From a virus, in the IMG/VR virus record IMGVR_UViG_3300033144_004868, positions 1 through 35,831 of that record: a stretch of DNA of 35,831 bases; one strand, given 5' to 3'. A program made the translations under genes and the position numbers. The notes under the pieces were generated by a model, which was not told the origin of the DNA, searched no databases, and saw nothing but the letters and a program-made list of their open reading frames with translations. Shown here in pieces: positions 1 to 35,831 of this stretch; the stretch's first letter is position 1; every line of letters starts with the position of its first letter.

Positions 1-114
1 GTTGAGTGGTCAGCGACAAATGGTCGGGTGCGAGTGCATACAGACGGGACAACGGACCCGTACTGGACCTCTCCGTCAGTAGATGAGAACCGGATGAAGA
101 TAGAGAACAGCTCA
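1..114. repeat. terminal direct repeat, left copy
   Basis: Bases 1-114 are identical to 35718-35831. The repeat lies inside a protein-coding gene whose frame reads through the join. It therefore most likely reflects a circular or circularly permuted genome with an assembly overlap, rather than a packaged terminal repeat. Confidence 0.95.
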
Positions 115-300
115 ACGGTGGGCTGGACTTTACTTCTTGGGATTCCTGCTGCCGGCGAGACGGTTGTGGGTATCGGGGTGTTTGATTCGGAGACGGGTGG
201 AAACCTACTGTACTGGGACGAACTTGAAAACTCTCGACTTGTGATGCTCGGCGATACATTCCAGTTCTCAGCATTGAAGCTGATAGTACGGGAAGATTGA
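1..300 (+). CDS. phage tail protein, gp80-like fold (3' part; starts at 35571)
   Basis: This is the C-terminal 99 codons plus stop of a gene cut by the window ends. Joined with 35571-35717 it gives a 148-residue protein with no signal peptide or membrane segment. The joined sequence reads (from the 3' window end) a strand with TTNPVTDGDGTTYGTGYVEW, then short Gly/Thr-rich beta segments. This layout is typical of the small gp80/tail-fibre-like proteins that sit downstream of capsid genes in many phages. The family call is from pattern memory and is moderate. It is the first gene after the major capsid protein. Its TGA stop overlaps the ATG of the next gene (TGATG), so translation is probably coupled. 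Confidence 0.7.
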   Translation, partial: VEWSATNGRVRVHTDGTTDPYWTSPSVDENRMKIENSSTVGWTLLLGIPAAGETVVGIGVFDSETGGNLLYWDELENSRLVMLGDTFQFSALKLIVRED

Positions 301-857
301 TGGAGATAGGCATTCAGGAATCTGGTTGCTTTGTTTTCCGGGTGTATGACTCGTTCGGTAGGCTCAAGCAGGAGAAGTTGGCGGGCAACACCCTGACCAG
401 TGAGGGATCTGCCCGGATACTCAGGTTGGCTTTTGATGCGGCGTTAACCACTCCCGTTGTGGATACTGGTTATGTTGGGTTAATTGACAACACTGGATTC
501 GTTGCCGTGGCTTCTACCGACCAGGCGACTGACATCCGTCAGACCGGCTCCACCCTGGTGAACGAGTGGGGAGAGATTGCAGATAGTGGGTACAACTCTG
601 GCCTCCGCAAGTCAGGAACCTTCTCGGTGACAGACAACGGTGGATCAGCTTCTGCGTCGAAGGTGACATGGACCGATGCCACCTTTTCCGGGTTCGCTGG
701 TACTCAGACGATCCAGGGTGCTTTCTTGGCGAACTCGAGCGCAGTCGGTCAGAATGTCAGTGGTGCCCTGTTTGCTGCTGCAAGCTTTTCTGCGGGAGAT
801 GTGAATGTGGGTATATCTGATACCCTCAAGGTAACTTTTGTAATGTCATTGGCATAA
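300..857 (+). CDS. putative tail/virion structural protein A (paralogue of next gene)
   Basis: A 185-residue protein starting at the ATG at 300, which overlaps the preceding stop. A TTG one codon upstream is a less likely start. It is Gly/Ser/Thr/Ala-rich with predicted short beta strands and few charged residues, as in fibre or tail-decoration proteins. The N-terminal part (FRVYDSFGRLKQEKLAGNTLT) and the C-terminal part (ISDTLKVTF) align by eye with matching segments of the next gene (FHVVLTDKDGNVLYEDYARN and ASDTLNVTF). The two are therefore tandem duplicates that have diverged. Its position between the capsid gene and the tail adaptor supports a virion role. The exact function is not recognised. 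Confidence 0.75.
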   Translation: MEIGIQESGCFVFRVYDSFGRLKQEKLAGNTLTSEGSARILRLAFDAALTTPVVDTGYVGLIDNTGFVAVASTDQATDIRQTGSTLVNEWGEIADSGYNSGLRKSGTFSVTDNGGSASASKVTWTDATFSGFAGTQTIQGAFLANSSAVGQNVSGALFAAASFSAGDVNVGISDTLKVTFVMSLA

Positions 858-866
858 GGAGATTTG

Positions 867-1511
867 ATGTCTGATGCAGAGGGAAAGATCAGCTGTTCGG
901 CAACGCCTCAGTTGATTAAGTCGCAAGAAGTTAAAGCCATCATGGGAGAGTCTCGTGGTGGGTTTGAGGTTGGTGTTTTTCATGTGGTCCTCACCGACAA
1001 GGACGGGAATGTCTTGTATGAGGATTACGCGAGGAATGGCACGACCACGGAGTTTGCCAAAGAGATCTGGAATACCGTCCGAGCTGGCTCCACTCCGGTG
1101 AGTCTTGGTCAGGCGAGTCGGACCCTGCATATCCATTGCTACACGAACTCTGCTGCAGCCACCGGCCCCACCCTTCTCGTTGCAGACACCTACGCGACTT
1201 CGGTTGGTGGGACGGGTGCCTCCTTCGACACAGTCCCTTTCGCGCCAACCACAGGAACTGGTTGGGTTGCCCAGACCTGGGCACCAACTGCCCCCACGGG
1301 AACCTCCACTGTGGAGATCACTGCTGCTGCCGTGGCATTCACAGGCGCGGCCCAGTCGAATGCGGTCGTGGGTGCTTATGTGTATTCACAGGCTTCCGGC
1401 GGGAGTGCGGGGGTGCTGGTTGCCACTGCCAACTTCTCCTCTGGAATCTCAGGGATCACCGCTTCCGATACGCTGAATGTGACCTTCACTTCGGGGCTAG
1501 TAGTGAGCTAG
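867..1511 (+). CDS. putative tail/virion structural protein B (paralogue of preceding gene)
   Basis: A 214-residue protein. The ATG at 867 is preceded by AAGGAG at about 856-861, which decides the start over the adjacent TTG. After a short charged N terminus it has a beta-type segment with TDKDGNVLYEDYARN. A long Thr/Ala/Gly/Ser-rich stretch follows, and it ends in a strand containing ASDTLNVTF that mirrors the end of the upstream paralogue. It has no membrane segment. A tail or fibre structural role is inferred from composition, duplication and location. No enzymatic motif is seen. Confidence 0.75.
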   Translation: MSDAEGKISCSATPQLIKSQEVKAIMGESRGGFEVGVFHVVLTDKDGNVLYEDYARNGTTTEFAKEIWNTVRAGSTPVSLGQASRTLHIHCYTNSAAATGPTLLVADTYATSVGGTGASFDTVPFAPTTGTGWVAQTWAPTAPTGTSTVEITAAAVAFTGAAQSNAVVGAYVYSQASGGSAGVLVATANFSSGISGITASDTLNVTFTSGLVVS

Positions 1512-1519
1512 GGAGACCG

Positions 1520-2134
1520 ATGCCACCTAAGAAGAAAAAAAAGCCAGATACTCTAGGGCAATATCGTGCAGGTCAGCGAGATTCTGGCTTCGACATTGGT
1601 GGTTCCGGAACCGGCGGTGGTGGCGGTCCTGTCAGGGGTGGCGGGTGGCTCGGAAAGGCAACCCGTGCCTACCAGAAACTTTGGGGCGTAAACCAAAGGC
1701 GAAGTGGTGGTGGCCCCAAGAAACCACCAGGGAAGAAGCCACCATCTGGGAAACCGGGTACAGCATCGAATCCGAATGACAGTGCCGCCAGAGCAAAAGT
1801 GCGTTCCAGAAAAAGCAGTGCAAGGTTCGATGCGAAGGTTAGGTGGAGGAAGGATCGCCGTGCTGCGGATCGTAAAAAGACGGCTCAACAGGCGACCCGC
1901 AGCGCAGTTGCCCGTAGAAAGGCGGGCATCGCCGCTGGTCAAAGAGCGTCTAGCGCAGCGTCCCCTCCCCCGCCGAAGCCAGCGGGTACGAAGAAACCCA
2001 GAGTCAAAGATCGAGACCGATCAGAGGCCGCCAGAAACAAGCGTGATTTGGAGCGAGGGTGGTCGGGGAAGCGGGGTAGTCCTAGACCCGGACCCAATGC
2101 TGTACGCCGTCCGGATCCACGGGATCGTTATTAG
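1520..2134 (+). CDS. highly basic Gly/Pro/Lys/Arg-rich protein
   Basis: A 204-residue protein starting at the ATG at 1520, eight bases after the preceding stop, with a purine-rich GGGAG just upstream. It opens with a lysine run (MPPKKKKKP), followed by a Gly-rich linker around residues 30-45. Arg/Lys-rich segments then alternate with Ala and Pro through to the C terminus (PRDRY). It looks intrinsically disordered with a very high isoelectric point. Such proteins usually bind nucleic acid or acidic protein surfaces. The location among virion genes suggests a DNA-condensing or internal virion component, but that is inference. Longer open readings upstream in this frame are antisense or out-of-frame shadows of the preceding gene. 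Confidence 0.65.
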   Translation: MPPKKKKKPDTLGQYRAGQRDSGFDIGGSGTGGGGGPVRGGGWLGKATRAYQKLWGVNQRRSGGGPKKPPGKKPPSGKPGTASNPNDSAARAKVRSRKSSARFDAKVRWRKDRRAADRKKTAQQATRSAVARRKAGIAAGQRASSAASPPPPKPAGTKKPRVKDRDRSEAARNKRDLERGWSGKRGSPRPGPNAVRRPDPRDRY

Positions 2135-2152
2135 AAAGCAGCGTAGGTAATA

Positions 2153-2245
2153 GTGGCGAAGAAAAAAGGTGGCCGGAAAAGACCCGTTTCTAGGTCAGCT
2201 CCTCGACGGCAGATCAAGTATCGTCGTCCGAGAAGGCGAAAGTAA
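2153..2245 (+). CDS. 30-residue protamine-like peptide
   Basis: A GTG at 2153 with AGGT four to seven bases upstream opens a 30-codon frame ending at TAA 2243-2245. About 16 of the 30 residues are Arg or Lys (begins AKKKGGRKRP, ends YRRPRRRK), with no acidic residue. This resembles protamines and the adenovirus core peptide in composition only. It follows another very basic gene by 18 bases and precedes a hairpin. It is too short for any domain call. The start codon, spacing and neighbouring basic gene make it plausible but unproven. Confidence 0.5.
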   Translation: MAKKKGGRKRPVSRSAPRRQIKYRRPRRRK

Positions 2246-2263
2246 TAAGACACACCTCCTCAG

Positions 2264-2305
2264 CGGGGGGGCGGGGGCACTGAGATCACCGTCCCCCCGT
2301 TATTT
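2264..2305 (+). terminator. possible rho-independent terminator / GC hairpin
   Basis: CGGGGGG at 2264-2270 can pair with CCCCCCG at 2293-2299 and is followed by TTATTT. The tract is only weakly U-rich, and the element lies between the basic peptide gene and the lectin-like tail gene. It may attenuate rather than stop transcription. Confidence 0.35.
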
Positions 2306-2314
2306 GGAGGACCG

Positions 2315-3436
2315 ATGGCGACCAGAACCCACATTGTTACCATGAGTGGGGATTTCGCTGGCAACTATGAAGGTGCCGCGCTCAACCTGAAGATATATGG
2401 AACCTCCACCCTTGGCAGGGTTCGAGCCAAGAAGAGTGCTGCTGGATATTTCGCATTCAACATCGACGCTGCTGCATCTCAGGTAGATAAGTTCATCGCC
2501 GCTGAGTCCGTGGTTGTCGATTTCAATGCTGCAACCATTTTGCAGAATGCGGCTGGCTCCGCAGTATCAGATGGCGATACCATCAACTTCTGGAACAACG
2601 ATGCTGCCGACAATGAAGCCACTGCTCCATCTGGAGATGAGCCAGAGTGGATGGAAGAGGGCGACCAGATCACCAACTCCCCAACAGTTGACTTCCTGAC
2701 CAATGGAGGGGATGAGCGTTTTGTCCTGGGCACTGCCCCATCATTTGCTTCTGGAGAAGAATTCTCAATCGCTATTGTGGTTGACAATGGAAACACCAAC
2801 ACCAACCGACCTTTTGTAGGTAGCGATGTCGGTGCAGGATCAAACGCATCACGATATGGAAATGGCTCAAACAGAAACATAATGATTCAAGATGAGTCTG
2901 GGAATTCTATTGAATCAACTGCTGGAAGTTCAACAAACTTCAAGAACAAGGACATCCATGTTGCGGTGAGGCTTGCAAATGACCGGGTACACGCATACCG
3001 AAGAGGGGTGGAAATACTTGACGGGACAAGCACCCTGTCCGGCACCTTTTCCCCCTCGATCATTGGGAATGCGAGAGAGAGCAGTTCTTGGGGTGGTCAA
3101 AAAGCAAATATCACCAGGGTCATAGTTGCAGATGAGGCATGGAGTGATGCTTCAAGAGAAAATGTTGAAGCGTGGTTGGCGTGGGAATACGATCTGCAAA
3201 CAGGCAGTAATTCATACCTTCCTTCCTCCCATGTTGGATACCGATCAGATCCAAGGACTTCAAAGGCACCAGCATTCTCCTCAGACATTGATCTGTCTGC
3301 TCTTGCGGTGGATACCTGGAGTTCTTATTTCGCCCCATCTAGTCTTCCGTGGGATGTAGATGGACCGATAGCCATCTATCCAACCAAAGACTACAAGGCT
3401 GGAACCATCACCATCGAACTTGAGTTTGAAGTCTAA
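2315..3436 (+). CDS. tail protein with concanavalin/LamG-like lectin domain
   Basis: A 373-residue protein. The ATG at 2315 follows GGAGG at 2306-2310. The N-terminal ~100 residues are a beta-rich adaptor-like segment. Residues ~130-300 look like a LamG/concanavalin-type jelly roll: alternating strands (FSIAIVVDNG, IHVAVRL, VHAYRRGVEI) lead to the family's characteristic terminal helix (SRENVEAWLAWEYDL), followed by LPSSHVGY. In the laminin-G-like family this helix usually reads 'e.iegYLAhkwgL..lLp..HPY'. Such domains bind glycans, so a receptor-binding or decoration role on the tail is inferred. The TAA stop overlaps the next ATG (TAATG), which implies coupled translation with the large tail fusion protein. 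Confidence 0.7.
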   Translation: MATRTHIVTMSGDFAGNYEGAALNLKIYGTSTLGRVRAKKSAAGYFAFNIDAAASQVDKFIAAESVVVDFNAATILQNAAGSAVSDGDTINFWNNDAADNEATAPSGDEPEWMEEGDQITNSPTVDFLTNGGDERFVLGTAPSFASGEEFSIAIVVDNGNTNTNRPFVGSDVGAGSNASRYGNGSNRNIMIQDESGNSIESTAGSSTNFKNKDIHVAVRLANDRVHAYRRGVEILDGTSTLSGTFSPSIIGNARESSSWGGQKANITRVIVADEAWSDASRENVEAWLAWEYDLQTGSNSYLPSSHVGYRSDPRTSKAPAFSSDIDLSALAVDTWSSYFAPSSLPWDVDGPIAIYPTKDYKAGTITIELEFEV

Positions 3437-6400
3437 TGGCTATCTCCCTTGTTCCTCCAGGAAACGGCGATACCCCATCGATTGCCCTGAGCAGTAATGG
3501 CTCCACAATAACTCTTGGTCAGCAGAATTGTGCCGTTGATGATCTCTTCATAGTTTTCGGTGGAAACAAAAGCAGCAGCATCAGCACCTCAATCGCAGTT
3601 GTCGATCCCGGTGTTGGGACACCAAGCACCCCTACAGAGTGGGATCTTCCAAGTTTTCCCTATAACTATGGTACTGCTGCTGGGTCAAACAGCAGGGTTG
3701 CCGTTGCGTGGTGGTTCAGAATCACGGCAGCAGACATCGACACTGCTGCTGGCGATCTTGTTGAGGTTGAGATAACGCCCCCACAGAGTCGGTGTCAATA
3801 CGGGATCAATGTTTGGCGAGGAGTAGGCACAACGCACTTTGATGGCGTTGCCGATAGCCAGACTATGATCGGATTGACGAGTCAGGTTGATCGTCCCGCA
3901 TTGGGAAGAACATTCACATGGACTGATTCTGACACACTCCCGACAACCACATCAGATCCCTGGTCGGATACTTTCTTCGACAGCTCCATGACCGTGCTTG
4001 CGATGGCAATCAACGATAGATCCAACTGGAATGCTCCAAGTCAACTGGCCTTCCCGTCCGGCTGGACTACCTGTATTTATGGAGTCGGAAGCACCCTTGC
4101 TTCTAACGAAATAAGTAGCAACGGGCAAAGTTCCGTGATGCTTTATTCGCAATATGCGAACTTTGCTGATGCTGATGCCGCTAGTGATCCAGGCATGGCA
4201 ACCCCTCTTGATCTCGCAGATACAAGCGGCAATTCGACTACCACAAGGCAGTTGACCCTGTGGATTGCGTTCAAGGAGGATGCGTCTGGTCCTGCCCCTC
4301 AATCCGTTTCAGCTTCTGCCACCTTCGCTAGCCCATCGTCGTCCGTTCTGGTTACTCACGGAAGGTCAGGGTCTGCTGAATTAAGAAACTCCCTCGGCGA
4401 TGTGGTTGTCACTCTCGTTATTGAGAGGTCTACGCCGACAGCTTCGGCCACCTTCGCATCACCAACCGCAACCACTACCAGGGAGGTCGGCGCGACCCCC
4501 AGTGCTTCGGCCACCTTCGCATCACCAACCGCAACCACTTCAGCGACCTTCGGGGTGACGGCAACCTCCTCGGCCACCTTCGCTGCCCCCTCTGGGACAT
4601 CAGCCGCGACCCTCCCTCGGGCCAGCTCCGCTTCTGCCACCTTCGCTGCCCCGGTAGCCTCGACCTCAGCCGTCGAGTCCGAGGCAGTGACAACATCTGC
4701 CACCTTCGCTGCCCCCTCCGCAGTGGTCGCAGTGGACTATGCGGGTTCGGGGTCAGGCTCTGCCACCTTCGCGTCTCCGTCGATCGTGACTTCTGTCGAG
4801 TACACCTCCTCGCCAGCATCCTCAGCCACCTTCGCCACCCCCACTGCTTCGGGTTCCATAGGCGCAGTTACCTATAACCGCTCTGCGAGTGCTAGTGCGT
4901 CTCTCTCGACCCCGGTTTCGACGGGCGATGCCTCGATAGGGGTATCGGGTGATACCTCAGCCACCTTCGCCACCCCCATTTCGTCTACCACTCGGGAGTA
5001 TGCTGGGCCGGCTACGGGGTCAGCGACCTTCGCTTCTCCCTCTTCTGCGGTGATCGCCACCTTTGAGAGGACGGCAGCAGGTTCGGCTACATTCCCGACC
5101 CCGACCGCATCGGCATCATCTACAGAGGTTACCCTCGCCTCGGCCTCAGCAACCTTCGCCCCTCCATCTGCCACGGTCACCGTGGAATTGGATGTGGTGG
5201 GTGCAGCCTCGGCCAGCTCCCAGGCTTCCACAACAACGGTGGTGGTGAGCGAGCGAGACGGGGACGCTTCTTTCTCGACGACCATCGCTGTTACTCGGAC
5301 TGTGGAGCATCAAGCAGACGGTTCCGCGTCTGCCTCGATAAGTGCTTCTGCTGTGGCAAACGCCAACGATTTGAACCCGACCCTACTCGAGGCGATGACT
5401 GCCCATGTATCAACTACGGCAACAAGAGAACTCCCCAGTCAGTCTGTTTCTGTGGCTGCCGCAATGTCTGTCTCTTCTGGCAGACAACCAGTAGGTCCGT
5501 CCGATCCCCTACAAAAAACAGTGACTATTCATGGCGTTGTGCTGCCGGGTAGTGAATCTCAAATACCCATCACCATTTCCGGCACGGTTATTGACTCTAT
5601 TTCTGTGATATACGGGGTTAACCTCATGGTTGACGGATCGGTCGCAGTTTCCGCATCGTCGTCGGGTGGGTCGCGTAACTTTGATGGAGATGTTGGGGTC
5701 TCGCTATCGAGTTCCGCGTCTGCTAATCCAGGGAATGGTAGCCGGTACTTCCCGCAAGTAATTATCGATGGTGTGGGGTCTATTGGAACCACCTTGAATT
5801 CCACCTTTGAGGGTGAAGTTATCATCGACGGAATAGCGAGCCTTTCTGCCCCGCTCTTAACTGAAGGAGAAGTTGTGACAGTAGTACAAATCTGGAATGT
5901 TGCGTTAGTTGAGCTTGGAGTCGGCACTGTTGGCACTACCAGCGATGGTTCTGCCCAGGCTATCTTGTTAAACACGGTTTGGGATGGTGGCTTCCGCGCC
6001 CAGTTCCTTGCCGACCATGCATGGAATGGAGCCAAGCGAACGATCGGCTTGACCACCTTCAAGGACTCTTCTGGCGATGCGGTCTCCCCCTCGGGGACTC
6101 GCTGGAGTAATGCGTATGACCTCCCCGAGGACTACTTGCGGGCCTTGACGATCAATGGTCTTCCCATGCAGCCAAACGGTTCCAGGGGTCAGAACCAGTG
6201 GGAGATCGAAGTTGTTAGCGATGGGGAATCCTCTCCCACCTTGAAGCGTTGCCTCCTCTCAAACGAGGGGACGATCTCCCTGGAGTATGTTATGGACATC
6301 GGTGACAACATTGGCCTGTTGTCCCCCCTTGTTGCTCATGCGATGGGGTTGGCCCTTGCAGCCTTTGTGGCAACAAACTTCGGGAAGCCCCCAACAGAAC

Positions 6401-6516
6401 AGGCGTTCATCGGCCAGAGAGCAGCAGATGCGTTGCTTGCTGCCAAGGGGGTTGACGGGCAAGAGAGCAGTCCCCGTATGTTCTCGAGTACATCATTGCT
6501 TGATGTGAGGAGATAG
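3436..6516 (+). CDS. repeat-bearing tail protein fused to a gp11-like tail tubular adaptor
   Basis: A 1026-residue protein whose ATG overlaps the preceding stop. Residues ~1-280 form a beta-sandwich-like region (WWFRITAADIDTAAGD, INVWRGVGTTHFDG) typical of phage tail extensions. Residues ~290-580 carry about 13 imperfect SATFA(S/A/T)P repeats of ~21 residues. Residues ~595-813 are Ser/Thr/Val-rich beta repeats. The last ~213 residues resemble T7 gp11 (tail tubular protein A): NVALVELGVGTVG, then LLNTVWDGGFRAQFLADHAW, then SNAYDLPEDYLRALTINGLP, then a helix ending LAAFVATNFGKP. No separate gp11 gene is seen and the gp12 homologue follows directly, matching the T7 order. An in-frame GTG at codon 814 with a strong Shine-Dalgarno could also yield the adaptor alone. 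The gp11 assignment is pattern-based. Confidence 0.75.
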   Translation: MAISLVPPGNGDTPSIALSSNGSTITLGQQNCAVDDLFIVFGGNKSSSISTSIAVVDPGVGTPSTPTEWDLPSFPYNYGTAAGSNSRVAVAWWFRITAADIDTAAGDLVEVEITPPQSRCQYGINVWRGVGTTHFDGVADSQTMIGLTSQVDRPALGRTFTWTDSDTLPTTTSDPWSDTFFDSSMTVLAMAINDRSNWNAPSQLAFPSGWTTCIYGVGSTLASNEISSNGQSSVMLYSQYANFADADAASDPGMATPLDLADTSGNSTTTRQLTLWIAFKEDASGPAPQSVSASATFASPSSSVLVTHGRSGSAELRNSLGDVVVTLVIERSTPTASATFASPTATTTREVGATPSASATFASPTATTSATFGVTATSSATFAAPSGTSAATLPRASSASATFAAPVASTSAVESEAVTTSATFAAPSAVVAVDYAGSGSGSATFASPSIVTSVEYTSSPASSATFATPTASGSIGAVTYNRSASASASLSTPVSTGDASIGVSGDTSATFATPISSTTREYAGPATGSATFASPSSAVIATFERTAAGSATFPTPTASASSTEVTLASASATFAPPSATVTVELDVVGAASASSQASTTTVVVSERDGDASFSTTIAVTRTVEHQADGSASASISASAVANANDLNPTLLEAMTAHVSTTATRELPSQSVSVAAAMSVSSGRQPVGPSDPLQKTVTIHGVVLPGSESQIPITISGTVIDSISVIYGVNLMVDGSVAVSASSSGGSRNFDGDVGVSLSSSASANPGNGSRYFPQVIIDGVGSIGTTLNSTFEGEVIIDGIASLSAPLLTEGEVVTVVQIWNVALVELGVGTVGTTSDGSAQAILLNTVWDGGFRAQFLADHAWNGAKRTIGLTTFKDSSGDAVSPSGTRWSNAYDLPEDYLRALTINGLPMQPNGSRGQNQWEIEVVSDGESSPTLKRCLLSNEGTISLEYVMDIGDNIGLLSPLVAHAMGLALAAFVATNFGKPPTEQAFIGQRAADALLAAKGVDGQESSPRMFSSTSLLDVRR
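4305..5175 (+). repeat. tandem coding repeat, ~63-bp units (SATFAxP)
   Basis: The core GCCACCTTCGC or a close variant recurs at about 4317, 4446, 4509, 4545, 4570, 4633, 4699, 4762, 4826, 4961, 5024, 5086 and 5148, mostly ~63 bp apart. One degenerate unit lies near 4885-4920. The neighbouring units at ~4440-4475 and ~4502-4537 share a long identical stretch, showing recent duplication. In protein these are Ser/Ala/Thr/Pro repeats likely to form an extended fibrous stalk. Confidence 0.85.
5864..5877 (+). promoter_or_regulatory. internal ribosome binding site and in-frame GTG start for the adaptor domain
   Basis: AAGGAG at 5864-5869 is five bases upstream of GTG at 5875-5877, which is codon 814 of the 1026-residue gene. 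Initiation here would give a ~213-residue protein starting just before the gp11-like domain, close to the size of T7 gp11. The codons GAA-GGA-GAA could also be coincidental coding sequence. Confidence 0.45.
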
Positions 6517-6520
6517 GTCG

Positions 6521-9154
6521 ATGGTTTGGATTCCACAGGAACGATTTTCGTTTGGGGAGCTGAGTCCAAGGATATTGGGCATGGGCACCTCCGATCAGGT
6601 CCGTCATGGATGCAAGACCCTGACGAACGGAGTTCTGACGAAGACGGGCGGGGTTCGTCGTCGTCCGGGGATCAAGCACATCGACTCCATCGAGGGAAAT
6701 GTTTCGGCGTATCTGGTCCCGTATACCGCAACAGACGGGGACTACCTCCTTGTCTTTACCCATGCTCCGACAAACAAGCTCTTTGTGTATAAGGACGAGG
6801 AGAAGATTGATTGGGGTGGTGGGGGCACTCACGGACCCTATGCGGCCAGTGGTGATGATACCGGCGCACTCCACCCCCTGGGCGAGTCAAATCTCCAGGT
6901 GTCCCACTTCCAGCACAACAACCGGGTCTACATATTCACCGAAGATACCCCGCCCCTGTACTTTGAAAAGAAATACGGGTCGCCTCCAACATACGAGTTC
7001 GGCATCGCCCCCATTGTTGGGGGGTCTCCACAACTGAAGTCCTACAAACCTAAAGTGGGGATCTCGATGCCAGAGCAACCGATCGCAAACCAAGCTGTCA
7101 GCGGCATGGCTGCGCTTTGCAAGGTGGAGTCCACAGAGGATCTATTCAGGCCGGAGGATGTTGGATCTATCTGGCGATTAGGTGGTGGCTCAAAGTTCAG
7201 GGACGAGGCCGATGTGGTGGAGGGAGAGAACCAGTTCAATGGTATTTCCTGCTGGTTCCGAATGGAGGTCTTCAATAGCCCAACCACCTATACGGGCAGA
7301 AGAATAACAAATGGTATGGGGGAAGACCCAAACGACTGGACTGGTCCCTATATTCCCGACACCACATGGGCTGGTTGCTCGTGGTCTGGTGGCAACCGAG
7401 GCGGGTTCGCCACACTGAGCGACATCCCGGTCACCCTCGATAACTCGTATGTCGGGAGAGTCCTGACAGTTCGCAGGGGTCTTTTGCCCTCGGCTTCCAT
7501 CGACACTGCTGTGGTTTGGATTCACTCCATCGACACCGTAGCAAATACCGCGCTGTGCTACAACGCAGGGTGGTCCTTCACCGGGACTGTGTTTCCTGCC
7601 GGAACTTACGATTTCGTCGTGACAAAGATTCCGAAAAGGGAGAAGATCCCCGAAATTGCAGTCTTCCCTCGCGGGGACACCCCAGGTGCCAATGTCGTTT
7701 CCGGAAACTTCGATGTCTTCTCAGAGACGGCAGACTTCCTTCCTCCAGGACACGAGTCGTTATTTGATGGCACTGGAGGGGTTCCAACGCTAGGTGGTGC
7801 CGTCTTCGCTTCCGGCGCAAGGTCTCGGTGCAACGCTCGTACAGATGCCTACGATTACGAGTGCATTGAGGGCACCGCCAGGGGGTACTACGGACCCACC
7901 TTTAACTGGGGGTACGGATTCAGCGTAGCCACTGGATACCCAGCAGTTGGTGCTAGCCACCAGGGTCGAGTGGTCATGTCTGGATTCCAGAACGACTACC
8001 AGAACATCATAGCCAGCAGTCGCAGTGGAGATCCCGATGATTGGGAGCAAGGACCAAACGACGACCAAGGGTTGTTGTTCAAGATCTCCAACAATGTGGG
8101 CAACCGAATCCGCTGGATGGTTTCCCAGCAAGACTTGCTAATAGGGTCGGACTTTTCGGAATACAAGCTTTCCGGGCAACCCCTGACAACCACGAATCTG
8201 TCGGTGGATCTGCAGAGTCAATACGGAAGCAATGTCGGTTCTGCCGCCCACCTTGGTTCGTCGCTAGCCTTCATCCCGCGCGGTGGTCAAGGCATCAGGG
8301 AGATGGCGTACACAGAGGCGAGCAACAGGTATCAGAGCGTCGATCTCACAGACCTTTCGGACCACATATTCTCCTCTGGGAAGCGTGTGAAAAAGATTGT
8401 GTTTAGCACAAGTCCGGACCCTCTCCTGTTTGTGGTGAGCAACCAGCAGTCTCTCGACATCATGACCTATAATCGACAAAACGGAGTGATTGGATGGAGT
8501 CCGACGAACTTGAACTCCCTAGCCGACATGGCGGTCAAGGATATAGCTGTCCTGTCGTCCCTTTCGGGGACCAGAGACGACTCCATCTACATGGTTATGA
8601 GTCGAGTGGTAGATGGCGACACTCAGTATTCCCTTGAGGGTTTCACAGAGTCTGCAGTTCTGGACTCCCAGAAGGTCATTGCCGGAAGCGGGACAACGAT
8701 CACTGGGCTAACTCATCTTGTGGGCGAAACGGTCCAGGTTCTGGTGGACGCTTATTATTATATTGGAGAGTTTGTGGTCTCGGCCACGGGCACGGTAGAT
8801 ATTTCTTCTGCAGTCCCCGGCTACTCTACCGCAACTGTAGGATTGCCATTCACCTTCACAATGGCACCCGCAGTCATTGAAGTTGAGGGCCGAGCTGGAG
8901 CCACGCACGGGCACAAGCGGAGTTACGATCGTGCGTTATTGTACCTGAACAACACTACCGGAGCGCAGGTAGACAAGTATGCCCTGCAAGGCTTGCCGTG
9001 GGTTAGTGGACCTGCGCCAGTCGGGATGAGTGGTTGGCAGGATGTTTCAGTTCTTGGTTTGTATGGGACTAGCCCAACCCTGAACATCACTCACAACAAC
9101 CCGTACACGATTGAGATGCAGAGTATCTCCATCGAGGTTAGTTACTCAGATTAG
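6521..9154 (+). CDS. tail tubular protein B / tail nozzle (gp12-like)
   Basis: An 877-residue protein. The ATG at 6521 is preceded by GAGGAG and begins four bases after the fusion gene. The N terminus carries the hallmark of the T7 gp12 nozzle family: FSFGELSPRILGMGTSDQVRHG, then a TLTNGVLTKTGGVRRRPG-type segment in which an Arg-rich turn follows a conserved Gly-Gly. Downstream are repeated beta segments of a propeller-like protein (YLLVFTHAPTNKLFVYKD, LLFKISNN, NRIRWMVSQQDLLIGSDFSEY) and a C-terminal beta domain (KRSYDRALLYLNNTTG). It forms the tail nozzle that docks on the gp11 adaptor ring, here the C-terminal domain of the upstream gene. Its length is close to T7 gp12 (about 800 residues). 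Confidence 0.9.
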   Translation: MVWIPQERFSFGELSPRILGMGTSDQVRHGCKTLTNGVLTKTGGVRRRPGIKHIDSIEGNVSAYLVPYTATDGDYLLVFTHAPTNKLFVYKDEEKIDWGGGGTHGPYAASGDDTGALHPLGESNLQVSHFQHNNRVYIFTEDTPPLYFEKKYGSPPTYEFGIAPIVGGSPQLKSYKPKVGISMPEQPIANQAVSGMAALCKVESTEDLFRPEDVGSIWRLGGGSKFRDEADVVEGENQFNGISCWFRMEVFNSPTTYTGRRITNGMGEDPNDWTGPYIPDTTWAGCSWSGGNRGGFATLSDIPVTLDNSYVGRVLTVRRGLLPSASIDTAVVWIHSIDTVANTALCYNAGWSFTGTVFPAGTYDFVVTKIPKREKIPEIAVFPRGDTPGANVVSGNFDVFSETADFLPPGHESLFDGTGGVPTLGGAVFASGARSRCNARTDAYDYECIEGTARGYYGPTFNWGYGFSVATGYPAVGASHQGRVVMSGFQNDYQNIIASSRSGDPDDWEQGPNDDQGLLFKISNNVGNRIRWMVSQQDLLIGSDFSEYKLSGQPLTTTNLSVDLQSQYGSNVGSAAHLGSSLAFIPRGGQGIREMAYTEASNRYQSVDLTDLSDHIFSSGKRVKKIVFSTSPDPLLFVVSNQQSLDIMTYNRQNGVIGWSPTNLNSLADMAVKDIAVLSSLSGTRDDSIYMVMSRVVDGDTQYSLEGFTESAVLDSQKVIAGSGTTITGLTHLVGETVQVLVDAYYYIGEFVVSATGTVDISSAVPGYSTATVGLPFTFTMAPAVIEVEGRAGATHGHKRSYDRALLYLNNTTGAQVDKYALQGLPWVSGPAPVGMSGWQDVSVLGLYGTSPTLNITHNNPYTIEMQSISIEVSYSD

Positions 9155-9164
9155 GAGATAGATA

Positions 9165-9560
9165 ATGGACCCGTTCACTTTTTTCACGGTACTAAGCACC
9201 GTCTTCGGTGCTGGCTCGAAGATCATGCAGGGTGGGGCCGAGGCCGATGCATACGAGGCCCAGGCGCAGGAGTCCATGCGGTCCGGCAGAGAGAAGAGCA
9301 GGGTGGCGGGGGTCAAAGGCCGGAGGCTCAGGGGAGAACAGGCGGCAGGTATCGGCGCGGCGGGCGTTGAGCAAGAGGGCACCCCGTTGCTACTGCTTAT
9401 GGAAACAATCGGGGAAACGGTTCGGGAGCAGGAGTCCACCATTGCCGGCGCGAAAGCTGAGGCGGGGGCACTGCGGAAAAAAGCAAGGGCATCCAGGATC
9501 AGTGGAGCCATCGGTGCAGCGGAGTCATTGCTCCCTGGAATAGATTTGCTCAAGGACTAG
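9165..9560 (+). CDS. internal virion protein, gp14-like
   Basis: A 131-residue protein. The ATG at 9165 follows AGGAG, which overlaps the stop of the nozzle gene. A short hydrophobic N terminus (FTFFTVLSTVFGAGSKIMQGG) precedes long Ala/Glu/Arg-rich helices: EAQAQESMRSGREKSR, then GEQAAGIGAAGVEQEGTPLL, then IAGAKAEAGALRKKARASR. This matches the usual small internal virion protein following the nozzle in T7-like and marine podoviruses, whose pattern is helix, 'aAsGv..GSp', helix. In T7, gp14 is ejected and forms the outer-membrane part of the ejection channel. The function is inferred from family pattern and gene order. Confidence 0.75.
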   Translation: MDPFTFFTVLSTVFGAGSKIMQGGAEADAYEAQAQESMRSGREKSRVAGVKGRRLRGEQAAGIGAAGVEQEGTPLLLLMETIGETVREQESTIAGAKAEAGALRKKARASRISGAIGAAESLLPGIDLLKD

Positions 9561-9567
9561 GAGACAG

Positions 9568-12500
9568 ATGCCAATCAATATACCCAGATCCGAGATCAGC
9601 ACTGCGGGTGCAGCAAGACGCACCCTTTTACCCGGCTCAGAAGCGGGGGAGGTCTATCGCAGCTTTGGTCAGTTCGCTGACTCGGCTACCCGGCTCTCCG
9701 TGCATCTGCTGGGTGAGCGCATGAAGGAGGACCAAAGTGTCTGGGATGTGAAGGCGAAGGCTAACTTCGAGAATGCCGAGATGCTCAGGGATCAGTCTCT
9801 CTTGGAGTTGAGAAACCAAGAAGACCTTGCCCCGATGGATCAGGACGCGACTCTGTTCCGGATATTCCACGAGTTTGCCGACGACATCGAGGAGGGGGAG
9901 CAGGAGGCTATGAAGGGTCTCCTGCCCCGCTCCAGGAGGATTCTGGGCAAGGAGTCGCAAACTCGTCTGGAGGCTCTCAGATCGTCCCCTGGTGCCCTTC
10001 TCAAGGCGATGGGTGACACGGTCGACATAGCCAGAGTTGAACTGATAAACACGCGGGCCTTGAACAACTACGGGAACTCCCCCTCTGCCGGCGATCAGGC
10101 TTCCGCTGACCTTGCCTATGCTGGCAGGTTGGTGGAGCGAGGCTTGCTCAAATCAGGTCAACTCCAGGCAGTGCATACAACGGTCATCGGCGGCATCCGG
10201 TCTGCGTATGGCTCGCGTGGGGTTGGTGGGTGGCTTGACTACACGCTGGAGCTGTTCGATGAGCCGGGTTCCGGAGGGCTATCAAACCTTCCGGGGAGCA
10301 TTCGCCAGGATCTCCAGACCGAGATTCTGGAAAACCCCGCTCGATATGTGGGGTTCACGACTTCCAAACTCCCCGCCCCCACACCCGGCACCTATGCCGC
10401 TGCCCCAGTCCCCGGCATCGGACTCGAGTTTTCTGCCCCTCCCCGCCTAGACCTCGCCCGCGCAGTTTTGTGGGGCGATCAGTTGTTCGTTAGCGGGCTG
10501 TTTGAAGAGGGTCAGGCAGTCCAAGCTGCCGCAAGGTTAGGCCTTACGAACCAGTCAAGGGCCAACCAAGCTGGTCGCGATGCTGTGGTCCTTGCCGCTG
10601 GATTCAAAAACCCTCCCACCCTTCCACAGGCTCTCGACAGCCTCAACTCCACCCCCTCTGACCTGGATGAAGCTCTGTCCGGGCTTCCACCTGGGGTTCT
10701 GATTGGCCCGAACGAGATCGAGAACACCAATTCCATCGCGATGATGATGCGAAAGTTTGGGGGAGGGATGCTCCCGTCAGTTGCGGAAGAACTGTCCAAC
10801 CAGATGAGTGAGGGCAACCTTGTAGCATGGGGAACTGCAGCGAGACTATCTATCGGGGTTGGTGCGCTGAATGTGAAAACATTCGACGAAAAATCGTTCA
10901 AGTTTTCCCAGGCCGATGTCGATAAGGTGAATAAGTTCCGGGCTTATACAAGTGGTGGTGGGATGGACCCAGCATCCGCTCTTTCAGTAGTGATGAACCC
11001 AGTAGATGAAGAGCTAGTGGCCCACCCCACCGGAAGAGAAGGAGACCTGACCCTCTTCCCGTCCAGGGAAGCGATTCACCTGAAGATTGCCGCCCAGAAT
11101 TCCGAACTTGAAGAGTCCACCTTCGACCACATAAGCAATGTTGTTACTGAGCATTTCCTTGATGGTCCTCTCCGGTTCGTGGCTGCAAACCTCCCTCATT
11201 TAAACCCGGAGGAGAAGACTTCCGTTGCCCTGGATATGGCACTGACAAACTATTTCACCCGGCATCCGCTCATAGAAAGAGACGACAAGTGGTATGCCAA
11301 CAGTCTGAACCTTCCATTTGGATCAATGGTGGACGCAAATGGGAATACGGCAACTACCAACGCCTGGGTCATGGAAGAACTTCTCGATGTGATAAGGACT
11401 CAGGGAGAACTTGAGGGAGTACTTGGGGAGTTCACCGACGATGTGTTCTGGGAATCCATTGCCCCTTACTTGTTCATCGAGCCGATGTCGGAAACGCTTG
11501 GAGAACCTTCAGAGTTGTACCGGATCTCCTTCTCCCCCACTGCTGGCGATTTTGAGGGTTCCCCCACCGGCTACATCATGAGCAATGAGATGGGCTTCCC
11601 TCTCATTTTCGCGCCTCGCTTTGACCAGAGCAAGGTCGGGGAACTCTCCATCATTCCAAAGCTGTCAACAGTGCTGTCTGAAATCCCACCACTGGAAAGG
11701 GATACCGAGCAGGAGATTGCCACCATCGTCTCCGGCCTCATGGTCGGCGCATCCCCGGACGATTTTATCTACAAGTCTGGAACTGTTGGGGGGCTACTTG
11801 AGAGGGCTGGAGATGCGGCAATTGAAACCGCGAGGGAGGTCGGGGAGGGCCTCTGGTCTGATTTGAAACTCAATGTGGGGTTCTTGCAGGACACGATTGT
11901 TTACTACCTGTTTGAGAAGGACCAGACCTTTGAGGGGGCTGCAATCAAGGCCGGAAGAGATGCCATTGCGGCAGCTTCTAGACATTCGGCGGCACAGAGG
12001 GAGGGGGCAGAGGAAGACATCAACATTCAGGCGGGAAGGGTCTACGAGTTCTCGGAGATCCCCCCGATATTGTTGCAGGGTGGCGATGCCCGCGTTGAAG
12101 AGTTCAACGGGATACTCGAATCGGTTGCTACGCAGCTAGACCCAAGGAGACAAGACGACCCCAAGTCGGTCACTTATGGTGGCCGAGAAGTGGAGTTAAG
12201 GCCAGAGGCGAGCCAATTCCTTGCCGGGTTAAGGGCAGCATCTCGTGGCCAGTGGGTTGGCTTTTCTGGTGATATTGAAACGCCAGAATACGAGAGGTTT
12301 GTCTACGAATACGCGCAAGAAATACTCCGGGCGAGATTGACGGAGGAGTTCAAGGAAGACCCGAAGGGGTTCATGTCATCTCTTTCGCCCGCCACCGACG
12401 AACAGCTCGAACGACTGACACCAAAGATGATGCGCTCCATGATAAAGGAAGCGGTGAGAAAGGTACACTCTCCTGGATACGGGATGGTTGTCCCACCTTC

Positions 12501-13128
12501 CACTCCCCCTGCTGTTGGTGCGATTGACCCGACCACTGGGGGAGAAAGACCGGCCCTCAAGCCCCTCACACTGGAGCCACTCAGGCTGGAGACACAGATG
12601 GAGCGCATACTAGCTAACGGTGTGCAAACCAGGTCACTCGCCGGCAGGGGGTTCTCTGACAAGGTCAACGGGGAGACGGAAGTTTGGATAAGGGAGAATG
12701 AATCCCTGGGTTCCCTCCTCCCAAAAGATGGATACGCCCCACCAGGAGCAACTGCGATCGTGAAGCTTGTTCAAGAGGTGGTTGTCAGCGACTCCCGTCA
12801 ATTGCTCCTGCTCTCAGATGCTCTCTACGCAAACCTTGAGGCACAATCCAAGGAGCGTTTATTCGGAGAGTTCGGCCTGATCCCAGGAGCGAGCAGCAAG
12901 GACAAAAAGCCCGGTTGGCTGAAGAGATACTACACAACCAGAAGCCAAGAAGATGCGATGATGTACGGGGTCGATCCAAAGAAAGAGCTTGTAGACCTCA
13001 AGCAGTTAATCGCTAGCCACACTCCTGGACACGGAGCGGGAGACATCATCATGTCCTTGACAAATGACCAGTTCTTCAAGTTGCTGGAGAAAACCTACAA
13101 GCGTCATTCTGAGGGTGGGCAAAAATGA
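9568..13128 (+). CDS. large internal virion protein (gp15-like position)
   Basis: An 1186-residue protein. The ATG at 9568 has GGAG upstream, seven bases after the preceding stop. The N terminus (residues ~1-130) has the helical pattern seen in T7 gp15-type proteins: an opening loop, FGQFADSATRLSVHLLGERM, then KAKANFENAEMLRDQ. The rest is a mixture of helical segments and acidic linkers, without a recognisable enzymatic motif. No signal peptide is seen and no clear membrane span. Size and location between the gp14-like and gp16-like proteins support a role as an ejected internal core protein. Its last four bases ATGA overlap the start of the next gene. Sequence similarity to T7 gp15 itself cannot be shown by eye. 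Confidence 0.7.
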   Translation: MPINIPRSEISTAGAARRTLLPGSEAGEVYRSFGQFADSATRLSVHLLGERMKEDQSVWDVKAKANFENAEMLRDQSLLELRNQEDLAPMDQDATLFRIFHEFADDIEEGEQEAMKGLLPRSRRILGKESQTRLEALRSSPGALLKAMGDTVDIARVELINTRALNNYGNSPSAGDQASADLAYAGRLVERGLLKSGQLQAVHTTVIGGIRSAYGSRGVGGWLDYTLELFDEPGSGGLSNLPGSIRQDLQTEILENPARYVGFTTSKLPAPTPGTYAAAPVPGIGLEFSAPPRLDLARAVLWGDQLFVSGLFEEGQAVQAAARLGLTNQSRANQAGRDAVVLAAGFKNPPTLPQALDSLNSTPSDLDEALSGLPPGVLIGPNEIENTNSIAMMMRKFGGGMLPSVAEELSNQMSEGNLVAWGTAARLSIGVGALNVKTFDEKSFKFSQADVDKVNKFRAYTSGGGMDPASALSVVMNPVDEELVAHPTGREGDLTLFPSREAIHLKIAAQNSELEESTFDHISNVVTEHFLDGPLRFVAANLPHLNPEEKTSVALDMALTNYFTRHPLIERDDKWYANSLNLPFGSMVDANGNTATTNAWVMEELLDVIRTQGELEGVLGEFTDDVFWESIAPYLFIEPMSETLGEPSELYRISFSPTAGDFEGSPTGYIMSNEMGFPLIFAPRFDQSKVGELSIIPKLSTVLSEIPPLERDTEQEIATIVSGLMVGASPDDFIYKSGTVGGLLERAGDAAIETAREVGEGLWSDLKLNVGFLQDTIVYYLFEKDQTFEGAAIKAGRDAIAAASRHSAAQREGAEEDINIQAGRVYEFSEIPPILLQGGDARVEEFNGILESVATQLDPRRQDDPKSVTYGGREVELRPEASQFLAGLRAASRGQWVGFSGDIETPEYERFVYEYAQEILRARLTEEFKEDPKGFMSSLSPATDEQLERLTPKMMRSMIKEAVRKVHSPGYGMVVPPSTPPAVGAIDPTTGGERPALKPLTLEPLRLETQMERILANGVQTRSLAGRGFSDKVNGETEVWIRENESLGSLLPKDGYAPPGATAIVKLVQEVVVSDSRQLLLLSDALYANLEAQSKERLFGEFGLIPGASSKDKKPGWLKRYYTTRSQEDAMMYGVDPKKELVDLKQLIASHTPGHGAGDIIMSLTNDQFFKLLEKTYKRHSEGGQK

Positions 13129-16100
13129 AGTCCCAACTCTCTCTTATACAAGAAGCACTACAGGACAAGACCATCCAGCAGCAGCAGTTGATGTTTGCCC
13201 AAGGATTCCATGCGCCAAAAACTGCCCTCGTTGAAAACACTGGTTTCACGGATCAGGTTGGTGCGTTTTTCCGACAGACAAACACCGTCTACAACCTTGC
13301 ACTTGCAATGAATGAGCCGATCTTCGTTCCGGAGAAAGGCTACAACCCGGCTGAAGATCCTGATGTGATCGCGAATCCCTGGATCGAGGAGAACTACCCT
13401 GCTGCCTTCGTCAATCTGATGAAGTCTGAATCTGGCCTGGAGACGAATGCCCTGATGGAGAAGATCCAATCGGAGCATCGAGACAGAATGATAATTCAGA
13501 GTGGTGGGCTACCGAGCAACATTCTATCTGGACTGACTGCAGGAGTCGTAGACCCTGTAAACTGGGTGGCGTTTCGTGGTGCCACCAAGGTGGCAAAAGC
13601 CTTGGACTTGGCACTTCGCCCCCCGGCAGTTGCTGCTATCGGGGTTGCAGAGAACCTCGCAGCTCTTACGGCAGCAGAACCTTTCCTTCGGCTTGCCCAG
13701 CAAACGAGAACTGGCGAGGAGTTTCGCAGGGACTTGGTTGGTGGAGCCTTGTTCGGTGGAATCCTCGGTGGAATGGGAGGGGCGTTCAGTTCAGGCCGAA
13801 CTGCAACCACGAGGGCACTGCTCGGTGCCGACACAGCGGAAGACGCGATCGACCCCGCATCTTACTCTGCATGGTTGCAGCGGAATCCGGTCGAGCAACA
13901 AAGGCTAGACGAACTGCTCGAAACAGATAAGGGTTTTGCGATCTTCGGAGAGGACCGAGCGGAACTTGCGGGGATCTTGCTCAAGGCTACCAGGGATATA
14001 AACCCAGGACTGGCTCGAGTTCTTGGAACCGCGAACGGGAACATCCTTGGCAGACTTCTGGTGAAGATGCTCTTTCTAAACCCAGAGGCAAACTTAGCCC
14101 GATCGGAATCACAGTTTGCCAGGGGTGCGCTAGATGTTCTTCTGAAGCCGGCGATCGTTCGCACCGACACTCTAAACAGGCAGAGCGTCGAGGCGATAAT
14201 GGGCATCGCAGAGATAGCCTCGCTGCAGCTCCGACACAACATGGATCTGGTGTATGCTAGATACCGAAAGGACGGGGGTAGCGTCAGGTCTGTCGAATTG
14301 ATGGAGATGGCTGGAAAGGCTGCAGTCAGGGGAGATGTTGTAGACCCAGAGAACGCATCTCTTGAGCTGTCCCTGTCGGATATTACCGGAAGCCTGGAAG
14401 AGGTGAACCCCTTCGAGTCGATCAGGGGTGACGCTAACGCAATCAAGGCAGTGGAGGAGATAGCCAAGATAAACAGGAAGTTCTTTGACGCGCTGAGAAA
14501 GACAGCAGTCGCGGTTGGCGCATTCACCGACCAGCAGTTCCTTTCTCCTGCCGACCTTGCCAACTATCTCACTCGCAGATACAAGACGGACAAGATCAAG
14601 ACCTATGAGCCGAAGTTCCGACAGGCAGTATATAAGTCTCTGGAAGAGAAGCGGGCCACCGAACTTCCTGACCTCGAAGTCGCTCGCCAACGCCTGATAG
14701 ACGAGCGAGACGCACTCGTCGATCCAACTGCCCCCCCGCCATCACCCGAGGATCTTGCAGAGATAGCGTGGGATCGTGCGCGACTCGACCGAGAGATCGC
14801 AGAGCATGATGAGTGGATCGGAAAACTTGGTGACGAGAGCCGATGGGAGGAAATCTCCGATCAGGTTTACGAAAACATCACCAACGATTCAGGGTCTGGA
14901 CCTCTCGGTGGTGGGTCAGGGAATAGCCTGAAGCAGAGGATGCTCACGGTCGAAGACAGGTTCCTGGCTCCCTTTATCGAGCGAAATGTTAGCGTCATCC
15001 AGGCAGACCAGATCAAGAACCTGATCCCGAATCTAATCCTTGGAAGCGAGATGGATAAGGTTATGGATGGCTTCCAGGTTTCAGCAAGAGTGCAGAGCAG
15101 GTTGACCACGGTCACGGCAAGACTCGACGCGCTAGCTGAAGACCCATCGACCCTCACCCCCGCCGCCCTTGAGTCTGCCCACCTGGAGCTAGAGAAAGTC
15201 CTGGACGATGCATCGCATCTGCGCCTCTCGTCCTACATGAGGCTTCAGACAAATGTGAAGAGAATGGGATTCTCCTCAATGCAAGATGCACAGGAGCATC
15301 TCAACGGGTTGGTCACCAGCCTGAAAGAACTACGCACAGAGGTTCATGCCAGGAGAAAACTGGTCAAAGAACTCGACGCGGATATTGCCCGGTCTGAGAT
15401 GCAGATTCAAAACTTGCTAGACCAGAACCGTGCAGTGCCGGTCGCAGTGCAGAAGTCTCTCGATGACCTTGTGGTGGAGCGGGCAGCAAAAAATCGCGAG
15501 TTGAGCGAGAGCATGGGAGAGTTTAGCCAGAGCAGGGGCGCGATAAACAATGTCGCAGGGAAGTTGATCTTCGCAGAGAAGTCCTTCGGTAACCGTCTCG
15601 GGTCAAGTTCAGCGGATCGCACTGCGTCCCTACGGTTTGGCAGGAACTTCATATCCGATGGCGATGCAATCACCGATCTTCAAAAACTACAACAGTTGAT
15701 GGAGATGCGGAAGATGGTGACCCAACGAGCAATAAGTTCGAGGCGTTCTGCTTACGACATCAATGTTGATTCAGAGCAAGTGAACTCCCGAATCACAGAG
15801 GACTATTCCAACCTGAGAGCCGGCGTTTCCCAGAACTCCAGAATGACAATGAAGCGCAAGAAGAGGGAACTAGAAAAACTAAACAAGAAGGAAGAGCGAG
15901 ACAAGCTGGACATGGCAGTCATCTTCGAGAGGTTCAAAAGAACAGACGGTGTTGGCAACGAGACGATGGGTCGAGTGTCGAAGTCAATCCGAGAACTCAA
16001 CTACATAAGACTGGGTGGTGGATTCCTCCTCTCGAGCGTACCTGATCTGGCAATGGGGATCGGACAGGTCGGATTGCCATCCTATATCCGTGCCCTTGCT

Positions 16101-17348
16101 CGTTATATGAATCCGTTCTTCCGAAACCGAAGACTGTCTGAAGATATGGCAGATTGGGTTTTCGCAAACGAGGCAGTGTTGGGCGGGGAAAGAAACAAAA
16201 GGATAGCGGGTATTGACGATCTCGACCCGAACCGGACAACGGTATTCGAGAAGGGTCTGGGGAAGGCATCAGAAAGATTCTCCGACTGGCTCCAGCTCAA
16301 CAAATGGAACGGAATGATGAAGGCAGTCAATAGCGTGGCTATCCAGAATAAGATTCTGAAGATAGGGAATCGCTTCCGATCGGGGAAACGCCTGAGTCGA
16401 TCGGACAAGGCGTTCCTCGAGGGGTTGGGCCTGGACGAGGAGAGGATGAAAAGAATATCCATTCTTCAGGAGGAGTTTGGGGATACGGAATCCACCCTCT
16501 TGGGCGGTAAGTTCTACCTTGCTCGCACCAGGAAGTGGGGAGCGGGTGGTGGGATCGACGCTCGCACCGCGCTTGAAGACCGCATGGCATTCGAGAGGGC
16601 GGTATTCCAGAGGGTGCAGCAGACGATCATCACCCCAGGAGCAGGTAGCTTGCCGAGATGGATGACTGGTTCTGAAGTTGGTCGCGTGATCGGTCAGTTC
16701 GGAAGCTTCACGATGTCTGCCACCACTCAGTTGCTAGTCCCCATGCTGCAAAAGGGCGCGATCATGGGCGACTTCAATCAAGCCATCATGTTCGTGGGTG
16801 CGTCGATGCTAGGTGCCGTTTCGTACTGGGCACGGTCAGCTCTTGATGGCAAAGACCCATTCGAGGATGAGGTGAAGCGAGACCGTAGAGGGAGGGTCAT
16901 TTCCAGGGTTCCTTGGTGGAAGAAAAGCATCATGGAGGGGATTGACCGTGGCGGCACCCTGGGTTGGTTGACTCAGGGCAACGCAATCACCGAGCGAATG
17001 ACTGGCGTTGGCGTAAGCACTTTGTTTGGTGCCGGACAACTGTCCCGAATGAAGGCACGATCCAAGGTAGACCTTCTCGCCGGTCCAACAGCAGGGTTCC
17101 TCAACGACATGGGCAGTGTGCTGAGCGGGTTGGCGGCAAAGGGGATTGAGGGCAAGCCATTTACTGCCGCGAACTACAATGCGATGAGGAGGATGACACC
17201 GTGGCAGAATCTTCTCCAGACGAGGCTCGCACTCGATGTCGCACCTAGCGTTTACGATATGCAGCGTGGTGGCTACAAATCTCCATCCTACTTCGACAAG
17301 TTCCAGACGCTCCAGGCCCGCACAAGAGACTACCTGCAAGGGGAATAA
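13125..17348 (+). CDS. very large internal virion protein (gp16-like position)
   Basis: A 1407-residue protein whose ATG lies in the ATGA overlap at 13125. A segment SNILSGLTAGVVDPVNWVAF near residues 126-145 is typical of gp16-type internal virion proteins of marine podoviruses and is followed by Ala/Gly-rich hydrophobic stretches (GGALFGGILGGMGGAFSSG). The middle is long coiled-coil-prone helix (residues ~680-930). Near the C terminus are hydrophobic segments (VGASMLGAVSYWARSAL) and QFGSFTMSATTQLLVPMLQ. In T7, gp16 spans the cell envelope during ejection. The lytic transglycosylase active-site motif found at the N terminus of T7 gp16 is not visible here. Gene order and length support the call. 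Confidence 0.75.
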   Translation: MKSQLSLIQEALQDKTIQQQQLMFAQGFHAPKTALVENTGFTDQVGAFFRQTNTVYNLALAMNEPIFVPEKGYNPAEDPDVIANPWIEENYPAAFVNLMKSESGLETNALMEKIQSEHRDRMIIQSGGLPSNILSGLTAGVVDPVNWVAFRGATKVAKALDLALRPPAVAAIGVAENLAALTAAEPFLRLAQQTRTGEEFRRDLVGGALFGGILGGMGGAFSSGRTATTRALLGADTAEDAIDPASYSAWLQRNPVEQQRLDELLETDKGFAIFGEDRAELAGILLKATRDINPGLARVLGTANGNILGRLLVKMLFLNPEANLARSESQFARGALDVLLKPAIVRTDTLNRQSVEAIMGIAEIASLQLRHNMDLVYARYRKDGGSVRSVELMEMAGKAAVRGDVVDPENASLELSLSDITGSLEEVNPFESIRGDANAIKAVEEIAKINRKFFDALRKTAVAVGAFTDQQFLSPADLANYLTRRYKTDKIKTYEPKFRQAVYKSLEEKRATELPDLEVARQRLIDERDALVDPTAPPPSPEDLAEIAWDRARLDREIAEHDEWIGKLGDESRWEEISDQVYENITNDSGSGPLGGGSGNSLKQRMLTVEDRFLAPFIERNVSVIQADQIKNLIPNLILGSEMDKVMDGFQVSARVQSRLTTVTARLDALAEDPSTLTPAALESAHLELEKVLDDASHLRLSSYMRLQTNVKRMGFSSMQDAQEHLNGLVTSLKELRTEVHARRKLVKELDADIARSEMQIQNLLDQNRAVPVAVQKSLDDLVVERAAKNRELSESMGEFSQSRGAINNVAGKLIFAEKSFGNRLGSSSADRTASLRFGRNFISDGDAITDLQKLQQLMEMRKMVTQRAISSRRSAYDINVDSEQVNSRITEDYSNLRAGVSQNSRMTMKRKKRELEKLNKKEERDKLDMAVIFERFKRTDGVGNETMGRVSKSIRELNYIRLGGGFLLSSVPDLAMGIGQVGLPSYIRALARYMNPFFRNRRLSEDMADWVFANEAVLGGERNKRIAGIDDLDPNRTTVFEKGLGKASERFSDWLQLNKWNGMMKAVNSVAIQNKILKIGNRFRSGKRLSRSDKAFLEGLGLDEERMKRISILQEEFGDTESTLLGGKFYLARTRKWGAGGGIDARTALEDRMAFERAVFQRVQQTIITPGAGSLPRWMTGSEVGRVIGQFGSFTMSATTQLLVPMLQKGAIMGDFNQAIMFVGASMLGAVSYWARSALDGKDPFEDEVKRDRRGRVISRVPWWKKSIMEGIDRGGTLGWLTQGNAITERMTGVGVSTLFGAGQLSRMKARSKVDLLAGPTAGFLNDMGSVLSGLAAKGIEGKPFTAANYNAMRRMTPWQNLLQTRLALDVAPSVYDMQRGGYKSPSYFDKFQTLQARTRDYLQGE

Positions 17349-17641
17349 TGGAAGACTTTGACCTTGGAACCGGGTTGGGTGCGATCGCCCTGACCATACT
17401 GATCCTGCGAGAGGTTTTCTCTTTCGTGAAATCCACGAAAACCCCCAATGGATCGGCAGCAACATACGAGACGAGCAAAACTATCGGTATGCTCGAGACG
17501 GAGATTCGTAAGATGTCTCACGCTATCAACAATTTGAATCAACTATTGACGATGCAAACGCATCTACTGAAAGAATCAAGAGCTGAAAACCGGGATACCC
17601 TGGCAGAGGTTCGCAAACTCAGAGAGGAGATTCGACGATGA
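17348..17641 (+). CDS. single-pass membrane protein with coiled coil (possible holin or inner spanin)
   Basis: A 97-residue protein whose ATG overlaps the preceding TAA (TAATG). Residues ~9-28 (LGAIALTILILREVFSFV) form one membrane segment. The remaining ~60 residues are a heptad-rich helix (IGMLETEIRKMSHAINNLNQ, then EVRKLREEIRR). This topology fits an inner-membrane spanin or a small holin-like protein. It is followed, with an ATGA overlap, by a lipoprotein gene, as inner and outer spanin genes often are. No endolysin is visible nearby, so the lysis assignment is tentative. Confidence 0.6.
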   Translation: MEDFDLGTGLGAIALTILILREVFSFVKSTKTPNGSAATYETSKTIGMLETEIRKMSHAINNLNQLLTMQTHLLKESRAENRDTLAEVRKLREEIRR

Positions 17642-17880
17642 AGTGGAATCTATTGGTTCTGATAATGTTAGTGGTCGTTGGGTGTGGGGTGGTCGAAGAC
17701 ATCTCCAACACCTTGTTTTACCGTGACCCACCAGGGTCTCCCAGCGCAGCAGAGACGGCAGTGGAAATCGCCCGACCGATCATACCCACTCCCTGGCGTG
17801 AAGCCTCAGTGGCTGTTGTGACGGCTCTCGCGACATGGTGGACGACCAAGAAGAGACTCTCTATCGACAAGAGCAAGTAA
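17638..17880 (+). CDS. small lipoprotein (possible outer spanin or host-envelope protein)
   Basis: An 80-residue protein starting in the ATGA overlap. A positive start (MKWN) precedes a hydrophobic core and a lipobox VVGC with lipidated Cys at residue 16, a clear signal-peptidase II site. A Pro-rich linker follows, then a second hydrophobic stretch (ASVAVVTALATWW, ~residues 55-67) and a basic tail (TTKKR). The second hydrophobic segment is unusual for an outer spanin and would suit a holin or a membrane-anchored structural protein. Adjacency to a membrane/coiled-coil protein suggests a pair. The Gram-negative or monoderm context cannot be settled from this gene alone. Confidence 0.6.
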   Translation: MKWNLLVLIMLVVVGCGVVEDISNTLFYRDPPGSPSAAETAVEIARPIIPTPWREASVAVVTALATWWTTKKRLSIDKSK

Positions 17881-17893
17881 TAAGGTATAACCT

Positions 17894-18229
17894 ATGACGA
17901 CCAAACCAGCCCCCTTGCCCCGCCGGCTAGTTGCCGTGACATGGAACGACATTACGGCATGGGCCGACTGGGTAGGGGAGCTGGACGCGGTCATCGATCA
18001 GTGCGAGCCAACCCCCTGCGTGACGGTGGGCTGGATCTTGAGGGAGGACGAGGAAGTGCTGGTGCTAGCTGACTCAGCGACCAAAGACCGCACCTTTGGT
18101 GGAGTGACATCGATTCCAAGATCGGTAGTGACAGAGATTGTGGACTTGAGAAAGGCGAGTCCTCACGAGTTCCTCAAGAAAACTACCGTCAAGGAACCTG
18201 CAAAAAAGAGGAAGGGAACAAAGAAGTGA
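17894..18229 (+). CDS. conserved phage hypothetical protein
   Basis: A 111-residue soluble protein from the ATG at 17894, with TAAGGT upstream. It reads VAVTWNDITAWADWVGELD, then CVTVGWILREDEEVLVLADS, then GGVTSIPRSVVTEIVDL. This order (V.W.D, VGWL, beta hairpin, IPR..I..I..L) is one I recognise from many phage genomes as a short protein of unknown function. It ends in a Lys-rich tail (KKRKGTKK). It overlaps the start of the following 34-residue peptide by GTGA. No enzymatic motif is seen. Confidence 0.6.
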   Translation: MTTKPAPLPRRLVAVTWNDITAWADWVGELDAVIDQCEPTPCVTVGWILREDEEVLVLADSATKDRTFGGVTSIPRSVVTEIVDLRKASPHEFLKKTTVKEPAKKRKGTKK

Positions 18230-18330
18230 AGGGTTTCTTTGAGTCGTTTCTTGACAGGGTTATCGAGTTGCTCGGCATATCAATTGTTTGCGGTCTGGTC
18301 TGGTTGTTGGTTAGTTGGTTGTTCTTCTAG
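18226..18330 (+). CDS. 34-residue single-pass membrane peptide
   Basis: A GTG at 18226 sits in a GTGA overlap with the preceding stop, the same junction type used by three neighbouring gene pairs, and GGAAGGGA lies upstream. The product has a short amphipathic N terminus (MKGFFESFLDRVIELLG) followed by a strongly hydrophobic Trp/Leu/Val stretch ending in WLLVSWLFF. It lies in the usual lysis region and no endolysin is visible. A holin-like or single-gene lysis role is possible but purely inferential. A different frame from 18239 was not chosen because it lacks a Shine-Dalgarno and reads across later genes. Confidence 0.55.
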   Translation: MKGFFESFLDRVIELLGISIVCGLVWLLVSWLFF

Positions 18331-18359
18331 GAAGGAAGAAAAACATCAAACTGACAGAC

Positions 18360-18665
18360 ATGAATGTAAAACAACTACAGGAACTAACCGAAACTACCCG
18401 GATGATGTTTCGGTTAGTCGAGGAAAACCTTGCATACTATGCCAGGGAGAAGAGATTCTACATCCGCTACTGCAGTGCAGATGGGGAGATTTGGCACTGG
18501 AAGGTCGCGCCATCAAGGGGCAGGGCTAATGCGATCAATAATCTCCTGAGCGAGAAGAGAAGGTGGATCATAGAAAACCATTCTCAAAAGATCTTTGACC
18601 TCGCAGTTGTCTACAAAGGCAGACTGCTCTGGTCGATCGCCTCATCTGCCCAGGTTGTGAAGTGA
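18360..18665 (+). CDS. hypothetical protein, small and charged
   Basis: A 101-residue protein. The ATG at 18360 is the first in-frame ATG; GGAAGGAAG at 18331-18339 is about 20 bases upstream, so the start is uncertain. It contains a helical N terminus (NVKQLQELTETTRMMFRLVE), then aromatic beta segments (RFYIRYCSADGEIWHWKV), then a basic helix and FDLAVVYKGRLLWSIASS. No family is recognised. It lies between a membrane peptide and a 62-residue protein, and its TGA overlaps the next gene's GTG. Confidence 0.55.
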   Translation: MNVKQLQELTETTRMMFRLVEENLAYYAREKRFYIRYCSADGEIWHWKVAPSRGRANAINNLLSEKRRWIIENHSQKIFDLAVVYKGRLLWSIASSAQVVK

Positions 18666-18850
18666 ATGGGGTGCCTGTGAAGGTCGGCTTTTACATAGAC
18701 TTTCCCAAGGAGGACCAGAAGGTCATACGCAAAGACCTGAAGGGACTCAAGGCAGGGGGGCTTGCAACCCCTGAAGAGTTGATCGAGTGGAGCAAGCGAG
18801 TGATTCGGGAAACCCTGTCTGCTGCTCGAATGCATCAGGGGGTGAAGTGA
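18662..18850 (+). CDS. hypothetical small protein
   Basis: A 62-residue protein starting at the GTG at 18662 in a GTGA overlap. An alternative start is the GTG a few codons later. It begins with a beta segment (VKVGFYIDFPKED) followed by helices (QKVIRKDLKGLKAGG, then PEELIEWSKRVIRETLSAARM). No family is recognised. It sits directly before the methyltransferase, again with a GTGA junction. Confidence 0.5.
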   Translation: MNGVPVKVGFYIDFPKEDQKVIRKDLKGLKAGGLATPEELIEWSKRVIRETLSAARMHQGVK

Positions 18851-19789
18851 ATGAGCTGGCATTATTCGCTGGCACTGCTGGATGCCTTCTCGGAGCGAGG
18901 CTTGCTGGTCACAAGGTCATCGCAGCGGTTGAGAACGAACCGTACTGCATCGAGGTCTTGCTTCGACGGCAGGAGGATGGGTCGCTCGACCCCTTCCCAA
19001 TCTGGGACGACATCAGATCATTTGACGGTAAACCTTGGAATGGCATCGTCGATGTTGTCAGTGCTGGATTCCCCTGTCAACCCTTCAGTCAAGCCGGAAA
19101 GCAACGGATCGACGATGACCGGAATATGTGGCCGGACACGGCGAGAGTCGTTGGCGAAGTACGACCAAGAGTCGTGCTGCTTGAGAACACACCCGAACTG
19201 CTTCGGCTCTACGGAAGTGTTGTCCTCAGTGACCTTGCCCGCCTGGGGTATGATTGTCAGTGGGGAACTGTATCAGCGCACGAAGCCGGAGCGAAACATC
19301 TCCGCAAGCGATGGTGGTGTGTGGCCCACTCCACTGAGTAGGGACTGGAAAGGTCCGAGTGGGAGAAGTCTGAAAGGGTTGGAGTGCGATTTACCAGCAA
19401 AGGTGGAGAGAACCTCGTACCCCACGCCAATAGCCTCTCAGGCGAAAGGAGGTGCAGGGTCGATCAGAAAAGACACGGGAAAACGAAGAGAAGACCGGCT
19501 CGACCATCTGCTCGAACCTGGACAACAGGGAAAACTTAGTCCAGATTGGGTGGAATATCTGATGGGCTGGCCTGTTGGCTGGACCTCCCTCGACCCCCTC
19601 CCTGAAGGAACGATAGAAGCCTGGGAGGCGAGCGTGAAGGCTGGCACTTACTGGGACACTGATCCAGCGGACACAGGTGAGGTTCCACGCCTAACAGAGA
19701 AGAAGGAGAATCGAGTTTCACGCTTGAAGGCAATCGGCAACGGCCAAGTCCCTGCCCAAATCCTCTTGGCCTGGGAAGTGCTGGGGTAG
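18847..19789 (+). pseudogene. C5 cytosine DNA methyltransferase, split into two frames
   Basis: The N-terminal part (18847-19341, GTG start in a GTGA overlap) has motif I (LALFAGTAGC), the catalytic PCQ motif IV (SAGFPCQPFSQAG, Cys77), motif VI as ENTP and a motif VIII-like HLRKRWWCVA, then stops at TAG 19339-19341. The C-terminal part continues in the +1 frame to 19789: VWPTPLSRDWKGPSG, LSPDWVEYLMGWPVGWT and motif X (LKAIGNGQVPAQ). Phage enzymes of this family normally have a linker of tens of residues between 'VAHS' and 'WPTP'. Here the same bases 19319-19333 encode both, in different frames. A deletion between short repeats, or an assembly collapse, is more likely than a single base error. 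The catalytic half might be expressed but would lack the target-recognition region and motif X. Confidence 0.7.
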
Positions 19790-20305
19790 ATGGATCTAGT
19801 TCATATTGAACTGTCTGTAGCCAACCAAATGGTCGCCCTTGTGCATCGTCACCACCTACCTGTTGCTGGGCATCGCTTCAGCCTGGGTGCCGTCAAGGAT
19901 GCCCGATTGGTTGGCGTTGCGATTGTCGGGAGACCAGTTGCTCGAATGCGAGATCAAGTCAATGAGGCTGAAGTCTTGCGAATAGCTACAGACGGAACCA
20001 AGAATGCTTGCAGCTTCTTATTAGGTGCCTGTGGCAGAGCTGCTAAGGCTCTTGGTTATGTAAGAATTCAAACATTTACTCTGGAGATTGAGGGGGGGGG
20101 AAGCCTCTTGGCAGCTGGTTGGAAGAGGGATGGGGATGTCGATTATGGCTCATGGGATCGACCCTCAAGGGGTAGGGATAAAACAAAACATCCCACATCC
20201 GCCAAGGTCCGATGGTCTAGAACATTCCATGACATTGTAGAGTATGAGCAGGTTACCACTAACCCAGAAAGTAACTCTGTTACACAACGGGGATTGTTTG
20301 AATGA
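19790..20305 (+). CDS. XF1762-family protein (GNAT-like fold)
   Basis: A 171-residue protein whose ATG immediately follows the methyltransferase stop. The sequence follows the XF1762 pattern closely: ANQMVALVHRHHLPVAGHRF, then VGVAIVGRPVARM, then LRIATDGTKNACSFLLGACG, RAAKALGY, EIEGGGSLLAAGWKR and RGRDKTKHPTSAKVRW. The family is common in phages and is predicted to be acetyltransferase-like, with unknown substrate. Being next to a DNA methyltransferase may hint at nucleic-acid or nucleotide modification, but that is inference. Confidence 0.8.
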   Translation: MDLVHIELSVANQMVALVHRHHLPVAGHRFSLGAVKDARLVGVAIVGRPVARMRDQVNEAEVLRIATDGTKNACSFLLGACGRAAKALGYVRIQTFTLEIEGGGSLLAAGWKRDGDVDYGSWDRPSRGRDKTKHPTSAKVRWSRTFHDIVEYEQVTTNPESNSVTQRGLFE

Positions 20306-20318
20306 GGAAGAAGGAATA

Positions 20319-20909
20319 ATGGACAAGTTGATTAAAGAGTTTGAGTTCACGAACATTGGCAGAAGGAGTGTGACCTCTCGCGTTGGGGTGCGGTTCGGAG
20401 TCCCGATCATACACAACATCACGGACTTCAATGACCTGCTCTGGTATGTTGATATTGATGGTGGGCACCCGCAGAGCGAGTACCCGACCGGACCCCTCAC
20501 CGCGCATCGGTTCGTGACATGGCTAGAGCCTGGACAAACAAGACTGTTTGTGACTGGAACCGGCGCAGACTTCCCGGCAAATAAGGCGATAGAGAAAGAC
20601 CTTGACGGGATGGTCAAGCACATACTCGGGTTGGGCGATCGCCATGAGTCCTCAATAACAGGTGACGAGTACAAGGAAGCTGCGAACGAGGGTCCAGTGA
20701 GAGGCTGGATGTCGGCACTGAACAATGCGATCTCGGAAAGTCAACTCTGGTACGAGGAGGGGGCAGAACTTTCCGGGGAGCAGCAAGGTCAGTTGCTTAC
20801 ATGGCAACAGAGGATGAAGAGCAGCACGAACCTGCGGGGAAAGGAAAACTTCCTTGGTATTCTGCTGGATCTCTACAAGGGCAGGGGCATCAGGGTGCTG
20901 GCAGGATAG
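20319..20909 (+). CDS. hypothetical protein at end of rightward arm
   Basis: A 196-residue protein. The ATG at 20319 has GGAAGAAGGAAT directly upstream, which favours it over the earlier GTG-type starts overlapping the XF1762 gene. The N-terminal half is beta-rich with a glycine-containing loop (VDIDGGHPQSEYPTGPLTAH) and an acidic segment. The C-terminal half is helical (MSALNNAISESQLWYEEG, then LRGKENFLGILLDLYKGRG). No family is recognised. Its last 20 bases overlap the end of the convergent minus-strand nuclease. Confidence 0.65.
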   Translation: MDKLIKEFEFTNIGRRSVTSRVGVRFGVPIIHNITDFNDLLWYVDIDGGHPQSEYPTGPLTAHRFVTWLEPGQTRLFVTGTGADFPANKAIEKDLDGMVKHILGLGDRHESSITGDEYKEAANEGPVRGWMSALNNAISESQLWYEEGAELSGEQQGQLLTWQQRMKSSTNLRGKENFLGILLDLYKGRGIRVLAG

Positions 20910-21303
20910 CCTTTAGCCAGTCGATCATGCGCCCCTCCTCGATGTCTGGGGGAGTGACCCTCAAGACCTTCCAGCCAAGAACAAGGGCAGAGTTGTACTT
21001 CTCGCAGTCAGCTATGAACCCCTTCGGACTCGTGTGCCGGCCACGATTCCAGATCCCACCCTCAACCTCGAGCGCGACATATCTCTCAGGCCAAGCGAAG
21101 TCGAAACGCCATCGACGGGTTTCGTGGAATCTGAACTCTCGCTCGAACTTAGGTAGGTGGTGACCCATCATCAGGAGAGCTGCCTGTTTCTCCAGGTGAC
21201 TCTCCGCTCTTGCACCGGCAGTTCGACGGGGGCGTGAACTCGATGATCGCTTTCGGCGTGACGATGACGACTGCTTTTTTCTTTTCGACCCACCTGACAT
21301 CAT
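20890..21303 (-). CDS. PD-(D/E)XK-type endonuclease (DUF559/Vsr-like)
   Basis: Most of the sequence matches the phage PD-(D/E)XK pattern: LPKFEREFRFHETRRWRFDF, then AWPERYVALEVEGGIWNRGR, then GFIADCEKYNSALVLGWKVL. The D of FDF, the E-x-E of LEVEG and the downstream K fit a metal-dependent nuclease active site. Candidate starts are the tandem ATGs at 21303 and 21300, with GAAGG upstream. The N-terminal helix (SHLEKQAALLMMG) belongs to the domain, so a start further downstream at 21171 is unlikely. It overlaps the preceding gene (21149-21394) in another frame by ~150 bases. Possible roles are DNA repair, junction cleavage or host-DNA attack; Vsr-like pairing with the methyltransferase is speculative. 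Confidence 0.75.
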   Translation of the reverse strand: MMSGGSKRKKQSSSSRRKRSSSSRPRRTAGARAESHLEKQAALLMMGHHLPKFEREFRFHETRRWRFDFAWPERYVALEVEGGIWNRGRHTSPKGFIADCEKYNSALVLGWKVLRVTPPDIEEGRMIDWLKAILPAP

Positions 21304-21394
21304 GTTCGAGACCTTCGATTTGGTCATGAAACTCTTTTGGAAAGGCCAACTTGATCCTGGTTCTCTTCCTGGTGCTTCCAGAGTAAACTCCCAT
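21149..21394 (-). CDS. hypothetical 81-residue protein overlapping the nuclease
   Basis: The ATG at 21394 has an excellent upstream AAGGAAGGGG, strong evidence of translation. The N-terminal ~50 residues look like a compact domain (IKLAFPKEFHDQIEGLEHDV, then VRWVEKKKAVVIVTPKAIIE). The C-terminal ~28 residues (Ser/Pro/Gly-rich) overlap the nuclease and are probably a loose tail. The function is unknown. Confidence 0.55.
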   Translation of the reverse strand: MGVYSGSTRKRTRIKLAFPKEFHDQIEGLEHDVRWVEKKKAVVIVTPKAIIEFTPPSNCRCKSGESPGETGSSPDDGSPPT

Positions 21395-21406
21395 TTCCCC
21401 TTCCTT

Positions 21407-21940
21407 CTATCTATCCTCTGCCTTCCTTGACAGCTCTTGTGTCTCAATAATAGAGGTCGCATATAGCCACTGGTCTTGCAACTTCTCGCAGTTCAATGTC
21501 TCCGGTGGCCTCTTCACGACATTATTGTAGAACTCTAGGCTTTTCGGAGGCAAAGGGCAACCCCACCCCCACCAAAGTTCGCAAGCCGAGATCGCCTGTT
21601 GGATCATGACCAGCAAATCTCGGGTGGTCTGAGACCGGGAAATCATTCCGAGGATAGATAGCAGACTGTTGTCGGTGGGCGGCAACTCGAGCAGGAACCG
21701 GAGCAGTTCTTCCAGGTCTATCTGTGTGGATTTCCCTGCACTGTCATAGAGGGTGAAGCAACCCTCTTCCCCTGGATGGGTGACAGGAAAAGAGAAGAGG
21801 GTCTGGATGTCGTGAGTCCCGTCTTGAACATTACGCATGGCAATCTTCAATCTCACACGACCGTGGTAGTGGTGTACCTGAACGGAAAACCTTGCCCCGA
21901 ACCTCACCGAACCGAAGTCCTCAGTTGGTGCTACTTCCAC
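21407..21940 (-). CDS. hypothetical protein
   Basis: A 177-residue protein starting with GTG at 21940, preceded by GAGAGGG. The N-terminal half is beta-rich (VRFGARFSVQVHHYHGRVRL, then QTLFSFPVTHPGEEGCFTLY). The second half is helical (DLEELLRFLLELPPTDN, then TRDLLVMIQQAISACELWW). It follows the RecT-like gene by 18 bases and so is probably in the recombination operon. No family is recognised; a nucleic-acid metabolism link is only by context. Confidence 0.6.
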   Translation of the reverse strand: MEVAPTEDFGSVRFGARFSVQVHHYHGRVRLKIAMRNVQDGTHDIQTLFSFPVTHPGEEGCFTLYDSAGKSTQIDLEELLRFLLELPPTDNSLLSILGMISRSQTTRDLLVMIQQAISACELWWGWGCPLPPKSLEFYNNVVKRPPETLNCEKLQDQWLYATSIIETQELSRKAEDR

Positions 21941-21958
21941 TCCAGACCCTCTCTGTTG

Positions 21959-23155
21959 TTATTCTTCCCCTGTCATCTCAGCCACAGAGAACTTGGCAGG
22001 GCGATCATTCTCGGTGCTTCTGTACGCACCCTCTCTGGCGGCAGTGAAGTGGTCCTTGCCTCCCCTCTTCGGAACCCTGAGAAGGACATCAAGGTCGCAA
22101 TTGTCCTTCCAGTCCTCAACTTTCTCAGAATCGAATGGAACAAAAACCTCTTCCACCAGACTCCAGAACTTATCAGCGTCAGTTGCCGACAAACCCTCTG
22201 CCTTGGCTCGCTCCCGAATCATCTTCTCTCTTACCGGGGTGATTTTGTACCACTTTCTCACGGGCGCACCGATCTTTGCGGCTACAACCTTCGCCAACTT
22301 CAAGTGGTCGTCCCAGTTCACACCATTTTGAGACGGTGCAGGGGTGTCCACCACAACAACCTCTGGAGCCTCCTGCTTCGCCGCTGGCTTCTTCCCGTTG
22401 TCAGAGGCGGGGGCAGAGTCAGCGTCCACCACACGGGGGGAGGGACGGTCGAGACGGGCTGCTAGCCCCGCAGACCCACGCTTCTTCGCTGGCTGCACCT
22501 CTGCCGGCAGATACTCGGCATCATCACTGCTCTGGATAGCCTCCTGGACCTCCGGAGAAAGCTTGATCCTCTTGAGTGCCCTGCGAATCACGCTCTTCTT
22601 TGCCATCTCCTCGAAATAATGTACCCAAGGTCCGTTGTTTCCAGACCTGGAGCCACTCCTCACTTGCTCGATGTCCTCCATGTTCATCGTCTCGATCTGG
22701 CGACTGCCATTCTTGAGATCGACAAGGCAGTAACTCCCCACCACTTCTCCACGCTCTGCTGTGCCGGCAAACGCATCGTAGTCGTGAGAGAAGCCATCCT
22801 CGGTGCGCTTGTAGAAGTCGTTCTTTCGCACAACACCACTGTGGATAGCACTCACCGTGCCGGACCTGTTGGCGAGGTCGATCAGGCCCGCGTACCCAAT
22901 CACAAGGTTCGCCTGATTGCCGTAGGGGACGATCCACGCACTGCCAAGCACACCAATGTCGAGGCCCAGGTGGGTCGCACGAATGATTGCACTGATGATC
23001 GTGTCAGGTCTGCAGTTCTGAATCGCAGGGTTCATCTTCACCTGACTCGAAACATTTCGCAGGAATCTGTCCTGATCGATGTTCCCAGGCAGCAACTGCA
23101 GCAGGGTGGGGCCGGACTTCTCCAGCCAATTCTCAACTCGTTGAATCGTATTCAC
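21959..23155 (-). CDS. recT: RecT-family single-strand annealing protein
   Basis: A 398-residue protein from the GTG at 23155, in a GTGA overlap with the exonuclease stop. The upstream in-frame extension to 23254 lies inside the exonuclease gene and is not needed. Residues ~1-220 carry the RecT pattern: LQLLPGNIDQDRFLRNVSSQ, then TIISAIIRATHLGLDIGVLG, then AWIVPYGNQANLVIGYAGLI, then WVHYFEEMAKKSVIRRALK. The C-terminal part is a Pro/Ala-rich linker and a helical domain of unknown role. RecT proteins anneal complementary strands and act with a processive exonuclease, which is directly upstream here. Together they would support recombination-dependent replication or repair. Confidence 0.9.
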   Translation of the reverse strand: MNTIQRVENWLEKSGPTLLQLLPGNIDQDRFLRNVSSQVKMNPAIQNCRPDTIISAIIRATHLGLDIGVLGSAWIVPYGNQANLVIGYAGLIDLANRSGTVSAIHSGVVRKNDFYKRTEDGFSHDYDAFAGTAERGEVVGSYCLVDLKNGSRQIETMNMEDIEQVRSGSRSGNNGPWVHYFEEMAKKSVIRRALKRIKLSPEVQEAIQSSDDAEYLPAEVQPAKKRGSAGLAARLDRPSPRVVDADSAPASDNGKKPAAKQEAPEVVVVDTPAPSQNGVNWDDHLKLAKVVAAKIGAPVRKWYKITPVREKMIRERAKAEGLSATDADKFWSLVEEVFVPFDSEKVEDWKDNCDLDVLLRVPKRGGKDHFTAAREGAYRSTENDRPAKFSVAEMTGEE

Positions 23156-24045
23156 TTCTTCTTGCCCTTCCAGCGGAGAACTCTGAACTCCGTGTCTTGA
23201 GTGGTAAAACCAGCTCTCTTTTGTTTGAAATATGTCAGGGTTCCTAGTTCGCACTGACCACCCTCAGTATCTGATAGTGCAGCTAGCAACGCAGTCTTTG
23301 CAGCCTTCTCTTCTCGAGCAGCCTGAGCCTTCACCTCACGGGTCACCAACCACGCTCGAACCAACTCCTCTGGCAAATCCACCGAAGACTCGGGTTGCCT
23401 ACGCAAACTCGTCAATGTCTCCAGGTTAGGGATCACCTCTTGGGGCGGGACTTTTGGGATGACATGGTTGTTCCAGAAATCCATGACCGCAGCCTTGCAG
23501 CCATCCAGAATCTCCTGGTTCAGCGCAACCGTGTAGAGGGTGCGGCGAAGGTTCCCGTCCCCGTGAAGTACGGGAATGACCACCCGGTCCAGGTCGGCAA
23601 CGAAGATTTGCCACTGCACCTGAACAAGAATGTGGTCAGGAACCTCGTCGGTTCCAGTCTCTCCGAAGGCACCATACATGGATGTGGTCTTGGCCTCGAT
23701 CCCGACCCGCTTGTCCTCGTAGATCGAGAACCCATCGAGGTTCGCGTGAGCAGGAAGAACCCTGCCGTCCGGCTCCTCAATCAACTTCGTGAACTTCCTG
23801 TCCACTTCCATCAAGCAGTCTGGGTTTCGATTCCCTATCTGCTCATCTGCCCAGATCACAAGCATCGGCTCGCAGTCGTTGCCTAGATTCTGAGCCTCAC
23901 TCCCTCCTCCCTCGTCAGTTCCAATAACTTTTTGCAGATAGATGTCATGAGCATTTGCGAACGGACTCAAACCCATGATTGCTGCAACATCTGAAGCCCC
24001 GACAGATACCCGTCTGGCCTCCCGTTCCTCCGCTGAAATCGGCAA
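23152..24045 (-). CDS. YqaJ-type 5'-3' exonuclease (RecE/lambda Exo-like)
   Basis: A 297-residue protein from a TTG at 24045, chosen for its AAGGAAGGGAGA Shine-Dalgarno and lack of a nearby ATG. Visible motifs of the YqaJ viral recombinase family are SVGASDVAAIMGLSPF near the start, a helix with LGNDCEP (Glu59), LPAHANLDGF with the metal-binding Asp104, the GIEAKT motif (Glu117, Lys119) and a glutamine motif around VQVQWQ. It would resect double-strand ends to give 3' single strands for the RecT-like partner. It is upstream of recT in the leftward operon. Confidence 0.9.
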   Translation of the reverse strand: MPISAEEREARRVSVGASDVAAIMGLSPFANAHDIYLQKVIGTDEGGGSEAQNLGNDCEPMLVIWADEQIGNRNPDCLMEVDRKFTKLIEEPDGRVLPAHANLDGFSIYEDKRVGIEAKTTSMYGAFGETGTDEVPDHILVQVQWQIFVADLDRVVIPVLHGDGNLRRTLYTVALNQEILDGCKAAVMDFWNNHVIPKVPPQEVIPNLETLTSLRRQPESSVDLPEELVRAWLVTREVKAQAAREEKAAKTALLAALSDTEGGQCELGTLTYFKQKRAGFTTQDTEFRVLRWKGKKK

Positions 24046-24109
24046 AGCGATCTCCCTTCCTTTAGAAACCGATTGGTCGCCTAATGTACACCATTATCGT
24101 GGTATGGTA

Positions 24110-24994
24110 TTACCTTCTCTTGGTCTTTTTCTTGGCCTTTAGTTCCTTCTCATGCTCCACAAATACCTGCATGGCAGTGGCCGCAAATAGCACAGGGTCT
24201 GCCGCAAAGTCCGTTGCCTTCCAGATAAAGAAGTCCTGGCGTATCTTCTTGAGGTCAATCTCAGGCCAATGTTTCTTCATCTTGGCTAGATTCCAGGGTT
24301 TCATGATCGAATCTGTGAGGAAACTCAACGGTATTTTGCACCGGGAAATGCCCATCTTGTCTGCGAATCCCATGAGATTCAGACCCTTGGAGCGCATTAG
24401 CATACGGATAGGGTGCAGCTCTGCGTACAGGAACCTGCTGATATATTCTCTGCCACCCTCATCTTTATATGGAACTAAATTGAATACCGACCGACCTGCT
24501 GCGTCTACCCCATGTTTCTCCGACATTCTCCCCCGCTTCCACAACCTGAGTGTCAGTCTCTTGCCCTCTATTTTCTTGTTCATCTCGAAGAGTAGGAAGA
24601 GATTGTCCCTTTCGTAGTGGCTTGCAGCGATGCCCTCGATCTCCTCCTTTCCCCTGTGTCCTGATAGCGGATCGCCGGCAATCAGTTCACTCAGGTCTTC
24701 ACGGTACTCCTCGTACTCCATCAAAAGCAGAAACCTGGGTAGCCTACGCTCCGGGTGGTGGCGAGTGCGATTCAGAAAGGCTTGCTCGCCTATGGAGTTG
24801 TCTGCTCTGGTCACACTCGTAGCTGACCTTGCTCGCCAGGGGAGGGTCTCAGTCCGTGTCCACACCGCCAGATGCCACAGGATGGTGCGTACCAGCAGAC
24901 CACCAGCCGATATATCAGGCGGCACCTTCGCTAGCAGTTCGTGCAGGGGCTGTGGTCTTATCGCGCTGCTTTGCTGCTTGAATCCTGGCAACAA
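24110..24994 (-). CDS. hypothetical protein, TTG start with strong RBS
   Basis: A 294-residue protein. The TTG at 24994 has AGGAGGAGGT upstream, the strongest Shine-Dalgarno in the leftward arm, which lies inside the preceding small gene. It is helix-rich with many charged residues, including MEYEEYREDLSELIAGDP, ERDNLFLLFEMNKKIEGKRL and EKELKAKKKTKRR at the C terminus. No signal peptide, membrane segment or recognised catalytic motif is seen. It lies directly upstream of the exonuclease gene and may belong to replication or recombination, but this rests on context alone. Confidence 0.65.
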   Translation of the reverse strand: MLPGFKQQSSAIRPQPLHELLAKVPPDISAGGLLVRTILWHLAVWTRTETLPWRARSATSVTRADNSIGEQAFLNRTRHHPERRLPRFLLLMEYEEYREDLSELIAGDPLSGHRGKEEIEGIAASHYERDNLFLLFEMNKKIEGKRLTLRLWKRGRMSEKHGVDAAGRSVFNLVPYKDEGGREYISRFLYAELHPIRMLMRSKGLNLMGFADKMGISRCKIPLSFLTDSIMKPWNLAKMKKHWPEIDLKKIRQDFFIWKATDFAADPVLFAATAMQVFVEHEKELKAKKKTKRR

Positions 24995-25097
24995 CTCTTA
25001 CCTCCTCCTGACGATCGAGATGCCAACGCCAAATCTTTGTTCTATTCCTGGCGCGAATCTTTGATCTGATCTTCTTATTTCTGTGCCACTTGCCCAT
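24915..25097 (-). CDS. small basic protein overlapping the next gene
   Basis: A 60-residue frame from the ATG at 25097 with GGAAGG nine bases upstream; a TTG two codons earlier is less likely. The first half is strongly basic with aromatic residues (MGKWHRNKKIRSKIRARNR) and could bind nucleic acid. The last ~27 codons overlap the start of the 294-residue gene in another frame and include that gene's ribosome binding site. This suggests coupled translation. Confidence 0.5.
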   Translation of the reverse strand: MGKWHRNKKIRSKIRARNRTKIWRWHLDRQEEVRVVARIQAAKQRDKTTAPARTASEGAA

Positions 25098-25099
25098 CT

Positions 25100-25522
25100 T
25101 CAATCCTTCCAGATGTCTCTCTCGAGTTTCTCAGCTTTCAATACGATTCCCGGTATCCTGGACCTGCAGATGTCCGAGATTCTCCGGGTAACTTTAGTGC
25201 CACCTGGTATGAATTCGCACTCGGACATCTTCATCTTGAGATTCCAGGGCAGCAGTAAATTGTCCAGCTCCAGGATTCCAGACAATGGAATCACCGCGCC
25301 GGAGATGTGGGTTGCCGGCATAGCTGTCGGGATGTCCATCGGGGTCTTTGTCATCATCTCTGGATCATATGCCATAACCAATATAACCCGGAACCTGCGC
25401 ACAATTAGCATCGCGGTCGCAGGATCGATCCTTCCAGATCCTGCCGAATTTCTAGGTGCTAGAGGTCCAGCCCCCTCGAGAAAGTCCGTCAGAATCGATC
25501 CTGCGACCTCGGAATTACCCAT
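25100..25522 (-). CDS. hypothetical protein
   Basis: A 140-residue protein whose ATG at 25522 overlaps the stop region of the upstream gene (GATGGGTAA). It has beta segments with a hydrophobic, Met/Pro-rich middle (MLIVRRFRVILVMAYDPE, then PMDIPTAMPATHISGAVIPL) and a charged C terminus (KVTRRISDICRSRIPGIV). No family is recognised. Like its neighbours up to 27.7 kb it is rich in GATC, GGAATC and related words. Confidence 0.6.
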   Translation of the reverse strand: MGNSEVAGSILTDFLEGAGPLAPRNSAGSGRIDPATAMLIVRRFRVILVMAYDPEMMTKTPMDIPTAMPATHISGAVIPLSGILELDNLLLPWNLKMKMSECEFIPGGTKVTRRISDICRSRIPGIVLKAEKLERDIWKD

Positions 25523-25907
25523 CGGTCTGGTTCATCAGGGTTTCCAGGTACTCGGGGGTTACCCCGTGATACTGGCAGTGTCTCCGAACCCCGTTCCAGA
25601 ATCCGGTATCGTCTGCTTTCGGATAACTTTCCCAAACAACATCACCCTCGCAGTAGGTCAGGATCTGCCGGAGTTTCTCCGAATACCAGATGCCGAAGTA
25701 GGGTGCATCGTCCGGAGTCTCGAGCCTGTGGAATCCCAGCTCTTCCCGATCGGCAGCTCCTGCTATTTTCTCTGACGATACTCCTGCTGGAATCACCGCG
25801 CGCTCTTCCAAGTAGGTCTGGTCAAATCTACAAGTCACTTTCCCTCCCCAGGGTAGTGTCTGCGCAGACATACGCGTGACCATCTTATGTAGTAGATGGA
25901 TTCTCAT
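25515..25907 (-). CDS. conserved phage-type hypothetical protein
   Basis: A 130-residue protein. The ATG at 25907 has AGGAAGG upstream. The C-terminal half (APYFGIWYSEKLRQILTYCE, then GDVVWESYPKADDTGFWNGV, then a helix ending YHGVTPEYL) resembles a phage protein of unknown function with the pattern 'FG.WV....Q.LTYaEGD...v', as I recall it. The N terminus includes QTYLEERAVIPAGVSSEKIA. The function is unknown. It is translationally coupled to the 140-residue gene downstream. Confidence 0.6.
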   Translation of the reverse strand: MRIHLLHKMVTRMSAQTLPWGGKVTCRFDQTYLEERAVIPAGVSSEKIAGAADREELGFHRLETPDDAPYFGIWYSEKLRQILTYCEGDVVWESYPKADDTGFWNGVRRHCQYHGVTPEYLETLMNQTDG

Positions 25908-25937
25908 CTTTGTTCCTTCCTGTTTTCTATCTGTTTT

Positions 25938-26015
25938 CTATCTGCCATTTTGTCGCCGGTCAAATTCCGGAACCACTATCATTACAATCGCGATGAGGAT
26001 GATGGTTGTTAGCAT
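25938..26015 (-). CDS. 25-residue hydrophobic peptide
   Basis: The ATG at 26015 overlaps the TAA of the GP88-family gene (ATGCTAA), with AAGGGG about 11 bases upstream. The peptide is a single hydrophobic helix (MLTTIILIAIVMIVVP) followed by a charged tail (EFDRRQNGR). It resembles the 35-residue membrane peptide gene at 27619-27726 in topology. It could be real or a chance frame. Confidence 0.35.
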   Translation of the reverse strand: MLTTIILIAIVMIVVPEFDRRQNGR

Positions 26016-26899
26016 TGGACACAAAACCCCTTCCGCACTGCAGATTCTCGAGACATCTGACCCTTCCAGGTCAGGAATTGCCATGTTCCGGGAGTATCGC
26101 GATACCGGACATCGTGACGATCCCCGTCCTCGACCGGGAATCCAGACCACGATGATGGGAAGTCTTCCCGGTTTAGATCTACCGGAACCGCAACCGAACC
26201 ACCACGATCGAGTATCCTGAGACACTGCCGATGATTATTCTCCGATCGGGAGTAAGTGAGATGCCGATTGTCGGGAAGCTTCCCGGATAAGAACCTACCC
26301 ATCCGATAGGTACTTTTGGAATAGTCATAGAATTGGCAACCCGCGAACCGATCGAAACCGGATAGCACATCTCCGATCCCGGTATCAGTACTACCATCGA
26401 TTCTGGCAGCGGGTTCGATGGAATTCTTCCGGGAGTTTCTGATGTGGGAATCTAACTCCAGCATCATCAGTCTGATGAATAGGTCAGGATTCCCGACTAG
26501 CAGCATCGATTTCCACAACTTGGAATTCTTCCCTGATCTAATCCGGAGATGCCAGCATCCGTGGCCGAGACATCCAGCAGTGCATGATCCTGATCTACTA
26601 GGACAAAATTCGATTCCAGACTCTCGAGCAGGAGAACCGTACCATATCAGGGTACTAACCGGGTCCGGGATCGATTCTCCCTTTTCAGTCTTTGTTCCGG
26701 AACCAAATATGGTCAGGCTAGAATCCGACATCGGCAGTATCGGGATCACCCTCCGGAATCCCAAACCGATCGCGCGCATCTGTATTCTAGACCATGATTC
26801 TCTGATCTGTTTTCTGATGTCAGCTCTCGAGCCTAGATCCCGATCCGCATACTTCCGGAGAATCTCCGGAGAAATTACCGGGTAAGCTTTCTTACTCAT
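26009..26899 (-). CDS. GP88-family protein (possible metal-binding)
   Basis: A 296-residue protein from the ATG at 26899 with AAGGAAGG about 12 bases upstream. It matches the phage 'gene product 88' pattern: a Cys cluster CPSRSGSCTAGCLGHGCW (Cys99, 106, 110, 115), NGSTDIG-like region (here IDGSTDTGIGDV), QFYDYSKSTYR (~189-199), HLTYSRSEN (~213-221) and DGDRHDVRYRDTPG (~258-271). The Cys spacing suggests a metal site. The family occurs widely in phages without an established role. It ends GFCVQC. Composition is unusual: many Ser, Arg, Ile and Asp residues and dense TCCGGA/GGAATC words. Confidence 0.8.
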   Translation of the reverse strand: MSKKAYPVISPEILRKYADRDLGSRADIRKQIRESWSRIQMRAIGLGFRRVIPILPMSDSSLTIFGSGTKTEKGESIPDPVSTLIWYGSPARESGIEFCPSRSGSCTAGCLGHGCWHLRIRSGKNSKLWKSMLLVGNPDLFIRLMMLELDSHIRNSRKNSIEPAARIDGSTDTGIGDVLSGFDRFAGCQFYDYSKSTYRMGRFLSGKLPDNRHLTYSRSENNHRQCLRILDRGGSVAVPVDLNREDFPSSWSGFPVEDGDRHDVRYRDTPGTWQFLTWKGQMSRESAVRKGFCVQC

Positions 26900-26926
26900 C
26901 GACGGTCTGCCTTCCTTTTCTGTGGG

Positions 26927-27160
26927 CTAGTGGCCCCAGGTTTTTAGGTGAGACTTCACTGCCTCGACCCATGCGTACTCTGCTGCTGCCGGACACCCCC
27001 GGCTGATGTTGCCAGCGGCATCGTCCTCCAACTCCTGCACCTCTGCTGCCACCTCGTCAGCTATCTGCTGCTCGCTAATCTGCTGTAGTGCTATCTCCTC
27101 TGCTCCCGCCCTCGCACGAGCCAGCAGATCCCGTGCTGCCTCTGCTGCTGGGTCACTCAT
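26927..27160 (-). CDS. small acidic helical protein
   Basis: A 77-residue protein from the ATG at 27160, in an ATGA overlap with the RadC-like stop. It is almost entirely helical and Ala/Glu-rich (DLLARARAGAEEIALQQ, then ADEVAAEVQELEDDAAGNI), with a short C-terminal segment (YAWVEAVKSHLKTWGH). Base composition differs from the adjoining genes (GC-rich, CTGCTG runs). No family is recognised. Confidence 0.6.
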   Translation of the reverse strand: MSDPAAEAARDLLARARAGAEEIALQQISEQQIADEVAAEVQELEDDAAGNISRGCPAAAEYAWVEAVKSHLKTWGH

Positions 27161-27612
27161 CGCTCGCTCCCTTCCCTAGGTTGCACATTATTTTCGGCAA
27201 CGAATCCATCCAGACTCACGATGACAAAATCCAACATCGGGATTCCCATCAATTTCCCTGCAGATTCGAGTCGCCACTTCACTGCCATATCTTCCCGACT
27301 AGCCACTAGATTTCCCGATGGATGATTGTGACCAGCGATGAAGGATGCCGCATTATTCAGGATCAATCCCTTGAATACTTCACGGGGATGAACCAGAGAT
27401 GAACATAGTGACCCGGTAGATATTAGTTCAGATGCGATGATGCGATTCTGAGCATCTAGATGGAGTACTGCGAATATCTCACGGTCGGAGTGCCCTATTA
27501 GATCCTGCAGAATATCGCCAGCATCTTCCGGTCCGGAGATGAAGTGTGCCGCATCATCCGGTCCGGATTCCCTGACCAATTCCGTGGTCACTAGCCGAAT
27601 TCTATCTGTCAT
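27157..27612 (-). CDS. RadC-like JAB/MPN-domain protein
   Basis: A 151-residue protein from the ATG at 27612 with GGAAGGTAGG upstream. It shows the RadC JAB domain: SDREIFAVLHLDAQNRII with the conserved Glu46, then a Gly-Ser turn, SLVHPREVFKGLILNNAAS, and the metal motif HNHPSG (His95, His97, Ser99) followed by Asp108. The N-terminal helix-hairpin-helix region of bacterial RadC is absent, as in many mobile-element homologues. These proteins have predicted zinc-dependent hydrolase chemistry but uncertain role, possibly in DNA repair or counter-defence. Confidence 0.9.
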   Translation of the reverse strand: MTDRIRLVTTELVRESGPDDAAHFISGPEDAGDILQDLIGHSDREIFAVLHLDAQNRIIASELISTGSLCSSLVHPREVFKGLILNNAASFIAGHNHPSGNLVASREDMAVKWRLESAGKLMGIPMLDFVIVSLDGFVAENNVQPREGSER

Positions 27613-27618
27613 CGTTGC

Positions 27619-27726
27619 CTACCTTCCCTGCAGGAACATCGCGATGATTATCAGTGCTGGCCAGATGGCCAGAAAACCCACGGTCATCACGAAGTCTAGA
27701 ATTGTGACTTCATCTTTATCTGACAT
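27619..27726 (-). CDS. 35-residue membrane peptide, first gene after control region
   Basis: The ATG at 27726 has AGGGAAGGGAG upstream. The peptide has an acidic N terminus (MSDKDEVTILDF) and one membrane helix (VMTVGFLAIWPALIIIAMFL). It is the first gene downstream of the intergenic control region and lies seven bases before the RadC-like gene. A membrane or host-takeover role is possible but unknown. Confidence 0.6.
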   Translation of the reverse strand: MSDKDEVTILDFVMTVGFLAIWPALIIIAMFLQGR

Positions 27727-27765
27727 TGTTTCTCCCTTCCCTGACAATGTAACACCTTATTGGGA

Positions 27766-27794
27766 ATCCTGCTATCCCGGATGTTAGGGGTCAA
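27766..27794 (-). promoter_or_regulatory. candidate leftward promoter
   Basis: On the minus strand TTGACC (27794-27789) is 17 bases from CAGGAT (27771-27766). The -35 is good and the -10 weak, with the start point ~40 bases before the membrane peptide gene. Confidence 0.25.
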
Positions 27795-27833
27795 GATGTT
27801 GGAATTGATATGGTGATGGTGTTCTGACTATTT

Positions 27834-27854
27834 GGGACCGGGTGCCCGGTTCCC
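27834..27854. promoter_or_regulatory. near-perfect palindrome (operator candidate)
   Basis: GGGACCGGG at 27834-27842 faces CCCGGTTCCC at 27845-27854 across a TG centre with one extra base. It lies ~40 bases upstream of the candidate leftward promoter and beside the GCTGCC boxes. Confidence 0.4.
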
Positions 27855-27882
27855 TGGCCAGGCTCCCACAATCCCTCGAGGG

Positions 27883-27920
27883 GCTGCCGAGAGCTGCCAT
27901 CGGAGCTGCCGAGAGCTGCC
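27883..27920. repeat. four phased GCTGCC boxes (iteron-like)
   Basis: GCTGCC occurs at 27883, 27893, 27905 and 27915, spaced 10, 12 and 10 bases, so all lie on about the same face of the helix. The pair of boxes is itself duplicated (GCTGCCGAGAGCTGCC in the second copy). This arrangement is typical of cooperative binding sites for a regulator or replication initiator. Confidence 0.5.
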
Positions 27921-28129
27921 GGCCAGCTTTATCCGTCGATCGTGTAGCAACGCAACCATCGTTCCTGGCGTGGGTTAGGCTAGAATTCGCGGGGAGTATC
28001 CCATAATATACCTTATCGGACCAATGGGGGGCGGGGAGGGGGTGCCGGTCCCCCCCGCGACCAGGGCTGCATCTGGTATATAACCCCTTTCCACGATGTT
28101 GCTCGCGTGGGGCCAAGAAGGGGGCTTCT

Positions 28130-28193
28130 CTAATAAAAAGGACCGACCAATTCCCGCCCTTTAAACAAGAGCTACCAGGAGATCAGTCGGTCC
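28130..28193 (-). terminator. minus-strand rho-independent terminator candidate
   Basis: On the minus strand GGACCGAC (28193-28186) pairs with GTCGGTCC (28147-28140), followed by TTTTTATTAG. The 8-bp stem has a long 38-base loop. It would end transcripts coming from the zinc-finger-like gene before the main leftward operon. Confidence 0.5.
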
Positions 28194-28287
28194 ACCGCAA
28201 GGTAGTAGCTTTATTTAGACCCGATCCCCCATCCGAATTGGGTATGGAACATTTTTAGGACCGGGCCATTTTTTTTGATTTAGGATT

Positions 28288-28333
28288 GGGGGACCACCCT
28301 TGAAGAAGGAAGGAAGGAATGTGGTGGTCCCCC
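28288..28333. promoter_or_regulatory. 11-bp perfect inverted repeat with purine-rich loop
   Basis: GGGGGACCACC (28288-28298) pairs perfectly with GGTGGTCCCCC (28323-28333). The 24-base loop contains repeated GAAGG units. A T-run (28345-28352) follows 11 bases after the stem on the plus strand, so it could be an imperfect terminator, a structured RNA or a protein site. Confidence 0.5.
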
Positions 28334-28449
28334 AGGAAGGAATCGTTTTTTTGTCAATCTCGCAAAGGTTACTACTTCTGGCTGAATCATCATGGTGCAT
28401 GGTATTCATCACCTTAGATCCCGGTAGATTTTAGAGCTGGTCAAAACCC

Positions 28450-28489
28450 CCCCTATCCCCCCCAAGTAGTTTATCCGGGGAGATAGGGG
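28450..28489. promoter_or_regulatory. C/G-rich inverted repeat
   Basis: CCCCTATC followed by Cs at about 28450-28462 pairs with GGGGAGATAGGGG (28477-28489) with one mismatch. No U-run follows on either strand. Confidence 0.4.
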
Positions 28490-28554
28490 AGAGTCTTGAC
28501 CTGCGTAACATCATCACCTTGAGTCCCCGTGAGTTCTGTCGCAGGGTACTGTAG

Positions 28555-28599
28555 ACCCCCCAAACTAAGTACCGACTTTCGTCGTCGTGGGGGTTTTAT
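28555..28599 (+). terminator. nested hairpin with U-run
   Basis: ACCCCC (28555-28560) pairs with GGGGGT (28589-28594), enclosing an inner CGAC-TTTC-GTCG hairpin (28573-28584; GAAA tetraloop on the minus strand). TTTTAT follows on the plus strand. It lies just beyond the end of the minus-strand gene at 28629. Confidence 0.35.
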
Positions 28600-28628
28600 C
28601 ATGTCTCTCCTGGCAGATCAAGGCCCAA

Positions 28629-29096
28629 TTAGAATGGCAGTTGATCGCCCATCTTGGGGATCTCGACTTTCTTCTCGGGTGCTTCGTAGAGTTCTTTTTC
28701 TGGGCAGAGTTTGAAGTGTGCCGCGAACTTTCCTGGAAAGTCTGGATGTTGTGATAGTGGGACTTTCTTCCCGCTCTTGGCGAGGGTCCAGAAGAACTCT
28801 TCGCCGCAGTTTTTGCATTTGCCTTTGGGGGCATCTTCGGGTTTTTCGCATAGCCATACTTCTCCATCTTGAAACCATGATGGGGTTGGCAGTGGGTTTC
28901 TTCCTTTTGACTGGCCGGTTCCTTCGGTGGTGATTAGTGGTTGTTTCCCGACAACGGAGGCTAGCCGGTGTATTTCCTTTGTGAGGTTTTCGATCTGTGT
29001 ATGATCCTCGGAGAGGTTCCTGATCTGTAGCAGAAGTTTATTCTGCTCGGTCAGCAGGTCAATAACGACCTCAGCGGCTTCATCAGGGTTGTCCAA
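28629..29096 (-). CDS. coiled-coil protein with zinc-finger-like C-terminal domain
   Basis: A 155-residue protein starting with TTG at 29096, preceded by AAAGGA about 8 bases upstream; no in-frame ATG is available before the domain. Residues ~1-50 form a coiled coil (LLTEQNKLLLQIRNLSEDHT, then IENLTKEIHRLAS). A linker is followed by a metal-binding segment with KCKNCGEEFFWTLAKSGKKV, then HPDF and HFKLCPE, giving a likely Cys2/His/Cys-type site. It is the most upstream leftward gene and is divergent from the terminase operon. A DNA-binding or regulatory role is possible but inferred. Confidence 0.7.
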   Translation of the reverse strand: MDNPDEAAEVVIDLLTEQNKLLLQIRNLSEDHTQIENLTKEIHRLASVVGKQPLITTEGTGQSKGRNPLPTPSWFQDGEVWLCEKPEDAPKGKCKNCGEEFFWTLAKSGKKVPLSQHPDFPGKFAAHFKLCPEKELYEAPEKKVEIPKMGDQLPF

Positions 29097-29118
29097 AGTG
29101 ATTCCTTTCTGTTATGCT
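29089..29118 (+). promoter_or_regulatory. candidate rightward promoter of the structural operon
   Basis: TTGTCC (29089-29094), an 18-base spacer and TATGCT (29113-29118) lie 24 bases before the first structural gene start. The inverted repeat GCTGCTTGCAGC (29119-29130) sits at the expected start point and shares the GCTGC core of the boxes at 27.9 kb. Confidence 0.4.
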
Positions 29119-29141
29119 GCTGCTTGCAGCAAGGGGTGCTA

Positions 29142-29765
29142 ATGACCTACCAGCACAAGATGCCAAGGGTGAGTCGTTCTCGCCAGAAGAAAGTTGGGGT
29201 TTATCTGATTCGTGAGCGTAGACGCGAGGTGATGGGTCAGAAGATGGCTCAGGGGATGCATTTCGTGGATGCTGCGGAATCGGCTGGAATTCCTTTCGAG
29301 GTGGCAATGGGGGCAGTGGCGATTGATGAGGAGATGAGGGGTTGGTGGAGATTGAGTGAGGATCGTCCGCAGATTGGCAAGGCCAGGGTAATGGCTGACC
29401 GTCGAAGCCCACTGGAGATCAAGCGAGATTTCGTGAACAAGCTGGCTGCTGCGGGTTTGTTCGACAAGATCCCCGAGATGGTTGAGGCTGCAGACCCTTC
29501 TACTGCCGAGGGTAAAGAGGTGTTGGGTTTCATGGTGAAGTTCTTGATAAAGGACATCTTGCCGAAGGAGGCAGTCTCCAAGATCGAGCATACCCAGAAG
29601 GCTGAGTTGAATGAGATGAGTGACGAGGAGTTGACTCGTCTTCTTCATGAGCGCAGACAGGCCCGCCTGGGCGCGGTGGCCGAGCGTGACCATGCCGACC
29701 AGTCTCGAATAGCTTATATCGAGGCGAAGGAGGTGGTGCAGGAGGGGGAAGAGCTGGATGAGTGA
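29142..29765 (+). CDS. terS: putative terminase small subunit
   Basis: A 207-residue protein. The ATG at 29142 has AAGGGG seven bases upstream, preferred over an upstream in-frame start. The N terminus is basic, followed by a helix-turn-helix-like segment (GMHFVDAAESAGIPFEVAMG, then EEMRGWW). The rest is helical and charged, ending in an acidic tail (VVQEGEELDE). It overlaps the large terminase start by eight bases. Terminase small subunits usually occupy this place and recognise DNA for packaging. No family match is certain, so the assignment rests on position and the HTH-like segment. Confidence 0.6.
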   Translation: MTYQHKMPRVSRSRQKKVGVYLIRERRREVMGQKMAQGMHFVDAAESAGIPFEVAMGAVAIDEEMRGWWRLSEDRPQIGKARVMADRRSPLEIKRDFVNKLAAAGLFDKIPEMVEAADPSTAEGKEVLGFMVKFLIKDILPKEAVSKIEHTQKAELNEMSDEELTRLLHERRQARLGAVAERDHADQSRIAYIEAKEVVQEGEELDE

Positions 29766-31209
29766 GACTGGTCGGGAAGACCTGATAGCCGAACTCGAGT
29801 TGGAGCGCGAGCTGGCTCGTCGGGCTGAGTACGACAAGATCGGTCGATTGGCCCCAAACCTTCGCCAGTGGGACTTCCTGAACGCGCAGTCGTATGAGAC
29901 CCTGTTTGCTGGATTGAATCAGGCTGGAAAGTCTACTGCCTTGTGCATGAAGGCATCGTATCATCTGACGGGTCTGTACCCGGATGGTTATGACGGACCT
30001 CGCTTCGGGGGTCCGATCCAGGCTGCAATCGGTGGTGAGACTGCCCAGAGTACCCGAGACTTGCTATGCGACCGTCTTCTCGGGGGCTTGAAGGATCGAG
30101 GGTCTGGCTTCATCCCTGAATCGTGTTTTGATCCTCCGAAGGATGTTGTGAGGTTGAGTGGTGGAATAGCAAACCAGATAGACTACTTCCAGGTTCGTCA
30201 TCATGATGAGTTCGGCCACTTCGATGGCATGAGCAAGTGCTATGTCTTCTCGTATTCCACGGGTTGGCAACGCCTCCAGGGCTATACCTTGAACTGGATA
30301 GGCATTGATGAGGAACCTCCTTTCCCTGTTTACGATGAGTTTTCTGCCCGTCTGAATGCCACAAAGGGCCGGATGGACATTTCGATGACTCCACTGCGGG
30401 GGGAGACGGAGCTATACCTGCTGTTTGAGAACGACAACAGCGGGATTCGCTCCCTGGTGAACTATGACATCGAAGATGCCACCCACATGGATAAGGAGCA
30501 TCGCCTTTCGTTGATGCGGAAGTACAAGAACCACCCTCTGGCCGAGGCAAGGCTTCATGGCCGGCCAGTCCGAGGGGTGGGTTTGATCTACACGCTTCCA
30601 GACGAGTTGCTGGTCATCGACGATTTCAACATACCATCGCACTGGCCCCAGATTATTGGTCTGGACTTTCCGCACGGGGTTGGTTTTTTTGCCCTTGTCA
30701 GGTTGGCACACGACAGGGATAACGACATGGTGTACTTGGTTGGCGAGTACAAGGATCACGGCAAGGACACATTTGCGTATGCTCAGAGGGCACTCTCTAT
30801 GGGGGCTTCAGGCATTGTTTGTGCTTGGCCGCATGACGCGGGTCGAGGCTTCATCGACGGTGGAACAATCAAGCAGAAGTATGACGAACTTGGTTTGAGG
30901 ATGTTCACGACAAGTTCCCACATGGTTGGCCCGGACGGGAAGAAGACCTTTGCTATCATGACGGTGATTGAGGATGTTATTGACCGGATGCAATCTGGCA
31001 GCTTCAAGGTTTTCAAGAGTTGCCAGGAGTTTCTGATGGAGAAGCGAAGGTACAGGCATGATGCTGGCAGGGTCAAGACAAGGCAGGACGACCATTTGAT
31101 TGACGCGATGCACAAGGGAGTGATGATGTTGAGGGAGGCACGACCTCCTGGGGATTCTGGTCATTCGGTTCCACTTAGATTGCCGGACCTGGATTTTTTT
31201 GGGATGTAG
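29758..31209 (+). CDS. terL: terminase large subunit
   Basis: A 483-residue protein overlapping the upstream gene. The N-terminal ATPase has the adenine-proximal NLRQWDFLNAQSYETLF, a Walker A variant GLNQAGKST (52-60), and a Walker B segment NWIGIDEEPP near residues 178-187. The C-terminal nuclease domain begins with IIGLDFPHGVGFFALVRLAH (Asp ~ residue 302) and ends with the DDHLIDAMHKGVMML segment (~442-456) carrying the last metal-binding Asp. It packages DNA into the prohead through the portal, encoded next. Its length is in the usual range for T7-like and marine podovirus enzymes. Confidence 0.95.
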   Translation: MSETGREDLIAELELERELARRAEYDKIGRLAPNLRQWDFLNAQSYETLFAGLNQAGKSTALCMKASYHLTGLYPDGYDGPRFGGPIQAAIGGETAQSTRDLLCDRLLGGLKDRGSGFIPESCFDPPKDVVRLSGGIANQIDYFQVRHHDEFGHFDGMSKCYVFSYSTGWQRLQGYTLNWIGIDEEPPFPVYDEFSARLNATKGRMDISMTPLRGETELYLLFENDNSGIRSLVNYDIEDATHMDKEHRLSLMRKYKNHPLAEARLHGRPVRGVGLIYTLPDELLVIDDFNIPSHWPQIIGLDFPHGVGFFALVRLAHDRDNDMVYLVGEYKDHGKDTFAYAQRALSMGASGIVCAWPHDAGRGFIDGGTIKQKYDELGLRMFTTSSHMVGPDGKKTFAIMTVIEDVIDRMQSGSFKVFKSCQEFLMEKRRYRHDAGRVKTRQDDHLIDAMHKGVMMLREARPPGDSGHSVPLRLPDLDFFGM

Positions 31210-31242
31210 GGTGGGCAATGAGGGGGTCGAGATGGGGAACTC

Positions 31243-32916
31243 ATGGCATTAGCGGGCGAACTGGCAGTCAGGTTGGGATACCTGAAGGGCCGACGAAATA
31301 ATCACGAGCAGACATGGCAGGACATCAATGATTTGATGCAGCCTTTTCGTGGGGACATCACAACGAAGAAGTCTCCTGGTGGAAAGCGCATTGGATCTGT
31401 TTTTGATACGACTGCAATGCAAGCTGCCGATACCTTCGTGAACTTCCTGAAGAGTGCTGTGTTGCCCAGCTCCACGGACTGGCTTCGTCTGAAGGCGAGG
31501 AAGGCATCTGGCGACATCGAAATCCGTGCCCTGCTAGACCGTGCAGCCATGAAGATACTCGAGGCTCTCGGTGACTCGAACTTCTACATCCAGGCCACCC
31601 AGGCGTTGCGCGACTTTGCCATCCTTGGAAACTCCACTCTGTATTGTGAGGAGAACACTCCACGCCTCAACGAGGATGGCTCCACCTTTGCCGGCTTGCT
31701 TTTCGAGTCGGTTCCGGTTGGCAGTATGTGGTGGTTGCTGGGGAAAGACGGAACTCCAATAATGGCAGTCCGAGAGATGGACCTCCCTGCCGCCGATGCC
31801 TACAACTACTTTGGTGGCAATGCTGGAACTGCGGCATCCGAGGCGATGAGTGGCGGCAACCCGATGGAGTTGATCCGTTACTATCACTTCGTTTTCCCCA
31901 CGGGTCCGGCGAGTCCTGTGAGGAGTTCGGTCGACACGGACAAGAAGTGGGCTTCCGTATATTACTGCGAGGCCACTGGCCGCGTGATTAGTGAGGGTGG
32001 TTACGACTTCTTGCCCTACACAATCTCTCGTTTCATGGTGGTCGATGGCGAGGAGTACGGGCGCGGGAAGGGCCATCTGGCTCGCCCCGATGCTGCTGGG
32101 ATCAACGAGTTGAGGCGGCAGGTTTTGATTGCTGCTGGTCGAGACCTGAACCCACCCCTCATGGTGGAGCATGACACAATGGTTGAACTGGACATTGCCC
32201 CCAACGGCATTGTGGTGACCCGTCCCCCTCAGAAGCTGACTCCCCAGTTCCTCAAGAGCGGCACCGATTACGGGGTTGCCGACCTGATTGCTCGCCAGGA
32301 TCGAGACCAGATTCTGAAGATTTTCCTGGGTGATGTTTTGCAAGAGCCGGACTCTCAGCCACGCAGTGCGGAGGAGAGTAGGCAGAGACAGGTGCGGGCG
32401 ATTCAAAGGCTAGCGGCTCCAGCCGAGGCAGTAAATCATGAGTTCCTTCAGCCGGTGATTTCGACCGTGATTCATATCATGGCCCGAGGGGGTGCCTTGC
32501 CCGAGCTGACGGAAGTTGGGGATATGTTGGGTGGGACTACGATCGATGTGGAGTTCGCTAGCCCCTTCTTCACTGCAGCAAAGGCATCGAGTGCGTTGAG
32601 GGTTCAGGCGTTCCTCGAGAGAAGTTTGGCGATGTATCAAGCCACCCAGGACGATGCGTACATGGAGTACCTGGACCCGGACAGGATTGCAGCCTACAAC
32701 GCCGAGATGAGCGATGTTCCTGCAGAGATATTCCGTTCGGATGAAGAGGTCAATGCGAGACGACAGGCGAAGGCAGATCGCGCAGCCCAGCAGAGGATGG
32801 TGGAGTTGATGACTGCGGCTCAGGGCGCGTCACAAGCATCCCCGCCGTCCCCGCTACCCGCTTCGGCGGGGAATCTCCCCGGCACATCGATGCCCCCTGA
32901 AGTAGGAGGACAATGA
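31243..32916 (+). CDS. portal / head-tail connector protein (gp8-like)
   Basis: A 557-residue protein from the ATG at 31243, with GGGGA upstream. It shows the T7-type connector pattern: LKGRRNNHEQTWQDINDLMQ, then FDTTAMQAADTFVNFLKSAV, then a middle segment with YGRGKGHLARPDAAGINELR, and near the C terminus PRSAEESRQRQVRAIQRLA. The C terminus is Pro/Ser/Ala-rich. Twelve copies form the ring through which DNA enters and leaves; the tail adaptor docks below it. It ends in an ATGA overlap with the next gene. Confidence 0.9.
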   Translation: MALAGELAVRLGYLKGRRNNHEQTWQDINDLMQPFRGDITTKKSPGGKRIGSVFDTTAMQAADTFVNFLKSAVLPSSTDWLRLKARKASGDIEIRALLDRAAMKILEALGDSNFYIQATQALRDFAILGNSTLYCEENTPRLNEDGSTFAGLLFESVPVGSMWWLLGKDGTPIMAVREMDLPAADAYNYFGGNAGTAASEAMSGGNPMELIRYYHFVFPTGPASPVRSSVDTDKKWASVYYCEATGRVISEGGYDFLPYTISRFMVVDGEEYGRGKGHLARPDAAGINELRRQVLIAAGRDLNPPLMVEHDTMVELDIAPNGIVVTRPPQKLTPQFLKSGTDYGVADLIARQDRDQILKIFLGDVLQEPDSQPRSAEESRQRQVRAIQRLAAPAEAVNHEFLQPVISTVIHIMARGGALPELTEVGDMLGGTTIDVEFASPFFTAAKASSALRVQAFLERSLAMYQATQDDAYMEYLDPDRIAAYNAEMSDVPAEIFRSDEEVNARRQAKADRAAQQRMVELMTAAQGASQASPPSPLPASAGNLPGTSMPPEVGGQ

Positions 32917-33227
32917 GCGAGAAGGGAAACCTTTACTCAGACAAAGACAGGCAAACGATTTCTGATTTTGCGGTGGTGTTTGACTCGGATGCCGGCAAGA
33001 GGGTGTTGGCGTGGATGGAGCAAGCTTTCTGGGTAAAGATAACGGTCGAGCCAGAGGAGCAACTGAACAGGCAACTCGAGAACAATGGGGAGATGGTTCG
33101 TGTGCCGATTGACCCCGTAGCAATGGCTAAGAGGCAGGGGATGCGGGCGGCATATTACAAGGTCTTGGCAATGGTGGACGAGGCCCAGGCGTTAATCAAC
33201 AGGGAGGCAGTGAGCAATAATGAGTGA
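32913..33227 (+). CDS. Bbp19-like small structural-region protein
   Basis: A 104-residue protein starting in the ATGA overlap. It has AVVFDSDAGKRVLAWMEQAF at the N terminus, then a polar loop, and VAMAKRQGMRAAYYKVLAMV near the C terminus. This matches the short Bbp19-type proteins usually found between portal and scaffold in podoviruses, whose role is unknown. It overlaps the scaffold gene by eight bases. Confidence 0.65.
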   Translation: MSEKGNLYSDKDRQTISDFAVVFDSDAGKRVLAWMEQAFWVKITVEPEEQLNRQLENNGEMVRVPIDPVAMAKRQGMRAAYYKVLAMVDEAQALINREAVSNNE

Positions 33228-34032
33228 CGAAGAAGAGCGTTCTGGTGAAGAAGGTGCCACATTGGGCGACCTGCTTGGGGATGAGTATGAGGGTCTTTCC
33301 AAGAAGTACAAAACCCCCAAGGATCTGGCAAAGGCGTACCAGTCGCTGAGTCAGAAGCTGAGTTCGACTGCCAGGGCACCCGGCGATGGTGCGTCCGATG
33401 AGGAGTGGAGTGCGTTTTACCAGAAGTTAGGCCGACCCGAGACCCCGCATGGTTACGAGATGCCTGAAGGGGAAAAGGCGAGGGAAGTCCTCGACCCCCT
33501 CACAAAGGCAGCTCATGCAGCCGGATTGACCAAAAAACAGTGGGGCCAATTGCATCCGGTGGCCCAACAGCAACTGGTCAAGGACGCTGCGGCAGATCGC
33601 GAGCAGGTCGATAAGGCCCGAGCAGAGTGGCAAGAGGGGGCAAAGAGGAAGTACGGGGATGGGCTTGAGGAGAAACTGGCCCTTGCAAAGAGAAGTCTCG
33701 ACACCCTGACCTCCGAGAACCCGGACATCCAGCAGGTACTATCAAAAACAGGTCTGGTGGATCACCCCGCAATTTTGGACATGATGATTGAAAGAGGCAA
33801 CTCGATGTCAGACGACTCGACCCCAACCAGTGCAGTTTCTGATACTGGTGGGGAAACCGACCCCATGAAGATCGCCCAGAAGCTGCGCTCGATGATGAAA
33901 GATGACGCGCACACCGATCCCCGCCACAAGGACGCTGAAGCCCATAAGGAGGAGTATTACCGTCTATTGGAGGAATTGAGCAACCAGGGATATGCTGGGG
34001 TTTACGACGAGCGTTTGAAACCCAGATACTAG
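33220..34032 (+). CDS. capsid assembly scaffolding protein (gp9-like)
   Basis: A 270-residue acidic helical protein. After an acidic N terminus it has the typical scaffold pattern LSKKYKTPKDLAKAYQSLSQ, then EEWSAFYQKLGRPETPHGYE, then a long charged helical region with EWQEGAKRKYGDGLEEKLAL. The C terminus is Lys/Arg-rich (EYYRLLEELSNQGY...), as expected for capsid-binding. It guides prohead assembly and is later lost. It sits between the portal and the major capsid genes, as in T7. Confidence 0.85.
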   Translation: MSDEEERSGEEGATLGDLLGDEYEGLSKKYKTPKDLAKAYQSLSQKLSSTARAPGDGASDEEWSAFYQKLGRPETPHGYEMPEGEKAREVLDPLTKAAHAAGLTKKQWGQLHPVAQQQLVKDAAADREQVDKARAEWQEGAKRKYGDGLEEKLALAKRSLDTLTSENPDIQQVLSKTGLVDHPAILDMMIERGNSMSDDSTPTSAVSDTGGETDPMKIAQKLRSMMKDDAHTDPRHKDAEAHKEEYYRLLEELSNQGYAGVYDERLKPRY

Positions 34033-34033
34033 C

Positions 34034-34282
34034 ATGGAAAAGCGAGTTCGTCGGACATTCATAGTGGGTCCAGAAGCAGTGGAGAGAGCCAGAAACGCTG
34101 TTTACTGGACTCCTGGCATGACCTTGGCCGAACTGGTGACATCTGCCTTGCATGAGAAGGTGGATCGCATGGAGAGTGCCCAAGGTAGCACCTTTGAACA
34201 CCGAGAGTCTGAGTTGAGGGGTGGTCGCCCCCTACAGAACATGAAAAAATATATGTTGCGTAAACCACCAGAATCTGGATGA
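34034..34282 (+). CDS. small ribbon-helix-helix-like protein inside the head operon
   Basis: An 82-residue protein from the ATG at 34034, two bases after the scaffold stop. Its core (VRRTFIVGPEAVERARNAVY, then WTPGMTLAELVTSALHEKVD) follows the pattern strand, helix, 'ywTPG.TLa.lv..AL' seen in RHH-type DNA-binding proteins of plasmids and phages. A Gly-Arg-Pro segment (LRGGRPL) follows. Its place between scaffold and capsid genes is unusual. A palindrome overlaps its stop codon, so it may regulate capsid expression; this is inference. Confidence 0.65.
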   Translation: MEKRVRRTFIVGPEAVERARNAVYWTPGMTLAELVTSALHEKVDRMESAQGSTFEHRESELRGGRPLQNMKKYMLRKPPESG

Positions 34283-34288
34283 TCATCC
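34277..34288. promoter_or_regulatory. 12-bp perfect palindrome (possible RHH operator)
   Basis: GGATGATCATCC is perfectly palindromic and overlaps the stop codon (34280-34282) of the RHH-like gene, ~145 bases upstream of the capsid gene. The 149-bp gap to the capsid gene (34283-34431) has no gene; GAGAG just before the ATG may serve as its ribosome binding site. Confidence 0.4.
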
Positions 34289-34431
34289 ACCGGAACCGAT
34301 ACCCTCCTGACCGGTCCCTGACCCTGTGAAAGAACAGCGGCAAGGCATCGAAAACCTCACGGAGACCCCCACTCGGTGGATACTCTCACGGCAAAGTGAC
34401 AAACAACAATTGCTGAGAGAGAAATTTCTTC

Positions 34432-35556
34432 ATGGCATACCCAAACACTGGTGCCTCCTGGCCGGGAGCAACCGGCGCAGACACCAACTATGTGGCACTT
34501 TTCAAGCAAGCCTATGCCGACACGATTCGGCTCAAGGCTCAGGAAATGGAAAGTCGCCTTTCCGACACTTGTTTGTTTGAAGTCCTTCATGGTGACCCAC
34601 TGAACCTCGATGCCTTCAAAGAGGTCGCGACCACCACTCGCGATCGAGGCCAGTTGTTCGGAATGCAGACGAATGACAAGAAGTACAGTGAGACGATCAC
34701 CGAACGCCGCGCCCTGACTCCTGGTTTCCACGAGTTTGCGGAGCTGTTCGATCCTCGCGACGAGCCGGCCTTGCTGCGTTCGATTCGCCCGGATTCCAAC
34801 TACCTCATGAATGTGACTGCTGCCTTCAGCCGCTTGAAGGACACGACCATCGTCAATGCCTTCGACGGTGCTGCGACTGTTGACGGTACTTCCCGAGCGA
34901 TTGGCCCCGACAATGCCTTGGCTTTTGGTTTTGCCGCTGATGGTGTACCGACTGGCACGACCGCAGAGAAGGCAGCTTTGATTGCCGGTCTTCCCGCGGG
35001 TTCAATTGGCTCCTTGGCAACTGGCACCGTCACTGGCCCCGCCGGACAACAAGGAATGACTGCCGATGTCGGTACTGCTGCTTCCACCCTCGGTGTAGCG
35101 GACTTGGTGACTGCTCGTGAGATTCTTGAGCAAAATGGTGCGATCAACCCTGGTGATCCGGTCTACATCGCGATTCACCCGGCAGTTGCCCGCCACTTGC
35201 TGGCCGATACGAGCCTGACCAGCTACGACTTCAACGCTCTTCGCCCATTGATGAGTGGGGAGATCACCCAGTTCCTGGGATGTGAGTTCCGCCTGTCGAA
35301 CCAGATTGCGACCAACCAAACGGTGGACATGACAGGCACCACTGCCGGAGTCGTTACCACTTCCACTGCTTTGTCTGCTGCCTACACCTATATGTACACC
35401 AGAAGTGCAATGGTGTTTGGCATGGCGCAGGACATGACGGTTCGCTTTGACGAGTTGCCGGAGCGCGGTTACTCGCTCCAGTGCTTCCACAGTCTCGGTC
35501 TTGGTGCTGTTCGCATGGACCCCAAGAAGATTGTGCGGATTGGTTCGCTGAACTAG
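34432..35556 (+). CDS. major capsid protein
   Basis: A 374-residue protein from the ATG at 34432. It has an N-terminal extended arm and helix (FKQAYADTIRLKAQEMESRL), a spine-like segment TITERRALTPGFHEFAELFD, and a central region with a helix LGVADLVTAREILEQNGAIN next to IAIHPAVARHLLAD, typical of HK97-fold capsid proteins of podoviruses. The last part (ITQFLGCEFRLSNQ, then AMVFGMAQDMTVRFDELPER) fits the conserved C-terminal beta region. It is placed after scaffold as expected. Confidence 0.9.
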   Translation: MAYPNTGASWPGATGADTNYVALFKQAYADTIRLKAQEMESRLSDTCLFEVLHGDPLNLDAFKEVATTTRDRGQLFGMQTNDKKYSETITERRALTPGFHEFAELFDPRDEPALLRSIRPDSNYLMNVTAAFSRLKDTTIVNAFDGAATVDGTSRAIGPDNALAFGFAADGVPTGTTAEKAALIAGLPAGSIGSLATGTVTGPAGQQGMTADVGTAASTLGVADLVTAREILEQNGAINPGDPVYIAIHPAVARHLLADTSLTSYDFNALRPLMSGEITQFLGCEFRLSNQIATNQTVDMTGTTAGVVTTSTALSAAYTYMYTRSAMVFGMAQDMTVRFDELPERGYSLQCFHSLGLGAVRMDPKKIVRIGSLN

Positions 35557-35570
35557 CTATGGAGTGACCC

Positions 35571-35831
35571 ATGACTGGTAAGACAAATCCTGTTTCAGGT
35601 ACTGTCTTGGAGCGTTTTCGCGGCACTGCCGCTCCAGCGTTCAGCCGGACATGGGTCACGCTGTTTACGACGAATCCGGTCACTGACGGTGACGGCACAA
35701 CATACGGAACAGGGTATGTTGAGTGGTCAGCGACAAATGGTCGGGTGCGAGTGCATACAGACGGGACAACGGACCCGTACTGGACCTCTCCGTCAGTAGA
35801 TGAGAACCGGATGAAGATAGAGAACAGCTCA
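35571..35831 (+). CDS. phage tail protein, gp80-like fold (5' part; continues at 1-300)
   Basis: The ATG at 35571 with GGAGTGA upstream opens a frame that runs off the window end and continues in the same frame from base 1 after the 114-bp repeat. The N terminus reads ERFRGTAAPAFSRTWVTLF, then TTNPVTDGDGTTYGTGYVEW. It is the first gene after the major capsid protein, and the joined product is 148 residues. Confidence 0.75.
   Translation, partial: MTGKTNPVSGTVLERFRGTAAPAFSRTWVTLFTTNPVTDGDGTTYGTGYVEWSATNGRVRVHTDGTTDPYWTSPSVDENRMKIENSS
35718..35831. repeat. terminal direct repeat, right copy
   Basis: Identical to bases 1-114. Removing one copy gives a circular map of 35,717 bp with an uninterrupted reading frame across the join. 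Confidence 0.95.

Follow-up and report, generated by a model that had tools for sequence, protein, structure and literature searches.

A phage gp11-type tail adaptor fused to a fibre-like extension, with a conserved internal start that may provide a second, plain adaptor

Results

The fused gene lies in a T7-like block of structural genes

The window analysed here is the whole of IMG/VR record IMGVR_UViG_3300033144_004868, a stretch of 35,831 bases. On its plus strand, a gene for a 373-residue protein (positions 2315–3436) is followed by a long single open frame with an ATG start (3436–6516), which encodes 1026 residues and ends in a gp11-type adaptor domain, and then by an 877-residue nozzle (gp12-type) gene (6521–9154). 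The latter occupies the nozzle position and matches PHROG 376 (tail protein, E = 2e-85), which confirms the placement of the adaptor directly upstream of the nozzle gene in the preliminary description. An internal virion protein gene (PHROG 418) comes next and, farther along, a gene for a large internal protein with a match to PHROG 342; the terminase, portal (PHROG 332), protease and capsid genes lie at the opposite end of the record. In the related locus L001 a homologue of the window's first gene comes immediately after the capsid gene, and the record therefore reads as a permuted genome with a T7-like order of structural genes. The gene at the left edge (28–300) is cut; its L001 homologue, 3′ of the capsid gene, encodes 148 residues, and the window's copy is probably split between both ends of the permuted record.

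Other features of the record and its relatives lie outside the adaptor gene. A DNA-methyltransferase-like gene (PHROG 1008) and a Mom-like DNA modification gene (PHROG 1384) follow each other at 18851–20305, a pair with a possible role in anti-restriction modification. Genes for a RecT-like annealing protein and a RecE-like exonuclease occupy 21959–24045 on the minus strand and could favour mosaic exchange of the kind seen in the fibre cassette described below. The nozzle genes of L018, L020, L035 and L052 encode ∼1,040–1,125 residues and match the window's nozzle only after ∼520–645 residues; their N-terminal half may have been replaced or expanded. A search against Rfam gave no match.

The C-terminal domain is a gp11-type adaptor

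The C-terminal part of the long frame is a T7 gp11-type tail adaptor, as judged from sequence profiles and a domain model. Residues 814–1025 align with profile positions 2–188 of 190 in PHROG 394 (‘tail protein’, E = 4.8e-22), and a sequence profile reaches the Carin-1 connector, a stand-alone chain of 222 residues (E = 1.6e-22). An AlphaFold2 model of residues 815–1026, built on 24 sequences (pLDDT 83), contains two helices, a beta segment and two further helices; the last 19 residues, where a C-terminal embracing helix or loop would lie, have pLDDT below 50. When this model was compared with the PDB by Foldseek, the top matches were phage tail adaptors, led by the Carin-1 connector (8ck1, E = 1.1e-11) and LME-1 (3.0e-9) and continuing with PhiM1, P-SCSP1u, T7 gp11 (7box, 3.6e-5), HRP29 and KP32 TTPA (5mu4, 1.1e-4).

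The PHROG 394 match and the fold matches bear out the gp11-type assignment made earlier from the sequence. That assignment was to be abandoned if no structural match to gp11 existed, which does not apply, since the model finds both T7 gp11 and KP32 TTPA. The resemblance to P22 gp4 is less close than that to T7 gp11. The T7 adaptor is built from a helix bundle, a fibre dock and an embracing helix (PMC6702177). A beta segment resembling the fibre dock lies between the helices of the model, whereas the P22 and Sf6 adaptors have no fibre-dock domain (PMC9509320). PHROG 394 is matched once in the window's record and once in each of 12 related records; no separate gp11 homologue, the other finding named in advance as adverse, was found elsewhere in the 35.8-kb record.

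The fusion is retained among relatives

IMG/VR was searched with the adaptor domain, which gave 36 loci, and with an alignment, which gave 80; the two sets overlap in part. The adaptor ends a long frame in all loci at least 42% identical and in a deeper group at 32–34% (L060–L064). Complete extensions span ∼610 to 1,410 residues, and ∼1,630 residues are reached where a contig ends inside the frame. Loci at ∼22–31% identity have stand-alone adaptors, most of which begin 2–5 residues before the aligned domain. In a maximum-likelihood tree, a single branch (support 100/100) separates 22 fused from 23 stand-alone lineages, and the stand-alone side includes HTVC010P, HTVC028P, Skadi-3 and HU1. Because long branches meet at this dividing point, one common origin of the fusion is likely but not proven. 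The fusion likely arose when the stop separating a fibre gene from the gp11 gene downstream of it was lost while the original start of gp11 stayed in use.

The fusion at 3436–6516 is real. An assembly artefact was rejected because contigs from many samples retain the fusion, and the description of an adaptor joined to a long repeat protein in a single 1026-residue frame stands. The architecture was also said not to be known, in agreement with our searches: the annotated phage collection held stand-alone adaptors only, a scan of prokaryote genomes gave no relative, and searches confined to open-access literature, which carry little weight as evidence of absence, brought up neither an adaptor–fibre fusion nor an adaptor gene with an internal start. 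Among the isolated phages with a related adaptor within reach of the searches, none showed the fusion.

L060–L064 form a second, deeper fused clade with extensions of ∼1,330 to more than 1,600 residues. These extensions contain lectin-type domains, and a TTGGAGG...TTG junction is present here as well.

A conserved internal start at the junction

A GTG codon at 5875 opens a nested frame within the long gene (5875–6516, plus strand), which would encode a plain adaptor of 213 residues comprising the gp11-type domain. It is preceded by an AAGGAG Shine-Dalgarno-like motif (5864–5869, plus strand), the junction reading ACTGAAGGAGAAGTT-GTG-ACA; the calculated duplex with the anti-Shine-Dalgarno sequence (−8.8 kcal/mol) is the strongest among 53 in-frame start codons. 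The junction is approximately the point where stand-alone adaptors begin. Judged by the ∼200-residue length of a stand-alone adaptor, the 1026-residue frame falls outside the class, and only the predicted 213-residue product of the internal start falls within it.

The junction codon is GTG or TTG in 22/22 fused lineages, each with an AGGAG/GGAGG/GAGAGG-like motif 5–9 nucleotides upstream. The chance that 22 Val/Leu codons would all be GTG or TTG is ∼2e-16, calculated from each gene's codon usage and ignoring relatedness. In a control that keeps relatedness (15 non-redundant lineages), potential start codons stood at the junction in 15/15, and across 33 hydrophobic columns of the codon alignment the next best column reached 7/15, with a mean of 23%. 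The Shine-Dalgarno-like motif persists despite changes in codon frame and in the encoded residues (E-G-E, K-R-S, K-E-V, L-E-D-Y). Its strength relative to synonymous resampling was moderately significant (combined p = 0.008, 15 lineages), and the junction was the top-ranked of all in-frame start codons in 14 of the 22 lineages.

This conservation of start codon and Shine-Dalgarno-like motif points to a separate plain adaptor and hence to a ring that is only partly fibre-bearing. For the same reason, the earlier proposal of a fibre on every ring subunit is probably wrong. Such a ring of 12 fibre-bearing subunits would form if the long fusion alone were made and the internal start were a relic of a stand-alone ancestor, which the continuous single frame and the lack of a second adaptor gene would suit. 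A relic should decay, however, and the GTG/TTG codon is kept in all 22 lineages, down to ∼32–34% identity, while other Val/Leu columns are scrambled and Shine-Dalgarno motifs persist in different codon frames; we regard this alternative as very unlikely. The best reading of the sequences is a nested in-frame gene that would give both a plain 213-residue adaptor and a 1026-residue fibre-adaptor, and so a mixed ring.

The start codon is ATG in 15 of the 16 stand-alone adaptors examined versus none of the 22 fused lineages. Since the internal start is never ATG, initiation there could be weak; a weak codon may limit the amount of the plain form or may preserve an amino acid that suits the long form.

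The long form starts at a stop/start overlap

The start codon of the long frame overlaps the stop codon of the preceding gene in the sequence TAATG (3434–3438, plus strand). TAATG or TGATG is found in 9/17 homologous loci, and the Shine-Dalgarno duplex of the window's long start is weak (−2.2 kcal/mol). Arrangements of this type are associated with termination–reinitiation (PMC6728339), and the long form is probably started by reinitiation after the upstream gene. Some relatives (L001, L008 and L059) have a strong Shine-Dalgarno motif at the long start. The overlap and the poor Shine-Dalgarno motif are consistent with the long product being less abundant than the short one, and no ratio is derivable from them.

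The stronger signal at the internal start could let the short form dominate. On such a reading the ring would consist of plain adaptor only, and the long protein would act apart from it in a structural or accessory role, for instance as a cleaved or free fibre, with its C-terminal adaptor copy as an aid to docking or folding. Every lineage nonetheless keeps the adaptor domain in frame at the C terminus of the long protein, suggesting a use in that position, and the long protein has the full ring-forming domain. A ring without the long form therefore seems improbable to us, and we retain the mixed ring.

The extension resembles a fibre with an exchangeable head

In sequence, the extension looks like a fibre composed of an N-terminal, distal head (residues 1–281, positions 3436–4278), a stalk (residues 294–577, 4315–5166) and a linker (residues 601–813, 5236–5874), all on the plus strand. 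The stalk carries 13 SATFAxP-type motifs with a 21-residue period (10 of the 12 spacings are exactly 21 residues and the other two 24 and 43), and the SATFAxP repeat noted earlier is real. By composition and alignment, the linker is rich in Ser, Val and Gly and contains IDGxGS motifs. The N-terminal beta-sandwich of the preliminary description was not confirmed; the full-length AlphaFold2 model (pLDDT 36) is unusable in that region and was left out of the fold search. Pfam gave no match for the long protein and 12 full-length relatives. Among the lineages, heads are unrelated and repeats differ. The repetitive, elongated stalk of receptor-binding fibres is usually trimeric.

The head and the upstream gene appear to move together. 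The upstream gene, which has only a weak Pfam match and no family match above threshold, is 87.5% identical to its L036 counterpart, and the head is 89% identical to that of L036 and unrelated to that of L001, in other respects the window's nearest relative. The two form an exchanged cassette (2293–4280, plus strand) with 90.1% DNA identity to L036 over 2001 columns, and this identity stops at the head/stalk boundary. Outside the cassette, the window and L036 share 34% protein identity in the capsid, ∼54% in the adaptor and 29% in the nozzle. L001 is 84–88% identical to the window in capsid and adaptor, yet has a different head. The window's head, when searched for elsewhere, was found in L036 only.

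Receptor-binding proteins typically exchange their distal modules, and a cassette shared with an otherwise distant virus is as expected of exchanged receptor-binding modules. From the exchange pattern and the relatives, two of which (L059 and L060) have Laminin_G_3 lectin-type domains in their extensions, we infer a receptor-binding role for the extension. It could instead be a collar decoration or stabilising whisker, given its place at the collar and the lack of any recognisable enzymatic or receptor-specific feature in the head of the window's protein. The exchange of the head as a cassette with its neighbouring gene and the lectin-type domains argue against this, as does the fact that the searches of the record, of which the one with PF03906 had no positive control, recognised no T7-fibre-like gene, with unknown genes remaining; we consider a whisker unlikely, and a fibre remains the preferred reading.

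A strong hairpin lies just upstream of the cassette (2255–2310), in which CCTCC pairs with the GGAGG Shine-Dalgarno motif of the gene at 2315. L001 and L008 preserve this hairpin, with a compensatory change in one pair; it may regulate how the cassette is translated or mark the site of exchange.

Discussion

We think it quite probable that this gene gives rise to two co-assembling tail proteins through two starts, forming a mixed ring in which some subunits bear fibres. Initiation at 3436, probably by reinitiation, would yield the 1026-residue fibre-adaptor with its distal head, stalk, linker and adaptor, and initiation at the internal GTG would yield the plain adaptor. Both forms would have the ring-forming domain in common, the portal-bound ring would be a mixture of the two, and the ratio of initiation would set the number of fibres. 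Each fibre would be covalently part of the ring, with its C terminus at the virion and its N terminus distal. The sequence comparison supplies the basis for this proposal, namely the identity of the adaptor, its in-frame fusion, the conserved internal start signals, the single copy and the head exchange; from these we infer translation from both starts, a mixed ring, its stoichiometry and receptor binding. All conclusions rest on sequence comparison and one domain model.

We lean, more cautiously, towards a wider picture in which a lineage of uncultured phages with short tails has dispensed with the separately docked T7-type fibre: a nested gene would make plain and fibre-bearing ring adaptors, initiation would set the fibre number, and host range would change through swapped heads of reversed, tethered fibres. 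Fibre and adaptor form one polypeptide in the window, and the conserved second start appears to control the number of fibre-bearing copies. If true, this would be an alternative way to equip a 12-fold ring with a limited number of fibres, with the usual fibre polarity reversed, and one start codon would offer a simple handle on fibre number versus infection. Automatic annotation hides the plain adaptor within the long gene.

In T7-type phages the adaptor ring is a dodecamer, and separately made fibres are attached to the adaptor–nozzle collar. The adaptors of T7, KP32, SU10 and Carin-1 resemble that of the window in fold, in PHROG 394 membership, in their place before the nozzle gene and in being present in one copy per genome. 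They are, however, stand-alone proteins of ∼190–230 residues on which separately made fibres dock, whereas the window has 813 residues fused N-terminally and the plain form nested inside the gene; the predicted polarity of its fibre is opposite to that of the T7 gp17 fibre. The fibres of SU10 emerge from the helix bundle of every second adaptor subunit (PMC9509320). A ring composed of plain and fibre-bearing subunits would come to something similar, with fibre and adaptor joined covalently. Among isolated phages whose adaptors are detectably related, the nearest are the Pelagibacter phages HTVC010P, HTVC028P and Skadi and the Pseudomonas phage HU1. Their adaptor gene immediately precedes the tail tube B/nozzle gene or lies near it, as in the window, but unlike the window they have stand-alone adaptor genes with their own ATG and Shine-Dalgarno motif.

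Precedents exist for the two parts of the proposed mechanism. In SPP1, two lengths of one tail tube protein, gp17.1 and gp17.1*, co-assemble at a set ratio of ∼3:1, and the longer form exposes an additional domain akin to FN3 proteins that bind cell surfaces (PMC6316719); the SPP1 long form arises by a +1 frameshift and is extended at its C terminus, whereas the window would use an internal start and has its extra part at the N terminus. In the endolysin LysIME-EF1, an internal ribosome-binding site and start give rise to a separate C-terminal domain, and this assembles together with the full-length chain (PMC7098653). LysIME-EF1 is an enzyme of one long and three short copies, whereas the window's case would be a virion ring.
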